This document shows, piece after piece, positions 1-64,000 of a stretch of DNA of 64,000 nt; position 1 is the stretch's first letter; every line of letters begins with the position of its first letter. A program made the position numbers and the translations under genes. The DNA comes from Chitinophaga niabensis (GTDB taxonomy: Bacteria > Bacteroidota > Bacteroidia > Chitinophagales > Chitinophagaceae). Location of the stretch: NCBI GenBank assembly GCA_017849435.1, contig JAFIGY010000012.1, positions 248,001 through 312,000 of the forward strand, given 5' to 3'. The notes under the pieces are model-generated. The model searched no databases. It was not told the origin of the DNA and saw nothing but the letters and a program-made list of their open reading frames with translations.

Positions 1-49
1 TGAAAATGGCGTGTCCAAAAGAACAGCTGTGATGAAAGTGGAGTAAATG

Positions 50-2446
50 TTAGAATTTATACCCCACCGTCACCCGCAGGTTGCGGCCCGGTTCCGCCTG
101 CCAGTAGTAATACGTAGCATAAGTAGCGCCGCTGTAGAGATAAGTATCCAGCAGATTGAAAACATTGGCCGATACCTGGAAATGATCTTTTTCCCAGGAT
201 ACACCACCGTCCAGCTTGAAGTAATCCGGCAGGTCTTTTCTGTCGATATTGGAACCCCAGCTCCAGGTACTGCGATCGGCCATGTAAGTGAAGCCCCCGG
301 AAACACCCAGTCCTTTCAGTACGCCTGCCGGCAGCTTGTAGTTCAGCCAGGTATTGGCGGTATGTTTCGCGAAGCCGGGAACAGGGGATCCGGCCTTGAG
401 GGTTTTTGTTTCCTTCATGATCTTAGAATCTGTATAAGCATAATTAGCAATGAGGTTCAGTCCGCGTACGATCTCTCCACGGATATCCAGTTCAACGCCT
501 TCGGTTCTGGTTTGCCCTAACTGAAGGGAAACATTATCGCCCGGGGCGCTCTCCGGATCAGGGGAAAGCTGGTTGTTCTTGGTGATACGGTATATGGCGG
601 CCGTGGTATTCCAGCGGCCGTTCAGCCAGTCGCGCTTGATACCGAACTCCACATTATTACCGGTGATGGGCTTCACCGTTCCCCCGCCCCGCAATTTCCC
701 CGTTTGCGGCACAAAGGACTGATCATATAATGCATATACCGATGTCTGCGCATCGATAGACACGCTTAGCCCGATCCGCGGCGTGAATTGCTTGTCTGAT
801 GTACTATTCCCGTAAGAGGACTCCTTTACGAAAGTATACCGGCCCGCAAGGGTCAGGCGGATACTGTTCTCCAGGAATCCCAGCTCATCCTGCAAATAAA
901 GACCGGTGTAGGATTGATTGATGATATTGCCGGTGGCCCGCTGCCGCAGGCTCCTGTTGCGGTTGAAGACCGGCAGGCCGTTTGCCGGTTTGCCGTATAC
1001 GGGATTGTTGGTGTTGAAATATCCGCCCACGGAATCAAGGTTGAAGCCCTGGTTCCAGTCAGCCATATATTCTTTTGCGCCTGCGTCGAGACCGGCCAGG
1101 ATGCGGTGTTGCAGGGCTCCGCTGCGGATGTTGCCATTCACAAACAGTTGCCCGTATTTCCCTTCATTGGCGGCATCCCAGATCGTCACCCGGCGGATCA
1201 TGGTGCCATCCGGGTTAACGGCGCCTGGCCACATGGAGCTGCCCTGTTGTTGATAGTTGAAGTAAGCGGCCTGTGCTGTCAGTTTCCAGTCTTCGTTAAA
1301 ACGATGCTGCAAATGCGCCATCAGGCTGTGATCATCGATCGTGGTGGGATCGATGCCGGGCTCGGCTACTGTGAACTCCCGGGGCAATGCGGCGTAATCC
1401 TTGGCAGAGAAGGCGTAGTAAGTGCCCACATTGGACATCCTCACGTGTTGTAACACGTATTCAAGTGTGAGGATGGTTTGCGGATCGATCTTGTAGCTGA
1501 TGACGGGAGCGATGCTGTAACGATTGTTGAATTCATAGTTCCGGAAGGAATTTTTCGTTTGTCCCATCAGGTTAAGGCGATATAACAGTTTGCCGGAAGG
1601 GCTCAGCTTCCCGTCCAGGTCCAGTGTACCGCGATAGAAGTCGTAGCTGCCGAGGGTAAGGGTGGCTTCTCCTTTGTGAATGCCCGTCGGTTTTTTGGTG
1701 ACCACATTATAGATGCCACTGGGTTCGCCGTTGGACATCAGGAATCCTGCGGGACCTTTCACGAATTCCACATGATCCACAAAGCTCATGTCTTCCGTGA
1801 GCGGCCCCCAGGCGGAGGTCACGTTCATCCCGTTCCTGAATGCAGAAGCCCTTGACCCGCGCATGTTCACGCGGGTGTAGAGGTCGCCCCAGTGCTCCAG
1901 CCGCGTAGTGCCGCTGACGTTGCGGATAAGGCCATCGCTCATACTGGTGATCTGCTGATCTGCCAGTACTTTGCCCGTCACCACCTGGATGTTCTGCGGT
2001 ACTTCCAGCAGGGGCGCGTCCAGCCGGAGGGTGGGAGAGGTAAGGGCTTCCTTGTAGGGGTTTTTCACCTTCCGGACGGTGAACTCCCGGAGGTTCACGC
2101 TGGAAGTGTTCAGTGTGATGGTCACGGTGGTGGTCTCGTTTTCCTTTACCGTCACGCTTTGCGTCACTTTCTCATATCCAAGGTAGGACGCTTCCAGTTC
2201 GTAAGCGCCCGGATGGAGCCCGCGGAAAGCGAAAGCGCCGTTCTCTTCCGTGATCATCGCATTCCGCGTGCCTTTCAGCACAACGGAGACCGCTGCAGCG
2301 GGTTGGCCGTCTGCTGTAATTACTTTCCCTTTCATGTGTCCCCGGCCTTTGTCGTTTTCCGCATATGATGGAACAACATTAAATATTAATAGTACGGAGG
2401 ATAGGAAAAACAGGTGTAGTAGATGTTTTTTCAGCATGGTGAGCAT
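50..2446 (-). CDS. TonB-dependent siderophore-type outer-membrane receptor
   Basis: An outer-membrane active transporter, probably for a ferric siderophore, energised by TonB. The product is 798 residues. It has a signal peptide ending near SYA (residue 29), a carboxypeptidase-regulatory-like beta domain at about 38-115 (starts MKGKVITADG), a plug at about 130-240 (contains NIQVVTG and VRGVEFVKGPAG-type sequence, here HVEFVKGPAGF), and a beta-barrel to the C terminus, which ends in aromatic Phe as expected for BAM recognition. Barrel features match the FhuE/FoxA class (NNVEFGIKRDW, VSANVFNLLD). A second ATG three codons in (2437) gives the neater signal peptide MLKKHLL and may be the real start. 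It is divergent from the metal-efflux operon. The ligand cannot be read from sequence; no siderophore synthesis genes are in the window. Confidence 0.9.
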   Translation of the reverse strand: MLTMLKKHLLHLFFLSSVLLIFNVVPSYAENDKGRGHMKGKVITADGQPAAAVSVVLKGTRNAMITEENGAFAFRGLHPGAYELEASYLGYEKVTQSVTVKENETTTVTITLNTSSVNLREFTVRKVKNPYKEALTSPTLRLDAPLLEVPQNIQVVTGKVLADQQITSMSDGLIRNVSGTTRLEHWGDLYTRVNMRGSRASAFRNGMNVTSAWGPLTEDMSFVDHVEFVKGPAGFLMSNGEPSGIYNVVTKKPTGIHKGEATLTLGSYDFYRGTLDLDGKLSPSGKLLYRLNLMGQTKNSFRNYEFNNRYSIAPVISYKIDPQTILTLEYVLQHVRMSNVGTYYAFSAKDYAALPREFTVAEPGIDPTTIDDHSLMAHLQHRFNEDWKLTAQAAYFNYQQQGSSMWPGAVNPDGTMIRRVTIWDAANEGKYGQLFVNGNIRSGALQHRILAGLDAGAKEYMADWNQGFNLDSVGGYFNTNNPVYGKPANGLPVFNRNRSLRQRATGNIINQSYTGLYLQDELGFLENSIRLTLAGRYTFVKESSYGNSTSDKQFTPRIGLSVSIDAQTSVYALYDQSFVPQTGKLRGGGTVKPITGNNVEFGIKRDWLNGRWNTTAAIYRITKNNQLSPDPESAPGDNVSLQLGQTRTEGVELDIRGEIVRGLNLIANYAYTDSKIMKETKTLKAGSPVPGFAKHTANTWLNYKLPAGVLKGLGVSGGFTYMADRSTWSWGSNIDRKDLPDYFKLDGGVSWEKDHFQVSANVFNLLDTYLYSGATYATYYYWQAEPGRNLRVTVGYKF

Positions 2447-2554
2447 TATCGTTTAAGAATATTTTAATTAAATTTTAATCTCGGGGAATTGCAGTGCAAA
2501 TTAGGGGTCCGTGGGGTGAGGGGGTTTCTACAATCGGGAAATTGATTTACGCAA

Positions 2555-2583
2555 TTGGGAAAAATGGCATTTATGCTAACTTG
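2555..2583 (+). promoter_or_regulatory. candidate Bacteroidota promoter for the metal-efflux operon
   Basis: TTG at 2555-2557, a 19-base spacer and TAACTTG at 2577-2583 approximate the Bacteroidota TTG / TAnnTTTG arrangement, about 100 bases before the channel gene. The same 236-base intergenic region must also hold the promoter of the divergent receptor. A TAATTTG-like box lies on the minus strand at 2497-2503. Both are pattern matches only. Confidence 0.3.
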
Positions 2584-2682
2584 CGGCAAATTTTTTAATG
2601 AGAGACATCATTTCTTCCCTTCTCCCGCTGCCACACCCGCTCGTAATTCGCGGAAACATGATGTATTAAAAAAAACTGGAAA

Positions 2683-3951
2683 ATGGTGATAAGAAAAAGA
2701 CCGGTAATACAAATCCTGCTGATCATGGTATGTTCGATCGGACCGGCGGCTGCCTTGCAGGCGCAGGATAAGCTGACGCTACAGCAGGCGCTGCATACCG
2801 CCAGGAGCAACAACCCGTTCCTGAAACCGGAACGCCTGAATACCAGCCTCGCCCAGAGCGACCTGGTAACCGCCGGATTAAGGCCCAACCCGGTACTGAA
2901 TAACCAGACCCTGCAGTTGATGCAGGACCAGTATTTCGCGGAAGGCACCAAAGCGCTCCACCCGAAGAACCGCCAGGTATGGTGGCAGCTGACGAAACAG
3001 TTCCAGCTGTCCGGCCAGCGCCGTTATAAAATGGAAGTGGCCCAACGGAACATTACGTTAACGGAAAAGAACTACAGTAACGCGGAACGCAATGTGCTCT
3101 TCGCCGCCGGCAACAAGTGGCTGGACGTATGGTACAACAAGGTAAACCTGAACCTGGTGCAGGATGCGAAGGCCAATATAGACAGTCTTGTCCGCACGCA
3201 GGAAGTGCGCCTGAAGAACCAGGTGATCAGCACCACAGAGCTGGCCCGCACACAGTTATTATCCGAGCAATACCAGCTTCAGCTGAACAATGCCCGCCAG
3301 AACTATAAGAACGAGATCCGGAACCTGCAATTGTTGCTTGGGAATGCAGACAGTGTGGGAATAGACGTGAATGACCCGGTGATCTCGCTGGAGCTGGTGC
3401 AGGAGATGGACAGCCTGATGCATGTATCTTTCAACCAGCGCCCGGATATGCAGGCTGCCAGAAGTAGTGTGGAAATGGCGGAAAGCAATATCAAACTCCA
3501 GCGTTCCCTCTCCAGACCCGTTCCCGAGCTGGGAGTGGTGTACAATCCCCAGAATACTGTTCGTTACATGGGCTTCTTCGGAACTATCGATCTGCCGCTG
3601 TTCAGCCGTAACCAGGGTGAGATCCGGAAGTCAAAGGTAACCCTGCAACAGTCCCGGGAAACGCTCTCGGCCCTCCAACAACAAGTTCAAACCGAGGTTC
3701 AAACCGCCTATGGCTCTTACCAACTGAACCGCCAGACCGTGGAAAAATACAGGGAAATCCTCTCCAAGGCCGAACAGGTACTGCAATCCGTGCGGTATGC
3801 CTATGTAAAAGGCGGTACCACTATCATCGACTTCCTCGATGCGCAGCGCACCTGGTTCGATACCCGGAAGATGTACTACGATGCCCTTTACAGCTATCGC
3901 AAAAGTTATATCGAATTGTTATTTGTCACCGGATTGATCAATCAATTATAA
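2683..3951 (+). CDS. TolC-family outer-membrane efflux channel (CzcC/CusC-like)
   Basis: Outer-membrane channel of a tripartite RND metal exporter. The product is 422 residues, the usual length for CzcC-type proteins. A signal peptide (hydrophobic core about 8-24, ending LQAQ) precedes a mature part opening KLTLQQALHTARSNNP, the typical first helix of the outer-membrane-efflux repeat. Two long coiled-coil repeats follow at about 35-215 and 240-420, including RPDMQAARSSVEMAE. There is no lipobox Cys, so it is probably not lipidated. It is the first gene of a four-gene operon: the adaptor begins 12 bases downstream. It may be a Zn/Co/Cd system rather than copper, judging from the pump motif. 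Confidence 0.9.
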   Translation: MVIRKRPVIQILLIMVCSIGPAAALQAQDKLTLQQALHTARSNNPFLKPERLNTSLAQSDLVTAGLRPNPVLNNQTLQLMQDQYFAEGTKALHPKNRQVWWQLTKQFQLSGQRRYKMEVAQRNITLTEKNYSNAERNVLFAAGNKWLDVWYNKVNLNLVQDAKANIDSLVRTQEVRLKNQVISTTELARTQLLSEQYQLQLNNARQNYKNEIRNLQLLLGNADSVGIDVNDPVISLELVQEMDSLMHVSFNQRPDMQAARSSVEMAESNIKLQRSLSRPVPELGVVYNPQNTVRYMGFFGTIDLPLFSRNQGEIRKSKVTLQQSRETLSALQQQVQTEVQTAYGSYQLNRQTVEKYREILSKAEQVLQSVRYAYVKGGTTIIDFLDAQRTWFDTRKMYYDALYSYRKSYIELLFVTGLINQL

Positions 3952-3962
3952 AATAGTTACGG

Positions 3963-5021
3963 ATGAAAAGAATATTGACCCGCTTTTTAATTGCCAACAT
4001 AGCATGGATAGCCGTATCCTGCGGATCGCACGAGCCGAAGAAAACGGTTTCCTCATCCGGTAAGCCGGTGGTGAAAGACAGTGGCCGGGTGGTGGTGTTT
4101 CCCGCGGACAGTATCACGCTGGCCTTTTTCAAAACAGAAGTGGTAACGAAGAGCGACCTCAATGCCGAGCTGTCCGTGCCGGCCAGGGTAGTAGCCACCA
4201 TTGTGCATTCCAGGGAAAACCCGGAACAGAACCTTGTGCTGTTCGATAACCCGGACCTTACCGCCAACTACACCGAAATGCTGCAGCATATCATCAATAT
4301 CCGCGAGAAAGGCGCCATCATTCAACAGAAGAAGGCCATCGTGAGTCAGAAGCAGATAGAACTCGAGCGCTATAAAGACCTCCTTGAACATGGTGCCGGC
4401 ACCGGCAAGGATGTATCCGACGCTAAAACCGAGCTGCTCTCCGCGGAAACTGACAAAGCAGTAGCGCAAACCGATCTTGCCAACAGTAAAATGGCCATCA
4501 TCGAGCATGAGGCCCGCCTCAAACTGGCCGGCTTCGATCCGCATGCGCTGGTACATGCCCCTGTCAACAAAGTATGGGTGATCTGCGACATCCCGGAGAG
4601 TCAGGTTGTTAAAGTGAAAGAGGGGTCAGATTGCAAACTGGAATTCACTTCTTTCCCCGGCGAAACCTTTGCCGGCACCATCGAAGATGTAGGCGAAGTG
4701 GTGGATAACGTAACGAGGATGGTGAAACTTCGTATAGGCGTGAAGGATGCATCCAGCAGGCTGCGGGCGGGAATGTTCGCCACCGTGCGGTTCGGCGTGA
4801 GCGAAGGGAACAGTCTTTCCGTTCCCAAGGCTGTGATGGTAACGGTACAAGGTAAGAACTATGTGTTCGTGAAAAAGAACGATACCACGTTTGAGCGCAG
4901 GGAAATACTCGCCGGTGCGCAAGTGAACAACCGCGTGATCGTGTACAGGGGATTGCAGGAAGCGGATGCGGTGGTGACGACCGGTACATTACAGTTGAAG
5001 GGCATTTCATTCGGTTACTAA
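3963..5021 (+). CDS. RND efflux periplasmic adaptor (CzcB/CusB-like membrane fusion protein)
   Basis: Connects the inner-membrane pump to the outer channel. The product is 352 residues. It is a predicted lipoprotein, with the lipobox IAVSC putting the Cys at about residue 20. A first beta-barrel/lipoyl part (about 45-90) leads into a coiled-coil hairpin at about 100-180 rich in Glu/Lys/Gln. Then come the second lipoyl half and a barrel domain (VWVICDIPESQVVKVKEG, RLRAGMFATVRF) and a C-terminal membrane-proximal domain (RVIVYRGLQEADAVV). No His-rich metal-binding N-terminus is present, unlike some CzcB proteins. It sits between channel and DUF190 genes with 11-12 base spacings, so a single transcript is likely. 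Confidence 0.9.
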   Translation: MKRILTRFLIANIAWIAVSCGSHEPKKTVSSSGKPVVKDSGRVVVFPADSITLAFFKTEVVTKSDLNAELSVPARVVATIVHSRENPEQNLVLFDNPDLTANYTEMLQHIINIREKGAIIQQKKAIVSQKQIELERYKDLLEHGAGTGKDVSDAKTELLSAETDKAVAQTDLANSKMAIIEHEARLKLAGFDPHALVHAPVNKVWVICDIPESQVVKVKEGSDCKLEFTSFPGETFAGTIEDVGEVVDNVTRMVKLRIGVKDASSRLRAGMFATVRFGVSEGNSLSVPKAVMVTVQGKNYVFVKKNDTTFERREILAGAQVNNRVIVYRGLQEADAVVTTGTLQLKGISFGY

Positions 5022-5032
5022 AAAACATCCGT

Positions 5033-5338
5033 ATGCTACAGGCACAAATTTTTATAGATAAAGACGATCTCATCGGCACACAGCCGTTGTACGAATACAT
5101 TATGCGTTTCCTGCTGCAGCAAAATATCAAAGGCGCTACCATGTATCGCGGTATCATGGGCTTTGGCGCCAATCAGCAGATGAAGCGGCCGGATGAGATA
5201 TTTTCCTTCGACGAGCCGCCTGTGATGATCACATTTATTGACGAGGATGCCGCCGTGCAGAACGCGTTGAAGAAACTGCGGGAAGAATACAAGGGAGGAT
5301 TCATTATTACACATCACGTAGATCTATTTGAAGCATGA
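5033..5338 (+). CDS. DUF190 PII-like protein of the efflux operon
   Basis: A cytoplasmic 101-residue protein of the DUF190 family (PF02641), small alpha/beta proteins with a PII-like ferredoxin fold. Visible family features are the opening strand QIFIDKDD, GATMYRGIMGFG in the middle, and a late strand PPVMITFIDED followed by a helix. There is no signal peptide. Its stop overlaps the pump start (ATGA at 5335-5338), so translation of the two is probably coupled. Family members are often encoded next to transporters and channels, which suggests a sensory or modulating role on the pump. No ligand site can be assigned from the sequence alone. Confidence 0.85.
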   Translation: MLQAQIFIDKDDLIGTQPLYEYIMRFLLQQNIKGATMYRGIMGFGANQQMKRPDEIFSFDEPPVMITFIDEDAAVQNALKKLREEYKGGFIITHHVDLFEA

Positions 5339-8300
5339 TCCGCAACATACTTATCTTTTCATTACGTAACCGGTGGGCAGTGATCATTGCGGCCATCGTA
5401 TTGTCTGCCCTGGGCTACTGGTGCTTCACCCAGCTGAAGATCGAAGCATATCCGGATATTGCGGATACCAATGTGATTATCGTGGCGCCTTATGAAGGGC
5501 GTGCAGCGGAAGAAGTGGAACAACAGGTGACGATCCCGATCGAACGGGCGTTGAACAACGTACCACGTGTGCTGGACAGGAGAAGCCGTACCATTTTCGG
5601 GCTGTCTGTAGTGCAGCTCACTTTTCAGGATGGTACGGACGATTATTTTGCACGGCAGCAGGTGATAGAAAGATTGTCTTCCCTCTCGCTGCCGGAAGGC
5701 GTAACGCCGCAACTGGCGCCGCTCACCACCGCTGTTGGAGAAATCTACCGCTATGTGGTGGAAGCCCCTCCCACGGTAACACCCATGGAACTGCGGGATT
5801 TGCAGGACTGGGTGATCCGCCCCGGTATCCTGCAGGTGCCCGGCATTGCCGACGTAACCACTTTCGGCGGACCGCTGAAACAGTTCCACATCCTCACATC
5901 GCCCGAAAAACTGCGTAAGTATAACCTGACCGTACAAACCGTGATAGATGCCGTGGGGAAGAACAACCTGAATACCGGCGGAAATGTGATAGAGCGTGGC
6001 GGGCAGGGTTTTGCCGTGCGTGGCCTCGGTGCAGTGAAATCAGAGCGGGACATCCAGCGCATCGTGCTGACCGCCGTGAACGGGGTACCGATCTATGTAA
6101 AAGACGTTGCTACCGTGGAGATCACGCCGCCGCCGCCTTCCGGCGTACTGGGTTATTCCGTGCCGGATGAAGGGATCGACAAAGTAGGTTCCCCGGAAGG
6201 GATCATCCTGCTGCGGCGTGGAGAGAACCCCAGTGAAGTGCTGAAGCTGCTGAAAAAGAAAATAGAAGACATCACCGCTACCCAACTGCCGGATGGGGTG
6301 AAGATGCGGGTACTGTACGACAGAAGCTTCCTTATCGATCATTCCCTCGAAACGGTGTCGCATACGCTCTTCATGGGTGTAAGCATTGTGGTGATCATCC
6401 TCATTTTCTTCCTCGGCAGCGTTCGTTCTGCATTGGTGGTGACCGCCACCATTCCATTCGCCTTGTTGTTTGCATTCATCCTGATGCGGCTCACCGGCAT
6501 ACCGGCCAACCTGCTTTCACTGGGCGCCATCGACTTCGGGATCATCGTGGATGGGGCCTGTGTAATGGCGGAACATCTCATCCGGAGATATCGCAATGCC
6601 ACACCGCAGGAGAAGAAAGGAGGCATTGTGGGGATCACTTTGCTGGCTGCGCAGGAGGTAGGGCGGGAGATCTTCTTCTCCGTAACGATCATCATCCTCG
6701 CTTACACGCCTATCCTGCTGATGACGCGGGTGGAAGGCAAGCTGTTCTCGCCCATGGCGCTCACACTGGCTTTTGCCGTGATCGGTTCCATGATATGCGC
6801 CTTATCCCTCATCCCGGTATTGATCTCCTTCGCTTACAAAAAAGCGCTTTCCACGGATAAGCCGATGAAGGAACACAAGAATATTGTACTGGATTTCCTG
6901 GAGGGATTATATAAAAGATCACTCAACTTCTTCCTGCGTTTTCATAAACAAACCGTTATCATCACCGGGATCGCTATTTTGTTGATGATCGGATTGGGAG
7001 GTAAGCTGGGAACGGAGTTCCTGCCGGAGCTGGATGAAGGTTCCATCTTCATGCGTTCCTTCATGCCCGCAGGCATTACCATTCAGGAGAATGCGAAGAT
7101 CGCACCGAAGATCCGCGAAGTGATCTCAAAATATCCCCCCGTCCGTTATGTGATCACACAAACCGGCCGTAATGACGATGGTACCGATCCTTTCCCCGCC
7201 AACCGCACGGAAATACTGGTGGGCCTCAAGGACTATAAATTATGGAGCGACACCATCTCCAAGAAAGAACTGGTGAAAAGGATACAGCAAGACCTCGAAA
7301 GGAATATCCCCGGCGCCTCCTTCAACTCCGGCCAGCCTATCATTGACCAGGTGATGGAAATCGTTACCGGCAGCGCGGCAGACCTTGCCATATCCGTTGT
7401 GGGAGACGATCTGGAATTCATGCGCCCGAAAGCCGACAGCATAGCAGCTATCGTAAAAGGCACTGAAGGTTCGGCCTCCGTGAACATCGAGCAGGAAGGG
7501 ATGCAGGCACAGCTCGCGATCAATATCAACCGTGAAAATGCAGCCCGCTTCGGGATCAATGTAACGGACATTCAGGCCATGGTGGAAGCCGCCATCGGCG
7601 GTAAAGCCATTGGTACGTTATACGACGGCACCAAGCGGTACGACATCGTAATACGATATCTGCCCGAAAGCCGTAATACCATCGAAGCGATCAAAAACCT
7701 GCAGGTCCCCTCGGCCACCGGTGCCCTCATTCCCATGGAACAACTCGCGGACATACAATTCATCGACGGGCAAACGAATATCTACCGCATCGACGGCAAA
7801 CGGATGGTGACCGTACGTACCAACGTGCGTGGCCGCGACCAGGGCTCATTTGTAGCCGAACTGCAGGAAAAGATCGGCAAACAGATCAAAGTGCCCAAGG
7901 GTTATGATATCATTTACGGAGGCCAGTATGAGAACCTCGAAAGGGCTGGCAAGCAGCTGTCGCTTACCATTCCGCTCACGATCGTTATCGTATTTGTATT
8001 CCTCTTCATGCTGTTTAAAAGCATGAAACATACGTTCGTGACCATGAGCTGTATACTGGTAGCCATGGCGGGAGGGATCGTGGCCTTGTTCATCCGTGGT
8101 TATCACTTCAACGTATCCGGCGGAGTGGGCTTTGTGTCGATCTTCGGGATATCGGTGATGGCAGGGGTGTTGCTCGTATCAGCCCTTAACCGCGAGATGT
8201 ATCGTTCACCACTGACAGTTCGGGCAGCGGTGCAAAAGGTATCCGTAGATCAGTTCAAAGCCATCATGATGATGTTGATCGTGGCGATCATCGGTCTTGT

Positions 8301-8487
8301 GCCGGCCGCTATCAGCAGCGGCATCGGTTCCGATGTGCAACGCCCGCTCGCTACGGTGATCATCGGGGGATTGACCTTCACACTGCTGTTTACGCCGGTG
8401 GTGATACCACCGCTATATTACTGGCTGGAGAAAAGATCGGGACCACCCGCGCCGCCAGCGGATAAAGAAAAAGAACAGACGCCATGA
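5335..8487 (+). CDS. CzcA-type heavy-metal RND efflux pump (HME-RND)
   Basis: Proton-driven inner-membrane pump, 1050 residues, the normal length for the family. It has the usual architecture: TM1 near residues 10-30, a first periplasmic loop, TM2-6 at about 340-500, TM7 near 535, a second loop, and TM8-12 to the end. The TM4 signature DFGIIVDGACVMAEH supplies D400, D406 and E413. This matches the divalent-cation HME class (Zn/Co/Cd/Ni) rather than the Cu/Ag class, which carries AIG-type sequence there. It is the last gene of the operon, overlaps DUF190 by four bases, and its stop codon lies in the terminator loop. Many annotation pipelines would label it CusA; the substrate here is inferred from the motif. 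Confidence 0.93.
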   Translation: MIRNILIFSLRNRWAVIIAAIVLSALGYWCFTQLKIEAYPDIADTNVIIVAPYEGRAAEEVEQQVTIPIERALNNVPRVLDRRSRTIFGLSVVQLTFQDGTDDYFARQQVIERLSSLSLPEGVTPQLAPLTTAVGEIYRYVVEAPPTVTPMELRDLQDWVIRPGILQVPGIADVTTFGGPLKQFHILTSPEKLRKYNLTVQTVIDAVGKNNLNTGGNVIERGGQGFAVRGLGAVKSERDIQRIVLTAVNGVPIYVKDVATVEITPPPPSGVLGYSVPDEGIDKVGSPEGIILLRRGENPSEVLKLLKKKIEDITATQLPDGVKMRVLYDRSFLIDHSLETVSHTLFMGVSIVVIILIFFLGSVRSALVVTATIPFALLFAFILMRLTGIPANLLSLGAIDFGIIVDGACVMAEHLIRRYRNATPQEKKGGIVGITLLAAQEVGREIFFSVTIIILAYTPILLMTRVEGKLFSPMALTLAFAVIGSMICALSLIPVLISFAYKKALSTDKPMKEHKNIVLDFLEGLYKRSLNFFLRFHKQTVIITGIAILLMIGLGGKLGTEFLPELDEGSIFMRSFMPAGITIQENAKIAPKIREVISKYPPVRYVITQTGRNDDGTDPFPANRTEILVGLKDYKLWSDTISKKELVKRIQQDLERNIPGASFNSGQPIIDQVMEIVTGSAADLAISVVGDDLEFMRPKADSIAAIVKGTEGSASVNIEQEGMQAQLAININRENAARFGINVTDIQAMVEAAIGGKAIGTLYDGTKRYDIVIRYLPESRNTIEAIKNLQVPSATGALIPMEQLADIQFIDGQTNIYRIDGKRMVTVRTNVRGRDQGSFVAELQEKIGKQIKVPKGYDIIYGGQYENLERAGKQLSLTIPLTIVIVFVFLFMLFKSMKHTFVTMSCILVAMAGGIVALFIRGYHFNVSGGVGFVSIFGISVMAGVLLVSALNREMYRSPLTVRAAVQKVSVDQFKAIMMMLIVAIIGLVPAAISSGIGSDVQRPLATVIIGGLTFTLLFTPVVIPPLYYWLEKRSGPPAPPADKEKEQTP

Positions 8488-8504
8488 GCGTCTGTTCTTT
8501 TTTT
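8472..8504 (+). terminator. intrinsic terminator of the efflux operon
   Basis: An 11-bp perfect stem (8472-8482 with 8488-8498), a five-base loop CATGA that contains the pump stop codon (8485-8487), and a run of seven T (8498-8504). The A-rich bases before the stem would make it partly active in the other direction. Confidence 0.85.
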
Positions 8505-8506
8505 CA

Positions 8507-8514
8507 TACATTTG
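8507..8514 (+). promoter_or_regulatory. candidate -7 box for the glucosaminidase gene pair
   Basis: TACATTTG matches the Bacteroidota TAnnTTTG box exactly. It begins 3 bases after the T-run of the preceding terminator and 50 bases before the next start codon. No clear TTG lies at the expected upstream distance. Confidence 0.4.
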
Positions 8515-8556
8515 ATCATCGATCCGTCAATTGTTTAAACACCCAAAAAGAATGTC

Positions 8557-9240
8557 ATGACCTGCAGTATCTTATGGGCAGCCCTCTTACTTCCCGCATT
8601 AACATTTGGTCAGCAAATCCGTTTTCCGCCAACCCCGGATGAAGATCCTGTAAAGGGATTGAATGAAAATTGCTTCCTGAGCGCGTACGGGCATCCAACG
8701 GAACAAGACCAGCAGCTGTTCATACAAACATTAAGGCCTTATGTTGACAGCATTGCAAAGGCCAACGCGCTGCCTCCCTCAGCCATTATGGCGATGACCA
8801 TCCTGGAAAGCGGCTTCGGTTTCACCAGAACAGGTTACTACGCCAACAATCTTTTCGGGATCAAAGTCTTTACAACAGATACCGTTCAAGCTTTTGTACT
8901 GAAAGGGCAGCCGGATGAGAATAATGGAAAGAATATCCGGATCATCCGCAGAACCGACAAGGGACAGTTCATTTATGATGAAACAATCAGAACGGATAAC
9001 CGATACATCAAATTCTCAACAAGACAGAATTGTGTTCGTTACCTGACCAATACCCTGCTGCAGAAACCCCGATACAAGCCGGCACAGGTTAAGTACCAGA
9101 ACAATCTTAAAAAAGGAATGGATGAGCAGGAGGCGGCCCTCATATACGCTTATGACATTGCGCAGGCCGGGTACAACCATAAGGGAGGTGCCTATTACAG
9201 AAGCGCCATTGAAAAAGTGATCAAAAAATACAAAATATGA
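8557..9240 (+). CDS. secreted glucosaminidase (GH73/FlgJ-like peptidoglycan hydrolase)
   Basis: Predicted beta-N-acetylglucosaminidase cutting peptidoglycan glycan strands outside the cytoplasm. The product is 227 residues, with a short signal peptide ending LTFGQQ (about residue 19). The GH73 core runs from about 55 to 225. AMTILESGFG contains the probable catalytic acid E84, and YYANNLFGIK is the family block that follows it. Later blocks include FSTRQNCVRYLTN and a C-terminal YNHKGGAYYRSAIEKVIKKY. An earlier ATG at 8552 is out of frame and stops at once, so 8557 is the start. The stop overlaps the start of the next gene (ATGA), so the two proteins are likely made together. Confidence 0.85.
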   Translation: MTCSILWAALLLPALTFGQQIRFPPTPDEDPVKGLNENCFLSAYGHPTEQDQQLFIQTLRPYVDSIAKANALPPSAIMAMTILESGFGFTRTGYYANNLFGIKVFTTDTVQAFVLKGQPDENNGKNIRIIRRTDKGQFIYDETIRTDNRYIKFSTRQNCVRYLTNTLLQKPRYKPAQVKYQNNLKKGMDEQEAALIYAYDIAQAGYNHKGGAYYRSAIEKVIKKYKI

Positions 9241-9923
9241 AGCGGGCATTTTACTTATGTATGATTAGCGCCGTATGGAGCGCAGTATGCTTCGGGCAAG
9301 GGAGCGGCCTGAAGGAAAAGTATCTCCGGGACAGCCTGACCATCATCGCCAAAAGAGTAGAAAACTCCATCATCAGGGCGAGGTACATGGAAGGAAAGCT
9401 AATTGCGATAACAGATACCATGAAAGACTGGACAGGGGTAAAAGTGTCGTTGTATGAGTACAAGTTCGGGGAGCATACGGCAAGGGTATACATGGCTAAT
9501 GCGGATGCAAAGAAGATCGCTGCATGGATCATCACTGCCTGTGTTACCCTGACCAATAACCTGGCATACAAGGATAGCAGGCTGTTGATCGATAACATAA
9601 GATCTGCTTCAGGTGGACAGTTCCCTGTGAAAGGGATCGTTTATGAGGACGGCTTTCCTTATATTTTCAAAGATGGCGTAACGGTTAGCCTGTATAACAC
9701 TACCACCAGTGACCTGAACCTGATCACAGATGCGAACATTAAGGAAACTAAAAAGTTCGGGAGGATCATCAGTACCACACGGCAGCAATACAACCGGATC
9801 TATCCGGATGTGAATACAAACGGCCACGAATGGAGAACGGTAGTTCGGAAGGAATATATCAGGGCGCTGAATTCAGACACCAATAACCTCATCACTGCCT
9901 GGGCGAAAGAGCATTTAAAATGA
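9237..9923 (+). CDS. secreted protein of unknown function, partner of the glucosaminidase
   Basis: Not recognised. The product is 228 residues with a clear signal peptide (MKRAFYLCM..., cleavage near CFGQG). The mature part is mixed alpha/beta and Lys/Arg/Asp rich, with a Thr/Asn-rich centre and no Cys outside the signal. There is no catalytic motif that can be named. Its start codon overlaps the stop of the glucosaminidase, so the strongest clue is co-translation with a peptidoglycan hydrolase. It could be an inhibitor, an immunity-type partner or a delivery factor, but none of these is shown. It ends 10 bases from the convergent AraC gene. Confidence 0.7.
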   Translation: MKRAFYLCMISAVWSAVCFGQGSGLKEKYLRDSLTIIAKRVENSIIRARYMEGKLIAITDTMKDWTGVKVSLYEYKFGEHTARVYMANADAKKIAAWIITACVTLTNNLAYKDSRLLIDNIRSASGGQFPVKGIVYEDGFPYIFKDGVTVSLYNTTTSDLNLITDANIKETKKFGRIISTTRQQYNRIYPDVNTNGHEWRTVVRKEYIRALNSDTNNLITAWAKEHLK

Positions 9924-9933
9924 GCATCTGTTC

Positions 9934-10839
9934 TTATGCGGGAGAAGCGTCCTTTTCCCTTATCACCCTGTATTGTTCCGGCGAAACCTTCATGTACTTC
10001 TTGAACAGCCGGGAGAAATAATACGGATCATCATACCCGATCGCCGCACCGATATCCCGTATCCGGGTATCATTCCCATACAGCAGCTGGCAGGCTTTCT
10101 GTATCTTCAGATGAATAAAATAATCCAGCGGCGGCATACCCGTAGCTTTGCGGAACATCATCGAGAAATAGGAGGCGGATATATTATGCATCCGGGCAAA
10201 ATCCTCCACCGTCAGCCGCTGATGCAGCTTCTGGCGCATATGCGAGATGGTGGCGGCGATAATATCCCTCGGCTTCTTCGCTTTCACATGATGATCGGTG
10301 AACAGAAAGGTGGCCACAAACTGGTAGAGACAGAAATTGGCGTTGCAGATATGTTCGCCGCTGAAACCCATCTCCAGGCTTTGATACATGGTTTCCCATA
10401 CCCGGATGCCTTTTTCGTTGAACGGGATCCGCCGGGGGCCATCGTCTTCACCGATCTGCAAAGTTCGATTGAACATATTCATGTTCCTGCCGCTGAAGTG
10501 AACCCAGTAGATCGTCCACGGATCATCATCATCCGCGCCATACCGCATGTACCGCGTAGTTGCAGGTAGCAGGATGTACTCGTTGGGGCCTACTTCGTAT
10601 CGTTTGTTGCCGATCACATACCAGCCTTTTCCCTGCAGGCAATATATAAGGATATTATCCGCACAACCCTGCCGCCGCTCGCGATAATGAAAGGCCGCCC
10701 GGGGGAAATAGCCGATGTGCGTGATGTACAACTGCGCAAGGAAAGGATTCGCCTGCAGGGCTTTCCTGTTCACCGCTTCCGGCAGGCTGATGAGCTTCTG
10801 CCCCGCAAACCCGTCCCGCCTTTTTTTAAGATGGTTCAT
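9934..10839 (-). CDS. AraC-family transcriptional regulator (cupin plus AraC HTH)
   Basis: Cytoplasmic sugar-type activator. The chosen start (ATG at 10839) opens MNHLKKRRDG and gives 301 residues. The reading frame is open for 32 more codons upstream, but that part (to 10935) overlaps the fucosidase promoter region and does not look like protein. The N-terminal half is a cupin-like sensing domain (GKGWYVIGNKRYEVGPNEYI). The C-terminal ~100 residues are the double HTH, with LTVEDFARMHNISASYFSMM and the second HTH IGAAIGYDDPYYFSRLFKKY. It is divergent from the alpha-L-fucosidase, whose gene it probably activates when a fucoside or related sugar is present. Confidence 0.9.
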   Translation of the reverse strand: MNHLKKRRDGFAGQKLISLPEAVNRKALQANPFLAQLYITHIGYFPRAAFHYRERRQGCADNILIYCLQGKGWYVIGNKRYEVGPNEYILLPATTRYMRYGADDDDPWTIYWVHFSGRNMNMFNRTLQIGEDDGPRRIPFNEKGIRVWETMYQSLEMGFSGEHICNANFCLYQFVATFLFTDHHVKAKKPRDIIAATISHMRQKLHQRLTVEDFARMHNISASYFSMMFRKATGMPPLDYFIHLKIQKACQLLYGNDTRIRDIGAAIGYDDPYYFSRLFKKYMKVSPEQYRVIREKDASPA

Positions 10840-10954
10840 GATTTGAATGTACAGCAAAAAATAATAGGATTGTCCATCATGATAATCGGATACACTATTT
10901 ATTGTGAACGGAGGGCATCCTATTTTTATGTCCATTGCTCATCAATTCTTTTCC

Positions 10955-12217
10955 ATGTTAAAAAAAAGCTTATTGAAACTTGCCTGTATATTGCTCAGCT
11001 GTCAGGCCTTCGCACAGATCCCGGTAACTACGCCGAAAGCGGCATTGAACGACTTTATGGCCCAGCGCTTCGGGATGTTCATTCACTGGGGGCCAGTAGC
11101 GCTCCGCGGTACGGAGATCGGCTGGAGCAGGGGAGGAGAAGTGCCAACGGGAGAATACGACAATTTATACAAGGAGTTCAATCCCGTGTTGTTCAATGCG
11201 GACCATTGGGTTAAGGCGGCCAGGGATGCGGGTATGAAATATCTGACCATCACCGCCAAGCATCATGATGGCTTTTGCCTGTGGCCTACCGCTCAAACGC
11301 CGTATAATATCATGGGCAGTCCTTTTAAACGTGATGTGGTGGGAGAGCTGGCCGCCGCCTGCCGCAAGAACGGGATAAAGTTTTGCATTTATTTTACGGT
11401 ACTGGATTGGTATGATGCGGACTATAAAAACGACACACATAAGTTTGTTAATAAAATGAAAGCGGAGCTGAAGGAGCTGATCACGAAGTATCATCCTTAC
11501 ATGCTGTGGTTTGACGGGAACTGGGAAAAGCCCTGGACGAAAGAATATGGGGAAGAGATATACAATTATGTCAAATCCCTGGACCGGAACGTAGTGGTGA
11601 ACAACAGGCTCGGAAAAGGCAAACATCCGGAACTGGGCAACGGAACAGTCGGCGATTACGCCACGCCGGAACAGGCGATCGGAGCGCTGAATGTGAAAGA
11701 CCCCTGGGAGTCCTGCATCACCATTTGCAACCAATGGGCCTGGAAGCCGAACGATAAAATGAAATCGCTTCGCCAGTGTATAGAAACACTGGTAAAAGTA
11801 GCCGGCGGTGGCGGTAACCTGCTGTTCAATGTAGGTCCTATGTTGGACGGGCGTATGGAAGCCCGCCAGGTAGCACGGCTGAAGGAAATGGGGCAGTGGC
11901 TCAATAAATATGGTGAAAGCATTTACGGTACAATGGGTGGTCCCTTTGCGCCGGACAGTGCAATGGCAGCTACAAGAAAAGGGAATAAGCTGTACCTGCA
12001 TGTTTTCAGCAAAGCCGGTCAAACAATCCATTTGCCGCAACTGGAACATCTGAAAGTGCAGAAAGCTTCATTCCTGAAAGGACAGCCCGTTTCCTTCCGT
12101 GAAGAAAAGGAAGGGATCGTGATCACGCTGCCTGCAGAGAAACCCGATTCCATCTGTTCCGTTATTGCCCTGGAACTGAATGGCAATGCGGAAACATTAC
12201 CGCTGATAAAAAAATAG
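10955..12217 (+). CDS. alpha-L-fucosidase (GH29), secreted
   Basis: Retaining exo-fucosidase predicted to release alpha-L-fucose from glycans in the periplasm or at the surface. The product is 420 residues from ATG 10955, chosen because MLKKSLLKLACILL begins a proper signal peptide (cleavage near AFAQ); the longer frame from 10904 adds 17 unlikely residues. GH29 blocks are visible: RFGMFIHWGPVALRG near the start, YLTITAKHHDGFCLW, FCIYFTVLDWY, and MLWFDGNWE, where D187 is the expected nucleophile. NLLFNVGPMLDG closes the barrel, followed by a short C-terminal beta domain. The acid/base residue is not well conserved in the family and is not assigned. It is divergent from an AraC regulator. Confidence 0.92.
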   Translation: MLKKSLLKLACILLSCQAFAQIPVTTPKAALNDFMAQRFGMFIHWGPVALRGTEIGWSRGGEVPTGEYDNLYKEFNPVLFNADHWVKAARDAGMKYLTITAKHHDGFCLWPTAQTPYNIMGSPFKRDVVGELAAACRKNGIKFCIYFTVLDWYDADYKNDTHKFVNKMKAELKELITKYHPYMLWFDGNWEKPWTKEYGEEIYNYVKSLDRNVVVNNRLGKGKHPELGNGTVGDYATPEQAIGALNVKDPWESCITICNQWAWKPNDKMKSLRQCIETLVKVAGGGGNLLFNVGPMLDGRMEARQVARLKEMGQWLNKYGESIYGTMGGPFAPDSAMAATRKGNKLYLHVFSKAGQTIHLPQLEHLKVQKASFLKGQPVSFREEKEGIVITLPAEKPDSICSVIALELNGNAETLPLIKK

Positions 12218-12344
12218 CCGGCGTTTTAACACATGTTTAACGCAGCCTTGTGAACGGATAACTTTTAAGATCACGTCAAACTGGTATTACTGAATTCCCG
12301 GGAAAGACATCATTATTGATTACCTGATCTTAAAATGTTCAACA

Positions 12345-12911
12345 ATGAAAACGTTCATCATGTGCATAGCGCTCGCTGCCGTTACCATATCCGTGCAGGC
12401 GCAGGGTCCGAACCGTTCTTCCCGGAATGAAAAGAAAGCGCTCAGAAAAGAAGAACGCGCGGAAAAGATAGCATTAAAAGCATTGAACGGCGGGAATGTC
12501 AGCTACCAGGCAAAACAACAGTTCTTTACAGATTTCGGCGATCCCCGGGATGTACAATGGACCCGGACGGATTATTTCGACCAGGCGACATTTACGGATA
12601 AGGATAACAGGAAAAAGACGGCTTATTACGATGACGAAGCCAAACTGGTAGGCACCACCATGCGCACATCCTTTGAAGAGCTGCCACTGTCCGCCCAACA
12701 CGAGATCGCCAGACATTATCAGCATTATGAAGATGCCCCCGTTATCTTCTATGACGACAACGAATTCAATGAAACCGATATGTTGCTGTACGGTACACAG
12801 TTTGACGATGAGGACAATTATTTCATCGAACTGAAAGACAAAAAAGACCGGCCGGTGGTATTGAAGGTGAGTATGGAAGGGAATGTAAGTTTCTTTGCGA
12901 ATATCAAATAA
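12345..12911 (+). CDS. secreted PepSY-like/BLIP-like domain protein, unknown role
   Basis: A 188-residue exported protein with signal peptide MKTFIMCIALAAVTISVQAQ. A Lys/Arg/Glu-rich helix (about 22-50) is followed by a domain with the pattern VSYQAKQQFFTDFGDPRDVQWTR, typical of the small PepSY-like proteins common in Bacteroidota (a protein binds or senses something in the envelope; the function is unknown). The C-terminal part repeats the same strand-helix arrangement (PVIFYDDNEFNETD). It is very acidic in the middle. It stands alone between the fucosidase and a terminator. The family call is based on pattern only. Confidence 0.6.
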   Translation: MKTFIMCIALAAVTISVQAQGPNRSSRNEKKALRKEERAEKIALKALNGGNVSYQAKQQFFTDFGDPRDVQWTRTDYFDQATFTDKDNRKKTAYYDDEAKLVGTTMRTSFEELPLSAQHEIARHYQHYEDAPVIFYDDNEFNETDMLLYGTQFDDEDNYFIELKDKKDRPVVLKVSMEGNVSFFANIK

Positions 12912-12934
12912 GAGACGTTTTTTTGATGAGAGCG

Positions 12935-12970
12935 GGAAAACCCGGGTATTGTTGCCCGGGTTTTCCTGTT
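12935..12970 (+). terminator. intrinsic terminator after the PepSY-like gene
   Basis: A 12-bp perfect stem (12935-12946 with 12955-12966) with an eight-base loop, 24 bases past the stop. The T-run after it is poor; T-rich bases are inside the 3' arm. Confidence 0.65.
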
Positions 12971-13025
12971 TATAAAAATGAAATAAAAAATAGTATTTTG
13001 ACAGAAGAAAAAACACCACGTTTAC

Positions 13026-14297
13026 ATGAAACAAGCAAACACTTCCAGAAGAAAATTCCTCAGGAACGCGGCCGCCCTGTCTGCCGTATTTATCCTGCCC
13101 AGGCACGTTTTGGGCGGCAAGGGGTTTCTGGCCCCGAGTGACCGGATCAATATCGGGTTCATTGCCGCGGGGCATCAGGCTGCGGGGCTGCGTAGCAGTT
13201 TTCTGGCAACGAATGAAGTGGAGATTCTTGCAGTGGCGGATGTTTATAAACGTAAAGTGGATGAGTTCATCAAAGCGGTCAAAGAGAAACGGAGCGGAGC
13301 GGATTGTAAAGGGTATGAGGACTTCCGGGAGCTGTTGCAACGAAAAGATATTGATGCAGTAGTGATCTCCACCCCGGATCACTGGCATGCGCCCGCCACG
13401 GTGATGGCCGCTGCTGCCGGAAAGGATATTTACTGCGAGAAACCGCTTGCGCTCACCGTGAAAGAAAGCAGAGCGATGGTGGAGGCGGTCAGGAAACATA
13501 AACGCATGTTCCAGACCGGCAGCATGCAGCGTTCGGCACCGGAGTTCCGGCAGGGAGTGGAACTGATCCGCAATGGTTACATCGGGGATGTGAAGGAGAT
13601 CAAAGTGAGCGTTGGTCCCGGTCCAAAACCCTTCGACCTGCAGGCGGAGCCGCTGCCGGCAGACCTCAACTGGGAATTCTGGCTTGGCCCGAACGATTAC
13701 GTTCCTTATAACAACAAACTCAATCCCTATCCCAGCAATGCATTGTGGGCGGAATGGCGTTATTACAAAGGGCTTGGCGGCGGCTTTCAGGCTGACTGGG
13801 GAGCGCATATGTACGATATTGCACAATGGGCGCTGGATATGGACGGCTCCGGTCCCGTAGCCATCTATCCTCCCGATGGGAAAGATCATCCCTTCCTGAC
13901 CTATACGTACGCTAATGGCGTTACCATGACCCAGCACGACATCGGCAGGAAGAACGTGGAATTCATCGGTACTAAAGGCAGTCTTGTGATCGAACGCGGC
14001 AGGCTGGAAACAACGCCCGCTGAGCTGAAAACCCGCGTGATCGGCGGGAATGAGAAGCGCGTGCATTTTAGTGATAATCATTATAAAGATTTCCTGAACG
14101 CCGTACGCAGCCGCTCCGGAAAAGTAGTGGCCGATGCAGAAACAGGACACAGAACCTCTTCCGTATGTGCACTCGGTAACATCGCATATGAACTGAACCG
14201 CCCGCTGAAGTGGGATCCGGCGAAAGAAAGGTTTTTGGGGGACAAGGAGGCGGATCAACTGTTGTTCAGGAAAATGAAGAAAGAATGGGCGGTATGA
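13026..14297 (+). CDS. Gfo/Idh/MocA-family NAD(P)-dependent oxidoreductase, exported
   Basis: Sugar or inositol-type dehydrogenase of 423 residues with an N-terminal export signal that carries a twin-arginine-like pattern (TSRRKFLRNAAAL), so it is probably folded with its cofactor before export. The Rossmann fold begins at about residue 40 (INIGFIAAGHQAAG). The family EKP motif is YCEKPLALT, with E138, K139 (expected catalytic Lys) and P140. C-terminal blocks such as LGGGFQADWGAHMYDIAQWA match secreted Bacteroidota members. It shares an ATGA stop/start overlap with the next gene, an alpha/beta hydrolase, so they form an operon. The substrate is unknown; such exported paralogues are numerous in glycan-degrading bacteria. 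Confidence 0.9.
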   Translation: MKQANTSRRKFLRNAAALSAVFILPRHVLGGKGFLAPSDRINIGFIAAGHQAAGLRSSFLATNEVEILAVADVYKRKVDEFIKAVKEKRSGADCKGYEDFRELLQRKDIDAVVISTPDHWHAPATVMAAAAGKDIYCEKPLALTVKESRAMVEAVRKHKRMFQTGSMQRSAPEFRQGVELIRNGYIGDVKEIKVSVGPGPKPFDLQAEPLPADLNWEFWLGPNDYVPYNNKLNPYPSNALWAEWRYYKGLGGGFQADWGAHMYDIAQWALDMDGSGPVAIYPPDGKDHPFLTYTYANGVTMTQHDIGRKNVEFIGTKGSLVIERGRLETTPAELKTRVIGGNEKRVHFSDNHYKDFLNAVRSRSGKVVADAETGHRTSSVCALGNIAYELNRPLKWDPAKERFLGDKEADQLLFRKMKKEWAV

Positions 14298-15145
14298 GGC
14301 GCATCATGATCATAACAGGGCTGCTGCTCTGCGCGGGATATCAATGTATCTCCGCGCAGGTAGCGGACTCCACGTTTGATATCTTCAACAGGCTTACAAT
14401 ACCCTTCACCACCAGCAAATCCTGGGATTATCCCTGTGCCGACTTTCAGCTCAACGGCCGTGCATGCAAGATCGTAAAACCCCGTACAGCTGCCGCAGGG
14501 CATCCCTGGATCTGGCGTGCAAGATTCTGGGGGCATGAACCGCAAACGGATATCGCGTTGCTGGAACGGGGGTTTCATGTAGTGTATTGCGATGTGGCAG
14601 AGCTCTTCGGGAATGATCAGGCGATTACGCTCTGGAACAGTTTCTATCAATACGTTCGCAAGGCCGGTCTTGCAGAAAAAGTCGTGATGGAAGGAATGAG
14701 CCGGGGAGCCGTGTATGTGTACAACTGGGCTGCGGTTAATCCAGATAAAGTGGCAGCGGTGTACGTGGATAATCCTGTGCTGGACCTGAAGAGCTGGCCC
14801 GGTGGAAAAGGGAAGGGCCCCGGGAGCAAAGAGAACTGGGAATTGTTCAGGAAAGATTTTGGTTTTATCACGGATTCCATCGCGTCACTGTCCGCCGTCA
14901 GCCCCATAGATAAAGTAGCGCAGATCGTGAAAGGCGGCTATCCCATGTTGCATCTTTGTGCTGATGCGGATGAAGTAGTGCCGCCGGGAGAAAATACCCT
15001 TCTCTTTGAAGAACGTGTAAAAGCGCTGAAAGGAAATATCACGGTGATCCATAAACCCGGTTTCAAACATCATCCGCACAGTTTGCCGGACCCGGCGCCG
15101 ATTGTGGACTTTATACTTAAAGCGGTGTATCCGCCAAAGAAATAA
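14294..15145 (+). CDS. secreted alpha/beta hydrolase, probable esterase
   Basis: The start at 14294 (MRRIMIITG) is chosen because it overlaps the upstream stop in ATGA and opens a signal peptide (to about residue 20, ISAQ). The product is 283 residues. The nucleophile elbow is GMSRGA, with S136. An Asp near DADEVVP (224/226) and His259/260 in FKHHPHS complete a likely catalytic triad. The core starts with a carbohydrate-esterase-like strand (WRARFWGHEPQTD). Translation is coupled to the upstream oxidoreductase, which suggests joint work on a modified sugar; the acyl group removed cannot be told from sequence. Confidence 0.8.
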   Translation: MRRIMIITGLLLCAGYQCISAQVADSTFDIFNRLTIPFTTSKSWDYPCADFQLNGRACKIVKPRTAAAGHPWIWRARFWGHEPQTDIALLERGFHVVYCDVAELFGNDQAITLWNSFYQYVRKAGLAEKVVMEGMSRGAVYVYNWAAVNPDKVAAVYVDNPVLDLKSWPGGKGKGPGSKENWELFRKDFGFITDSIASLSAVSPIDKVAQIVKGGYPMLHLCADADEVVPPGENTLLFEERVKALKGNITVIHKPGFKHHPHSLPDPAPIVDFILKAVYPPKK

Positions 15146-15228
15146 CCCATCAAGGATAGTTCGGTGTAGAAAAGATAAGACCGGTTCTTCCGGAATATCT
15201 AAATTGGTAGTCCAAATCTGTTTGTACC

Positions 15229-15900
15229 ATGAACCGAACATTTATCTTATCACTGTTCCTTATGATCACTGCTTCAGGGTTGCGGGCACAAGTGACTTCT
15301 TTCTCAATTGACAGCAGCCTGTTCAAAAAAGAATTGTTGCCATCGCTGGACGTGATCTATAAAGATGATCAGTCCTACAGGTACACCGTAACGGAGCTGT
15401 ACAAGAATAAAGCAGACAAGAAACAGACAGACAGTGTATGGAAGATCATCCGGGAGAAGGACAGTCTGAACCTGATCCAGGTGGAGCGGATATTAAATCA
15501 ATATGGCTGGCTTGGGCCGCAGGATGTTGGTATGAATGGCAGCCAGGCTTTGTTCCTCGTGATCCAGCATGCAGATCTTGCAACGCAGCAGAAGTATCTG
15601 CCCATGATCCGGAAGGCAGAGAAAGAAGGGAAGATACTTTCCAGTAACCTCGCTATCCTCGAAGACCGCATTGCTATGCGGGAAGGGAAAAAGCAGCCTT
15701 ACGGAAGCCAGATCATTGCCGATCGTGAAACAGGAGAGCAATACGTGTATCCTGTAGAGGATCCCGATAACCTGGACAAACGGCGCAGCGCCATGGGCCT
15801 GCAACCCATGAAGAAGTACTTTCCCCAATGGGACCTCGAGGCATATAAAAAGAAGCTTCCCGAAATAGTAGAAAAAGCCCGAAAACGAAACATCCATTAA
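15229..15900 (+). CDS. secreted DUF6624-type protein of unknown function
   Basis: A 223-residue exported protein (signal peptide MNRTFILSLFLMITASGLRA). The central part has the pattern NQYGWLGPQDVGMNGSQALFLVIQHAD, the hallmark of the DUF6624 family, followed by YLPMIRKAEKEG and LAILEDRIAMREGKKQPYGSQ. A C-terminal RRSAMGLQPMKKYFPQW block also fits. No catalytic role is known for the family. It stands alone before the long SusC leader. Confidence 0.75.
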   Translation: MNRTFILSLFLMITASGLRAQVTSFSIDSSLFKKELLPSLDVIYKDDQSYRYTVTELYKNKADKKQTDSVWKIIREKDSLNLIQVERILNQYGWLGPQDVGMNGSQALFLVIQHADLATQQKYLPMIRKAEKEGKILSSNLAILEDRIAMREGKKQPYGSQIIADRETGEQYVYPVEDPDNLDKRRSAMGLQPMKKYFPQWDLEAYKKKLPEIVEKARKRNIH

Positions 15901-16533
15901 CAAGTTACTTTGTCATCAATTTAAAAGAACGGTTTTGCAGAACAGATTAAAACCCCGGATGGGAGCCGCAAAACAGGCTAAAAAAATGGAAGATCGTGTA
16001 GAAATATATCTATTGCTTATACTTTTTTAACTAAAGCGCAGAGATAGTTTTTTTCTTATAATTTTTGTTATACTTTTAAAATGCACTGTTGAAAGACTGA
16101 TGACTGACTGAATTAAATAGCGTGTGTTACATAGCTACAGCAGCGTTCCATGTGATGAATTTATCAACCAAATTTTTTTAACGTTTTTTTCCAAATCTCA
16201 ATTGAGGAACACCTTCCCGTACGCGTGTTTATGATTTTCGTGGGTTGAAGACGTTCATGTCTAAGGCTGTATACATCTGCTGCACCCTGGATCATTCCGG
16301 GCTGAAAGAAGTATGCCTCAACATTTCCTCCTTTGTTTTGCAATCGATTTTTTTTCACCAAAATCTATGCAGTGAATGCATGTATTACAGTCCTTCAAAA
16401 TTAGTATGAGATTGGTAGTGGGCAGTATCGTACGATGAACAGTAAGACTCATCCTTTCCTTTATTCAATCCAAAATCATTTTCGTCTTGTAACTGGCATA
16501 AACTAGATTTTTTACCTTCAACTCTGTTGTACT
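15901..16533. other. 633-base gene-free leader upstream of the SusC operon
   Basis: No convincing coding sequence was seen; a 65-codon frame on the minus strand (16164-16361) has no recognisable features. The segment is AT-rich around 15990-16090, with TTATAATTTTTG and TTATACTTTT stretches that look promoter-like. A moderately GC-rich part follows, and a second AT-rich stretch lies just before the SusC start. It probably holds the operon promoter and a long 5' leader. No hairpin with a T-run and no known riboswitch pattern was recognised. Confidence 0.5.
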
Positions 16534-19500
16534 ATGAGACAGCTACGTAAGCTATCCAGCGGCTTTGTATTGCTATTTATGTTCATTTCCTTCTGTTTTA
16601 TTTCCACACGATCTTCTGCGCAAAGCAAGGTTTCCGTTGTGGGCACCGTAAAGGATACATCAGGCATGCCGCTTCCCGGTGTAACGGTGGTGGCCTCTAA
16701 CAACAAATCCCTGGGCACCGCAACGGACGTCAACGGGAAATTTGTATTGGATGTAAATCCCGGTACGGTATTATTATTCAAGTTTGTAGGGTATAAGGGA
16801 GATACGATAGCGATCACGGAACGTACCAAAACGGTGACCGTTATTATGAAACCCCTCGAGACCGTACTCACTGACGTGGTGGTAACAGCTTTCGGCAAAA
16901 AGCAGCTGAAGGAATCCGTAGTAGGATCGGTATCTACCATTAACGTGGAGAATCTGCGAACACCGTCCAGCAACCTTACCAATGCGCTGACCGGTCAGGT
17001 GGCCGGTATCATCGGCTTCCAGCAAAGCGGACAGCCGGGGCTGGACAACTCCAACTTCTTTATCCGCGGCGTTACCACATTCGGATACCGTCAGAATCCA
17101 CTCATCCTGATAGATAACGTGGAGCTGACCACCAATGACCTCGCCCGTTTACAAGTGAACGATATCGCGAGCTTCTCGATATTAAAAGATGCGAGCGCTA
17201 CCGCATTGTACGGGGCCAGAGGCGCGAACGGGGTGATCCTCGTGACTACCAAGGAAGGTAAGGTGGGAAAAACAAGCCTCAATTTCATTATAGAGAATTC
17301 CATCTCTAAGCCCACACAAACATTGAAGCTGGCAGATCCGGTTACGTATATGAAGTTGTACAACGAAGCCAGCACTACCCGCGATCCCTTGTCGCCCATC
17401 ATATTTGATGCGGATAAGATATACAATACGCAACAGTCCATGAAAGGAGCACAGGGCAGCAATCCCTATGTATATCCTGCGGTGGACTGGCTGGATATGA
17501 TGTTCAAGAAATCCAGCAATACGCAGAAGGCCAGCCTGAATGTAAGTGGCGGTGGAGATATCGCCCGCTTCCTTATCGCAGGGTCTTTCAGCAATGATAA
17601 CGGTATGTTGAAAAGGAGTCCTGCCAACAACTTCAACAATAACGTGAACTTCAAGAACTATCAGCTGCGTTCCAACGTGAATGTCAAACTCACGAAAAGC
17701 ACGGAGATGATAGTAAGGCTGTGGGGGAACTTCAACGATTATAACGGTCCCATCACCAACGATGCATCGTTCTCTTCCGATCTGTACAGTGCTGCCATGC
17801 ATACCAGTCCTGTACTCTTCCCGGCCTATTTTCAGCCTGATTCTGCCAACCTCCTCACCCAGCATATCCTGTTCGGTAATTCCAGCATGGGAGGCAGCGA
17901 CGGTTCAGGCGTAGGATACTCCAACCCTTATGCGCAGATGCTGAGAGGTTATAAGCGGTATTCTGAATCAAGGATGTCCGCCACACTGGAATTGCATCAG
18001 GATCTCGACTTCCTTGCACAGGGATTGAAGTTCCATGGTTTCTTCAATACCAACCGGTATTCTTATTTCGATAATACAATGGCCTATAACCCGTTCTACT
18101 ATACGGTGTTTCCGGCAAACTATAACAGGGCCACCAACCAGTATACGCTCACATGGTTGAACTCCCTGCCCGGAGGGATTTTTCAGGGTAGTCCGGGTTC
18201 CGGCAACAACGGCGCGGCTACAGAGTACCTGAACTATACGCCGGGTAACAAAGACGCCAATACTTTTGTGCAGTTTCAGGCACAGCTGGAATACAGCAAG
18301 CAGCTGGGCGATCATGCCATTTCTGCGAACCTGATAGGTGTAAGGCAACAACGCCTGGTGGCCAATGGCATTGATCCTTCCACACAGAGGCCCAGCCTGC
18401 AATACTCCCTCCCTTACCGGAACCTTAATCTGGCAGGACGGATGAGCTATAACTACCGGAGTAAGTATTTCCTGGAAGGTAACTTCGGGTACAATGGTTC
18501 AGAGCGTTTCTCGCAGAATCACCGTTTCGGCTTTTTCCCCACCATCGGCGGTTCCTGGATAGTATCGAAGGAAAGGTTCTGGGACGGCGGTTTAAAGAAC
18601 GTGGTAAGCTCGCTGAAGTTGCGGGCGAGTTACGGTCTTAGCGGGAATGACGATATCGGGCAGCAACGCTTCTTCTATTTGTCCGTCGTGGACCTTAATG
18701 CAGGCAATGGCGCTACATTCGGGCTCACTAACGGATACACCCGCAATGGTGTAAGGATCAACAACTACGAGAACAGGAACGTTACCTGGGAAACGGCCAG
18801 GATCTTCAATGCCGGTGTGGAAATGACCCTGCTGAAGGATTTTGATTTCATTGCGGAATACTGGACGCAGGACCGCCGTAACATCCTGATGGCGAGGAAT
18901 ATTCCTTCCAGTATGGGATTGGAAGCAAGTGTGCTGACGAACGTAGGAACCGTGAAAGTGCATGGTCTGGACCTTACAGCAAATTATAACAGAACGTTTT
19001 CCAGGAATTTCAGGGTGCAGTTCATGTCTAACTTCACCTATTCCAAAGGGGTGTACGGAGCGTTTGAAGAACCGCAGTATGCTGAGCCCTGGCGCTATGT
19101 TTCCGGCACCATGCTGAATCAGCAGTTCGGATACATCGCAGAAAGACTGTTCGTGGATGACAAGGAAGTGAACGCTTCTCCTTCCCAGATATTTGGCGGT
19201 AACCTTCCCAAAGGAGGCGATATCAAGTATCGCGATCTGAACGGGGATGGTCGTATTACCGTGGCCGACCGGGCTCCCATCGGGTATCCCACTGTGCCGC
19301 AGATCGTATATGGCTTCGGTTTTTCCATCAATTACAAGGGACTGGAGTTCAACACCCGCTTCCAGGGACAGTCAAGAGTTTCCCTCTTCATCGATCCGAG
19401 GTCTGTAAGTCCTTTTGTCATTCCTCCTTCTCCGCAGATACAAAGCCAGTCGCAGGTGCTGAAAGCATTTGCGGATAACCACTGGTCAGAAGAGAACCAG

Positions 19501-19803
19501 AACCTGTATGCACTCTACCCGAGGATGGGCGTTAGTTCACAGGCTATTGAGAATAACCTGCAACGCAGCACCTGGTGGATGCGCGATGGCAGTTTCCTGC
19601 GGCTGAAGACAGCGGAAATAGGCTATGCCCTGCCGCGTGAGATCATACGCAGATTTCATATGAAGTACTGCCGCATTTATGTGAACGGGATGAACCTTTT
19701 CAATATCACGAAGTTCAACCTTTGGGATCCTGAACTGGGTGGTAACGGATTCAGTTACCCCATTCAGAAAGTGTATAACATAGGCCTCAACATTAACCTG
19801 TAA
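16534..19803 (+). CDS. SusC/RagA-family TonB-linked outer-membrane importer
   Basis: The importer half of a SusC/SusD nutrient-uptake pair, 1089 residues. A signal peptide (MRQLRKLSSG... to about 30) precedes a carboxypeptidase-regulatory-like domain (VSVVGTVKDTSGMPLPGVTVV, about 36-110). The TonB-box and plug region follows (TDVVVTAFGKKQLKESVVG, then ANGVILVTTKEG). The remainder is the 22-strand barrel, ending in INL. FFIRGVTTFG is the usual plug block. SusD begins 12 bases after the stop. No glycan-degrading enzyme belongs to this operon, so the ligand may be a peptide, protein fragment or small sugar. Confidence 0.95.
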   Translation: MRQLRKLSSGFVLLFMFISFCFISTRSSAQSKVSVVGTVKDTSGMPLPGVTVVASNNKSLGTATDVNGKFVLDVNPGTVLLFKFVGYKGDTIAITERTKTVTVIMKPLETVLTDVVVTAFGKKQLKESVVGSVSTINVENLRTPSSNLTNALTGQVAGIIGFQQSGQPGLDNSNFFIRGVTTFGYRQNPLILIDNVELTTNDLARLQVNDIASFSILKDASATALYGARGANGVILVTTKEGKVGKTSLNFIIENSISKPTQTLKLADPVTYMKLYNEASTTRDPLSPIIFDADKIYNTQQSMKGAQGSNPYVYPAVDWLDMMFKKSSNTQKASLNVSGGGDIARFLIAGSFSNDNGMLKRSPANNFNNNVNFKNYQLRSNVNVKLTKSTEMIVRLWGNFNDYNGPITNDASFSSDLYSAAMHTSPVLFPAYFQPDSANLLTQHILFGNSSMGGSDGSGVGYSNPYAQMLRGYKRYSESRMSATLELHQDLDFLAQGLKFHGFFNTNRYSYFDNTMAYNPFYYTVFPANYNRATNQYTLTWLNSLPGGIFQGSPGSGNNGAATEYLNYTPGNKDANTFVQFQAQLEYSKQLGDHAISANLIGVRQQRLVANGIDPSTQRPSLQYSLPYRNLNLAGRMSYNYRSKYFLEGNFGYNGSERFSQNHRFGFFPTIGGSWIVSKERFWDGGLKNVVSSLKLRASYGLSGNDDIGQQRFFYLSVVDLNAGNGATFGLTNGYTRNGVRINNYENRNVTWETARIFNAGVEMTLLKDFDFIAEYWTQDRRNILMARNIPSSMGLEASVLTNVGTVKVHGLDLTANYNRTFSRNFRVQFMSNFTYSKGVYGAFEEPQYAEPWRYVSGTMLNQQFGYIAERLFVDDKEVNASPSQIFGGNLPKGGDIKYRDLNGDGRITVADRAPIGYPTVPQIVYGFGFSINYKGLEFNTRFQGQSRVSLFIDPRSVSPFVIPPSPQIQSQSQVLKAFADNHWSEENQNLYALYPRMGVSSQAIENNLQRSTWWMRDGSFLRLKTAEIGYALPREIIRRFHMKYCRIYVNGMNLFNITKFNLWDPELGGNGFSYPIQKVYNIGLNINL

Positions 19804-19815
19804 ACCGAAAGCAAT

Positions 19816-21741
19816 ATGAAAAACAGGATCAACAGCGTATTATATGCCATTGCTTTTTGCGGTGCACTGGTCACCACGCAAAGCTGTAAAAAATACCTCG
19901 ATGTTACGCCGGAGAATGTAGGAACCATCGACTATGCTTTCCGGAACAGGAACGAAGCGGAGAACTATCTGTTCACCTGCTATAATAACCTGCAGGGCTT
20001 CTCCAATGTGGTGAACGATCCGGGCTTCACCACCTCGGGAGAGATCGTTTACCCGAATGATTTGTCTGAAAGACCGGTTTCCGATATCGGGTTTCAGCTG
20101 ATCCGTGGCACCACGCAGAATATTTCCAATCCCGTATTGAATTACTGGGATGGACAGAACGGCGGCTCCAGCCTTTTCCAGGCCATCCGCCGCTGTAACA
20201 TCATGTTGGAGAACATCAATAAACCGATCGATCTGACCCCGGATGAAAAAGCCCGCTGGATCGCGGAGGCAAAGTTCCTGAAGGCTTACTATCACTACTA
20301 TCTGCTCAGGATGTACGGACCTGTTCCGATCTACAAGACCAACCAGAACATTACCGCCACGCTCGAAGAAATCCGGGTAAAACGCCAGCCGGTGGATTCT
20401 GTATTCAGCTACATCGTGCAATTGCTGGATGAAGCCTCGGCGGATCTGCCTCAGCAGATCGGCAACGTACAGCAGGAAATGGGAAGGATCACCCGGGCAA
20501 TCGCGTTATCCGTGAAGGCGGAAGTGCTGGCCACACAGGCAAGCCCCTTATATAACGGCAACCCTGATTACGCTAAGGCCAAGAATAAAGACGGACAGGT
20601 ATTGTTCTCTGCCACCGCAGATCCTGCAAAATGGAAGAAAGCGGCAGATGCCTGCAAAGCAGCCATTGATGAAGCAGTTGCCCAGAATGCAAAGCTGTAT
20701 ACATTCATACAACCGGCTAACCTGCCGGTGCTGGTGGACTCCCTGAAGAAGGTACTCACCATCCAGAGTGCGGTGACGGAAAAATGGGATCTGAATGCAG
20801 AGGTGATCTGGGCGCTCAACGGTAACTTTGGTTATCAGACTTTCTGTATTCCCCGCCTGACCGCTAAGTCAGTGGAGAACTCAACATCCGCTCCCAGCAG
20901 CTTTACGGTGCCTTTCGCCACTACAGACCTGTTCTATTCCAGGAACGGAGTTCCCATCAATGAAGATAAAACATGGGATTATAGCCATCGTTTCGATTTG
21001 CAGACCGGCGATAACCCCAATAAATATTACATCAAGAGCGGGTACGTTACCATCAAGAATAATTTCGCGCGTGAGCCGCGCTATTATGCCAATATCGGTT
21101 TTGACGGAGGAGTCTGGTATGGCAACGGGGTAACGGATCAGAATAACCCACTGTACATTGAAGCGAAAGGCCCTTCATCAAAAGCCGGTCCCAAGGATCG
21201 TGTGCGTATCAACATGCTGGCCATCTGGCCCAAGAAGCTTGTACATTACCAGACCGTTTTTGACAATGGCGTGCAGCAGACGTCCTATCGCCTGCCCCGC
21301 ACCCGCCTGGCGGATCTGTATCTCCTGTATGCAGAGTGCCTGAATGAAGCGAGTGGACCCGGTTCTGAAGTGTATAAATACATTGATATGGTGCGGGACA
21401 GGGCCGGACTGAAAGGTGTGGTGGACTCCTGGGCGCAGTTCAGTAATGCACCGTCAAAACCTTCTACCAAAGACGGTCTGCGCGAGATCATTCATCGGGA
21501 ACGGCGCATAGAACTTTGCTTTGAAGGAAAAGCAGGATGGGATCTGCGCAGATGGAAGGAAATGCTGACCGTGCTGGCTACGCCCGTGCAGGGATGGAGC
21601 ATCTTCCAGCCAGGTAACAGCGCTTTCTATACACTGCAGACGTTGTTCATACCCGGACTTACGGTAAGGGATTACTTCTGGCCGCTGTCCGATGCCGCAT
21701 TGTCCAACAATCTCAACCTCGTTCAAACGCTTTATTGGTAA
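19816..21741 (+). CDS. SusD/RagB-family nutrient-binding surface lipoprotein
   Basis: The surface lid that binds ligand over the SusC barrel, 641 residues. The lipobox around TTQSC places the lipid Cys near residue 24. The N-terminal TPR-like part has the usual AEAKFLKAYYHYYLLRMYGPVP block at about 150-170, and the C-terminal part has RRIELCFEGKAGWDLRRWK, both SusD hallmarks. It lies 12 bases after SusC and 18 before the DUF4959/DUF5000 lipoprotein, so these form one transcript. At 641 residues it is somewhat longer than many SusD proteins. Confidence 0.95.
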   Translation: MKNRINSVLYAIAFCGALVTTQSCKKYLDVTPENVGTIDYAFRNRNEAENYLFTCYNNLQGFSNVVNDPGFTTSGEIVYPNDLSERPVSDIGFQLIRGTTQNISNPVLNYWDGQNGGSSLFQAIRRCNIMLENINKPIDLTPDEKARWIAEAKFLKAYYHYYLLRMYGPVPIYKTNQNITATLEEIRVKRQPVDSVFSYIVQLLDEASADLPQQIGNVQQEMGRITRAIALSVKAEVLATQASPLYNGNPDYAKAKNKDGQVLFSATADPAKWKKAADACKAAIDEAVAQNAKLYTFIQPANLPVLVDSLKKVLTIQSAVTEKWDLNAEVIWALNGNFGYQTFCIPRLTAKSVENSTSAPSSFTVPFATTDLFYSRNGVPINEDKTWDYSHRFDLQTGDNPNKYYIKSGYVTIKNNFAREPRYYANIGFDGGVWYGNGVTDQNNPLYIEAKGPSSKAGPKDRVRINMLAIWPKKLVHYQTVFDNGVQQTSYRLPRTRLADLYLLYAECLNEASGPGSEVYKYIDMVRDRAGLKGVVDSWAQFSNAPSKPSTKDGLREIIHRERRIELCFEGKAGWDLRRWKEMLTVLATPVQGWSIFQPGNSAFYTLQTLFIPGLTVRDYFWPLSDAALSNNLNLVQTLYW

Positions 21742-21759
21742 AAGTTAAAATTCAGCGCT

Positions 21760-22977
21760 ATGCACAAGATATTTGCTTTGTTAAAAATAGCTTTACTGGT
21801 GGCGGTAGTCACATCCTGCAGTAAAGTTGTCGATTACAACAAGCCTGTTTCGGAAGATCAGACCAAGCCGGGTGTTGTTTCCAATGTAAAGGTGAGCAAC
21901 TTTAACGGAGGATCATTTATTACATACGACCTGCCGAAAACCGGAAATGTACTGTATGTAAAAGCCGATTATATCATCAATGATGTTACACAGAAATCAA
22001 GACAGACCAAATCCAGCTACTACAGCGATACGATCAAAGTGGAAGGGTTTGCGCAGAAAAAAGAATACGAAGTAAAACTCACAGCCGTTTCCCGTGCCAA
22101 TATCGAATCCGATATCGTAACGGTAAAAGTACAGCCGGATACGCCGGTTTACCAGATCGTGGCCAGAACGATCAGAATGCAGTCTGATTTTGGTGGAGTA
22201 AACGTACAGGCGATCAATTTACTGAAGAAGGCGGTGGGCGTGATCCTGTTGTATAAACCGAATACGGAGCAGAAGTATGCGATCCGTCAGCAGAACTTCA
22301 GTGATTTTTCCGCCATCAGCTATTCTTCAAGAGGATTTGACACGCTGCCCAAGGCATTTGCTGTATACGTGACAGATCAGTGGGGGAATAATTCCGATAC
22401 CGTCTATCAGTCCATCAGCCCATTGTATGAGATCAAGCTGGACAAAAGTAAATTCTTCAACAATGCTTTGCCAAGTGATACGAAGATCGGGTTTGGATGG
22501 GTAGTGCCCAATCTGTGGGATAACAACAATGGTACAGGCTGGCATACAGCACAGGAAAATATGCCGCTGCCCATTACCTGTACTTTCGGCATCGGGGTAT
22601 CGGCAAAACTTAGCCGGTTCACGTTATTCGGCAGATCCGGGTACGAGTATGCCCACGGGAACCCGAAGGTGTTTGCGCTCTGGGGATCGAACGTTGCCGC
22701 TCCGGGAGATGCTGTGCTGCCTGTGTATGCGGACTTGGGAACAGTAGTAGGGGATTGGGTGAATATCGGGAATTTTGTATGGCCCGGTCCGCCCTCCGGC
22801 GCGCCGCCAACCGCTCCAACGGCAACAGATAAAGCAGTCTTCAACCAGGGCATGGAGTTCACGATTCCTTTCACAGCGCCCAAAGTCAGGTTTATAAGAC
22901 TGGCGGTTTCCGAATCATGGTCAGGCGCCACTTTTGCGCACGCGATGGAGATCACGCTATATGGGAATACAAACTAA
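21760..22977 (+). CDS. DUF4959/DUF5126/DUF5000 surface lipoprotein
   Basis: A surface glycan-binding-protein-like lipoprotein of 405 residues. The lipobox VTSC gives a Cys near residue 20. The N-terminal part (about 35-130) is the DUF4959 domain (GVVSNVKVSNFNGGSF). A central DUF5126-like part follows, and the C terminus (about 250-400) is a discoidin-like DUF5000 domain: HTAQENMPLPITCTFGIG, LSRFTLFGRSGYEYAHGNPK, ending VRFIRLAVSESWSGATF. Discoidin-like domains often bind sugars. It is the third gene of the operon, in the usual place for a SusE-type accessory protein. Domain names are recalled by pattern, not searched. Confidence 0.8.
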   Translation: MHKIFALLKIALLVAVVTSCSKVVDYNKPVSEDQTKPGVVSNVKVSNFNGGSFITYDLPKTGNVLYVKADYIINDVTQKSRQTKSSYYSDTIKVEGFAQKKEYEVKLTAVSRANIESDIVTVKVQPDTPVYQIVARTIRMQSDFGGVNVQAINLLKKAVGVILLYKPNTEQKYAIRQQNFSDFSAISYSSRGFDTLPKAFAVYVTDQWGNNSDTVYQSISPLYEIKLDKSKFFNNALPSDTKIGFGWVVPNLWDNNNGTGWHTAQENMPLPITCTFGIGVSAKLSRFTLFGRSGYEYAHGNPKVFALWGSNVAAPGDAVLPVYADLGTVVGDWVNIGNFVWPGPPSGAPPTAPTATDKAVFNQGMEFTIPFTAPKVRFIRLAVSESWSGATFAHAMEITLYGNTN

Positions 22978-23007
22978 CTAAATGCCTTTCAGTAAAAAGT
23001 GAATCAT

Positions 23008-23703
23008 ATGAAACAACGTATCATCATACTGTTCTTTATTTCATGCCTGGTATGGAGCTGCTCGAAGGATGACACGAAATACAAGAGCCTTTTGAACGGG
23101 AAAGAGGTCATATATCCCGGGCCGGTTAGCAATTTCAAAGCTTTCCAGGGAAACCTCCGTGCCATGCTCCAATGGAACCCCAGCCCGGATCCCAGCATTA
23201 CCGGTTATGTGATCTACTGGAACAACGGCAGTGACTCCGTTGTGCTCAAAACCAAGGGTAACAATACGTCCGATATCGTTGCTACCACGATAAACGGAAT
23301 AGGCGAATATGTGCAGAACTTCGTGCTGTATACTTTTGATGCGAACGGGAACAGGTCCATCGGGCAGTCCCTTTCCGGTGTGCGGATATACGGCCCGCTG
23401 TATGTCTCTTCCCTGGTGAACCGGTCTCTTAACTCCGGCAAACCGACGGTGGTGATGGGTGGAGGGAGCTATAAGCTGTTTTTCTCTCCTACGGATACGG
23501 CGCTGAACATCAACACGCGCCTGTCTTACACGGATAGTCAGAGCCAGCCTCGCATAGTGAACGTAGGCCCGAAAATGGACTCCACGATTCTGATGCAGGC
23601 GGCCAGCGGTACGAAGATAGCCGTGCGGTCTTCATACATACCCGTTCGAAATGCGATCGATACATTCAATGTAGCGTATACGGATACGATCGTGCTGCAG
23701 TAA
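23008..23703 (+). CDS. DUF4998 lipoprotein, last gene of the SusC operon
   Basis: Start ATG 23008 (MKQRIIILFF) rather than the frame start nine bases upstream, because it gives the clean lipoprotein signal with lipobox VWSC (Cys about residue 18). The product is 231 residues. A fibronectin-like stretch follows (GPVSNFKAFQGNLRAMLQW, GYVIYWNNGSDSV), typical of the DUF4998 family that rides with DUF5000 proteins in SusC/SusD operons. The second half is beta-rich and unrecognised. It is probably surface exposed and helps bind ligand. A bidirectional terminator follows. Confidence 0.75.
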   Translation: MKQRIIILFFISCLVWSCSKDDTKYKSLLNGKEVIYPGPVSNFKAFQGNLRAMLQWNPSPDPSITGYVIYWNNGSDSVVLKTKGNNTSDIVATTINGIGEYVQNFVLYTFDANGNRSIGQSLSGVRIYGPLYVSSLVNRSLNSGKPTVVMGGGSYKLFFSPTDTALNINTRLSYTDSQSQPRIVNVGPKMDSTILMQAASGTKIAVRSSYIPVRNAIDTFNVAYTDTIVLQ

Positions 23704-23716
23704 CGATAGGAAATGT

Positions 23717-23753
23717 AAAAGGAGCATTGAGGGAATACTTCAATGCTCCTTTT
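23717..23753. terminator. bidirectional terminator between the SusC operon and the bufferin-like operon
   Basis: A 14-bp perfect stem (23717-23730 with 23740-23753), nine-base loop, A-run on the left and T-run on the right, so it can stop transcription from both sides. The stop codon of the convergent DoxX gene (23740-23742) is inside the stem. Confidence 0.85.
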
Positions 23754-24195
23754 TTAATTTTTGGGAGGAGGTATCTATAACCCTGTCCAGACTAAATCTT
23801 CCCGCGCCGTTTATGAATAACACAAGCAACATCACCAGATAGTACAACGGTATCTCAAATCCATTATCGCCTGCCTCGAACCCATTATGCAGGTGCACGG
23901 TGCCAATAGCTACCAGCATCATGATCATCAGCGGTACTGCAATGATCCTTGTACCGAGCCCCGAAATCAGTAATACAACACCGAGTGCTTCTGTTGACGC
24001 AGTGAGGTAGGCATTGAATGCCGGGGCCGGTATCCCTGTTTCTCTGAACCAGGCTGTAACGCTGCCGATGTCCGCCCATTTTACGCGGGCTGTGGTATAG
24101 AAACCAAAAGCCAGCACAAGCCTTGTCAGCAAGAGGGGAATGTCTTTCAGTTTTTCCAGTGTGCGTACACTCCTGTAGTAATTCAACGTTGCCAT
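23740..24195 (-). CDS. DoxX-family membrane protein of the bufferin-like operon (BufD/HvfD-like)
   Basis: An inner-membrane protein of 151 residues with four predicted helices (about 20-38, 62-80, 84-102, 116-132). The family signature is present: LLLTRLVLAFGFYTTARVKW in helix 1 and STEALGVVLLISGLGTRI in helix 2. DoxX proteins are recurrent partners in bufferin/Hvf clusters, with a suggested role in the electron or redox step of peptide modification (known of the family, not shown). It is the last gene of the minus-strand operon, three bases after the DUF2063 gene. Two other DoxX-like proteins occur at 52860 and 59916 outside the operon. Confidence 0.85.
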   Translation of the reverse strand: MATLNYYRSVRTLEKLKDIPLLLTRLVLAFGFYTTARVKWADIGSVTAWFRETGIPAPAFNAYLTASTEALGVVLLISGLGTRIIAVPLMIMMLVAIGTVHLHNGFEAGDNGFEIPLYYLVMLLVLFINGAGRFSLDRVIDTSSQKLKKEH

Positions 24196-24198
24196 TTG

Positions 24199-24954
24199 TT
24201 ACACTTTTTTAAATCCAAGTACCAGCCCGCTTTTCAGGCCGCTACTGATAAATGTGGCAACCATCTCAAGGATGGATTTGTTGACCGCAATTCCGAGCGC
24301 TGCGCAGATGGTGCTTACCAGTTCTTTCGTATTTGCAGGTCCGGTCGCCAGTAACTGTAACAGGTCGGCCAGGGCAGGAGAAAGGTCCATGAACTGCACA
24401 TTACCTGTATCCGGTTCGCGGAAAAGGATGAGGTGATAATCCCCTTCATCCGCCGCTTTTATCTTTTTCGCCTGCTTCAGATGCACGGGGTACCGAAAGC
24501 GCAGCAGGATATGCTCAGGGTTCAATACCAACGGATCCAGCAGCAGATCTCCGGAACGGGTAAATGCGGCGGGCTTATCTTCCATCATAAATAGCGCTGT
24601 TTCTGACCATTCCAGGCGGAGTAATTCTTCAAGGAAGGGATATTGTTTGAAAAGAGGATGTTGCACATCCGTCATATATTGATGCAGTTCCTCCGGCATT
24701 TGCCACACCTGGGGAGCCTGGCAGGGGTGATGGGTGAAGAAGTCGAGCACCAGCGCTTCCCATTCTCCTTCAGACAGCAGGTTGTGCGTAAGCGGATAAG
24801 CAGATTGCAGGATATCCGTTACGATGTTCAATACCAGCCTGCGATACTGGGAAACATGTTTGGTATGAATGCCGGGAATGTGACGATATGCGCCACTGCG
24901 ACAGTAATTGGCTAATGCAGACTGATGGCGTTGTGTGGTTTCAAGTAACAACAT
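24199..24954 (-). CDS. DUF2063 partner protein of the bufferin-like operon (BufC/HvfC-like)
   Basis: The partner of the DUF692 oxygenase, 251 residues and cytoplasmic. The N-terminal DUF2063 domain (about 1-90) shows YRRLVLNIVTDILQSAYPLT and a typical EGEWEALVLDFF-type helix (here LLSEGEWEALVLDFFTHH). The C-terminal part (about 95-250) contains LEELLRLEWSETALF and a winged-helix-like end (TGPANTKELVSTICAALG). In bufferin and methanobactin systems the equivalent protein binds the oxygenase and delivers the precursor leader (family knowledge). Its start lies inside the 3' end of the DUF692 gene (14-base overlap), so the two are made together. Confidence 0.82.
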   Translation of the reverse strand: MLLLETTQRHQSALANYCRSGAYRHIPGIHTKHVSQYRRLVLNIVTDILQSAYPLTHNLLSEGEWEALVLDFFTHHPCQAPQVWQMPEELHQYMTDVQHPLFKQYPFLEELLRLEWSETALFMMEDKPAAFTRSGDLLLDPLVLNPEHILLRFRYPVHLKQAKKIKAADEGDYHLILFREPDTGNVQFMDLSPALADLLQLLATGPANTKELVSTICAALGIAVNKSILEMVATFISSGLKSGLVLGFKKV

Positions 24955-25771
24955 ATGGCACTTTTTTTAGGCTGGATGTTTTAATGGCTTGCAAACGTTC
25001 TATTTCCTGCTGCATTTCCTCCAGTTCCGGAATATTGAAATCCCTTTCCAGCAGAACAGGCACATCCCTGTTCAGTTTCTTTATCGCATAAGCAAAGAGG
25101 TCATAAACGGGATCGATGATAGGCTCTCCATGGGTGTCAATGATCAGGTCGTCGGCCACCTGCTCGTGACCTGCCATATGAATATAACGCACCCTTTTCA
25201 TGGGCAGCTGATCGATGAAGGTGATGGCATTGTATTGATGGTTGAAGCTGTTCACATAGATGTTATTCACATCCAGTAACAGCTCGCAATCCGATTCTTC
25301 GAGTATGGCATTGATAAAGTCTGCTTCCGTCATTTCCGGCGCAACCGGCGTGTAATAGCTGACGATTTCCATTGCTATTTTCCTCTCGAGGAAATCCTGC
25401 ACCGTCCGTATCCTCCGGGAGACGTGCCGCACTGCGTCCATGGTGAACGGGATAGGGAGCAGGTCGTATAAATGTGCGTTATCGCACCGGGAATAGCTAA
25501 GGTGCTCGGAGTAGAGCTGCGCATTGGTTTCCCGGAGAAAGTTCTTTACCCGTTTCAGGAAAGCGAGATCGAGGTCATCCGGACTGCCGATGGAGAGGGA
25601 TAATCCGTGCGTGAACAGCGGATATCTTTCCAACGCGCGATGGAACAGCTTTTTCCAGTAGCCGCCGATGCCTATCCAGTTTTCCGGCGCTACTTCTATG
25701 AAATCAGGGCGAAGGGTTCCTTCGTCCAGCAGTGCTGCTGCAAAATCTTTTCTGAATCCGATACCAACCAT
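24941..25771 (-). CDS. DUF692 multinuclear iron oxygenase (BufB/HvfB/MbnB family)
   Basis: Peptide-modifying enzyme of 276 residues, TIM-barrel fold. The family uses two or three irons to convert Cys of a precursor to oxazolone/thioamide or thiooxazole groups. Putative metal ligands are all visible: H55 (FTHGLSLS), H90 (YSEHLSYS), E135 (AMEIVSYY), D167 and N169 (LLLDVNNIYVN), H198 (YIHMAGH), D212 and H214 (IDTHGEP) and E242 (LLERDF). E26 lies in FIEVAPENW. Residue numbers are counted here; their roles come from family knowledge. It is 66 bases after the precursor gene, across a hairpin. Confidence 0.9.
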   Translation of the reverse strand: MVGIGFRKDFAAALLDEGTLRPDFIEVAPENWIGIGGYWKKLFHRALERYPLFTHGLSLSIGSPDDLDLAFLKRVKNFLRETNAQLYSEHLSYSRCDNAHLYDLLPIPFTMDAVRHVSRRIRTVQDFLERKIAMEIVSYYTPVAPEMTEADFINAILEESDCELLLDVNNIYVNSFNHQYNAITFIDQLPMKRVRYIHMAGHEQVADDLIIDTHGEPIIDPVYDLFAYAIKKLNRDVPVLLERDFNIPELEEMQQEIERLQAIKTSSLKKVPYVVT

Positions 25772-25804
25772 GACTGGAAATTTTTAAATGAAATGAAAAG
25801 AGAG

Positions 25805-25831
25805 CAAGGCAGGCATGGGTAGCCTGCCTTG
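25805..25831 (-). promoter_or_regulatory. hairpin between precursor and oxygenase genes
   Basis: A 10-bp perfect stem (25805-25814 with 25822-25831) and seven-base loop in the 66-base gap. On the minus strand it is followed by CTCTCTTTTC, only weakly T-rich, so it may be a partial terminator or an mRNA end-protector. Either would keep precursor mRNA more abundant than enzyme mRNA. Confidence 0.6.
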
Positions 25832-25837
25832 AGGGGA

Positions 25838-26167
25838 TCAGTTACCTCCGGACTTGCCTTCTTTAGGTTTGCTTTTCATCTGCTTCTTCATATCCTTCTT
25901 CTTTTCCCCGCATTTTCCTTCACCGCACTTTCCTTCCTTCCCCTTTTTGGACATGGTAGAATCCATCTTCTTGCCCTTTTCCCCACACTTCAGCTCAATA
26001 TGCCGGGCGTCTGTATGCCCGGCCATCAGGCGGGTTCTGACCGTTTCTCCGGAGCCGAGCGTGTTGAAATGGAATGGGTTGGCGGCATTAGCATTCAGTG
26101 CTGTTGCAGTGAACAGGGCCCCGGCTATCAGTGAACCGGCCATCAGGCTTTTCTTTTTGATTTCCAT
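25838..26167 (-). CDS. bufferin-like precursor peptide (Cys-motif metallophore, BufA/HvfA-like)
   Basis: Secreted precursor of 109 residues. The signal peptide (hydrophobic 7-24) ends near ALNANA (residue 28). Next comes an uncharged/mixed leader (NPFHFNTLGSGETVRTRLM), then a Lys/Gly/Glu-rich tail with three Cys: C61 in LKCGEKG, C81 and C86 in KEGKCGEGKCGEKK. The EGKCG repeats are the known modification motif of bufferin-type ribosomal peptides. The tail ends in KEGKSGGN, a motif copy with Ser in place of Cys. The genes for modifying enzymes follow directly on the same strand. The mature product would be predicted to bind copper or another metal in the periplasm; that is inference from the family. 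Confidence 0.85.
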   Translation of the reverse strand: MEIKKKSLMAGSLIAGALFTATALNANAANPFHFNTLGSGETVRTRLMAGHTDARHIELKCGEKGKKMDSTMSKKGKEGKCGEGKCGEKKKDMKKQMKSKPKEGKSGGN

Positions 26168-26170
26168 TGT

Positions 26171-26233
26171 TGTCAGGTTTTGGGTGAATAATAGATTTTA
26201 CTGAATAGTCGGCATACCGCCGTTAACCTGACA
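26171..26233 (-). promoter_or_regulatory. inverted repeat in the precursor leader
   Basis: Nine-base perfect inverted repeat (TGTCAGGTT at 26171-26179, AACCTGACA at 26225-26233), 45 bases apart, with a smaller CGG-CATA-CCG hairpin inside. It begins four bases upstream of the precursor ATG and could fold in the mRNA or bind a dimeric regulator. No function is shown. Confidence 0.35.
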
Positions 26234-26252
26234 GTGAAAGGGAGGATTTTTT

Positions 26253-26519
26253 TTATTTTTCTTCCAGATTGTTGAGGATCTTCTTTTTGAGGCCGGTTGT
26301 ATCGGAAACCGGCAGTTTTTCAGGATGGGTATGATCCTTAAAGAAGAGCTTGTGGAGGAATCTGCTCTGCTTTTTATATTGGGTGCAGGCATCGCAAAAA
26401 AGCGTATGCATGAATAGTCTGGTTTTCTCAAGAGGTGTGAGCGTAAAATGAAGCTGCTTGTCGATCAGCTCCGTAGCTTTCCTGCAGGAAAGCATCAGTA
26501 TGTGCATTAACTTCCTCAT
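26253..26519 (-). CDS. small Cys-containing anti-sigma-like protein
   Basis: An 88-residue cytoplasmic protein. MLSCRKATELIDKQLHFTL and FMHTLFCDACTQYKKQSRFL form a Cys...CxxC pattern like the zinc-finger (zf-HC2-type) anti-sigma domain; the expected zinc His is probably replaced or shifted, so the call is by resemblance. No membrane helix is visible. Its ATG overlaps the sigma stop (TCAT at 26516-26519 on the plus strand), the usual coupling for sigma/anti-sigma pairs. It would hold the sigma factor inactive until metal or redox stress changes its Cys site. This is inference. Confidence 0.7.
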   Translation of the reverse strand: MRKLMHILMLSCRKATELIDKQLHFTLTPLEKTRLFMHTLFCDACTQYKKQSRFLHKLFFKDHTHPEKLPVSDTTGLKKKILNNLEEK

Positions 26520-27106
26520 CGTTCTTTTTTAAACCAGTGTTTTTCCAGGCATTGACGTAACTGTAATTTGGCCCGGTGCAGGATCTGCCAGAAATTGGAC
26601 GGTGAAAGCTGCAAATCCTGACAGATGTCCTTACTGTCTTTCTCCTCCAGGTATTTTAATTGTACGGCGGAGAACCAGTGGTCCGGTAATTTCTTCATGC
26701 ATTGATCCAGTATATCCCTGAAAGCGGTGTTATCCAGGAGATGTGCTTCATCTATATGCCAGGGTTGGGGCCTGGCTTCTTTCCTCCAGCTTCCGTTATC
26801 GTCAAAGAAGCGCTCCGGTTCCGAATGCTTAACCGGGGAGGCGGCGTTCCGCATTTTTTTTCGATGATGGTCGATGATCTTGTGATTCAGAATAGAGAAC
26901 AGCCAGGTGCCTGGATTGCTTTCTCCTTTGAATTTTCCGATAGATTGAAAAGCGGACAGGAAAGTTTCCTGCACAAGGTCCTCCGCCGTTGAATTGTTCT
27001 CAACGCGACGGCAGGCCCATGCAAACAGGCTGTCCGTATACAGTTCCACCCACGATTTGATGGTACTGTGAGGATCGTCCTTGATATTTCCGGATACCGG
27101 GCTCAT
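26516..27106 (-). CDS. ECF-type RNA polymerase sigma factor heading the bufferin-like operon
   Basis: A 196-residue sigma-70 family factor. The sigma-2 region (about 18-95) contains AEDLVQETFLSAFQSIGKFK and TWLFSILNHKIIDHHRKK, and the sigma-4 region (about 130-190) contains LPDHWFSAVQLKYLEEKDSK and the HTH LQLSPSNFWQILHRAKLQL. An 80-residue linker between them is rich in charged residues and Trp/Pro. It heads the six-gene minus-strand operon and overlaps the anti-sigma gene. The ECF-sigma/bufferin pairing has precedent in Caulobacter (known), so it probably drives the operon in response to metal stress. Confidence 0.85.
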   Translation of the reverse strand: MSPVSGNIKDDPHSTIKSWVELYTDSLFAWACRRVENNSTAEDLVQETFLSAFQSIGKFKGESNPGTWLFSILNHKIIDHHRKKMRNAASPVKHSEPERFFDDNGSWRKEARPQPWHIDEAHLLDNTAFRDILDQCMKKLPDHWFSAVQLKYLEEKDSKDICQDLQLSPSNFWQILHRAKLQLRQCLEKHWFKKER

Positions 27107-27153
27107 GGATGCAATATACGCAAGAATCCGGGGCGGCTTTTCTTTTACCCCCT

Positions 27154-28356
27154 TTACCCCGGGAAGCTCACTTTACCCATGGATACATTCGGTATCCCGT
27201 TGCGCCCTGCACCAAAATTCACCGCGCCTCCGCAAAGTGTTTCGTTCGCGAGTACTGCAAACAGTACGGCTTCCTTTGCATCCGGATTAATATGAAGGTC
27301 TTTCGTGCTGTGGAAAGTACAGCCGGGGAGGAGTTCCCGGATGTTTTGCATCAGCAGGGGATTGTGCATGCCGCCGCCGCTGACATAGAACCGGAATCCC
27401 GCGCCGTTGTCGGTCACTGTTTTGATCGCTTCCGTGATGGTTTCTGCGGAGAAGCGGTTGAGCGTGGCCATGACGTCTTCCACGCTCAGGCCGGTGGTAT
27501 TTGACCTTTGCTGTGCCTGGTGCAGGTGGGCGAGATTGAAGAGTTCCGGGCCGGTGGTTTTCGGAAAAGGTTGTGCAAAGAAAGGATGATCTTTCAACGC
27601 CGCCAGCAGGGCAGGATGTACACGGCCTTTGGAGGCGATCTCCGCGTGTTCGTCGAAATAACGGCCGGGAAAGTATTCCCGTGTGAGGGCGTCCATGAGC
27701 GTATTGCCGGATCCGGTATCGCTGCAGAACACCTCGTCCGCATTCAGACTGCCGGGCAGGAAGGTGAAGTTGGCGATACCGCCGATATTCAACATGATGC
27801 GGTTCTCTCCTTTTTTGGAGAAGATGAGGAAATCTCCGTAGGCCGCCAGCGGCGCTCCTTCTCCGCCTGCCGCCACATGTTTCTGCCGGAAATCGCTGAG
27901 CGTGATGATGCCGGTTTCGATAGCCATGTGATCTCCATCCCCGATCTGCAGGGTGGCGTTACTGAATTTTGCATGTTTGTGCAGGGATTTGGGTGCGTGA
28001 AAGATCGTTTGTCCGTGACTGGCGATCAGGTCTATTTCACCGGCCGGTCTCCGCCATTTTTCCAGGCAGGCCAGGATCATCTTCGCATGTTGTTGCGCTA
28101 CCCATCCGTTGAGCAGGCATACTTTTTCCAGGTCTACCTGTCTTTTGGAAAAGACGCTGCTGATCTCCTGCTTGTAATCTTCGCCATAGGGCACTGTTTC
28201 GAACTCCAACAGGCTAATCCGTGTATCCATGCCCGTGCCGGAGAAACGGCATAATGCAACGTCAAGGCCATCCAGCGAAGTGCCGGACATCAGGCCGATG
28301 ACGGTCCGCTCAGGGCGGTTGGCGATGGCATGCAGGCGGGAAATGTTCATATTCAT
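27154..28356 (-). CDS. anmK: anhydro-N-acetylmuramic acid kinase
   Basis: Cytoplasmic kinase converting 1,6-anhydroMurNAc plus ATP to MurNAc 6-phosphate, the entry step of muropeptide recycling. The start at 28356 (or 28350) is chosen because an in-frame extension to 28491 crosses the divergent promoter and does not look coding; this gives about 400 residues. Motifs present: VIGLMSGTSLDGLDVALCRF near the N-terminus, ASHGQTIFHAPK, MLNIGGIANFTFLPG, FCSDTGSGNTLMDAL, and FYVSGGGMHNPLLM. It is divergent from a DeoR regulator and lies at the edge of the cell-wall salvage locus. The downstream sigma gene is only 47 bases away, so some read-through is possible. Confidence 0.93.
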   Translation of the reverse strand: MNMNISRLHAIANRPERTVIGLMSGTSLDGLDVALCRFSGTGMDTRISLLEFETVPYGEDYKQEISSVFSKRQVDLEKVCLLNGWVAQQHAKMILACLEKWRRPAGEIDLIASHGQTIFHAPKSLHKHAKFSNATLQIGDGDHMAIETGIITLSDFRQKHVAAGGEGAPLAAYGDFLIFSKKGENRIMLNIGGIANFTFLPGSLNADEVFCSDTGSGNTLMDALTREYFPGRYFDEHAEIASKGRVHPALLAALKDHPFFAQPFPKTTGPELFNLAHLHQAQQRSNTTGLSVEDVMATLNRFSAETITEAIKTVTDNGAGFRFYVSGGGMHNPLLMQNIRELLPGCTFHSTKDLHINPDAKEAVLFAVLANETLCGGAVNFGAGRNGIPNVSMGKVSFPG

Positions 28357-28391
28357 ATTTTGCACGGATTTAATTGTTTTTGCATACGTGG

Positions 28392-28429
28392 ATGCATATA
28401 TTTTCATGTATCTTAGTAAAAATATGCAT
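28392..28429. promoter_or_regulatory. imperfect inverted repeat, candidate DeoR operator
   Basis: In the 133-base gap between divergent anmK and deoR-type genes. ATGCATAT (28392-28399) mirrors ATATGCAT (28422-28429); allowing one mismatch the arms reach 12 bases (28392-28403 with 28418-28429) over a 14-base AT-rich spacer. Symmetric sites like this are bound by dimeric or tetrameric repressors of the GlpR/DeoR type. Confidence 0.45.
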
Positions 28430-28489
28430 TTTTTTGCGGTTTTGTATTGTTTTTTGCAGTAAATTGCTGCAAGACCAAAATCAGCAGGC

Positions 28490-29236
28490 ATGCTTAAAAA
28501 AGAGCGGCAATCATTTATTCTACGTCAGGTGAATTTGCACAACAAGGTGTTGTCCGTTGATCTGAGCCAGCAAATGGAGGTTTCCGAGGATACTATCCGG
28601 AGGGATCTGAACGAGATGGCGAAGCAGGACAAACTGATCAAGGTACACGGCGGTGCCCTGTCCAAATCATTCCACCTTTCCATTGCATCTGACCACGTTT
28701 ATGCATTAAGCAGCAAAAAACTCATTGCCATGAAAGCCTGCCGGCTGATCAAAGACGGAATGTTCGTACTCACTACCGGCGGCACCACTATCATAGAGCT
28801 GGCCAAATCATTGCCGCCCGAGCTTTCCGCCACTTTCATCACGGTGAGTTTACCCGCAGCTTACGAATATATTCACCATCCGAATATTGAAGTGATATTC
28901 ATCGGTGACAAAATCTCCAAGAGCTCCCAGATCTCCATCGGGGGAGGCGTAGTATCAAAGATCAAGGGGATACGGGCAGACCTGTGTTTCCTCGGTACCA
29001 ATGCCATTGACGTGAAGCACGGTATTACAGATAATGACTGGGATGTGGTAGAAGTGAAAAAAGCGATGGTGGAAGCATCCGACCGCATCGTTTCCCTCTC
29101 CATCACAGAAAAACTGAATACGGCGCAGCGCATCAAGGTGTGCGATATCACCCGCGTCAGCACCCTGGTAACAGAGCTGGACCCGGGAGATAAAATTTTA
29201 AAACCATATCGGGAGACCGGCATCGAAATTTTATGA
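28490..29236 (+). CDS. DeoR/GlpR-family transcriptional regulator
   Basis: A 248-residue sugar-phosphate-responsive repressor. The N-terminal winged HTH reads LSVDLSQQMEVSEDTIRRDLNEM with the DTIRRDL signature. The C-terminal DeoRC sensing domain (about 75-235) contains LTTGGTTIIELAKSLP and IDVKHGITDNDWDVVEVKKAM. It is divergent from anmK and directly upstream of the second SusC/SusD pair (65-base gap). The natural effector would be a sugar phosphate such as MurNAc 6-phosphate or GlcNAc 6-phosphate; this is inferred from the neighbours. Confidence 0.92.
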   Translation: MLKKERQSFILRQVNLHNKVLSVDLSQQMEVSEDTIRRDLNEMAKQDKLIKVHGGALSKSFHLSIASDHVYALSSKKLIAMKACRLIKDGMFVLTTGGTTIIELAKSLPPELSATFITVSLPAAYEYIHHPNIEVIFIGDKISKSSQISIGGGVVSKIKGIRADLCFLGTNAIDVKHGITDNDWDVVEVKKAMVEASDRIVSLSITEKLNTAQRIKVCDITRVSTLVTELDPGDKILKPYRETGIEIL

Positions 29237-29301
29237 GGCTTTTACAACCGGGACCACCGGGAGTTTCCAACCAGATTCAATTCATTTAAAACAACTGCAA
29301 C

Positions 29302-32300
29302 ATGAGAAAAACGTTATGGTTATGGCAGGACAGCCGGAAGTTCTTTTCCATTCTCCTGCCTGTGCAGCTTGTGTCTCTTCTCGCTCTGGCACAGGTTCGC
29401 ATTTCCGGTAAAGTGACCGGATCGGATGGAAAGGGGCTTCCATCCATCGCAGTACAGGTACGCAACACTTCCAATGGCGCCTACACTGATCTAAACGGAG
29501 ATTACACGATCAACGCCGCCCTGAAGGATGGCAGCTATGTGCTGAACTTCACCGGGGTGGGACTGAAGCCGCAGGAAAAACCGTTCCAGGTGAGCGGAAG
29601 TACGAAAACTTTTGCCTTCAATGTAAAAATGGAAGATGATGTGCTGGGTCTGAATGAAGTAGTGGTGACCGGTACCGCCGTTGCCACTTCCAAGAAAAAA
29701 CTGGGCAACGCCATCTCCACCGTTTCCTCAAAAGATATTCAGTACAGTGCCGCCACGGGGATTGACGGGGCTTTGCAGGGCAAGGTGGCCGGTGCGCAGA
29801 TCACGCAAAACTCGGGGAACCCCGCGGGCGGGATCAGCGTGCGGTTGAGGGGGCCGAGCACAATCGTGGGTTCTTCTGATCCGCTTTACATTGTGGATGG
29901 CGTGATCGTGAACAACGACTCCCGGCAGCTGATAGACCTGGGTGGTTATGCACAGAACCGCCTCGTGGATATCAACCCTGCGGATATTGACAGGATAGAA
30001 GTGATCAAAGGCGCCGCCGCCGCCGCTATCTACGGTTCCCGTGCCAACAACGGTGTGGTGCAGATCTTCACCAAGAGAGGAAAAACGGGCAAGCCGCAGA
30101 TATCTTTCTCCACGCAGTTCAAAACCAACAGCATCCGGAAAAAACTGCCGTATAACCAGTATCCGTTCCGGTTCAATAATAATCTGCCGGATGATAAGTC
30201 GCAGACGGCGGTAACTAGATATGATTACCAGGATAAGATATTCAGCACCGGCATTGGTACGGATAATAACCTGTCCGTCTCTGGCGGTACGGAAACGACT
30301 AAATACTATGTGGCAGTTTCCAGCCTGTATAATGAAGGTATCATTAAGAATACCAACTTCAACAGGAACGGCCTTCGTGTGAATGTTTCCCAGAAGCTGA
30401 ACAACATCTTCACGCTTTCCGCCGGCGCTAACTACACATTGAGCAACAGCCGCGAGATACCGAACGGAGGTATCAATGAAGCGTATGGAGCGCTCACGGG
30501 GTTTATCTTCAGCAATAACTATATCAACCCGGATAAAGACCCTGTTACCGGTTTGTATCCATCTACTGCGCCGATCTCCATCCTGAAAAGGACGAACCCG
30601 CTGGAAGCGATCAGCCGCTTTGATTTCCGCCAGAAAGTGAATCGCTTTATCGGTAACGTGCAATTGAATGCCAAGCCGATTGAAGGATTGAACATCGATT
30701 ACATTTTCGGTCTGGATAATTACTCCCAGATCAGCACGGCCTATATTCCTCCCAAGAACACCACGCCAAGCTATGACAAAGGTTTGGCAGTAAGTGCGAA
30801 TGCCACTGTGCTGCAAACGAACAATGACCTGAACATGAGCTATCGCAAAAAAGTGAACAACTGGCTGGAATCCACTACCGGCTTAGGAGGTACCATGCAA
30901 TACGACAGAACATATGTGATTGGCGGAACGGCTCAGCAGCTGGGCGCATTTGGTCAGACCATCAACAACGGTACTATTGTGGCAACGGAATCCCGCATCG
31001 AAAGAACGATCCTCGGTGGATTCCTGCAACAAACCTTCGGTATCAGCGACAAGATATATGTGACCGGCGCGGCAAGGGTAGACGCTTCATCCGTATATGG
31101 TAAAGACAATCGCTGGCAGTTCTTCCCGAAAGTAAGCGGCTCTTATCTCATTTCCGAAGAGAAATTCTGGAAGGATTCCAAACTGGGAGACATCCTGCCT
31201 TCTCTGAAACTGCGTGCCGCATGGGGACAATCCGGTAACCTCACCGCCATCGGCGCCTATGACAGGCTCACCACTTATACACCGATCATCTACGGTGGCA
31301 GCGCCGGTTCCGTATCCCCCGTCAAGCTGGGCAACCCGGACATCAAACCGGAAAGACAAACGGAACTGGAGTTAGGTACAGATATCAGCCTGTTGAAAGA
31401 CCGCCTGAGCATCGAATTCTCTTATTATAACAAAGATGTAAAGGACCTGATCCTCAACAGAACGCTGGCGCCCAGTACCGGCTTCAATAACCGCTACCTG
31501 AATATCGGCACTATGACGAACAAAGGTTTTGAAGTGATGATCAAGGGTGTGCCTATCCAGAATAAAAACCTTAGCTGGGTATCTACTTTCAGCTACACGC
31601 ATAACACCAACGTGATCAACGGTGTGGAAGGCAATGGCATATTATCGTTCGCCGGTGGCTTCGGGCAGGTAGCGGCTGTGAATGGATATTCACTGGGAGC
31701 ATTCTATAGCACATTCTTTGCGAGGAATCCCGATGGTTCCCTCCTGCTCACACCGGCAGGTCTGCCACAACGGGAGAAAGGCGTGCAGGGCCCGAACGGT
31801 ACTTATACCGTAAAGCGCGATGCATCTGGTCAACCGAGCGGTTCCATCCTGAGTAGAGTGATTGGTGACCCGAATCCGAAACATGTACTGTCCTGGATCA
31901 ACGAAGTGAGCTACAGGAAATTTAATTTCCGTATGCAGTGGGACGGTATGCTGGGATTTGATGTGTTCAACTTCACCCGCCGCGTGGGTGATAATGCCAA
32001 CTACGGCGGTTTGAAAGGATATGAGGCTGAATTGAAAGGAGAAGTTCCGAAGGGAACCAGCGCCGCATTGTTCTCTGTATTCGAGAACTGGATCGAGAAA
32101 GGCAATTTCGTGAAACTGCGGGAACTGTCCGTGGCTTATACGATCACTCCCAAAGCCGGGAAGCTCCGCGATCTTCGATTGACGCTTTCCGGACGCAATC
32201 TGCTTTCTATAGACAAGTACAGCGGATATGATCCTGAAGTGAATGCGGCAGGGCAGGATAATGCAGTAAGAGGATTTGATTTCGTGGAAGTGCCTTTGCC

Positions 32301-32337
32301 CAGAACTTTCCTGTTGGGCCTGAACGTTAATTTCTAA
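29302..32337 (+). CDS. SusC/RagA-family outer-membrane importer, cell-wall salvage locus
   Basis: TonB-linked importer of 1011 residues. A signal peptide (to about residue 33, ALAQ) precedes the CarboxypepD-regulatory domain (VRISGKVTGSDGKGLPSIAV), the plug (LNEVVVTGTAVATSKKKLG, NNGVVQIFTKRGKTG), and a barrel ending in VNF. It lies 65 bases after the DeoR gene and 12 bases before a SusD gene. In this context it probably imports peptidoglycan fragments or amino-sugar oligomers across the outer membrane; ligand identity is inference. Confidence 0.93.
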   Translation: MRKTLWLWQDSRKFFSILLPVQLVSLLALAQVRISGKVTGSDGKGLPSIAVQVRNTSNGAYTDLNGDYTINAALKDGSYVLNFTGVGLKPQEKPFQVSGSTKTFAFNVKMEDDVLGLNEVVVTGTAVATSKKKLGNAISTVSSKDIQYSAATGIDGALQGKVAGAQITQNSGNPAGGISVRLRGPSTIVGSSDPLYIVDGVIVNNDSRQLIDLGGYAQNRLVDINPADIDRIEVIKGAAAAAIYGSRANNGVVQIFTKRGKTGKPQISFSTQFKTNSIRKKLPYNQYPFRFNNNLPDDKSQTAVTRYDYQDKIFSTGIGTDNNLSVSGGTETTKYYVAVSSLYNEGIIKNTNFNRNGLRVNVSQKLNNIFTLSAGANYTLSNSREIPNGGINEAYGALTGFIFSNNYINPDKDPVTGLYPSTAPISILKRTNPLEAISRFDFRQKVNRFIGNVQLNAKPIEGLNIDYIFGLDNYSQISTAYIPPKNTTPSYDKGLAVSANATVLQTNNDLNMSYRKKVNNWLESTTGLGGTMQYDRTYVIGGTAQQLGAFGQTINNGTIVATESRIERTILGGFLQQTFGISDKIYVTGAARVDASSVYGKDNRWQFFPKVSGSYLISEEKFWKDSKLGDILPSLKLRAAWGQSGNLTAIGAYDRLTTYTPIIYGGSAGSVSPVKLGNPDIKPERQTELELGTDISLLKDRLSIEFSYYNKDVKDLILNRTLAPSTGFNNRYLNIGTMTNKGFEVMIKGVPIQNKNLSWVSTFSYTHNTNVINGVEGNGILSFAGGFGQVAAVNGYSLGAFYSTFFARNPDGSLLLTPAGLPQREKGVQGPNGTYTVKRDASGQPSGSILSRVIGDPNPKHVLSWINEVSYRKFNFRMQWDGMLGFDVFNFTRRVGDNANYGGLKGYEAELKGEVPKGTSAALFSVFENWIEKGNFVKLRELSVAYTITPKAGKLRDLRLTLSGRNLLSIDKYSGYDPEVNAAGQDNAVRGFDFVEVPLPRTFLLGLNVNF

Positions 32338-32348
32338 ACTATCGAACT

Positions 32349-33674
32349 ATGAAGAAGAAATTCATCTATATATTTCTGACAGCGGCTGTTCTCACAGCGG
32401 GCGGTTGCAAACTGGATTATGTGAACCCGAACGGCCCGATAGACAGTCAGGTACTCACCACCCGGGAAGGTCTTATTTCATTGGCCGTGGGTATCAAGCA
32501 ATACTATTCCACCTCCGGGGTACAAGTGCTGTCCACAGCTACCGGTACCACAGCACGTGAACTGAAAGGGGTGACGACATTTACAAACATCCTGGAGCTG
32601 GAAGCGGGAGGTACTGCGTTACCTACCTTTAACGGTAATGTGAACGGCCTCTGGAGCAACATGTTGCACACCATGGGAATGGCGGATGACCTGCTCAATA
32701 ATGCACCCACAGTGCTTCCTAATGAGCCATCCATGCGTTCGGGCCTTATCATCTTTGGCAGTCTGTTCAAGGCGATGGCGATTGGCGGGCTGGCCACTGC
32801 ATTTGAGCAGTTCCCCATTCAGACGGATAAAACCGGTCGTGCTGTTTTCGTAACCAGAACAGCCGGTTTGCAAGCCGCTGTAAAACTCCTGGATGATGCT
32901 GCCGCAGCGTTGGCCGCAACGCCTCCTTCTGATGAATTCAATTCCCGCGTATTAGGCAGCGATCTTGTATTGCTGGATTGTATCAACACTTTCCGCGCCC
33001 GCTATAACATGATGCTGGGCAAATACGCGGAATCACTGGCGGCCGCTAACGCCGTTAATCTGAATACGAAATCACAATACCTGTATAGCAGCCAGAGCCC
33101 TAACCCCATCCAGCAGCAAGTGCAGGTAGCAGCGAATTTCAAGCCCCGCGCCAACTTCGGTCTGCCTGCGGGTTTCGTGGACCCTGCGGATGGAAGGCTG
33201 GCCTTCTATCTCTCCACACCGGATGTGGTAGTAGGCGGCGAAACGCTGAAAACACTGAAAGGATTCTTTGACGATATCGCTAAATCCATTCCCATCTATC
33301 ACCCGGATGAAGTGCGCCTGCTGAAGGCGGAAGCCATTATCCGCAGCGGTGGTGACCTGAATGCCGCCAAAACGCAGATAGATGCTGTGCGTACGCGGGC
33401 CGCCGGAGATCCCTTCGGTCTCAATCCCAACCTGTCCGCATACAGTGGCCCGGTTACAACGGACGCCCTGCTGCTGGAAGTCTACAAGCAACGCTGTATA
33501 AGCCTGTTCCTGCAAGGTCTTCGCCTGGAAGACAGCCGCCGCTTCGGCAGGCCTGCGCCTCCGGTGAATGTGAACCCGGTTCCCACAACATACGAGCGGA
33601 ACAGGAATTTCTATCCTTACCCGGACCAGGAAAGACTGACAAATCCGAATACCCCGGCTGACCCGGCAATATAA
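32349..33674 (+). CDS. SusD/RagB-family surface lipoprotein, cell-wall salvage locus
   Basis: Partner of the preceding SusC, 441 residues, at the short end for SusD. The lipobox LTAGGC puts Cys at about residue 20. SusD-type helices include LLKAEAIIRSGGDLNAAKTQ and a C-terminal QRCISLFLQGLRLEDSRRFG that corresponds to the family RxxELxxEGxRWxDLxR block. The N-terminal hallmark is weak, so sequence divergence from typical SusD is notable. A perfect palindrome hairpin follows the stop. Confidence 0.85.
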   Translation: MKKKFIYIFLTAAVLTAGGCKLDYVNPNGPIDSQVLTTREGLISLAVGIKQYYSTSGVQVLSTATGTTARELKGVTTFTNILELEAGGTALPTFNGNVNGLWSNMLHTMGMADDLLNNAPTVLPNEPSMRSGLIIFGSLFKAMAIGGLATAFEQFPIQTDKTGRAVFVTRTAGLQAAVKLLDDAAAALAATPPSDEFNSRVLGSDLVLLDCINTFRARYNMMLGKYAESLAAANAVNLNTKSQYLYSSQSPNPIQQQVQVAANFKPRANFGLPAGFVDPADGRLAFYLSTPDVVVGGETLKTLKGFFDDIAKSIPIYHPDEVRLLKAEAIIRSGGDLNAAKTQIDAVRTRAAGDPFGLNPNLSAYSGPVTTDALLLEVYKQRCISLFLQGLRLEDSRRFGRPAPPVNVNPVPTTYERNRNFYPYPDQERLTNPNTPADPAI

Positions 33675-33683
33675 ACCTGCAGA

Positions 33684-33720
33684 AAGGAGGGTCGCATACG
33701 TATGCGACCCCCTTTCTTTT
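33684..33720 (+). terminator. hairpin terminator after the SusD gene
   Basis: A perfect 22-base palindrome centred at 33699/33700 (arms 33689-33699 and 33700-33710), extended by partly paired flanks and followed by CTTTCTTTT. It separates the SusC/SusD pair from the enzyme operon downstream, although partial read-through is possible. Confidence 0.7.
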
Positions 33721-33735
33721 CAATGCTTAAGCGTA

Positions 33736-35319
33736 ATGAAACATCTGTTTTACCTGTTCCTGGTCTGCGCAACCTCCCGGGTATCCGCGCAACAGGTACC
33801 GCTGACTGATCTGCAGCACCATAACATTGCGGTGATCAGTTATCACTACCGGCATGATGCCGTATTTGACAGCATCGCCCGGAAATATGCGCCCATCAGC
33901 CTGTTCAGGATATCTTCCCCGCAATGGAATGATCTCAACGACCGGCTCAAATATTACGATATCCTCATTTTCCTGTTATCCCCCCAAACGCATTCAGACG
34001 ATGAGCTCGTCAAATTTATCAATGAAAGGAAGGGTATTGTAGTCAGGTCCGGTCAGGGGGAAGAAGACTCCCCGCAAAGCGCTTCCCTGGCCGCGCAACA
34101 GATATTCGGCGGCGGTAAAACGCGCCTGGGATATGCAGTGCCGCAGGCCGTGGGCATGCAAGCGGATTCGCTGGAGAAAATAGATCACATCATGGCTGAA
34201 GCCATTGCGGGCAAAGCTACTCCCGGCGGCGTTGTGCTGGTGGCGAAAGACGGGAAAGTGATCTTCGAAAAAGCATATGGCCATCTCACTTATAACGGCA
34301 CCCGCGCCGTACGTACGGACGATCTCTATGATCTCGCTTCCGTGACCAAGATAGCGGCCACTACGCCCGCCATCATGAAATTGTATGATGATGGCAGACT
34401 TCGTTTAGACGATCCAGTGAGTAAGTACGTAGCCCGCACCCGCACGATCGCAGACAAGAAAGATATCCGCATCCGTGAAGCGTTGTTGCACGAAGCAGGA
34501 TACACTCCTTACATCAAATATTTCGAAAAGCTGCAGCCCTCGGACCTCAGCACGGATTCCTCCGCGCAATACCCGGTGAAAGTGGCGGATAGATATTATT
34601 TGCGGGCGCATTATTTTGAAGATGTGATGTGGTCCACAACGCTGGCATCCCCGGTGCTCACGCGCGGAAAGTTCGTATACAGCGATATCAGCATGTATAT
34701 GATGCGGGAAGTGATCGAAAAGATTGTGCACAGGCCGATGAACGAGTTCCTGACGGACTCCCTCTACCGCCCGCTCGGCTTGCAAACCACCGGCTTCCTG
34801 CCCCGCAACTGTTTTGACAGCTCCCGCATCGTACCCACCACAGAGAACGACAGCTGGTTCCGTACCATGCAGCTCCGCGGCTACGCACACGATCCGGGTG
34901 CAGCCATGGCTGGGGGCGTGAGCGGACATGCAGGTCTGTTCTCAGATGCCAACGATCTCGCCATCCTTTACCAGATGTTCCTGAACAAAGGTGTATACGG
35001 CGGGAAACGTTATTACAAACCTGCTACCATTGCCCTGTTCACTTCCAGGCAATCGAAAGTAAGCCCACGAGGACTGGGCTTTGACCGCCCGGACCCCTCG
35101 AAGCAATACCCCTCCCGGTTTGCCTCCGCGCAATCATTCGGGCATACAGGTTACACCGGCACTTTCGTTTGGGTAGATCCTGCCGTGAACCTTATCTGCA
35201 TCGTGCTCACCAACCGCGTATACCCGGAGGTGATCGATAACGTGAACACGCTGCAACGTATGAATATTCGCGGCCGCATCCTCGACCAGGTATATCAATC
35301 GATCCGGCAAAAGCATTAA
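33736..35319 (+). CDS. AmiE-like serine hydrolase with a GH3-C-terminal-like N-domain
   Basis: Exported (signal peptide to about RVSAQ, residue 19), 527 residues. Residues about 22-130 resemble the linker region that follows GH3 (NagZ) in Bacteroidota GH3/beta-lactamase fusion proteins, including IFGGGKTRLGYAVPQ. No GH3 catalytic domain is present. The beta-lactamase-family domain (about 135-525) has S202-x-x-K205 in LASVTKIAA, Y315 in YSD, and H470-TGYTG. Bacillus AmiE, of this family and encoded beside NagZ and MurQ genes, removes peptides from MurNAc (known). The same amidase role is likely here but is inferred. It heads a tight operon with epimerase, symporter, murQ and dehydrogenase genes. 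Confidence 0.8.
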   Translation: MKHLFYLFLVCATSRVSAQQVPLTDLQHHNIAVISYHYRHDAVFDSIARKYAPISLFRISSPQWNDLNDRLKYYDILIFLLSPQTHSDDELVKFINERKGIVVRSGQGEEDSPQSASLAAQQIFGGGKTRLGYAVPQAVGMQADSLEKIDHIMAEAIAGKATPGGVVLVAKDGKVIFEKAYGHLTYNGTRAVRTDDLYDLASVTKIAATTPAIMKLYDDGRLRLDDPVSKYVARTRTIADKKDIRIREALLHEAGYTPYIKYFEKLQPSDLSTDSSAQYPVKVADRYYLRAHYFEDVMWSTTLASPVLTRGKFVYSDISMYMMREVIEKIVHRPMNEFLTDSLYRPLGLQTTGFLPRNCFDSSRIVPTTENDSWFRTMQLRGYAHDPGAAMAGGVSGHAGLFSDANDLAILYQMFLNKGVYGGKRYYKPATIALFTSRQSKVSPRGLGFDRPDPSKQYPSRFASAQSFGHTGYTGTFVWVDPAVNLICIVLTNRVYPEVIDNVNTLQRMNIRGRILDQVYQSIRQKH

Positions 35320-35328
35320 TAATTATAA

Positions 35329-36450
35329 ATGGGAACCAGAAGAGATTTTCTAAAAACAACAGCCATGATAGCCGGAGCCGGCACCGTACCCGGACTACCG
35401 GGATTCGCCAGCATCCCCGTACTCCCGAAAGGCAAAATGACCTTACGTTTCAAACCTTACACCTTATCCCTCAAACACGTATTTACCATCGCCACCAGCT
35501 CCCGTTCCACCACACCGGTGGTGCTTACGGAACTGGAGTTCAACGGGGTAACAGGTTACGGCGAAGCGTCCATGCCGCCTTACCTTGGGGAGTCCCACGA
35601 CTCGGTGATGCAATTCCTGTCGAAAGTGGATCTGAGCCGTTTCAGCAGTCCCTTCGACATGGAGAATATCCTGCATTATGTAGATCAGACGGCGCCGGGC
35701 AACAAAGCCGCCAAAGCCGCGGTAGACATCGCATTGCACGATCTCACCGGTAAGCTCATGCAGCAGCCCTGGCACAGGATATGGGGATTTGACGCCACTA
35801 AAGTGCCGCCCACGTCTTTCACGATCGGCATTGATACCGCGGAAGTTGTGCGGCAAAAGGTGAAAGAAGCCGATGAATATCATATCTTGAAGGTCAAATT
35901 GGGCCGTGATACGGATAAAATGATGATCTCCACTATCCGGGAGGTCACAGATAAACCGATCTCTGTAGACGTGAACCAGGGCTGGAAAGACCGGCAGTTC
36001 GCGCTGGATATGGCCCATTGGCTGAAAGAGAAAGGCGTGGTGTTCATTGAACAGCCTATGCCCAAAGAGCAGATAGATGACAATGCCTGGCTCACGGAGC
36101 ACAGCCCGCTTCCCACCATCGGAGACGAAGCGGTGCAGCGGCTGGATGATGTCCTGAAAGCGCACAAGGTCTACAGCGGCATCAATATCAAGCTGATGAA
36201 ATCCACCGGCATGCGCGAAGCGCACAAAATGCTCGTGCTGGCAAGGGCGCTGGATATGAAAGTAATGGTAGGCTGCATGACGGAAACCTCCTGCGCCATC
36301 TCCGCAGCGGCGCAGCTTGCTACCATGGCGGATTGGGCGGACCTTGACGGAGCCTTGCTGATCAGCAATGATGTGTATAAGGGAACCCGCGTGGTGAAAG
36401 GTAATGTGGTGTTAAGTGAGTTACCCGGCATCGGTATAGAAAAAATCTAA
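35329..36450 (+). CDS. L-Ala-D/L-Glu-type dipeptide epimerase, exported
   Basis: Enolase-superfamily epimerase of 373 residues, 9 bases after the hydrolase gene. The catalytic set is complete: KxK (K188, K190 in ILKVKLG), metal ligands D214 (VDVNQ), E241 (FIEQPMP) and D266 (GDEAVQ), and the second base K288 (INIKLMKSTG). This is the L-Ala-D/L-Glu epimerase pattern, which makes the muropeptide L-Ala-D-Glu usable as ordinary dipeptide. The N-terminus has a twin-arginine-like signal (GTRRDFLKTTAMIAGAG), so the enzyme should act in the periplasm, whereas the classic E. coli enzyme is cytoplasmic. Confidence 0.88.
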   Translation: MGTRRDFLKTTAMIAGAGTVPGLPGFASIPVLPKGKMTLRFKPYTLSLKHVFTIATSSRSTTPVVLTELEFNGVTGYGEASMPPYLGESHDSVMQFLSKVDLSRFSSPFDMENILHYVDQTAPGNKAAKAAVDIALHDLTGKLMQQPWHRIWGFDATKVPPTSFTIGIDTAEVVRQKVKEADEYHILKVKLGRDTDKMMISTIREVTDKPISVDVNQGWKDRQFALDMAHWLKEKGVVFIEQPMPKEQIDDNAWLTEHSPLPTIGDEAVQRLDDVLKAHKVYSGINIKLMKSTGMREAHKMLVLARALDMKVMVGCMTETSCAISAAAQLATMADWADLDGALLISNDVYKGTRVVKGNVVLSELPGIGIEKI

Positions 36451-36467
36451 AACAAGTCTAAAAGAAT

Positions 36468-37922
36468 ATGTCTCCAGTCCTGTTATTCACACTCGTTATC
36501 GCCTATTTCGTACTGTTACTGGTGGTAGCGTGGTTCACTTCCCGCAATGCGAACAACGATTCCTTCTTCATCGGCAACCGTGGCTCCAACTGGATGCTGG
36601 TGGCCTTCGGGATGATCGGCACTTCCCTGAGCGGAGTTACTTTCGTGAGTGTGCCCGGTACAGTGGGAATAGAATCATTCGCCTATTTCCAAATCATCAT
36701 CGGCAACCTGATCGGGTATGCCGTGGTGGCATATGTACTGTTGCCGATCTATTACCGGATGAACCTGACGTCCATTTACAATTACCTGCAAACACGGCTG
36801 GGCTTTGCCTCTTACAAGGCGGGCGCATCGTTCTTCATCCTCTCCCGCATCCTCGGCGCCACGGCCAGGCTGTACCTGGTGGTGAACATCCTGCATGTTA
36901 CCATCCTGAAGAACTTTGACCTTCCTTTCTGGGTAGGCGCTTTCGTGATCCTGTTGATGATATTGCTGTATACGTTTGAAGGCGGCGTGAAAACGATCGT
37001 GTGGACGGATACCCTGCAAACCGCCTGTATGCTCATCGGGCTGGTGGTATGCGTGGGATATATCCTAAGCCATCTGAACCTGAGCCTGGGTGATGGTGTG
37101 CAGGCGCTTGCGGAAAAAGGGTATTCCAAAATATTTTTCTTTGATCCGGAGAGCAAGTTGTTCTTCCTGAAACAGATTGTAGCGGGTGCGTTTATTTCTA
37201 TTACGATGACGGGAATGGATCAGGAAATGATGCAGAAGAACATCAGCGTGAAAACATTGAAAGATTCACAGAAGAACATGATGACCTTTGCCACGATCTT
37301 CATGCTGGTGGTACTGCTGTTCCTCTTCCTCGGTGGCCTGCTGCATCTTTTTGCCGAAAGCAAGGGCATCGCCGCCCGGGGGGACAGCCTCTTCCCGACC
37401 ATCGCGCTGAACTATATGCCCGCCGCGGTATCCATCATCTTTATCATCGCGCTGATCTCCGCTTTGTTCCCAAGTGCGGATGGAGCGATTACAGCGCTGA
37501 CATCTTCTTTCTGTATCGATATTCTCGGCATTCAGCGAAATAAGAATCTCGATGATAAACAAAGGAAACGCATCCGCCAGATCGTGCATCTGTCTTTTGC
37601 CGCGCTTTTCCTCTTGTTTGTGATGATATTCAAATGGATGAACAATCCCAGCATGATCGGCCTGATCCTGAAGATCGCCGGTTATACCTACGGCCCGTTG
37701 CTGGGGCTCTTTGCCTTCGGCATCCTCACGAAACGCAGGGTGCTGGACTGGCTCGTGCCGTTTGTCGTGATACTGTCACCTGTCATCTGCTTCATACTGG
37801 ACAAGTATCAGAAGCGAATTTTCGGTAACTTCCAGATAGGACTGGAGTTGCTTTTCATCAATGGATTGATCACCTTCCTGGGATTGATGCTGATCTCCCG
37901 GAAACAAGCCCCTCAACTATAA
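36468..37922 (+). CDS. sodium:solute symporter (SSS family), probable MurNAc-type sugar transporter
   Basis: Inner-membrane transporter of 484 residues with about 13 predicted helices. SSS hallmarks include WFTSRNANNDSFFIGNRGS and MIGTSLSGVTFVSVPGTVG near the N-terminus, SRILGATARLYLVVNI, and a sodium-site-like LISALFPSADGAITALTSS at about residue 330-345. It lies between the epimerase gene (17 bases) and murQ (12 bases). Tannerella MurT, an SSS-family MurNAc transporter next to MurQ, is a precedent (known). Because this locus has AnmK rather than MurK, the cargo may be 1,6-anhydroMurNAc or MurNAc; that is inference. Confidence 0.88.
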   Translation: MSPVLLFTLVIAYFVLLLVVAWFTSRNANNDSFFIGNRGSNWMLVAFGMIGTSLSGVTFVSVPGTVGIESFAYFQIIIGNLIGYAVVAYVLLPIYYRMNLTSIYNYLQTRLGFASYKAGASFFILSRILGATARLYLVVNILHVTILKNFDLPFWVGAFVILLMILLYTFEGGVKTIVWTDTLQTACMLIGLVVCVGYILSHLNLSLGDGVQALAEKGYSKIFFFDPESKLFFLKQIVAGAFISITMTGMDQEMMQKNISVKTLKDSQKNMMTFATIFMLVVLLFLFLGGLLHLFAESKGIAARGDSLFPTIALNYMPAAVSIIFIIALISALFPSADGAITALTSSFCIDILGIQRNKNLDDKQRKRIRQIVHLSFAALFLLFVMIFKWMNNPSMIGLILKIAGYTYGPLLGLFAFGILTKRRVLDWLVPFVVILSPVICFILDKYQKRIFGNFQIGLELLFINGLITFLGLMLISRKQAPQL

Positions 37923-37934
37923 ATCCGATCGAAC

Positions 37935-38768
37935 ATGAACCATGCAGCGAAAAAAGAATTCATAAGAATAACGGAGCAATCCTCCCGTTACCGGCACCTG
38001 GAAAAAATGAGCGTGCTGGAGATACTCAATCATATTAACGAAGAAGATACCGGTATTCCGGCGGCAGTGAGAAAAGCCATTCCTGCCATTGATGCGTTTG
38101 TACAGGCTGCGGCGGACAAGATGCTGGCCGGCGGCCGCCTGTTTTACCTGGGCGCTGGTACCAGCGGGCGGCTGGGTATACTTGATGCCTCGGAATGCCC
38201 GCCCACATATGGCGTGCCGCATGAGCTGGTGATAGGGCTGATTGCTGGTGGAGACAAAGCCATTCGCCGCGCTGTGGAGAATGCGGAAGATGATACCGTG
38301 CAGGGTTGGAAAGACCTGCAGCAATGGGATATTTCAGATAAAGACGTGGTGGTGGGCATTGCCGCAAGCGGTACCACACCTTACGTGATTGGAGCGCTGC
38401 GGGATTGCCGGAAGCATGGTATCCTCACGGCAAGCATTTCCTGCAATCCGGGGAGTCCTGTGGCCGGGGAGGCGGATTTTCCCATTGAAGTGATCGTGGG
38501 ACCGGAATTCGTGACCGGCAGTACCCGGATGAAAAGCGGTACCGCACAAAAACTCGTGTTGAATATGATCTCCACCTCCCTCATGATACAGCTGGGACGT
38601 GTGGAGGATAACAAGATGGTGAACATGCAGCTCACCAATGAGAAGCTGGTGGACAGAGGGGTGAAAATGCTGATGGAACGGGCCGGCATCAGCGACTACG
38701 AAAAAGCGAAGGCATTGCTGATACAGCATGGATCTGTGAAAAAAGCGCTGGACGCGATCGGCTCCTGA
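37935..38768 (+). CDS. murQ: N-acetylmuramic acid 6-phosphate etherase
   Basis: Cytoplasmic lyase cleaving the D-lactyl ether of MurNAc 6-phosphate to GlcNAc 6-phosphate plus D-lactate. The product is 277 residues, slightly shorter than the usual 295-305. The SIS-domain signature LGAGTSGRLGILDASECPPTYG lies at about 72-93, with GGDKAIRRAVENAEDD, AASGTTPYVIGALRDCR and GPEFVTGSTRMKSGTAQK after it. The probable catalytic Glu is in DASECP. The product of AnmK is its substrate, so together with AnmK the locus converts anhydroMurNAc to GlcNAc 6-phosphate and D-lactate. Confidence 0.95.
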   Translation: MNHAAKKEFIRITEQSSRYRHLEKMSVLEILNHINEEDTGIPAAVRKAIPAIDAFVQAAADKMLAGGRLFYLGAGTSGRLGILDASECPPTYGVPHELVIGLIAGGDKAIRRAVENAEDDTVQGWKDLQQWDISDKDVVVGIAASGTTPYVIGALRDCRKHGILTASISCNPGSPVAGEADFPIEVIVGPEFVTGSTRMKSGTAQKLVLNMISTSLMIQLGRVEDNKMVNMQLTNEKLVDRGVKMLMERAGISDYEKAKALLIQHGSVKKALDAIGS

Positions 38769-38780
38769 AAAATATAAGAT

Positions 38781-41708
38781 ATGGAACAGGCTTTTAGCGC
38801 AATAAAACAACAACTGGCAGGCGATCTTTATTTTGGTGATGACGCGCTGAGCAAAACGGTGCTGATGGCATATGCCACCGATGCATCCGTATATCAGGAA
38901 CATCCTTTAGGCGTAGCGCTTCCGAAGAACAGGGAAGATATCGCGCTGCTGGTGCGCTTTTGCAGAACGCATAACATTCCGCTCATCCCCCGCACAGCCG
39001 GTACTTCTTTGGCCGGTCAGGTAGTAGGGAAGGGGCTGGTGATGGATGTGTCCAGATATATGAACCGGATACTGGAAATCAATACGGCGGAAAAATGGGT
39101 GCGTGTGGAACCGGGGATAGAGCGGGATGTATTGAATGAATTATTGCTGCCACACGGACTTTTCTTCGGGCCGGAAACCTCTACTTCCAACCGTGCCATG
39201 ATCGGCGGGATGATCGGGAATAATTCATGCGGACTGCATTCCATGGTATGGGGTACCACGCGTGATAACCTGCACTCCGTGCATGTGGTGTTGAGCGATG
39301 GGGAAGAAGCTGTTTTCGAAGCGGTGGACGATGTGCACAGGATGATGGACCGGCCCGGATTGGAAGGGAATGTCTATCGTTCGATCCACGCCCTTTTATC
39401 TGATGCAGAAAACCAGCAGGCGATCCGGGAAGGATACCCTGCAAAAGAAGTAAAACGCCGGAATACCGGTTATGCGCTGGATGCCTTGCTGGACAGCGCT
39501 CCTTACGGCGGAACCGGGAAATTCAACCTCTCCCGGCTGATCGCAGGTTCCGAGGGAACGCTCGCCTTCATCACGGAAGCGAAGCTGAAACTGATGGACC
39601 TTCCGCCGAAAGAGAACGGACTGGTATGCGTGCATTGCCACAGCCTGAAAGAATCGCTGCTGGTGAACCTCATAGCGGTCAAACATCCGGTGACCGCATC
39701 CGAACTGGTAGACAACGTGATCATGGGCTTCACCAAAGGTCATCACGAACAACAACAGAACCGCTTTTTCATAGAAGGGGACCCTGCCGCCGTTCTCATG
39801 GTGGAATTCATGTGCGATACGCCGGAAGCACTGCAACAGCAGACCGATGCTTTCATCAATGAAGTGAAGGCGGCCAATCTCGGATATGCATTCCCGTTAT
39901 TACGCGGTACGGACATCAACAAAGCCTGGAACCTCCGTAAAGCAGGACTGGGCCTTTTGCGTAACATCAAGGGCGATGCGCAGCCGGTGAACCTGATCGA
40001 AGACTGTGCCGTGGCACCGGAGCATCTGCCGGAATACATTGCCGACCTGCAGGAAGTATTGCAATCCATGCAGCTGAAAGCATCTTACTATGCGCACGCC
40101 GGAGCCGGGGAGTTGCACGTAGAACCGATCATCAATCTGAAAAGCGATGAGGGGCGGCTTATTTTCCGTTCCCTGCTGGCTAAAACCGCTGCCATTGTCA
40201 GAAAGTACAAAGGCTCTTTGAGCGGCGAGCATGGAGACGGCCGCCTGCGTGGAGAGTTTATCCCTTTCATGCTGGGAGAGAAATGTTACGAACTTTGTAA
40301 ATCGATCAAACGCATATACGATCCGGTGAACCTGTTCAATCCCGGAAAGGTGGTGGATACGCCGCCGATGGATGAGTCTTTCCGCTACAAGGAGCCCGCT
40401 AAAGGCCCGAAGATCAAAACCCATTTCGATTTTACGGAAGAAGGCGGCATCCTGCAACTGGCGGAGAAATGCTCCGGCTCCGGGGATTGCCGCAAAACGC
40501 ACTTTGCCGGCGGCACCATGTGCCCCAGTTACATGGCTACCCGTTTTGAGAAAGATACCACCCGTGCACGCGCCAATGTGTTGCGGCAGTTTCTGGCACA
40601 GGATAATACAGCGCAGGCCTTCAATCACGAAGAGATCCATCATGCCATGGACCTCTGCCTTTCCTGCAAGGGCTGTAAAGCAGAATGTCCTTCCAGTGTG
40701 GATGTTTCCAAACTCAAGGCGGAGTACCTGCAACAGTATTACGATATTCACGGCACTCCGCTGAAAGCCCGAATGATAGGGGAGTTTCCTTTCCTGAGTA
40801 AACTGGCTTCCGGCGTGCCCTGGCTCTATAACTTCGCTTTTTCCAACAGCATGTTATCCGGTCTTCTGAAGAGGATGATGCACATGGCGCCGGAGCGTGA
40901 AGTGCCCGCGCTCCATGCACATACTTTGAAAAGCTGGTATCGCCGGTTCAGGAAAACGCAGGAAGGGAAGCCGTTCACAGGCAAGGTGTATTTCTTCTGC
41001 GATGAGTTCTCCAATTATAATGATGTAACGATCGGGATGCGATGTATTGAACTGCTGACCGCCCTTGGTTATGAAGTGATCATCCCGGAACATGTGGAGA
41101 GCGGCCGCACGCACTTGTCCAAAGGCCTCGTTAAACGCGCTAAGTCCATCGCACAGAAGAACATTGAACTATTGTCTTCCATTATCAACGATCCATATCC
41201 GCTTATTGGCATAGAACCCTCTGCCATCCTTACTTTCCGGGATGAGTATATCGATCTGTTGACAGGTGAGCTGAAAGAGAAAGCAAGGCGGCTGTCGGCC
41301 AAGGTGATGCTTTTTGAAGAGTTCATGGCTGCGGAGATAGACAGGGGGCGTATCCCGAAAGAACGCTTCCGGACGGATCATAAGAAAGTGATCATTCATG
41401 GTCATTGCCACCAAAAGGCACTCTCGTCCGTTGACTTCATTAAAAAGGTATTGTCCTGGCCCGCCAACTACGAAGCCTCCCTGATTGCTTCCGGTTGCTG
41501 CGGTATGGCGGGTTCTTTCGGGTTTGATAAAGAGCATTATGCCACCTCCATGAAGATCGGGGAACTGGTATTGTTCCCGGCTGTGAGAGCGCAGGGCCCG
41601 GATGTGATTGTGGCTGCGCCCGGCACAAGCTGCCGCCATCAGATCAAAGACGGTACGGGGCGGGAGGCATTGCATCCGGCAGAAGTACTATGGGAGGCCC
41701 TGGCCTGA
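38781..41708 (+). CDS. FAD-linked oxidase/Fe-S fusion dehydrogenase, probable D-lactate (D-2-hydroxyacid) dehydrogenase
   Basis: A 975-residue fusion. The FAD-binding-4 part (about 45-190) contains PRTAGTSLAGQVVGKGLVMD, followed by the FAD-oxidase C domain (to about 520) with YAHAGAGELHVEP. Two [4Fe-4S] clusters follow: C564xxxxxC-type CSGSGDCRK with MCPS, then C626-LSC-KGC-KAECP. The C-terminal CCG half holds HCHQKAL and GCCGMAGSFG (C906, C907). The layout matches E. coli YdiJ-like D-2-hydroxyacid dehydrogenases. It lies 12 bases after murQ in the same operon, and MurQ releases D-lactate, so D-lactate is the expected substrate with electrons going to quinone. Other 2-hydroxyacids cannot be excluded. 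Confidence 0.88.
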   Translation: MEQAFSAIKQQLAGDLYFGDDALSKTVLMAYATDASVYQEHPLGVALPKNREDIALLVRFCRTHNIPLIPRTAGTSLAGQVVGKGLVMDVSRYMNRILEINTAEKWVRVEPGIERDVLNELLLPHGLFFGPETSTSNRAMIGGMIGNNSCGLHSMVWGTTRDNLHSVHVVLSDGEEAVFEAVDDVHRMMDRPGLEGNVYRSIHALLSDAENQQAIREGYPAKEVKRRNTGYALDALLDSAPYGGTGKFNLSRLIAGSEGTLAFITEAKLKLMDLPPKENGLVCVHCHSLKESLLVNLIAVKHPVTASELVDNVIMGFTKGHHEQQQNRFFIEGDPAAVLMVEFMCDTPEALQQQTDAFINEVKAANLGYAFPLLRGTDINKAWNLRKAGLGLLRNIKGDAQPVNLIEDCAVAPEHLPEYIADLQEVLQSMQLKASYYAHAGAGELHVEPIINLKSDEGRLIFRSLLAKTAAIVRKYKGSLSGEHGDGRLRGEFIPFMLGEKCYELCKSIKRIYDPVNLFNPGKVVDTPPMDESFRYKEPAKGPKIKTHFDFTEEGGILQLAEKCSGSGDCRKTHFAGGTMCPSYMATRFEKDTTRARANVLRQFLAQDNTAQAFNHEEIHHAMDLCLSCKGCKAECPSSVDVSKLKAEYLQQYYDIHGTPLKARMIGEFPFLSKLASGVPWLYNFAFSNSMLSGLLKRMMHMAPEREVPALHAHTLKSWYRRFRKTQEGKPFTGKVYFFCDEFSNYNDVTIGMRCIELLTALGYEVIIPEHVESGRTHLSKGLVKRAKSIAQKNIELLSSIINDPYPLIGIEPSAILTFRDEYIDLLTGELKEKARRLSAKVMLFEEFMAAEIDRGRIPKERFRTDHKKVIIHGHCHQKALSSVDFIKKVLSWPANYEASLIASGCCGMAGSFGFDKEHYATSMKIGELVLFPAVRAQGPDVIVAAPGTSCRHQIKDGTGREALHPAEVLWEALA

Positions 41709-41748
41709 TTTTTTTTCCGTTTTTCATTTTCGCTTCATCTTCCGGTTC

Positions 41749-41756
41749 TAGTTTTG
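41749..41756 (+). promoter_or_regulatory. candidate -7 box before the Ala/Ser/Thr-rich secreted protein
   Basis: TAGTTTTG matches TAnnTTTG. It lies 46 bases before the next start and 40 bases past the dehydrogenase stop. No convincing TTG upstream. Confidence 0.35.
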
Positions 41757-41801
41757 TTTTGACAATTCACATACAGTATTGAAAAACCTAAAACTGGAAT
41801 T

Positions 41802-42341
41802 ATGAAAACAAAAGGATTGATAGTAGCGGCATTATTATTCTCCGGCGGAGCGTTTGCGCAACAGGGCGTAACAGCAGGCAGCCGTGGCAGCGCCAGTGCT
41901 ACTGTTACCAAAGACGGCGCTAAAATGAACGGACAGAACGCTTCTTCCACCAGTGCGCAATCACAGGCAGGGAATGCGCATGCGGGCGGGCAAACCTCCA
42001 CGTCCCTCAACATCCAGTCACGCCCGGCGAATGCCGGCTCCAACGGGCAAACCTCCTCACCTGCAACAAACACCACTGCCACGCAACAGGGCGATGCAGC
42101 CTTAACGATGGAGATTCCTGACGTAGCGTCTATTGTGACCGATGCGCAGGAGACGGCCACAGGTACCGTTAGCAACGTGAAAGCACATGTAAAAACGCAT
42201 GTGGAGAAAGGAGTGGAATCAACAGGCAAAATACTGAAAAACACCACCGGCAGCACGCTTAACAGCGCACTGAAGATCAATGCCGTTCCGGTAAAGATCA
42301 ACACGCGGGTAGCAGGGGGCGCAGTGCTGGGGATTCACTAA
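41802..42341 (+). CDS. small secreted low-complexity protein, unknown
   Basis: Not recognised. The product is 179 residues with a signal peptide (MKTKGLIVAALLFSGGAFAQ). The mature part is rich in Ala, Gly, Ser, Thr, Asn and Gln at 20-100, then has a more ordered helical part (ETATGTVSNVKAHVKTHVEK) and ends in NTRVAGGAVLGIH. No Cys. It stands alone with its own promoter-like box and a strong terminator. The low-complexity region suggests a disordered surface or matrix protein, but no function can be given. Confidence 0.6.
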   Translation: MKTKGLIVAALLFSGGAFAQQGVTAGSRGSASATVTKDGAKMNGQNASSTSAQSQAGNAHAGGQTSTSLNIQSRPANAGSNGQTSSPATNTTATQQGDAALTMEIPDVASIVTDAQETATGTVSNVKAHVKTHVEKGVESTGKILKNTTGSTLNSALKINAVPVKINTRVAGGAVLGIH

Positions 42342-42351
42342 ATTTATAAAG

Positions 42352-42391
42352 ACAGATTTTTGCCGTCACGCGGCAAAAATCTGTTATTTTT
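42352..42391 (+). terminator. intrinsic terminator after the low-complexity gene
   Basis: A 14-bp stem (42352-42365 with 42371-42384), five-base loop, then TATTTTT. It begins 10 bases past the stop codon and ends 8 bases before the next start. Confidence 0.85.
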
Positions 42392-42398
42392 AACACGA

Positions 42399-42731
42399 AT
42401 GGGAAGGCTTTTTACATACGGTTTCTTTCTTGTGCTGATGACGGCCATGACCATATCCCGGGCCGGATACGCCCGCGACGGGCACGATGCCGGTGTGTTC
42501 CTCCATGGTATGCGGGTAGCGGTGCCGTTGGATACCGTGCCTGCACAGAAAAAGCCACCGGCGGAAAAACCGCAGGACCTGCCCGATAACAGCATCCCGG
42601 ACGTCATCAAGGAAGTACCTAAATCGAGACGCGTTATCAAGCCTGTTGCCATTCCGGCCCCATTGCCAGTGAAGCCTATCAGGATCATCAAACCGAAGAT
42701 CATCAAACGTACCGTGGGCCTGATCGGGTAA
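42399..42731 (+). CDS. small secreted Pro/Lys-rich protein, unknown
   Basis: The start at 42399 (MGRLFTYGFF) is preferred to the frame start at 42360, which would lie inside the terminator stem. The product is 110 residues, with an N-terminal hydrophobic signal (about 4-22). The mature part is Asp/Pro/Lys-rich with DTVPAQKKPPAEKP and ends in repeats of P(V/L)(K/R)-I-I-K (PIRIIKPKIIKRTVG). It lacks Cys and any motif. The gene starts just after a terminator and 13 bases before the outer-membrane barrel gene, so it probably belongs with the following three genes. Confidence 0.5.
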   Translation: MGRLFTYGFFLVLMTAMTISRAGYARDGHDAGVFLHGMRVAVPLDTVPAQKKPPAEKPQDLPDNSIPDVIKEVPKSRRVIKPVAIPAPLPVKPIRIIKPKIIKRTVGLIG

Positions 42732-42744
42732 AAGCAATCCGACA

Positions 42745-43596
42745 ATGAGATACATATTGATATCATCCATCCTGTGGTTGAGCAGTACAACTGCACGCGC
42801 GCAAACAGACAGCGTGCAGACAGAGAAAAAGAAGACCACATTTACCATCGGCGCCACATATGCCAGTAACGCCAGCTATTATGGCCAGAAGGCGGCGGAA
42901 CCGATGCCTTACGTAGCTTTAAGCGGATCGATCCGTTTTCCTGCCGGTATTTATTTCACCGGCACGGGTCTGCGGCTGCTGAATGATTCCGGCAGCGTAG
43001 TGTCTGCATCTGCTGCCGGTGCAGGCATCGCCTTCAATTTGGGGAAAAAGGTGACGGCGGACCTCAGCTACAGTCACACTTTCTATCCTTCCAATTCACC
43101 TTTCCTGCAGGCCGCTAATCCGGATAATGCCAGCGCTACCCTGAGCTATGAGTACTGGATGACCACCGGCATTAATGTGGATTATGCTTTCGGGAAACAG
43201 CAGGATGCCTTCGTAACCCTGAGCACCGAGAAGCAGATACATCTTGGCAGTTTTGCCAAAGGCAAAGACCTGGTCACGTTAACGCCTACACTGGAAGTAA
43301 CAGGCGGTACACAGCATTTCTATGAAACATACGTGAAGGGTAAACGCTTCAGAGACAGCGTCCTCGGGCTGCCGCTGCCTTTGCCGCCCGGTCTGCCGGG
43401 AACCGGTACTACCACCACCCGTTCCAACACCAGCTTCGACCTGCTCTCCTGGAATTTCAAGGTGCCTTTGGCGTATAACCGGGCGCATTATATGATAGAA
43501 GCATCTTACCAGCTTTCTTTGCTGAGCGAAAAAGCGAGAACCGGTGCGGGAGATGTAAACTCATTCTTTAACTTTAGTATCTATTACCAGTTTTAA
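42745..43596 (+). CDS. outer-membrane beta-barrel protein, unknown
   Basis: A 283-residue exported protein with signal peptide ending about TTARAQ (residue 20). Alternating Tyr/Phe and Gly/Ser strands run through the mature part (YASNASYYGQKAAEPMPYVA, NVDYAFGKQQDAFVTLSTEK), and the chain ends in IYYQF, a typical BAM targeting end. A 12-18 strand barrel of the porin or Omp-beta type is likely. The stop is four bases before a response-regulator gene, so it may be expressed with, or be sensed by, that two-component system. Confidence 0.65.
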   Translation: MRYILISSILWLSSTTARAQTDSVQTEKKKTTFTIGATYASNASYYGQKAAEPMPYVALSGSIRFPAGIYFTGTGLRLLNDSGSVVSASAAGAGIAFNLGKKVTADLSYSHTFYPSNSPFLQAANPDNASATLSYEYWMTTGINVDYAFGKQQDAFVTLSTEKQIHLGSFAKGKDLVTLTPTLEVTGGTQHFYETYVKGKRFRDSVLGLPLPLPPGLPGTGTTTTRSNTSFDLLSWNFKVPLAYNRAHYMIEASYQLSLLSEKARTGAGDVNSFFNFSIYYQF

Positions 43597-43600
43597 CAGT

Positions 43601-44272
43601 ATGCGGGTACTGATCATAGAAGACGAACGCGTGATGGCTGCCGAAATGGAGGCGTTTCTCCGAAAGGTCTATCAATGTGATCTTGCCTATACGGCCCGGC
43701 AGGGACTGGAGAAAATAGAAGAGAACGCATACGATTTTATTCTGCTGGACCTTGGGCTGCCGGATAAAGATGGGTTGCATCTGCTTCAGGAAGCGAAGAA
43801 GAATTGTCCCGATGCCGCCTGCATCATCCTCACAGCACGGGGGCAACTTGAAGACCGGATCCGCGGGCTGGACCTTGGCGCGGACGATTATCTGGCCAAG
43901 CCCTTTTCCCTGCTGGAGCTGCAATCCCGCATGCAGGCCATTTCAAGGCGGAAGTACGGACTGAAGGATGCGGTGATCCCGCTGGCGGACTTTCAGGTGG
44001 ATCTTCAGAAAAGGATCGTGTATTTTGAAGCGGAAGAAATAGAATTGTCGCGGAAGGAATTTGATCTCCTGAGTTACCTGTTGCTGCACAAAAACCGTCC
44101 GTTAACGCGGATGCAGCTGAGCGAACATATTTGGGGGAATTACGCCGGGGATGATTATGATTCGAATTATATCGATGTGCATATCAAGAATATCCGGAAG
44201 AAATTATCCGCCTTTGCTTCCGTAGAATGGCTGCAAACCATCCGGAACGTAGGATATAAAGTAAAGATCTGA
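43601..44272 (+). CDS. OmpR-family response regulator
   Basis: A 223-residue DNA-binding regulator. The receiver domain (1-115) has the acidic pocket (IIEDE), the phospho-acceptor Asp in FILLDLGLPDKDG (about residue 50), a conserved Thr in IILTARG, and Lys in LAKPFSLLEL (about 104). The C-terminal winged helix (about 125-222) contains LSRKEFDLLSYLLLHKNRPL and YIDVHIKNIRKKLS. It is one base before the GTG start of the partner kinase. The gene order barrel-regulator-kinase suggests the regulator controls or monitors the envelope. Confidence 0.93.
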   Translation: MRVLIIEDERVMAAEMEAFLRKVYQCDLAYTARQGLEKIEENAYDFILLDLGLPDKDGLHLLQEAKKNCPDAACIILTARGQLEDRIRGLDLGADDYLAKPFSLLELQSRMQAISRRKYGLKDAVIPLADFQVDLQKRIVYFEAEEIELSRKEFDLLSYLLLHKNRPLTRMQLSEHIWGNYAGDDYDSNYIDVHIKNIRKKLSAFASVEWLQTIRNVGYKVKI

Positions 44273-44273
44273 A

Positions 44274-45599
44274 GTGAAGCTTTTTACCAAACTGACACTT
44301 TTCATCACGCTGTCCAAACTGGCGATCGTATTGCTGTTTGTATCGCTCCTGCCTTTTCTGGTAGATCGCATTGCCTATCAGTACAACGATTACTATTTGC
44401 GGGAGCAAAAGAAGAAAGTGCTGGATGTGATCCGCCGGAATGGTATACAGGAGTATCTGCAGGGGGAAGAGACGTACGGCAGCTATACCATGCTTAAAGA
44501 GGAATACATTTCCCTTGAGCCGGCAGGCCCGACTGTACAGCGGGATACCATTGCTACATCGCGGAGACTGGTGGAAGGGGATACCCTCACCTACCGCGTT
44601 CTCAGTCATACCTTCGATTATCAGCAGAAGAGGTACATCCTCGAAGTAGGTAAGAAAACGGCCACTATCAGTCAATATAACAAGCCGCTGCAAAGAGTGG
44701 CTTTATCCGTATTGATCGGTCTTATCATCCTTACTGTACTGGCAGATCTGATTTACACCCGCCTGTTGCTGCGTCCCCTGAGCACGATCATTAAAACAAA
44801 ACTCATCAACCCGCGCTTCCCTTTCCGCGATCCGCTTCCTCCCGTGAAAACGTCCACTACGGATTTTCGTTACCTGGATGATATGCTCATCGGGCTGATG
44901 GGCAAGATCAAGGCTGCGTTTGAGAAGGAAAGGGAGTTCACGGCCAACGCCTCCCATGAATTGATGACCCCTGTCGGCATCCTGCAGAACAAAATGGAAA
45001 ACTTGTTGATAGACGAAGAGCTGGATGAGGTGCAGGAGAAGAAGATCATGGGGATGATGAAAACGCTGAACCGGCTCAAGAAGATCGTGCATTCGTTACT
45101 GTTAATCTCCCGGATCGAAAATGACCAGTTCCCGAAAACGGACACCTTTTCCCTGCAGGCATTGGTGGAAGAAGTGATGGAAGAACTGGAACACCGGCTG
45201 CAGGAAAAGCAATTGCGTTTTGCGATGGAAGTGCCTGCGGACGTTATGCTTTCCGGGTTCAACCACGATCTCGTTTTTCAACTGGTTTACAACCTGCTCA
45301 ATAATGCCATCCGCTATAACCGCCCTGAAGGAGAAATATTTGTCAGCTGGCAGCCCCATCAGCTGATGATCAGAGATACCGGCACCGGCATACCACCTGA
45401 AGAACTGGATACGATCTTCAACCGGTTTAAAAAAGTGGAGAGGACGGAGAATGAGGGATATGGATTAGGACTTTCCATAGCCGCTACTATTGCGCAATAT
45501 CATGATATCCGCATTGCAGTAAGCTCTGAAGTGGGGACGGGTACGACGTTTACGCTCATATGGCCGTACGCACTTAAAGCGGAACAGAGCGATCGCTGA
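44274..45599 (+). CDS. membrane sensor histidine kinase
   Basis: A 441-residue kinase with GTG start at 44274, one base past the regulator stop. Two transmembrane helices (about 10-32 and 143-165) flank a ~110-residue periplasmic sensor. HAMP-like linker, then the H-box FTANASHELMTPVGILQNKM (His about residue 227), the N-box NLLNNAIRYN and the ATPase G-boxes DTGTGIPPEEL and GYGLGLSIAATIAQYHD. It overlaps the convergent metallophosphoesterase gene by 26 bases. Sensor input unknown. Confidence 0.92.
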   Translation: MKLFTKLTLFITLSKLAIVLLFVSLLPFLVDRIAYQYNDYYLREQKKKVLDVIRRNGIQEYLQGEETYGSYTMLKEEYISLEPAGPTVQRDTIATSRRLVEGDTLTYRVLSHTFDYQQKRYILEVGKKTATISQYNKPLQRVALSVLIGLIILTVLADLIYTRLLLRPLSTIIKTKLINPRFPFRDPLPPVKTSTTDFRYLDDMLIGLMGKIKAAFEKEREFTANASHELMTPVGILQNKMENLLIDEELDEVQEKKIMGMMKTLNRLKKIVHSLLLISRIENDQFPKTDTFSLQALVEEVMEELEHRLQEKQLRFAMEVPADVMLSGFNHDLVFQLVYNLLNNAIRYNRPEGEIFVSWQPHQLMIRDTGTGIPPEELDTIFNRFKKVERTENEGYGLGLSIAATIAQYHDIRIAVSSEVGTGTTFTLIWPYALKAEQSDR

Positions 45600-46536
45600 T
45601 CTTTGCCGGGAAACGCGCTTTGATCCGCTCCGGCACTGCATCCCGGTAACGGCTGGAACGCCCTTCGATGGTGAGTTTGCCGGCAGGGTCGAGGGTGATG
45701 AATGCGAAGAGCGGATCTGCGTAGTAATAAGCGCCGCCGGAGTAAACATAGCTGGCGCTGTTGATGATGAAATAGTGTACACCATTACGTTCTCCATGCC
45801 GGTCGTCATGATCATGACCCATGAAAACCGCTGCCACACGGGAATTTTTGCCTGCCTGTGCAGCCGCCAGGTTGGCTTCATCAAAAATGGTCAATATCTC
45901 ATCTGCATTCCCGATCTCCTGGAAGTAATCGCTGAGGAATACCGGCTGATGCATGAAAACGATCACGGGATATTTCGCTGCAGCAAGGTCCTGCCTGAGC
46001 CAATCCAGCTGCGGACGGTCTGTAAAGCTGCGTTTGGGCGCGGGTAAGGGTCCCCAGTTGCTGCTGGCGTAGTCTTCCAGCGTATTGTCCTCTTTCCGCA
46101 GGAAATTCCGGTCCATGATTACAAAATGATATCCGTCGTGATCAAAGGAGTAGTAGGGTTTTTCCATACCCCATAACTGCATAATGGTGGTCTTGTCACA
46201 AACATCCATATCGTGATTGCCCAATACGTGATACTTCGGGCCTTTGAAGCGGTTCCATTCCGCCATGATCCCGTCTGATCCTTTAGGACGGCAGAAATCG
46301 CCGCACTGGATAATGAAATCCGGCGACACTTTCATCACCGCATCCATAAAAGCTTTCATACGCGGCTCTTCTCCCTTCCCGAACTGCAAATGATGCAGGT
46401 CTGTGATCAGGCCGAACCGTACTTTCTTTGCGCCTTTGGGGAGGCCGCTGGAAGGGATGGACCAGCTGCGGGTGCTGACAAGCAGCCCTGCGCCCGCCAC
46501 GCCCAGCTGTTTGAGGAAGTTCCTGCGTTGTTGCAT
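45574..46536 (-). CDS. exported metallophosphoesterase
   Basis: A calcineurin-like phosphoesterase of 320 residues from ATG 46536 (MQQRRNFLKQLGVAG), chosen for the twin-arginine-like signal; the frame extends 29 codons upstream into the preceding gap. All five metal motifs are visible: GLITDLHHL, CGDFCRP, LGNHDMD, FMHQPVF and GHDHDDRHG. It lies 25 bases after a phospholipase C on the same strand, so the pair likely work on phosphate release from lipids or phosphodiesters. The 3' end overlaps the histidine kinase of the other strand. Confidence 0.88.
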   Translation of the reverse strand: MQQRRNFLKQLGVAGAGLLVSTRSWSIPSSGLPKGAKKVRFGLITDLHHLQFGKGEEPRMKAFMDAVMKVSPDFIIQCGDFCRPKGSDGIMAEWNRFKGPKYHVLGNHDMDVCDKTTIMQLWGMEKPYYSFDHDGYHFVIMDRNFLRKEDNTLEDYASSNWGPLPAPKRSFTDRPQLDWLRQDLAAAKYPVIVFMHQPVFLSDYFQEIGNADEILTIFDEANLAAAQAGKNSRVAAVFMGHDHDDRHGERNGVHYFIINSASYVYSGGAYYYADPLFAFITLDPAGKLTIEGRSSRYRDAVPERIKARFPAKISDRSVPL

Positions 46537-46561
46537 AAAACGTAGTTTGACAGGTGCAAAA

Positions 46562-49060
46562 TTAAGCCCGGCCCATGAAAGGATCGGTAAAACTTTCTTT
46601 CCCGGTTTCCACCCGTCCTGCATACCGTTGTTCGAAATGCGCTGCTCCCTTTACCCGGATGCTAAAGTCATACCAGCCATAACTCCTGCCCAACGGGATC
46701 GTTATCACATCCTTGCCGTTCCGGGGGATGGTTTTTGAAAGGGATTTCTGCCCATAGGCCTTGTCATCGATCTGAACATCCAGGTTCGCGGTACCGGTAT
46801 TATTCAGTTGCAGTACGATGTTACCGGCGGGATCGTAAGTACAGCCGATCTCCAGCGAAGGGTCATGGCTGTTTCCCCTGAAAGCACGATGAAAACCATT
46901 CGGCCCGTGCAGGTGAAGTTGATAGTCTCCTTTCACAAAAGATATACCGGGCCATGCATACGTGAGCGCATCCCCTGCACCAACGGCGAATGACCAGTTG
47001 CGGGAGATCTCCGCGGCGCCGTTCTCTTCTCTGAACGGAACAGGTGCGTATACTGTGAATGGCGAACCTGCAGAACGTTTGCCTGTAGCCATTCTGATCT
47101 CGAATGATCCTGTGCCCGCGTTCCATTTTCCATCCGCATGCAGTTCATATGGCAGTGCACAGGAAGGACGGATCCCTTTTTCCTGCCCTGCCATCAGGCC
47201 CTGTGGCGGTATTCCCTTACGCAAGGCTCCCAGCTGGCTTTCGGTGAGTTGTTGAAAACCGGAAGGGTCTTGTCTGAATTTGGCGTTATAGATATCCTGC
47301 ACGTATTTATCGCGGTGCAGAAAAGGCATATTCCCCGGCTTTTTCCCGTCAAAGGGACTGAATGCTGATGTAAGATCGCCGCAGATCGTGCGCCGCCATT
47401 GACTGATATTATCTGTCCGGATATCTTTTCCGAATTTTTGACGCAGGAATGTTTCCAGGAACTGTAACGTGGACGTATGATCGAAGAGTTGCGAGCATAC
47501 CTTACCGCCTCTGCTCCAGGGGGATGCGATGATCATCGGTACCCTGAACCCCAGGCCTATCGGTGCTTCCCGGGCCTGCTTCTTCGTGATGCCCTGCTTC
47601 AGTTCGTTGGCCAGCCGCACATGTTCCACCTCCGTTTCAATGCCGGCCGTGCATTTACCCGTGCCGGGTTTATTGTTGTCGGGGATGGAGAAAGGCGGTA
47701 TGTGGTCGAAGTAGCCATCGTTCTCGTCGTAGGTGACAATGAAAATGGTTTTCTTCCAGACTTCCGGATTGCCGGTGAGGATATCCAGTATCTCGGACAC
47801 ATACCATGCGCCGTACCAGGGGGCGCTGGGGTGATCGGAGAAGTTCTGTGGTCCGGCTATCCAGGAGACGGTTGGCAGTTTGCTTTCGTGCACATCCTTC
47901 CGGAACTGATGGAGAATATCACCTTTGGGCACGGTCACTTCCCGTTGTTCGTTGCCATCCCGATAGGTGAGTTGTGTAACGGAACGGAAGGACGGATCGC
48001 CGCTGTTGATTGTGAAGGCCCGCTGGTGGAGGGATTTTTCTTTTGCGAAAAGTTGATCGAAGTTCGATTTGTTCCATTTGGAAAGCTCGGTGGTGGCGTT
48101 GTCCAGCGCTTCCTGCTTTTTAGCGATGTCGTTTTTTATTTTTTGTGCAGCTTCTTCTGATGATGGGCTGGCCTCCTGTAATTTGTTGATCTCTTCCGGC
48201 AGGGTATCTACCAGTTTCTGCAGACCTTGTACATAACGGGAAGAGAATTTCACCTGGTAAGGTGCGAAGAACTCCAGCAGATTGCAGCCGAAGTTGGCGA
48301 GCCAGGAGCGTTCTTCGCCTTTAAATCCGCCACCGCAGCTGATATCGTTCTGATAGAATTTCCAGGGGATGTGATGCTGTTCCAGCAGTTCGGGGAATGT
48401 GCCCCAGTTGAGTTTCCCGTAGCTGAAGTCATCGTTGCGGATGTTCGCTTTGGGCAGTCCGTTTTCCTCATTGGTGATCTTGCCCGTCCAGAAGAAGGAA
48501 CGATTGGGCGTGGTGCTGGTCATACCGGAACAGAAATTCTGGTCGCATATCGTGAAAGCATCCGCCATGGCGTAATTGAAGGGAAGGTCCTGCCGCGTGT
48601 AATATCCCAGCGTCAGCGGCATGGCTGCGTATTGTTTGTTACCAGGCCTTTTTGCGATCAGCCATTGATCTGATTTTCCGGTGTTGTACGCATCCACCTG
48701 GCTGGCGCGCGAGTGGGGAAGGGAGCCCATCCAGGTGATCTTTGTATCCTTTATGTCCAGCCGGAAGGGGGCATAGGTTTCGCCTTTCTCATTCGTCTGG
48801 AACCAGACGGGCTTTTCATCCGGGAGCAGTATCGCCCTTGGATCGTTGAATCCGCGTACTCCCTGCAGAGTGCCGAAGCAATGGTCAAAAGAACGGTTCT
48901 CCTGCATCAGTATCACGATGTGTTCCGCATCCAGGAAAGTGCTGCCCGGTGCGGGATCGATGGCTGAAGCCCGCTGAATAGAAGCGGGAATGATGGAAGA
49001 AAGGCCGGCCGCACCGGAAAGAAGGATCGATTTTCGAAGGAATTCGCGTCTGGTGTCCAT
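46562..49060 (-). CDS. phosphocholine-type phospholipase C, TAT-exported
   Basis: An 832-residue enzyme of the phosphocholine-specific phospholipase C family (acid-phosphatase-like fold), releasing diacylglycerol and phosphocholine. The twin-arginine signal MDTRREFLRKSILLSGAAG is the family's usual export route. Active-site blocks: HIVILMQENRSFDHCFGTL near the N-terminus (nucleophile Thr/Ser group in the following loop) and IVTYDENDGYFDHI at about 430. The C terminus has two beta domains (about 640-830), as in family members. It lies 79 bases after a two-component kinase on the same strand and is followed by a metallophosphoesterase gene. Phosphate scavenging from lipid headgroups is an inference. 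Confidence 0.9.
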   Translation of the reverse strand: MDTRREFLRKSILLSGAAGLSSIIPASIQRASAIDPAPGSTFLDAEHIVILMQENRSFDHCFGTLQGVRGFNDPRAILLPDEKPVWFQTNEKGETYAPFRLDIKDTKITWMGSLPHSRASQVDAYNTGKSDQWLIAKRPGNKQYAAMPLTLGYYTRQDLPFNYAMADAFTICDQNFCSGMTSTTPNRSFFWTGKITNEENGLPKANIRNDDFSYGKLNWGTFPELLEQHHIPWKFYQNDISCGGGFKGEERSWLANFGCNLLEFFAPYQVKFSSRYVQGLQKLVDTLPEEINKLQEASPSSEEAAQKIKNDIAKKQEALDNATTELSKWNKSNFDQLFAKEKSLHQRAFTINSGDPSFRSVTQLTYRDGNEQREVTVPKGDILHQFRKDVHESKLPTVSWIAGPQNFSDHPSAPWYGAWYVSEILDILTGNPEVWKKTIFIVTYDENDGYFDHIPPFSIPDNNKPGTGKCTAGIETEVEHVRLANELKQGITKKQAREAPIGLGFRVPMIIASPWSRGGKVCSQLFDHTSTLQFLETFLRQKFGKDIRTDNISQWRRTICGDLTSAFSPFDGKKPGNMPFLHRDKYVQDIYNAKFRQDPSGFQQLTESQLGALRKGIPPQGLMAGQEKGIRPSCALPYELHADGKWNAGTGSFEIRMATGKRSAGSPFTVYAPVPFREENGAAEISRNWSFAVGAGDALTYAWPGISFVKGDYQLHLHGPNGFHRAFRGNSHDPSLEIGCTYDPAGNIVLQLNNTGTANLDVQIDDKAYGQKSLSKTIPRNGKDVITIPLGRSYGWYDFSIRVKGAAHFEQRYAGRVETGKESFTDPFMGRA

Positions 49061-49139
49061 AATTTAAACGTGGTGTGCATGGTTCACCGGACAAAATAGT
49101 GAATTATGGGTGGGAGGGAGTGAAAAAGTGATCAGTGGT

Positions 49140-50636
49140 TCATATCGCCGGAAGAAGGAACCAGAACGTAGTACCGCTCCCGGGAGCGCTCTTGATGTGG
49201 ATGACGGTTTGATGAAGGTCCAGTATCTTTTTCACGATCGCCAACCCCAGTCCCATGCCTTTATTCGTTCCTTCCACCTGCGGAAGCTGTTTGTACCGCT
49301 CAAAGATGAATGGTTGCTGTGATGCAGGGATACCGATCCCGTTATCAGATACCGCTATTTCCACAGTCGCAGGATTTGCGCGCAACATCACGTTGATCCG
49401 GCCGTTTTCCGCTGTAAATTTCAGCGCATTGTCCAGCAGGTTCTGGATCACTCTTTCCAGCAGCGCCACATCCGCAAATACCTGCGGAAGATGAGAAGGC
49501 GCTTCCAGTTGCAGCGACATGTTCTTGTTTTTCGCCAGTAACTGATATTTCAGCAGTACGTCGTTCACCAGTTCCCCGATGGCAACGGGTTCTTTCTGCG
49601 GAACGATCTGGTTGGCTTCCAGCTTGGAATATTCAAACAGCTGTTCCACCAGTCGCGCAAGGTTCTGTGAGCTGTCGTGGATGATACCAAGGTATTTACT
49701 TTGATCTGAAGCAGACACCTGGTCTTTCTTTATCAGCAGTGTTTCGATATATCCCTGCATAATAGCCAGCGGCGTACGCAGATCGTGGGATACATTTGCG
49801 ATCAGTTCCTGTCGGAGGCGGTCGGTAGCCGTGATCTTTTCCATATTGGCTACAATGGTATCCGCCATTTCATTGAAGGTGGAAGTAAGCACGCCAAGGT
49901 TACCCTTGCCATGTCCTTCGATGCGCGCGGTGAGGTCTCCTTCCTTGAAACGGATCACAGTACCGGCAATCTGGCAAATGCTGTCCGTGATCAGGAAGAA
50001 GGTGATAATGCCCACCAGCAGGGCGATAATGAGGGTTGCGAAGAAGATGGTGGAGCCAAGACTGAAAAAGAAATTGCTTTTCAGGGCGCCCAGTACACCG
50101 GCTTGTTTTTCACTGGCCAGCACGGCGTAAACATAGCCGCTCAGCGCGCCGTTTTCCATAATGGGCGCCGCAGAGAAAATAGCTTTTTCATCCGGGTTCT
50201 TGGGATTGTCCCCGGCAATATAACGATGACCGCCTTCGCGGATGTATTGCTGCACGGCCTGCAGGTTTACTTCATTCTGTTTAACGGATTTGTCCGGCAC
50301 CACAAAATCGATGATCTTACCCTGCTGATCCAGCAGATATACTTCCACACTCGGGTTGATGACCATGATGGAATGAATGATGTCATGTGTGACCAGCGTA
50401 TCCGGCCGGCCGTTCTTCAGTGGTTGTGTGGATCGGGCAAGATGTGCTGCAATGTCGCCATACAATTGCTGATTCACTTCGTAGAAATATTTCTTCGATA
50501 TAAAAGATGCCATGATCACATATGCGATCCCCAGCAGTATCAAAAGTGCGGTGAATACACCGGATATTTTCCAGAAGAGCAGATTGCCACGGATCGTTTT
50601 GATCGACATGTTGACAGCTTTTTTATAGTTCTTCAT
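49140..50636 (-). CDS. HAMP-containing sensor histidine kinase
   Basis: A 498-residue kinase. Two transmembrane helices (about 25-48 and 190-215) bound a ~140-residue periplasmic sensor, followed by a HAMP linker (GTVIRFKEGDLTARIEG), the H-box ELIANVSHDLRTPLAIMQGY, N-box NLLDNALKFT, and DNGIGIPASQQPFIFERY with GLGLAIVKKILDLH. The stop of the regulator overlaps its start by 14 bases, so the two are coupled. MSIKTIRGN ten residues in could be an alternative start. Downstream is phospholipase C; possible control of that gene is inference. Confidence 0.92.
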   Translation of the reverse strand: MKNYKKAVNMSIKTIRGNLLFWKISGVFTALLILLGIAYVIMASFISKKYFYEVNQQLYGDIAAHLARSTQPLKNGRPDTLVTHDIIHSIMVINPSVEVYLLDQQGKIIDFVVPDKSVKQNEVNLQAVQQYIREGGHRYIAGDNPKNPDEKAIFSAAPIMENGALSGYVYAVLASEKQAGVLGALKSNFFFSLGSTIFFATLIIALLVGIITFFLITDSICQIAGTVIRFKEGDLTARIEGHGKGNLGVLTSTFNEMADTIVANMEKITATDRLRQELIANVSHDLRTPLAIMQGYIETLLIKKDQVSASDQSKYLGIIHDSSQNLARLVEQLFEYSKLEANQIVPQKEPVAIGELVNDVLLKYQLLAKNKNMSLQLEAPSHLPQVFADVALLERVIQNLLDNALKFTAENGRINVMLRANPATVEIAVSDNGIGIPASQQPFIFERYKQLPQVEGTNKGMGLGLAIVKKILDLHQTVIHIKSAPGSGTTFWFLLPAI

Positions 50637-51351
50637 TGAACCGGTATCCTACACCCCAGGTAGTGAGGATGTACTGTGGTTCAGAGATATTCCTTTCGAT
50701 CTTGCTGCGGAGCCGGTTGATGTGGGAGTTGACCGTGTGCTCATATCCTTCAAAATCATATCCCCATACCAGGTTCAACAAACGCCGGCGGCTATAGCTT
50801 TTACCGGGATTGGAAGCGAGCAGCGCCAACAGGTCAAACTCCCTGGGCGAAAGCTCTATCCGCGCATGGCTTAACGTCACTTTCCGTTTGTCGAGATCAA
50901 TTTCCAGTTCCCCGAACTGCATGTGCAGCAGTGGTGTTGCTTTGTTTTCCGGCGGTAGTTCTTCTGTACGCCGGAAAATAACCTTTACGCGGGCAATGAA
51001 TTCGCGGATGCTGAAGGGTTTGGTGAGGTAATCGTCCGCTCCGGTTTCAAGTCCCAGCACCTTATCGATCTCTTCCGATTTGGCGGATAGTATCATGACA
51101 GGCGTACTTCGGTCAGTTAACCTTACCTGCCGGCAGATCTCCATGCCGTTGATGCCGGGCAACATGATATCCAGGATGATCAGGCTGTATGGCTGTGTTT
51201 TGGCGGCAGCGAGCGCGTCCAGTCCATTCTGTACACTTGTTACGGCGCAGCCAAGATCGGTGAGGTGTATACTGAGCAACTCCACGATATTCGGATCGTC
51301 TTCTATGATCAATACCTGGTGAACGGGATTCATGACCGGAAAGGTCGGCAA
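50623..51351 (-). CDS. OmpR/PhoB-family response regulator
   Basis: A 242-residue regulator (or 236 from the ATG at 51333, MNPVHQVLIIEDD). Receiver domain with Asp in LIILDIMLPGINGME, Thr/Ser in MILSAKSEE and Lys in LTKPFSIREF; winged helix with LSPREFDLLALLASNPGKSY and EHTVNSHINRLRSKIE. It is first of the regulator-kinase pair on the minus strand and divergent from the tandem-spondin lipoprotein gene. Confidence 0.93.
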   Translation of the reverse strand: MPTFPVMNPVHQVLIIEDDPNIVELLSIHLTDLGCAVTSVQNGLDALAAAKTQPYSLIILDIMLPGINGMEICRQVRLTDRSTPVMILSAKSEEIDKVLGLETGADDYLTKPFSIREFIARVKVIFRRTEELPPENKATPLLHMQFGELEIDLDKRKVTLSHARIELSPREFDLLALLASNPGKSYSRRRLLNLVWGYDFEGYEHTVNSHINRLRSKIERNISEPQYILTTWGVGYRFNEEL

Positions 51352-51377
51352 AATATATTAACAGCGATGCACCGTGA

Positions 51378-51385
51378 TACTTTTG
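51378..51385 (+). promoter_or_regulatory. candidate -7 box for the spondin-domain gene
   Basis: TACTTTTG matches TAnnTTTG and lies 84 bases before the spondin start, in the gap shared with the divergent response regulator. No upstream TTG at normal distance. Confidence 0.35.
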
Positions 51386-51468
51386 TTATAATTCTGAGAC
51401 TACAGCGGGATATCCATGTTGTTGCTTTGTTGTAATGACACCGATTTATCATCATTAAACCTCATACC

Positions 51469-52749
51469 ATGCAACATTACAGCTACCTTCTCTGCGGTCT
51501 CGGCCTGTTGGCGATATTCCCATCCTGCAAGAAACACGAAATGCCGGACAGGATGAAAACCGTGAAAGTGGAAAATGTATTAATGGCAAAAAATCTTTCA
51601 CAATCCGGCACTTTCATGGGAAGCGGAACGCCTCCGGTCATTTTCCCCGGCCAGGAGGTTAGTTTCAGCTTCTCCGCCGGTAAAGGCCAAACACTGGCTT
51701 TTGCGACCATGTATGGCTGGTCCAACGACCTGTTCTTTGCACCGGCGAACCCCGGTATTACTTTATTTAAACAGGATGGCACACCCATAGAAGGAGATGT
51801 ATCAGATCAGATCCGCCTCTGGGACAATGGTACGCGTATTAATCAGCCGCCGGGGATGAATGTGAACCACCCCGGTATGCCGGATCATGCACCGGTGATG
51901 GAAGTGAACGGCAAAGATGCACAGGGTAATACTTATCTGCCTGCGCGGCAGTTAATGAAAGGAACGTTGAAATATGAAGGGAATTCAGTTTTCACTTTCA
52001 CGATCCGGAACATCTCCGGCGGTACGATGAATGAAACGCCTTTCAGTCCGGGTGTTTGGACCGTCTCCAATATGCTGGGTGGCAACCTCCTCAGCCCTGC
52101 ACCCATTTATGAAAGCGGCAAACCCACTGCCAACGGACTCACACCGCTGGCTGAAATGGGAGACAACGGCATGTTGTCAAAATACCTTTCAGACAATACA
52201 AAGATCTTCACCCCGCTTTCTCCTGTGCTGATCGTTGTATACAAAGGTGACGATAACCCGATCTTCAAAGCCGGAGAAAACGACCGTGGCAACGGACTGG
52301 CCAACCTTGCGCAGAAAGGGGACGCCACTGCACTGCAGGCTTATTTGATGCAACAGAAGAATGTCCGCCATGTGTATGTCGTGAAAGCGGATCAGACTAC
52401 CGTATTGCTTCCCTTTATCGGAACGATGACCGGTGGCAGTGTGGTGCAGCAGATCGATTATAAGGAAGGAGACCGGATCACTTTCGCTACCATGTTCGGG
52501 TACTCGAACGACTGGTTCTATTCCTTCGGTACCGAGGGTATCATGGCTGGTACAACAGGAGATCAGACAGGTCTTGTTAAATTATTTGACGACGGCACGG
52601 CGGTAGATCAGTACCCGGGAGCAGGAAACAGCCAGGGGGCTTTTGGCGGGGCGCCGCAAACGCCGGAGAAGAACCCGATACAGGAAGTGAGCGTGGAGAA
52701 ATATTCGGTGCCGATGGTGAAGGAGGTGATCAGGGTGACGTTGAGGTAG
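51469..52749 (+). CDS. tandem spondin-N-domain lipoprotein
   Basis: A 426-residue surface or periplasmic lipoprotein: lipobox FPSC, Cys about residue 22. It contains two spondin-N-like units with parallel features: unit 1 about 35-190 (LAFATMYGWSNDLFFAP, LWDNGTRINQPPG) and unit 2 about 265-410 (ITFATMFGYSNDWFYSFG, LFDDGTAVDQYPG). The linkers are repeated as well (LAEMGDNGMLSKYLSDN and LAQKGDATALQAYLMQQ), so the gene arose by duplication. The spondin domain is otherwise best known from animal extracellular-matrix proteins; here it probably binds a ligand. It is divergent from a two-component system, which may regulate it. Confidence 0.85.
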   Translation: MQHYSYLLCGLGLLAIFPSCKKHEMPDRMKTVKVENVLMAKNLSQSGTFMGSGTPPVIFPGQEVSFSFSAGKGQTLAFATMYGWSNDLFFAPANPGITLFKQDGTPIEGDVSDQIRLWDNGTRINQPPGMNVNHPGMPDHAPVMEVNGKDAQGNTYLPARQLMKGTLKYEGNSVFTFTIRNISGGTMNETPFSPGVWTVSNMLGGNLLSPAPIYESGKPTANGLTPLAEMGDNGMLSKYLSDNTKIFTPLSPVLIVVYKGDDNPIFKAGENDRGNGLANLAQKGDATALQAYLMQQKNVRHVYVVKADQTTVLLPFIGTMTGGSVVQQIDYKEGDRITFATMFGYSNDWFYSFGTEGIMAGTTGDQTGLVKLFDDGTAVDQYPGAGNSQGAFGGAPQTPEKNPIQEVSVEKYSVPMVKEVIRVTLR

Positions 52750-52758
52750 GACGAGAAG

Positions 52759-52799
52759 AGGAGGCCGGTTCTGTTTGAAACGGGAGCCGGCTTCTTTTT
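52759..52799 (+). terminator. hairpin terminator after the spondin gene
   Basis: A long imperfect stem with G-U pairs (about 52759-52776 with 52779-52794), small loop, then TTTTT. It starts 10 bases past the stop. Confidence 0.6.
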
Positions 52800-52859
52800 C
52801 ATCAACAATCTCCTATCCACCAAAATTTTAATTAAATTCGGCTATACAACTCCAACCAT

Positions 52860-53213
52860 ATGGCCATAAAGATCATTAACGCCGTATTGATCCTGTTTGC
52901 TGTGTTCATGGGTTTCAAACAGGGATGGGCAATGTTAACCGGGAAACCGCAAATGCTGGAAATGTTCGGGAGGTGGGACTTTGGGAAGTCCGGGGTCATG
53001 GCCTTCGGGGCAGCAACGTTGCTGAGTGCCATATTGATCCTGTTTCCCAGAACATTCATCTGGGGAAATTTCCTGATGGCAGCGGGCATATTGCTGATCA
53101 TCTGTTTGCACCTGGGGGACAGGGATCCGAAAGGTGTGGGCGTTGAGTTGCCTTTTTTCCTGCTCAACTGGGTGATCATCTATCTGCGTCATCCGTTTGC
53201 TGACGGCCACTAA
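52860..53213 (+). CDS. small DoxX-like membrane protein
   Basis: A 117-residue inner-membrane protein with about four helices (3-20, 42-60, 66-84, 92-110). It resembles the DoxX-like group by length and helix pattern, with KQGWAMLTGKP and KSGVMAFGAATLLSAILIL. No catalytic residue is apparent. It is the first of three closely spaced plus-strand genes (11-base gap to an NTF2-like protein). Confidence 0.6.
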   Translation: MAIKIINAVLILFAVFMGFKQGWAMLTGKPQMLEMFGRWDFGKSGVMAFGAATLLSAILILFPRTFIWGNFLMAAGILLIICLHLGDRDPKGVGVELPFFLLNWVIIYLRHPFADGH

Positions 53214-53224
53214 ACGAATAAACC

Positions 53225-53548
53225 ATGAATACGGATAAACTTACGCACCCCGTGGTGAAAGCCGCGCTGGACGCCTGGCAGAAAGGAGACGCCGGCGCAT
53301 GGCATGCTTTCTTCACCGCTGACGCTCAATTGTTCGATGATGGAAGCCCGAGGGATTTCTCCGCCTTCTCCAGGTCGGCTATCGGTCATGAGCGGTTTAC
53401 GAGCATTGATAAAGTAGAAAACGATGGAAAGGACATCTACGGCCATTTTCACTCTGATCAATGGGGCGATTTCAAAACGTATTTCAAGTTCCATATCAAT
53501 GCGGATGGAAAGATCAACCGCCTGGATATCGGGCAGGCTAATTATTGA
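53225..53548 (+). CDS. NTF2/SnoaL-like small protein
   Basis: A 107-residue cytoplasmic protein. KAALDAWQKGDAGAWHAFFT at the N-terminus and a C-terminal strand FKFHINADGKINRLDIGQ give the cone-shaped SnoaL/NTF2-like fold, used as an enzyme or a binding pocket for small hydrophobic molecules. It lies between a DoxX-like protein and an esterase-like lipoprotein in one transcript. Its substrate cannot be predicted. Confidence 0.65.
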   Translation: MNTDKLTHPVVKAALDAWQKGDAGAWHAFFTADAQLFDDGSPRDFSAFSRSAIGHERFTSIDKVENDGKDIYGHFHSDQWGDFKTYFKFHINADGKINRLDIGQANY

Positions 53549-53571
53549 CACATGGAAAAAAGAATGATCGC

Positions 53572-54432
53572 ATGAAATGGCTCATTGGACTGTTGACAAG
53601 TATTATTTTATTATCTGCCTGCAGCAAGCAGGGAGATACGCCGGTGCCGGTGGGGCAGGAGGCGAAGCTTCTGAATGTTGAATATGGCCCGTATCCCCGT
53701 AACAGGATGGATGTTTACCTTCCCGCCAATCGCAAAACAGATGCGCCTTTTGTGGTGCTCATCCATGGCGGAGCCTGGGTGGCAGGTAACAAGGAAGACT
53801 TTAAAGGCACGCAGGAATGGTTGCTGCAACTGGGCATCGGCAGCGTTTCCATGAACTATCGCTACGTGGACGCCAATACGCATTTTACAGAACTCATGGA
53901 TGATGTGCACAAGGCCGTAAGCTATTGTGCAGGGAAGGCCGGAGCCTGGCAGATCAGGGATACACGATATATCCTTTGCGGCGCCAGCGCCGGGGCGCAT
54001 ATGGCGTTGCTATACGGATATCATTACGATACAGAGAAAAGGGCAGGAGGAATTATTTCCATGGTAGGACCAACGGATTTCACCAGCCCGGCCATGCTAA
54101 ATAATGCCGTGACCGTTGGGCTTGCGCAGGCGGTCGGGTGGCTGGTGGGAGCGGCATACGCACCCGGTCAGCCGCTGGATGCGAAGTTTTCCGCTGCCAG
54201 CCCTGTGTACCAGGTCACGAATGTGCCCAGTCTGCTGATGTATGGCACAGTAGATAATCTCGTGTTATACAGCCAGGCGGAAATATTATCCACCAAACTG
54301 AAACAACTCAGCATCCCTTACAAGCTGGTTACCTTTCCCAACGAAGGCCATGATCTCGGGCTCAGTAAACCGGCGAACCTCTTGCTGGCACAAACAGAAA
54401 TGCTGAACTGGATCAATCAATACGGTAAGTAA
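53572..54432 (+). CDS. lipoprotein alpha/beta hydrolase, probable carboxylesterase
   Basis: The start is placed at ATG 53572 (MKWLIGLLTSII); the frame opens earlier at a TTG inside the previous gene. The product is 286 residues and a lipoprotein by LSACS (Cys about residue 16). The oxyanion motif is HGGAWV, the nucleophile elbow is GASAGAHM, an Asp lies in YGTVDNLVLYS, and the catalytic His is in FPNEGHDLGLS. This matches the hormone-sensitive-lipase/BD-FAE class of esterases. It is the last gene of the small operon. Confidence 0.82.
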   Translation: MKWLIGLLTSIILLSACSKQGDTPVPVGQEAKLLNVEYGPYPRNRMDVYLPANRKTDAPFVVLIHGGAWVAGNKEDFKGTQEWLLQLGIGSVSMNYRYVDANTHFTELMDDVHKAVSYCAGKAGAWQIRDTRYILCGASAGAHMALLYGYHYDTEKRAGGIISMVGPTDFTSPAMLNNAVTVGLAQAVGWLVGAAYAPGQPLDAKFSAASPVYQVTNVPSLLMYGTVDNLVLYSQAEILSTKLKQLSIPYKLVTFPNEGHDLGLSKPANLLLAQTEMLNWINQYGK

Positions 54433-54457
54433 AACGTGTTTTCCGCGTATTCATTTT

Positions 54458-55459
54458 TTAGTGTGTACATTCATGGAAGCTGTCGCCTGCCGGATAGCTG
54501 AAGGAGTTCACCAGCTTCCAGCGCGCCTTGTACAACCCAAGGGCGGTGTTCTTGTACACAACAGTCCCGTTGATGTCCAATATCTGATCCGTTCTCCAGG
54601 TTTCGCCACCCTGTCCGTTTGCCTGTGCAATGATGGTCTGGTAACCGGCAGGACCTGAAGACACGGTTTTCACCGAGCTGATTGTCTTAATTAATGTAAA
54701 CGTCCCTGTGCTCACATTGAACTTGTAAATGTGCCCTGAATTTGTGAGCCAGAGATCCGTGGTGCTGCCATATACAGGAAACAGGTCGTGCGCATTTCCC
54801 TGTGGCATGGTATAAGTGGCTTTGAGGGTCAGCTTCGGAGACCGGCAGCTGTTGTTGTAAGTAAATACCTTCAGCTTGTCCTTCCCGGCGGCATACAATT
54901 GCTGGCGGGCATGATCCCAAACCACGTTGTGCACATCTTCGAAAGGGATAGGGGCCGTTTGCGCGGATTGATCATTGATATAGGAATCAACGGTGAAGAT
55001 CATCAGGTAACCGCCGGTAGTGGATGCCGTTACCACGTTCCCGTTAGGCAATAACTCCGCGGAATGCGTGTTGCCGCCGGCGTAATCATACCAGATCGCC
55101 TTCCTTGAAGAAACGTTGATCAATGCTACGCCGCCTCCGGAAGCCGTAGCAAGGATGTACTTGCCGTTGTACACCAGTTTGGCCTCGCTGAGATTAGAGA
55201 ACCAGCCCTGGGCGCCGGAGCGGATCATGGCGTAGGAAGCCGTGGGCTTCCATTCCCAGGTAATGGCATTACCATTGGCAACGTCCACCATTATGATGCG
55301 GGCGTTCTTCTGGTCGCAGATAATGATTTCCTTAGGTGTGGCAGCAGCGTCCACAACAGCGGTTTCCGTACCGGGAGTAAGTTTCTCCGGAACTTGGGTG
55401 CTCTCCCGCTTGCAGGCCATAGCCAACAGCAGGGAAGAAGCCAGGAATAGTGATCTCAT
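54458..55459 (-). CDS. DUF6528-type secreted lipoprotein, beta-propeller-like, unknown role
   Basis: A 333-residue lipoprotein (MRSLFLASSLLLAMAC, lipid Cys about residue 16). Repeated short strand blocks about every 45-50 residues (LVYNGKYILATASGGGVALI, LLPNGNVVTASTTGGYLMIF) suggest a small beta-propeller. The start KEIIICDQKNARIIMVDV resembles the DUF6528 family. Function is not known. It is convergent with the esterase operon and 127 bases from the divergent class-A-like hydrolase. Confidence 0.65.
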   Translation of the reverse strand: MRSLFLASSLLLAMACKRESTQVPEKLTPGTETAVVDAAATPKEIIICDQKNARIIMVDVANGNAITWEWKPTASYAMIRSGAQGWFSNLSEAKLVYNGKYILATASGGGVALINVSSRKAIWYDYAGGNTHSAELLPNGNVVTASTTGGYLMIFTVDSYINDQSAQTAPIPFEDVHNVVWDHARQQLYAAGKDKLKVFTYNNSCRSPKLTLKATYTMPQGNAHDLFPVYGSTTDLWLTNSGHIYKFNVSTGTFTLIKTISSVKTVSSGPAGYQTIIAQANGQGGETWRTDQILDINGTVVYKNTALGLYKARWKLVNSFSYPAGDSFHECTH

Positions 55460-55586
55460 GGGTGATAGTTTTGTGTTGGAAGATAAAATGAGGTTTAAAC
55501 GGGAATTAAGCTAATTTAACTAAATAAAGTTATTTTTTGTATCTTATTATTTCGATTTATAAAAATAATAATAATAAAATAATAAA

Positions 55587-56498
55587 ATGAAACTAACTGT
55601 GAAACAAATCCTGCTTTTCCTCCTGCTTCCGGCTTTCGCATTTGCCCAAAAGGGAAAAGTGGACCATAAACTGGAAAAAGCATTGGAGGAAATGGTAAAA
55701 GGGTTCAACGGGAAGATCGGGGTGTATGTACAGCACCTCGAAACCGGGAGATATGCTTCCATTAACGGGGATTCGTTGTTCCCTACTGCCAGTATCGTAA
55801 AGGTGCCGATCCTTGTGGGATTGTTTTCCAAAATCGAAACCGGCGCACTGGGTTTCCACCAGCCAATGACCTACCGGGATTCGATCAGGTACGGCGGGTC
55901 AGGACTGATGCAGTTCTTCAAAGACAGCTCTGCCACGGAGGTAAGCATACTGGCGGCTTTGATGATGGCCTACAGCGATAACACCTCTTCGCTCTGGAAC
56001 CAGGACCTGGCCGGAGGTGGGGAGCAGATCAACCGTTTGCTGGAACAATACGGATTAAAGGATACCCGCGTGAATTCCCGTACAAAAGGCCGGGAGGAGT
56101 TCCGGAAAATATACGGATGGGGGCAAACCACGCCGAGGGAAATGTCCACCCTGCTGGTAAAGATCCGCAGGGGAGAAGTGATCAGCAAAGGCGCGAGTGA
56201 AAGGATGTACCGGTTGATGACGAAAGGATATTACGATGAACAGGCTATTTCCCGGATACCGCCTTATGTGCAGGCTGCGGCCAAAACCGGATCGCTGAAC
56301 GAATCCCGTTCGGAGCTGGTGCTGGTGAATGCGCCGCATGGCGATTATGTGTTCTATATCGGTACGAAAGATATCAAAGATCAACGCTGGACGCCCGATA
56401 ATGAAGCAATCCAGCTGATCCGTAAAATATCGGCATACCTGTGGAAGCACTTTGAGCCACGTAACCCCTGGACCCCTTCCTACGACGTGATGCACTAA
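55587..56498 (+). CDS. class A beta-lactamase-like serine hydrolase, secreted
   Basis: A 303-residue exported protein (signal peptide to about residue 20, AFAQ). Class A motifs are visible: S69-x-x-K72 in TASIVKV, S130-D-N in YSDNTSS, and K233-T-G. The usual E166-x-x-LN loop is not found: the segment between SRTKGREEF and GQTTPREM is shorter than in true beta-lactamases. It is more likely a peptidoglycan or peptide hydrolase of the PF13354-like group than an antibiotic-resistance enzyme, but this is inference. An AT-rich stretch with AAT repeats (55558-55587) precedes the start. Its stop overlaps that of the convergent hydroxylase pseudogene. Confidence 0.8.
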   Translation: MKLTVKQILLFLLLPAFAFAQKGKVDHKLEKALEEMVKGFNGKIGVYVQHLETGRYASINGDSLFPTASIVKVPILVGLFSKIETGALGFHQPMTYRDSIRYGGSGLMQFFKDSSATEVSILAALMMAYSDNTSSLWNQDLAGGGEQINRLLEQYGLKDTRVNSRTKGREEFRKIYGWGQTTPREMSTLLVKIRRGEVISKGASERMYRLMTKGYYDEQAISRIPPYVQAAAKTGSLNESRSELVLVNAPHGDYVFYIGTKDIKDQRWTPDNEAIQLIRKISAYLWKHFEPRNPWTPSYDVMH

Positions 56499-57110
56499 TC
56501 AAATAAAGTTCCGAACACCCTGTCCCACAGCGACGAGCTGACGCCGAAACCTTTCTCTTCACTCTTGTAATGATGAAGATGATGATTCCGCCACAACGGT
56601 TTCATGAAGCGGAATGGCGGATTCCAGGCGTGAATGGCATAATGCAGGCTGCCATAAACGAGGTATCCCAGCAGAAAGCCGGGAAAGAAAGGGAAAGCCG
56701 CATACCCGATGAGCAGGTATTGTACCCCGAATATCAGAGATGCGAGGATCAGGCTGGGCACCGGTGGCATGAACAATCGCTGTTTGTCGCGGGGATACTC
56801 ATGATGATTGCCGTGCAGGAGATAGATGATCTTTCGCAATGACGGATGATCGCTGACGAAATGAAAAACGAAGCGGTGCATGATATATTCAAAAAACGTC
56901 CACGATAAAAGCGCGCCGGCAAAAAGTAGCGCGATAACGCCGGGAGAGAAATGCAGCGCGGAACGGCTGTAATAAAGCATATACCCGATCAGGGGGGAGA
57001 TACATGCCCCAGATGATGAGGGGATGGGTTTTGGTGAGCATTTCCAGGTACCGGCTTTCGAACAGCCGGGCCTGCCCCTTGTTCCTGATCTTATCAAATC
57101 GCATGGTCAT
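56495..57110 (-). pseudogene. frameshifted sterol-desaturase/fatty-acid-hydroxylase-like gene
   Basis: The reading frame is broken. A 5' part (57110 down to about 56996) encodes MTMRFDKIRNKGQARLFESR... up to GMYLP, and a 3' part in another frame carries the continuing LIGYMLYYSRSAL and the rest to 56495. The switch is at a run of six G on the plus strand (56993-56998); removing one base restores one protein of about 205 residues. The His clusters of the family are intact: HRFVFHF, HGNHHEYP, HYAIHAW and RNHHLHHY. Four membrane helices are expected. So it is either a recent pseudogene or a sequencing error in the homopolymer. Confidence 0.85.
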
Positions 57111-57252
57111 GTTTTTTGCGGGGCCTGCTTTTTAGTAATCCCCTTACAGTGATGATCAACAGTAATATCAGCATGCAACAAAAATGCACGCTGTCTGTAC
57201 CGGAACCAGCAATTTTCTCATGAACCGTAGGATATTGCCTCTGATCTGTGGT

Positions 57253-58488
57253 TTATACCTGGTCCAGACGGTGAATCAGCGCCTGGATGCCCTCTTTCTC
57301 CGTTTGTGTTCTGGCGAGTGTATAAGCCTGCTGTAAATTGTGCCGGGCCTTTTGCGGATCGATGGTTTTGTAAAGTTCCCCGAGCAGCAGAAAGTAAAAG
57401 TGATTATTCTCCAGCCGGAGTTTCTCCGCCTCTGTCACGGCTATCTCCGGCCCATCCGCCTTGTACAATGCGAAGGTGCGGTTCAGGGCCACGCCGGGGG
57501 AATAGTTGATCATTAATAACTGATTGTATAACTGCAGGATGTTTTCCCATTTTCCCGCCGTGTCTTCTTTCATGCAATGCCAGTAAGCGATCTGTGCCTC
57601 GAGGTGATAGGAACTTAGTTCGGTCCCCTCGGCCGAGCGGTCCAGGTAGTACATCCCCCGGCTGATCAGTTCCCGGTCCCACAGCGCTTCGTCCTGGTCT
57701 TCATACAACACCATCGCTTCCCTGCTGGTTTGGCGGGCGGAGAAGCGGGAGGCGTGAAAGCACATCAGTGCCACGAGGGCGTCGGTTTTAGGCAGATGGG
57801 TCCTTTCATATTCCGTCAGCATCAGGCAAAGCCGCAAAGCCTCCAGGCATAAGTCTTTCCGCAGGGTTTGGTTACTGGTGGTGGAATAATAACCTTCGCT
57901 GAAAAGCAGGTAGATGATGTGCAGCACATTGTTTAACCGTGCATCGATCTCGTTCTCCGGCGGCAATTCCATCTTTATTTTTTCTGTCCGCAGCTTTTCT
58001 TTCGCTCTGAACAATCGTTTGTTGATCGTTTCTTTACTGGTAAGGAAAGCTTCCGCGATCTCATCGATGCCGAAACCGCAAAGGACCCGTAACGCCAGCC
58101 CGATCTGCGCTTCGCTGGCAATGGCGGGATTGCAGACGGCAAAAAGCATTTGCAGCTGGCTGTCCCGGATATTCTGCAGGGAAAAATCCGGTTCGGGTGC
58201 GGTTGTTTCCTGTTGCGCGTGCAATGCCGGCATTACTTTTTGCGCATAGATCTTATCCCGCCTGAAATGATACAATGTCTTCTGTTTGGCCACCTTGTAC
58301 AACCATGCAGTGGGATTGGGCGGAATGCCCTTCTCCCGCCAGGTTTCCGTGGCCTGAAGAAAAGTTTCGCTGACGATATCTTCCGCCGTTTCAATATGCT
58401 GCAGCCCGAAAAGGTTGCTGATGACGGCAACCATTTTCGAAAACTCCTGTTGGAAGAGATGCTGTAAGGGTGTGTGTTCTTTTTTCAT
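57253..58488 (-). CDS. ECF42-type RNA polymerase sigma factor with long C-terminal domain
   Basis: A 411-residue factor of the ECF42/DUF6596 type. The sigma-2 and sigma-4 regions occupy the first ~180 residues (IVSETFLQATETWREKG, LYKVAKQKTLYHFRRDKIY, and the HTH FGIDEIAEAFLTSKETINKRLFRAKEKL). A ~230-residue helical C-terminal extension follows (GYYSTTSNQTLRKDLCLEAL), known in this class to control activity in place of an anti-sigma. It is 14 bases after a YCII/DGPF protein gene and downstream of a CMD-family gene on the same strand. Confidence 0.9.
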   Translation of the reverse strand: MKKEHTPLQHLFQQEFSKMVAVISNLFGLQHIETAEDIVSETFLQATETWREKGIPPNPTAWLYKVAKQKTLYHFRRDKIYAQKVMPALHAQQETTAPEPDFSLQNIRDSQLQMLFAVCNPAIASEAQIGLALRVLCGFGIDEIAEAFLTSKETINKRLFRAKEKLRTEKIKMELPPENEIDARLNNVLHIIYLLFSEGYYSTTSNQTLRKDLCLEALRLCLMLTEYERTHLPKTDALVALMCFHASRFSARQTSREAMVLYEDQDEALWDRELISRGMYYLDRSAEGTELSSYHLEAQIAYWHCMKEDTAGKWENILQLYNQLLMINYSPGVALNRTFALYKADGPEIAVTEAEKLRLENNHFYFLLLGELYKTIDPQKARHNLQQAYTLARTQTEKEGIQALIHRLDQV

Positions 58489-58502
58489 AACCAGACGGAT
58501 GC

Positions 58503-58841
58503 TTATCCAAAAACAGGCCGGATCTCCACGCTGCCATTCGCATCAATAGCGGGGCAGCCGTGCGCCAGCGTGGTGGCTTCTTCCAGGCTGTTCGCCTTTA
58601 CCGTAATGAAGCTGCCCAGCCGCTCCCTGATCTCTACAAAGGGCCCATCCGTTATAACGCCACCGGCACTCAGAACCTTCCCATCCATCGCAAGGCGTAT
58701 CCCGTTGCCGGCCAGTTTACCCTGCGCCGCAATGCCGCCCAGCCAGTCCTGCCACTTCTTTGTCAATGCCTGCATTTCTTCTTTTGTAGCCTGGCTGTAG
58801 TCGTAGCTGGGCTGGCGGAATAATAACACGAACTCTTTCAT
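58503..58841 (-). CDS. YCII/DGPF-family small protein
   Basis: A 112-residue protein from ATG 58841 (MKEFVLLFRQPSYDYSQ); the longer frame to 58916 is mostly hydrophobic and unlike the family. The DGPF motif is present in VITDGPFVEIRERLG. DGPF proteins are the standard genomic partners of ECF42 sigma factors, and their role is unknown. It lies 14 bases before the sigma gene on the same strand. Confidence 0.88.
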   Translation of the reverse strand: MKEFVLLFRQPSYDYSQATKEEMQALTKKWQDWLGGIAAQGKLAGNGIRLAMDGKVLSAGGVITDGPFVEIRERLGSFITVKANSLEEATTLAHGCPAIDANGSVEIRPVFG

Positions 58842-58885
58842 TTTTGCTGTTTTTAGGATGATTGAAAGTAGGAATAAAAAAAGAA

Positions 58886-59350
58886 TTATACGGTTTGTTT
58901 GGCCGGTTGATACCATCCGGGTGTAGTGCGGAAAGCGATGTTCAGCCGGTTGTAGCTGTTGATGGTGATCACAGCCATGCTGAGATCGATCAGCTCTTCT
59001 TCGGAGAACTCCTTCAAAGTATTTTCATATACTTCTTCCGGCACATGGCCTCCGGTTATTTTCGTAACGGCTTCCGCCCATGCCAGTGCTGCGCGTTCGC
59101 GCGGCGTATAAAAAGGAGCGTCCCTCCAGGCGTCCAGTAAATAAAGGCGCTGTTCGGTTTCGCCGTTGGCGCGGAGGTCTTTGGAGTGCATATCCAGGCA
59201 CATGGCGCAGCCGTTGATCTGTGACACCCGGAAATAGATCAGCTGCAGCAGCTGTTCTTCAAGAGAGGATTTGGAGAGATAGATTCCCAGGCCGTACACT
59301 GCCCTGGCAGCCGCTTGCCCCTGTGCGAAAAAATTCAGTCGTTGTTGCAT
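58886..59350 (-). CDS. carboxymuconolactone decarboxylase/AhpD-like protein
   Basis: A 154-residue cytoplasmic protein from ATG 59350 (MQQRLNFFAQG), which is preferred to the extended frame from 59404. The CMD/AhpD motif is INGCAMCLDMHSKD, with two Cys spaced CxxC and a His, the redox pair of alkyl-hydroperoxidase-like proteins. ERAALAWAEAVTKI follows. It probably acts in peroxide or thiol redox chemistry. It heads a three-gene group with the YCII protein and ECF42 sigma factor. Confidence 0.85.
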   Translation of the reverse strand: MQQRLNFFAQGQAAARAVYGLGIYLSKSSLEEQLLQLIYFRVSQINGCAMCLDMHSKDLRANGETEQRLYLLDAWRDAPFYTPRERAALAWAEAVTKITGGHVPEEVYENTLKEFSEEELIDLSMAVITINSYNRLNIAFRTTPGWYQPAKQTV

Positions 59351-59545
59351 GATGTGGATGATTTGAATGATAAATTTGAATAACACCCTAATAATGCACG
59401 ACATGCACGCAATTGGACAGGTAGAAGGAATTTTTTTTGAAAAATTTTCAATTTATTGAAAACCAACTTGATAGGAGTTCGTAAAATCCATTTATAAAAT
59501 ATAGCAGATACAAAACACGTTTCCGGTACATAAAAACATCCATAT

Positions 59546-59910
59546 ATGAGAAAGCTGCCTGTCGTATGCTTAATAATGCTCCTTTGCTGCGCGTTCACAT
59601 TTAACGGGCATGCACAAACGATCAAAGGCACCTGTGCCATTAAGAACGTGGAGACCGGTATTTATTTGCGCATCAAAGACGCGAATACCCGAAATGGTAC
59701 CCCCCCCTCGTGGCCGGGCGCACGGATCAGCAGTACGGGTTCATCCCTGCGGGAGAGAAGAATGTCTATTTTATCCGGTTAAAGAACCGGGATTTGTATT
59801 TTACGCCTTCGGACAATAAAGGAACCGTGGATGCCCGCATTCTTTTCACAAAGAAAACAGGCTCCCGGTTGCAACAATGGACGCTCATAGAGCAGCATCC
59901 GGAGATGTAA
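59546..59910 (+). pseudogene. frameshifted secreted ricin-lectin-like protein
   Basis: The frame is broken at a run of eight C (59700-59707). The 5' part has a signal peptide (MRKLPVVCLIMLLC... to HAQT) and the mature start TIKGTCAIKNVETGIYLRIKD. The 3' part, in another frame, continues VAGRTDQQYGFIPAGEKN... and ends LQQWTLIEQHPEM. LYFTPSDN and QQW are like a beta-trefoil ricin-type lectin repeat. The frames join if one C is added or two are lost. The joined protein would be about 120 residues. It may be a true pseudogene, a sequencing error, or a tract that slips and switches the gene on and off. Confidence 0.75.
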
Positions 59911-59915
59911 GGTAT

Positions 59916-60290
59916 TTATGCAGTTTTTGTCTCCGGTTTGCTCAATACTGCCAGCACATAAGCCCCTATTGCCATTACAAGGTCCCTTACTGCCACATCG
60001 AAATAGTGGCCGCCTATGATGAGCGTTAACGCAATGCATACCAGCCAGGCCGCTACGATGTATGCGCCGATAAGGGGCCTTACCAGTACAATGATACCGG
60101 CAATGATCTCAATAACCCCCACTACTTTCATTAGCTCCGCCGCTTCCAGTGGAAGCGCCCCTCTTATGGAAGACCCAATGTAAGCAGGCCAATCGGCCAA
60201 CAGGTTGGTGAATTTGTCCAGGCCGGCCACAATAGGAACGATGCCATACGTAAGCCGAAGTAGATTCGTAATTTCACGGATATTTGCCAT
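59916..60290 (-). CDS. small DoxX-like membrane protein
   Basis: A 124-residue inner-membrane protein with four helices (about 14-30, 54-72, 76-96, 98-116). IVPIVAGLDKFTNLLADWP and ELMKVVGVIEIIAGIIVLV fit the DoxX-like pattern. Stop-to-stop gap with the convergent lectin-like gene is five bases. It is divergent from the ECF sigma factor 100 bases away. The function is unknown. Confidence 0.7.
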   Translation of the reverse strand: MANIREITNLLRLTYGIVPIVAGLDKFTNLLADWPAYIGSSIRGALPLEAAELMKVVGVIEIIAGIIVLVRPLIGAYIVAAWLVCIALTLIIGGHYFDVAVRDLVMAIGAYVLAVLSKPETKTA

Positions 60291-60390
60291 AACTTTCTGT
60301 TTTGATAAGATATTCTTTTGTCTATTAGAATAAATAAGCGGGAAAGGGTTACAAAAAACCGCGACTTTTTTAAAACCTTCTGAAACACCT

Positions 60391-61023
60391 ATGGATACTA
60401 TAACAAAAGAAGATCATGAGATCGTTAGCCGCGTATTGAACGGGGAAAAAAGATTGTTTGAACAATTGATCCGCCGGCATAATGCCAGCATGTACCGGAT
60501 AGGGATGTCCATTCTGAACAATGAAACAGATGTGGAGGATGTGATGCAGACAGCCTACGTCAATGCCTATGAACACCTGAAAGGCTTTGAACACAGGGCG
60601 GCTTTTGGTACCTGGTTGAAGCGGATATTATTGAACGAATGTTTTATGCAGCTGAAACGCAGGAAGAGGACCGTTGGGGATGAAGCGCTCCTCGCCAGCC
60701 AGGCCGCCGCGAAAGAATCGCCGGTGAACCGGGTGATCAATAAAGAGTTTCGCGATATGCTGGAAAATACCTTGTTAACGGTGCCGGAGAAATACCGGGT
60801 CGTGTTTGTACTCCGCGAAATGGAAGACCTCAGCACGGAGGAAACAGCGGAGCTGCTGGACCTCTCGGTCTCCAATGTGAAAACAAGACTGAGCAGGGCC
60901 AAGGTGATGTTGCAGGAAAAGATCAGCAGTTATTATAAAAACGACACTGTCTTCCCCTTACATCTTTCGAATTGCGACAGGATCGTTTACCAGGTCATGA
61001 AACGGCTGGGTATTCCGGGCTGA
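60391..61023 (+). CDS. ECF-type RNA polymerase sigma factor next to the second metal pump
   Basis: A 210-residue factor. Sigma-2 region includes VEDVMQTAYVNAYEHLKGFE and RAAFGTWLKRILLNECFMQL; the sigma-4 HTH is LSTEETAELLDLSVSNVKTR with LSRAKVMLQEK. The C-terminal tail FPLHLSNCDRIVYQVMKRLG contains a His and Cys close together, which is common in Bacteroidota members and may bind metal; that is inference. It lies 56 bases before the small hypothetical gene and then a CzcA-type pump, so it could link metal stress to efflux. Confidence 0.88.
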   Translation: MDTITKEDHEIVSRVLNGEKRLFEQLIRRHNASMYRIGMSILNNETDVEDVMQTAYVNAYEHLKGFEHRAAFGTWLKRILLNECFMQLKRRKRTVGDEALLASQAAAKESPVNRVINKEFRDMLENTLLTVPEKYRVVFVLREMEDLSTEETAELLDLSVSNVKTRLSRAKVMLQEKISSYYKNDTVFPLHLSNCDRIVYQVMKRLGIPG

Positions 61024-61067
61024 TCTCCTGCCTGAGGAAATTTACCCCTTCTTCCAAACCTATTTTA

Positions 61068-61075
61068 TATCTTTG
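61068..61075 (+). promoter_or_regulatory. candidate -7 box just before the GTG start of the small hypothetical gene
   Basis: TATCTTTG matches TAnnTTTG and ends only four bases before the GTG at 61080, so the transcript would be nearly leaderless. A TTG at the right upstream distance is missing. Confidence 0.35.
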
Positions 61076-61079
61076 CCCT

Positions 61080-61472
61080 GTGCAAAAACAGAGCGCTTAC
61101 ATATTGCTGTTTCTCTTTCTCCTTCACAACACGGCTTTGAACCAGTTGTTAAAGCTGCCTGTGCTGGTTGCGCATTATCATGAGCATCAGCAGTGGGAGG
61201 CACATATCAGCATTTTTGAATTTCTCCGGATACATTATTGGGAGGATCAGAAAGTAGATAAATATCATGATGAGGACAGGGACCAGCAGCTCCCTTATAA
61301 GAGCATGGATGTCCAGGCCATTCAGCACCCATTCATTCCGCTGGCCAAATCCCTCACCCTCAAATCCACTTGTCAACCCATCCAAACCGCATACCCCATC
61401 GCAAAAGACAGTTTCCTGCCTGATCCCGCGCTGGACGCTCTCTTCAGACCTCCCCAATCCCGTATTGCATAA
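61080..61472 (+). CDS. small hydrophobic-start protein of a metal-efflux operon, unknown
   Basis: The GTG at 61080 is taken as start because the frame has no other suitable start codon after the sigma gene; residues from 60972 to it look like leader sequence out of another gene. The product is 130 residues: a hydrophobic helix (about 5-25), then LLKLPVLVAHYHEHQQ, then an acidic and His-rich tail (YHDEDRDQQ). Genes of this kind, with His and Asp in an envelope-facing tail, are found in front of CzcA/CusA genes in Bacteroidota (recall, not searched). The role may be periplasmic metal capture. It lies 85 bases before the pump. Confidence 0.55.
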   Translation: MQKQSAYILLFLFLLHNTALNQLLKLPVLVAHYHEHQQWEAHISIFEFLRIHYWEDQKVDKYHDEDRDQQLPYKSMDVQAIQHPFIPLAKSLTLKSTCQPIQTAYPIAKDSFLPDPALDALFRPPQSRIA

Positions 61473-61557
61473 TACTGGCAGATCGTTTCGCGATGGCCAT
61501 CCGTGCATCCCTGCACTGATGTGGCCGTATTTCTCAATTTGAATGAATGAAAAGGTT

Positions 61558-64000
61558 ATGTTAAACAACATCATCCGCTTTTCTGTGAAGAATAAGCTGA
61601 TAATTGGATTATTTGTGCTGGCACTCATCGGATGGGGCGCTTTTGAAGTCACACGGCTGCCAATCGATGCCGTGCCGGATATTACGGACAACCAGGTGCA
61701 GGTGATCACCGTATCTCCTTCCCTCGGCGCTCCGGATGTGGAGCGACTCATCACTTTCCCCATCGAACAGGCCAGCAGCAACATTCCCGGCCTTAAACAA
61801 ATCCGCAGCTTTTCCCGCTTCGGACTTTCGCTCGTAACGATTGTTTTCAGCGATGAAACGGACGTGTACTGGGCGCGGCAACAGGTAAGCGAACGCCTTC
61901 AGCAGGTGCAGCAGGATATTCCTGCCGGGGTGGGACAGCCTTTCATGGCGCCCGTGACCACCGGTTTGGGTGAGATCTATCAATATGTTCTCCGGCCGAA
62001 GCCCGGCTACGAAGGCAAATATGGCCCGATGGAACTGCGGACGTTGCAGGACTGGGTGGTGCGCCGGCAATTGCTGGGTACGCCCGGTGTGGCGGATGTA
62101 AGCAGTTTCGGGGGGCAGCTGAAGCAGTATGAGATTGCCGTGAAGCCGGAGCAGCTGAAGGCGCACAGTATCACCATCGCGGATGTATTTGACGCGCTGG
62201 GTAAGAATAATGAGAATACCGGCGGCGCCTATATCGAAAAAGGGCCGACGGTGCTTTATATCCGCAGTGAAGGTCTCACTGCAGACATGGGGGACATCGA
62301 AAAGATCGTGGTGAAAACGCTGGATAACGGCATTCCGCTGCTGATGCGCGATGTGGCTGAAGTGCGCTTCGGTGCAGCCACGCGTTATGGTGCAATGTGT
62401 TATAACGATAAAGGGGAAGTGGCCGGAGCGGTAGTGATGATGTTGAAGGGCGAGAACTCTTCGGCAGTGATCAAACGGGTGAAGAGCAAAGTGGCGGAGA
62501 TACAGAAAGCGTTGCCGGAGGGCGTGGTGATCGAGCCTTTCCTCGATCGTACCAAAATGGTGAACCATGCTATCAGCACGGTACAAACCAATCTCATGGA
62601 AGGCGCACTCATCGTGGTATTTGTGCTGGTGTTCTTTTTGGGGAACCTGCGGGCGGGCCTGATCGTATCTTCCGTAATCCCATTGTCCATGCTCTTTGCC
62701 ATCATCCTGATGAACAAATTCGGGGTAAGCGGAAACCTGATGAGCCTCGGCGCAATCGACTTCGGTTTGATCGTGGACGGAACGGTGATTGTGGTGGAAG
62801 CGATCCTGCATCGTTTTTCGCATTCCAGGCAATTTCAGAACATTGGTCTGATCACGCAACAGGAGATGGATACGGAAGTGAACAAATCTACCGGCAGCAT
62901 GATCCGCTCGGCCGTGTTCAGCCAGATCATCATCCTCATTGTATATGTCCCCATTCTTTCGTTGCAGGGTATTGAAGGTAAAATGTTCAAACCGATGGCC
63001 TTCACCGTAGCATTCGCTATACTGGGCGCTTTCATCCTGTCCGTCACCTATGTACCGATGATGAGCGCGCTTTGCCTTAGTAAAAAGATCCGTCACAAAA
63101 CCACATGGGCGGACCAGATGATGGCCTGGCTGGAAAGACGCTATCAGCCGCTGCTGAAGCGTTCGTTGAAATTGCCGGTACCGGTGATCGGTTCCACTTT
63201 GATGCTGTTTGTGATAGCGCTGTTTATGCTCGGAAGGATGGGCGGGGAGTTCATCCCGGAACTGGAAGAAGGGGACTTTGCCGTAGATACCCGCCTGCTG
63301 ACAGGCAGCAACCTGCATACAACCATCAACGCCACGCAAAAAACAGCGGGTATCCTGCTGAAGAAGTTCCCCGAAGTGGAGAAAGTAGTCACAAAGATCG
63401 GCAGCGCGGAGATCCCTACAGACCCTATGCCCCTGGAGGCCAGTGATATGATGGTGATCCTGAAAGACAAAAAAGAATGGACTTCCGCCACAACCTTTGA
63501 TGAACTGGCGGCGAAGATGAGCAACGAGCTGGCCGTAATACCGGGTGTGAGCGTGGGTTTCCAATACCCTGTGCAAATGCGTTTCAATGAACTGATGACG
63601 GGCGCGCGGCAGGATGTAGTGTGCAAGATCTTCGGGGAAGACCTCGATACCCTCGCCCAATACGCCCATCAGCTCGGCGAGGTGATCAAGACCGTCAACG
63701 GTGCGATCAACCTGTATGTGGAAACCGTGACGGGCATGCCGCAGGTGGTGATTCGCTACAACCGGGATGCGATGGCCAAATACGGCCTCAATGTGAGCGA
63801 TATCAACCGCGTGGTGAATACGGCGTTTGCAGGTCAGAGTACCGGACTGGTATATGAAGGGGAAAAGCGGTTTGACATGGTTGTGCGTTTGGCCGGGGAG
63901 TCCCGCCAAAGCCTCTCAGATGTACAGAACCTGCTGGTGCTCACGAAACAGGGGACGCAGATACCGCTGCAGCTGGTAGCGGATATCTCCGAGATCGAAG
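61558..64000 (+). CDS. CzcA-type heavy-metal RND efflux pump, second copy, runs off the window
   Basis: Start at 61558 (MLNNIIRFSVKNK) or 15 bases upstream at 61543. The frame is open to the window end, about 814 codons; the usual length is about 1040. TM1 near 10-30, QVITVSPSLGAPDVERLITF, and the TM4 signature DFGLIVDGTVIVVEA with D401, D407 and E414 again point to the divalent-cation HME class. A Met-rich Cu/Ag route is not evident. The gene continues beyond 64000, so the remaining operon members (adaptor, channel) are not visible. It differs clearly from the first pump (for example AIGGKAIG versus AFAGQSTG in the second loop). Confidence 0.93.
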   Translation, partial: MLNNIIRFSVKNKLIIGLFVLALIGWGAFEVTRLPIDAVPDITDNQVQVITVSPSLGAPDVERLITFPIEQASSNIPGLKQIRSFSRFGLSLVTIVFSDETDVYWARQQVSERLQQVQQDIPAGVGQPFMAPVTTGLGEIYQYVLRPKPGYEGKYGPMELRTLQDWVVRRQLLGTPGVADVSSFGGQLKQYEIAVKPEQLKAHSITIADVFDALGKNNENTGGAYIEKGPTVLYIRSEGLTADMGDIEKIVVKTLDNGIPLLMRDVAEVRFGAATRYGAMCYNDKGEVAGAVVMMLKGENSSAVIKRVKSKVAEIQKALPEGVVIEPFLDRTKMVNHAISTVQTNLMEGALIVVFVLVFFLGNLRAGLIVSSVIPLSMLFAIILMNKFGVSGNLMSLGAIDFGLIVDGTVIVVEAILHRFSHSRQFQNIGLITQQEMDTEVNKSTGSMIRSAVFSQIIILIVYVPILSLQGIEGKMFKPMAFTVAFAILGAFILSVTYVPMMSALCLSKKIRHKTTWADQMMAWLERRYQPLLKRSLKLPVPVIGSTLMLFVIALFMLGRMGGEFIPELEEGDFAVDTRLLTGSNLHTTINATQKTAGILLKKFPEVEKVVTKIGSAEIPTDPMPLEASDMMVILKDKKEWTSATTFDELAAKMSNELAVIPGVSVGFQYPVQMRFNELMTGARQDVVCKIFGEDLDTLAQYAHQLGEVIKTVNGAINLYVETVTGMPQVVIRYNRDAMAKYGLNVSDINRVVNTAFAGQSTGLVYEGEKRFDMVVRLAGESRQSLSDVQNLLVLTKQGTQIPLQLVADISEIE

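Follow-up and report, generated by a model that had tools for sequence, protein, structure and literature searches.

A putative Hvf/EGKCG-type metallophore operon under its own ECF sigma/anti-sigma pair in Chitinophaga niabensis, and its recurrence in Bacteroidota

A total of 64,000 nucleotides of Chitinophaga niabensis (assembly GCA_017849435.1, contig JAFIGY010000012.1, positions 248,001 to 312,000), referred to here as the window, were used for the analysis. Six open reading frames (ORFs) span positions 23740 to 27106 on the minus strand, in the order sigma factor, anti-sigma factor, precursor, MNIO, DUF2063 partner and DoxX. Families were assigned by Pfam and NCBIfam scans against curated cut-offs. 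The features identified are listed below from the head of the unit to its end.

26516 to 27106, minus strand: ECF sigma factor, 196 aa (Pfam Sigma70_r2 8e-17, Sigma70_r4_2 4.4e-8; NCBIfam sigma70-ECF above cut-off)
26596 to 26622, minus strand: candidate sigma-dependent promoter in the sigma region 4.2 codons, GTCAGG-N15-CGTCCA, one mismatch (motif search)
26253 to 26519, minus strand: soluble ZAS-type anti-sigma factor, 88 aa (NCBIfam antisigmaE 48.9 bits, cut-off 50)
26206 to 26232, minus strand: predicted sigma-dependent promoter of the precursor, GTCAGG-N15-CGACTA, exact (motif search)
25838 to 26167, minus strand: predicted RiPP precursor, 109 aa (NCBIfam KCGExKCG_twice 18.3 bits, cut-off 19.5)
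25805 to 25831, minus strand: terminator-like hairpin between precursor and MNIO, 10 pairs, 7 of them GC, tail CTCTCTTTTC
24941 to 25771, minus strand: HvfB-family MNIO (DUF692), 276 aa (Pfam PF05114 1e-97; NCBIfam HvfB NF003818 391.5 bits, cut-off 360; PDB 3bww 3.3e-69)
24199 to 24954, minus strand: HvfC-like partner (DUF2063/PME1), 251 aa (Pfam DUF2063 3.3e-17, NGO1945_C 8.6e-15)
23740 to 24195, minus strand: DoxX/HvfX-family membrane protein, 151 aa (Pfam DoxX 2.7e-16; NCBIfam HvfX 117.2 bits, cut-off 80)
23717 to 23753, no strand assigned: 16-pair hairpin at the doxX end (hairpin search, listed for the plus strand only)

ORF coordinates and family scans agree on the six-gene set of the original prediction, and the overlaps of 4 bases (sigma/anti-sigma) and 14 bases (MNIO/DUF2063) and the 3-base gap between DUF2063 and DoxX are exactly those it gave; the other two gaps (anti-sigma/precursor and precursor/MNIO) measure 85 and 66 bases. 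Its claim that the genes run without a clear internal stop fails, since the terminator-like hairpin stands between precursor and MNIO. The sigma, MNIO, DUF2063 and DoxX assignments lie above curated cut-offs, and the NCBIfam scores of the anti-sigma factor and the precursor fall just below theirs. Among the profile searches by which the prediction was to be checked, those for DUF692, DUF2063 and DoxX all gave Pfam matches, while the precursor model was narrowly missed.

Analysis of the anti-sigma factor revealed a ZAS motif, C12-X25-H38-X3-C42-X2-C45, which fits the soluble pattern C/H-X23-26-H-X3-C-X2-C of the neisserial sigma-E/MseR and Haemophilus RpoE2/HrsE type. The slightly wider pattern C-X(22-28)-H-X3-C-X2-C was found in 36 of the 37 anti-sigmas of the first locus set, the host included; profile A4 recovered no ZAS structure from the PDB set. 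By reading, the precursor has a Sec-type signal peptide, a FHFNTLGSGETVRTRL segment and three KCG repeats including one EGKCGEGKCG double repeat. It contains three cysteines (range in 63 first-set precursor ORFs, 3 to 9), scores 16.7 bits against NCBIfam HvfA (cut-off 95) and gave no Pfam DUF2282 match at E up to 1.

The MNIO is predicted to be a peptide-modifying iron oxygenase. Residues H55, H90, E135, D167, N170, H198, D212, H214 and E242 are invariant in eight Bacteroidota MNIOs, and N170, D212 and H214 fall within the motifs of HvfB N175, D242 and H244, a residue match taken from the motifs; loss of these HvfB residues is reported to abolish activity (PMC13419390). The DUF2063/PME1 partner adjoins the MNIO and exceeds the Pfam cut-offs, with 137.7 bits against NCBIfam HvfC (cut-off 142, just missed). 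A profile of 20 partner proteins matches PDB 3dee at 8e-21, for which the Pfam model name and the entry 'PME1, N. gonorrhoeae' in PMC13097082 indicate the DUF2063 partner NGO1945.

Because the precursor gave no DUF2282 match and the MNIO passes the HvfB cut-off and not that of BufB (NF050167, 271.3 bits against 310), the unit is assigned by its family models to the Hvf/EGKCG ('oxazolin', 'captophorin') branch rather than to the bufferins proper (Buf1/Buf2). The interpretation originally proposed is supported, with this refinement. Taken together, the six genes probably make up a captophorin-type (Hvf/EGKCG) metallophore operon that is controlled by an ECF sigma factor and a ZAS anti-sigma of its own. 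Points against this reading are the precursor, HvfC and anti-sigma scores just short of their NCBIfam cut-offs, a precursor with only three cysteines, the loci that lack the sigma pair or the promoter, and, in the host, the lack of an exact promoter motif at any other gene and of a site with up to one mismatch at its one msrA locus (L333).

A co-occurrence survey in Bacteroidota, also proposed at the outset, found the same gene order in many loci, and because the order recurs the arrangement is not due to chance. The sigma-headed unit was present in 47 of the 81 loci examined and the sigma pair was absent in 34. The order sigma-antisigma-precursor-MNIO-DUF2063(-DoxX) occurred in 35 of 65 first-set and 11 of 17 second-set loci, and one further locus has the anti-sigma at the other end. 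This recurrence as a sigma-headed unit appears to be new within the literature searched; with it, a Cu-binding RiPP system mainly described in Pseudomonadota would gain another large phylum, where it would form a self-contained unit whose switch can be read from the sequence.

The hairpin between precursor and MNIO has a z of -5.3 (-3.9 with slightly different bounds), and a strong hairpin separates precursor and enzyme genes in 78 of 80 loci; such a conserved element also appears to be new within the literature searched. The hairpin at the doxX end is possibly a bidirectional terminator for the unit and the convergent gene.

The predicted precursor promoter ends 38 bp upstream of the precursor ATG. 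Genome-wide search of the host (5.0 Mb) with the motif GTMAGG-N15-CGWCTA gave one exact match, at the precursor, against 11 places for a reversed control pattern; since the control is commoner, base composition shapes the motif counts. At 0-1 mismatch, 27 of the 36 sigma-headed loci (28 with one corrected start) have the promoter, versus 3 of 27 sigma-less loci, and dinucleotide shuffles gave it in 1 of 12,600. The second set showed it in just 2 of 11 sigma-headed loci, with exact copies in 2 of 6 sigma-less loci. The window promoter, GTCAGGTTA-12-CGACTATT, fits the neisserial sigma-E consensus GTMAGBWTT-12/13-CGTCTAAH (PMC2893595) save for three bases (the ninth base of the -35 element, and in the -10 element A for T and T for A); among 30 sites the third base of the -10 element is T in 20 and A in 8. 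A predicted promoter of this kind in Bacteroidota, like the neisserial consensus, appears to be new within the literature searched.

No promoter site (up to one mismatch, -200 to +60) was found ahead of the hvf-linked sigma gene in any of 46 judgeable loci (35 first set, 11 second; L038, which starts at a contig end, was left out), so that sigma autoregulation from an upstream promoter was not encountered in these genes. Unlinked sigma pairs of the same family in the genus carry the same motif ahead of sigma in six of seven cases. The second candidate site of the window instead lies inside the sigma gene, 76 bp before the anti-sigma start. Neither promoter was found with up to one mismatch in 7 of the 47 sigma-headed loci.

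This internal site might be a by-product of the protein segment CK(D/E)LxI(T/S)xSN rather than a promoter, an explanation that we rate as possible at somewhat below even chances. The amino-acid segment shows strong conservation, the candidate site in the window departs from the motif at one base and has a P_syn of 0.083, and the loci are related, so that P values are overstated. Against this, an exact match at the homologous position is seen in 18 of 36 first-set loci, where a synonymous-codon null expects 0.20, in 3 of 10 sequences below 50% identity (0.04 expected) and in 2 of 11 second-set loci (0.035 expected). A search of the other operon genes, some 100,000 positions on each strand, gave no site with up to one mismatch, and the Chitinophaga loci L153, L171 and L172, where the precursor promoter is absent, all have the internal site exact. 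A sigma-gene-internal promoter copy ahead of the anti-sigma, if such it is, appears to be new within the literature searched. We hold it an evenly balanced proposition that in Bacteroidota the codons for the -35-binding domain (region 4.2) of the sigma factor also contain its promoter. Free sigma would then replenish the inhibitor together with the payload, and the captophorin module would have negative-only feedback and a near-universal hairpin setting the precursor:enzyme ratio, a wiring opposite to the positive loop of Neisseria. If this holds, the promoter would be dual-coding, and the stretch encoding the DNA-binding domain of a transcription factor would, strikingly, contain a target site of that same factor.

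The sequence itself shows the gene content, the enzyme families, the ZAS motif, the promoter-like sites and the hairpin; the chemistry, metal and inducer of the host unit are inferred, and the following sequence of events is proposed. The zinc-bound anti-sigma would keep sigma in the cytoplasm until thiol-oxidising or metal stress damages its Cys/His cluster and frees sigma. The free sigma would then recognise the GTMAGG-N15-CGWCTA site before the precursor gene and, in relatives, may also read the internal copy ahead of the anti-sigma, where the resupplied anti-sigma would provide negative feedback. The hairpin after the precursor would stop part of the transcripts, so that far more substrate than enzyme is made. 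Before export by Sec, the MNIO and its DUF2063 partner would turn the cysteines of the KCG repeats into 5-thiooxazoles; once in the periplasm, the peptide could bind Cu(I) and/or scavenge oxidants, and DoxX would act as a membrane accessory.

In seven relatives the motif stands before msrB or before a series of cytochrome b561, Mo-oxidoreductase, msrB and msrA genes (msrB/msrA identity at the exact sites by Pfam in three and by eye in the rest), which would tie the Hvf system to methionine-sulfoxide repair across phyla and bears on the metal versus oxidant role of the peptides. The unit could be primarily a device against oxidative (hypochlorite/thiol) envelope stress, its thiooxazole/thiol peptide a sacrificial antioxidant and metal binding secondary; we consider this tentatively, as a reading with a substantial minority of the probability. 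Besides the same-family sites before msrB, msrA and the b561/Mo-oxidoreductase pair, relatives have an AhpC/TSA gene across a divergent pair of sites, the Haemophilus homologues are reported to be HOCl-inducible via RpoE2 (PMC7907618), and some ZAS anti-sigmas are reported to respond to oxidants (PMC2893595). On the other side, EGKCG peptides matured by homologous enzymes are reported to bind Cu (PMC13097082), meningococcal sigma-E expression is described as unchanged by oxidative stimuli (PMC2893595), and the host has no exact motif at any other gene of its genome. For the metallophore operon as assigned here, the stress part of the earlier phrase 'stress-inducible metal-buffering' is supported by the promoter and by the msrA/msrB sites of relatives, while metal is no likelier to be the inducer than oxidative or thiol stress.

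Recent acquisition from Pseudomonadota as a stray copy is improbable. The distribution is patchy (HvfB cut-off exceeded in 7 of 395 phylum and 14 of 394 family genomes), the genus has two separate lineages of the set, and one Methyloprofundus locus (L075) has the sigma-headed order; however, the MNIO tree splits 18 Pseudomonadota rows from the other 83, including all 81 Bacteroidota rows, with support 100/99, the internal promoter was not found in three Pseudomonadota sigma genes of the same family, and the precursor/MNIO hairpin is far commoner in Bacteroidota than in Pseudomonadota. That the unit is a true Buf1 or Buf2 operon is highly improbable, for although the core enzymes, DoxX and an export signal are shared and Buf1 clusters can hold sigma genes (PMC12452194), the precursor family differs (EGKCG double repeat, no DUF2282 match, 3 cysteines versus 6/12 in Buf2), the MNIO prefers the HvfB model as described above, and the sigma partner of Buf1 is reported as NrsF where the host has a soluble ZAS protein.

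Experiments in Neisseria and Haemophilus had already linked the Hvf gene set to control by an ECF sigma with a ZAS anti-sigma (PMC2893595, PMC3240639, PMC7907618); therefore the parts are known, and sigma coupling is not new as such. The nearest match to the host unit is the Neisseria rpoE-mseR operon (NMB2140-2145; gonophorin genes ngoABC), with six genes comprising doxX, three then-unknown genes, rpoE and a ZAS anti-sigma (PMC2893595, PMC3240639, PMC13097082) and a near-identical promoter (PMC2893595). In Neisseria the promoter stands before doxX and sigma activates its own expression, whereas the host has its promoter before the precursor, no site before sigma and the different gene order sigma-antisigma-precursor-MNIO-partner-DoxX. 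Haemophilus influenzae hvfABCX/oxazolin likewise has a KCG-repeat precursor, HvfB MNIO, HvfC DUF2063 and DoxX, and there too the ECF sigma, RpoE2, has a small ZAS anti-sigma in the cytoplasm, HrsE (PMC7907618, PMC13419390); the Haemophilus doxX, precursor, MNIO and DUF2063 genes are RpoE2-dependent and induced by HOCl (PMC7907618). There, however, doxX has the first gene number of the set and the sigma gene is found at another locus next to msrAB, whereas in the host the pair heads the cluster with the promoter after it; HvfA has six modified cysteines compared with the three cysteines of the host precursor.

Captophorins/fontiphorin (fonABC), for which 5-thiooxazole chemistry and Cu binding are reported, resemble the host unit in the MNIO plus DUF2063 partner and in the EGKCG precursor, which is a predicted one in the host (PMC13097082); that survey covered Pseudomonadota reference genomes, whereas the host unit, with its predicted chemistry, is from Bacteroidota. 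MNIO RiPPs also occur in Bacteroidota, including Chitinophaga, as the chryseobasins of ChrH/DybH (PMC12636315), which represent a different MNIO subfamily with CPxCGxG substrates. With the ChrH model (cut-off 600), the window MNIO reaches 55 bits.

The six minus-strand genes of the original prediction (window 23740-27106) were borne out as open reading frames (ORFs), together with their spacing (a 4-base overlap, a 14-base overlap and a 3-base gap). Analysis with Pfam revealed Sigma70_r2/r4 in the first ORF and, as had been predicted for the last three, MbnB_TglH_ChrH (DUF692) at 1e-97 in the fourth, DUF2063 plus NGO1945_C in the fifth and DoxX in the sixth. In NCBIfam, the enzyme (MNIO) scored 391.5 bits for the HvfB family (cut-off 360) and the DoxX protein 117.2 for HvfX (cut-off 80); the DUF2063 protein (HvfC, 137.7 bits; cut-off 142), the anti-sigma (anti-sigma family, 48.9 bits; cut-off 50) and the precursor (HvfA-type KCGExKCG domain, 18.3 bits; cut-off 19.5) fell just below their cut-offs. 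A likeness to bufferin/Hvf systems had been proposed: the Hvf part stood, with the HvfB family over its cut-off, and bufferin proper was ruled out by the Pfam and NCBIfam scans. All captophorin membership features tested were found, except that the precursor model stayed sub-threshold. Judged from its sequence, the unit is a captophorin-type operon (the Hvf/EGKCG-type metallophore system) and "on paper" works like one.

The precursor (109 aa), by reading, combines a Sec-type signal peptide with a FHFNTLGSGETVRTRL segment and three KCG motifs, of which two form one EGKCGEGKCG double repeat; PMC13097082 reports modification of a two-repeat peptide and none of a one-repeat peptide, and gives a loss of 8 Da for the double repeat of FonA. 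The anti-sigma of 88 aa carries C12-X25-H38-X3-C42-X2-C45, the ZAS signature, which PMC7907618 gives as C/H-X23-26-H-X3-C-X2-C. Of 37 anti-sigmas, 36 retain this signature, the exception being the shortened one of locus L158. No transmembrane segment was apparent by reading, in agreement with the cytoplasmic ZAS anti-sigmas MseR (Neisseria, sigma-E) and HrsE (Haemophilus, RpoE2). Against PDB, phmmer with single partner and single anti-sigma sequences gave nothing useful, and the best E of the anti-sigma profile was 0.23, chance-like. An AnmK-like kinase gene (by reading; 27154-28491, same strand) ends 47 bases before sigma, and read-through from it into the unit is possible.

The host, a 5.0 Mb genome, has a single MNIO. 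MNIOs over the HvfB cut-off are patchy: 7 of 395 genomes sampled from the phylum have one, as do 20 of 395 from the class and 14 of 394 from the family (overlapping samples, each including the host). Within the genus, matches with E below 1e-100, counted without the HvfB cut-off, were found in 36 of 79 genomes, host included. Other MNIOs (22-33% identity to that of the window) were common in the same 79-genome survey, with up to three matches per genome.

A first set of 65 loci (the window's own, 55 regions from genomes and nine named Bacteroidota loci) and a second set, of 17 further loci, were compared. The second set comprises 19 regions less L281 and L287, apparent duplicates of L031 and L037, which were also left out of the tree and hairpin counts; the L037 locus is itself absent from set, tree and hairpin counts. 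L028, L029 and L033 are apparent duplicates of L151, L190 and L175. No precursor was found in L195 and L200, which are outside the promoter counts; L195 also missed the HvfB cut-off and was omitted from the tree, the hairpin counts and the 81-locus total. The order sigma, anti-sigma, precursor, MNIO, DUF2063, DoxX occurs in 29/65 first-set loci; 6/65 are identical without DoxX, 1/65 has sigma first and anti-sigma at the opposite end, and 29/65 have no sigma within 3.5 kb, one of them retaining a shortened anti-sigma. With 11/17 sigma-headed loci in the second set, the co-occurrence survey of Bacteroidota suggested with the original prediction gave a sigma-headed unit in 47 of 81 loci (both sets, minus L195). 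The wider presence and the chemistry had been supposed to be little described in this phylum; no paper on the unit in Bacteroidota was among the matches listed for the open-licence literature, in which the figures' taxonomy charts may include Bacteroidota. According to PMC12452194, EGKCG precursors are mostly from Pseudomonadota, and sigma genes are named there for Buf1 clusters; no word starting 'Bacteroid' occurs in its main text or in PMC13097082, which surveys Pseudomonadota.

The MNIO tree of 101 rows split 18 Pseudomonadota rows from the other 83 (81 Bacteroidota, one Chlamydiota and one Verrucomicrobiota) at 100/99 support. Its 20 non-Bacteroidota rows comprise 17 taken at every fourth locus from L042-L106, plus L039, L072 and L075. 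L039 and L042, by title Hvf-type loci of Waddliaceae (Chlamydiota) and Verrucomicrobia, lie on the Bacteroidota side, both on long branches. Sigma presence needed 18 changes on this tree, at least nine of them forced by well-supported branches, so the linked sigma came or went often; our reading favours repeated loss. In two loci the head of the unit seems to be decaying: L150 (genome G794) keeps a precursor promoter with one mismatch, its sigma and anti-sigma not being found by profile, and L158 (G798) keeps an anti-sigma-like ORF of 40 aa. In 10 Chitinophaga loci (L170, L173-L177, L179-L182) KCA, KCS, KCV or similar replace KCG, which is absent; all ten are without the sigma pair, indicating that substrate motif and regulation changed together. 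A linked sigma of the same family also occurs outside Bacteroidota, among the 65 loci L043-L107. L070 and L072 (Acinetobacter) have the order precursor, MNIO, DUF2063, sigma, ZAS anti-sigma, and DoxX lies upstream in the opposite orientation. L075 (Methyloprofundus) has sigma and a ZAS-type anti-sigma at the cluster head with DoxX next, and L080 a weaker sigma without anti-sigma.

A predicted sigma-dependent promoter of the pattern GTMAGG-N15-CGWCTA was found in the window:

26206-26232, minus strand: GTCAGG-N15-CGACTA, ahead of the precursor gene, 38 bp before its ATG

Its boxes are closely similar to, and its spacing identical with, those of the neisserial sigma-E promoter, whose consensus is GTMAGBWTT, 12-13 nt, CGTCTAAH in PMC2893595. 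A scan that allowed one mismatch and up to 150 bp from the precursor revealed the site in 27/36 sigma-headed against 3/27 sigma-less loci of the first set (Fisher p 5e-7, uncorrected for kinship; P values treat loci as independent although they are related). The former count becomes 28/36 when a mis-called start, overlapped by an exact site in L193, is allowed for. Dinucleotide shuffles gave the site in 1 of 12,600. In the second set it occurs in 2/11 sigma-headed and 2/6 sigma-less loci; it was missed in 9/36 sigma-headed loci of the first set (L193 among them) and 9/11 of the second. Three sigma-less loci (L034, L283, L286) have exact sites, where a sigma encoded at another locus would be needed.

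In the host genome there is a single exact match, before the precursor; a further 19 places differ by one mismatch, including one within the sigma gene. A reversed control pattern matched exactly at 11 positions in the host, and one or more exact sites were present in 46 of 79 genus genomes; by itself the pattern is thus not rare, base composition influences its counts, and its weight is in the places where it recurs. Ordinary sigma-70 promoters were rejected as driver, two being found against 5.5 expected in shuffles, with a consensus that does not fit Bacteroidota. An autoregulatory site ahead of hvf-linked sigma genes was likewise rejected, the pattern occurring from -200 to +60 of sigma in 0/36 first-set and 0/11 second-set loci (L038, at a contig end, is unjudgeable). 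L070 and L072 have a site with one mismatch immediately before DoxX, and L075 differs from the Bacteroidota loci in a one-mismatch site about 20 bp before sigma. A conserved block (TTAACATTTTTTTG ... AAACTAAAAC ... CCGTAAGC) upstream of sigma in many Chitinophaga loci (several of L156-L178) may be sigma's housekeeping promoter.

A second copy of the pattern lies within the sigma gene, over the codons of C(K/Q)(D/E)LxI(T/S)x(S/T)N in region 4.2, 70-93 bp before the anti-sigma start in 26/36 first-set loci. Under a synonymous null (protein fixed, codons drawn from the usage of the same operon), exact sites were seen in 18/36 first-set loci against 0.20 expected, and sites with at most one mismatch in 32 against 2.33; among 10 sequences under 50% identity, three were exact against 0.04 expected. 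The second set, independent of the idea's origin, gave 2/11 exact against 0.035 expected (P 5e-4), and 7/11 against 0.48 when up to one mismatch was allowed. Across the sigma-headed loci, the sense strand of sigma holds 40 such sites (one duplicate locus, L281, included), and none was found in the same count on either strand of the MNIO, DUF2063, DoxX and anti-sigma genes or antisense in sigma. The internal site of the window has one mismatch (CGTCCA; P_syn 0.083) and is therefore a candidate only. Chitinophaga loci without the precursor promoter (L153, L171, L172) have an exact internal site; outside the genus, some loci without that promoter are without the internal site too, and 7/47 sigma-headed loci (L202, L030, L032, L280, L285, L292, L293) have neither. 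The f59 clade around L032 (titled Flavobacteriales) has an internal site with two mismatches in 5/7 loci. The sigma genes of L070, L072 and L075 have none, the best having 3-4 mismatches. Unlinked sigma genes, meant as a codon control, have 3-7 mismatches at this position, a weak control because the amino acids differ there too. No paper on a sigma promoter inside sigma's own region 4.2 was among the matches listed (open-licence literature).

The anti-sigma profile matched in 23 of 79 genus genomes, and in seven (G735, G792, G801, G813, G833, G651, G798) a sigma/anti-sigma pair lies outside the hvf operon. An exact site is directly ahead of sigma in six of these pairs; in G651 exact sites are nearby, not directly ahead. 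In five hvf-bearing genomes (G786, G793, G807, G808, G825) exact sites precede a SelR-domain gene, msrB (by Pfam in two, about 1e-49; matched by eye in three). An exact site in G812 heads a series of cytochrome b561, Mo-oxidoreductase, msrB and msrA, likewise in G828 by gene order, and an AhpC/TSA gene lies past a second, divergent exact site there; the Pfam scans behind these assignments covered msrB, msrA and AhpC/TSA in G812, and b561 and Mo-oxidoreductase in the G735 copies. Behind the exact site of G832 (L332) no recognisable target or stress gene was found. Such msrB/msrA-type company is that of RpoE2 and sigma-E: doxX, periplasmic, UPF0276 and DUF2063 genes are HOCl-induced and RpoE2-dependent in Haemophilus (PMC7907618), and without MseR doxX rises 36-fold, the three next genes 12-13-fold and msrA/B 80-fold (PMC3240639). 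Four Chitinophaga loci (L318, L319, L321, L322) have unlinked sigma/ZAS pairs whose sites are arranged back to back, one facing sigma and the other facing either b561/Mo-oxidoreductase or a protein of 433 aa that had no Pfam match (L321 scanned); downstream genes in L321 and L322 have sub-threshold YHS matches.

Analysis of the gap between precursor and MNIO (60 shuffles each) revealed a hairpin with z below -2 in 78/80 loci (mean z -4.4), of 9-19 pairs in 74/80, with at least five T within the next 10 bases in 58/80 and a median position 12 nt past the precursor stop. The comparison gaps gave 7/41 between anti-sigma and precursor (mean -0.4) and 0/3 between DUF2063 and DoxX, the few long enough. 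The hairpin would act as a leaky terminator or an mRNA-stabilising element, favouring precursor over enzyme. It persists across lineages though the sequences differ. Among loci L043-L107 it occurs in 10/42 (mean -1.4), and it is strong in the Acinetobacter loci L070 and L072 (z -4.0 and -5.7).
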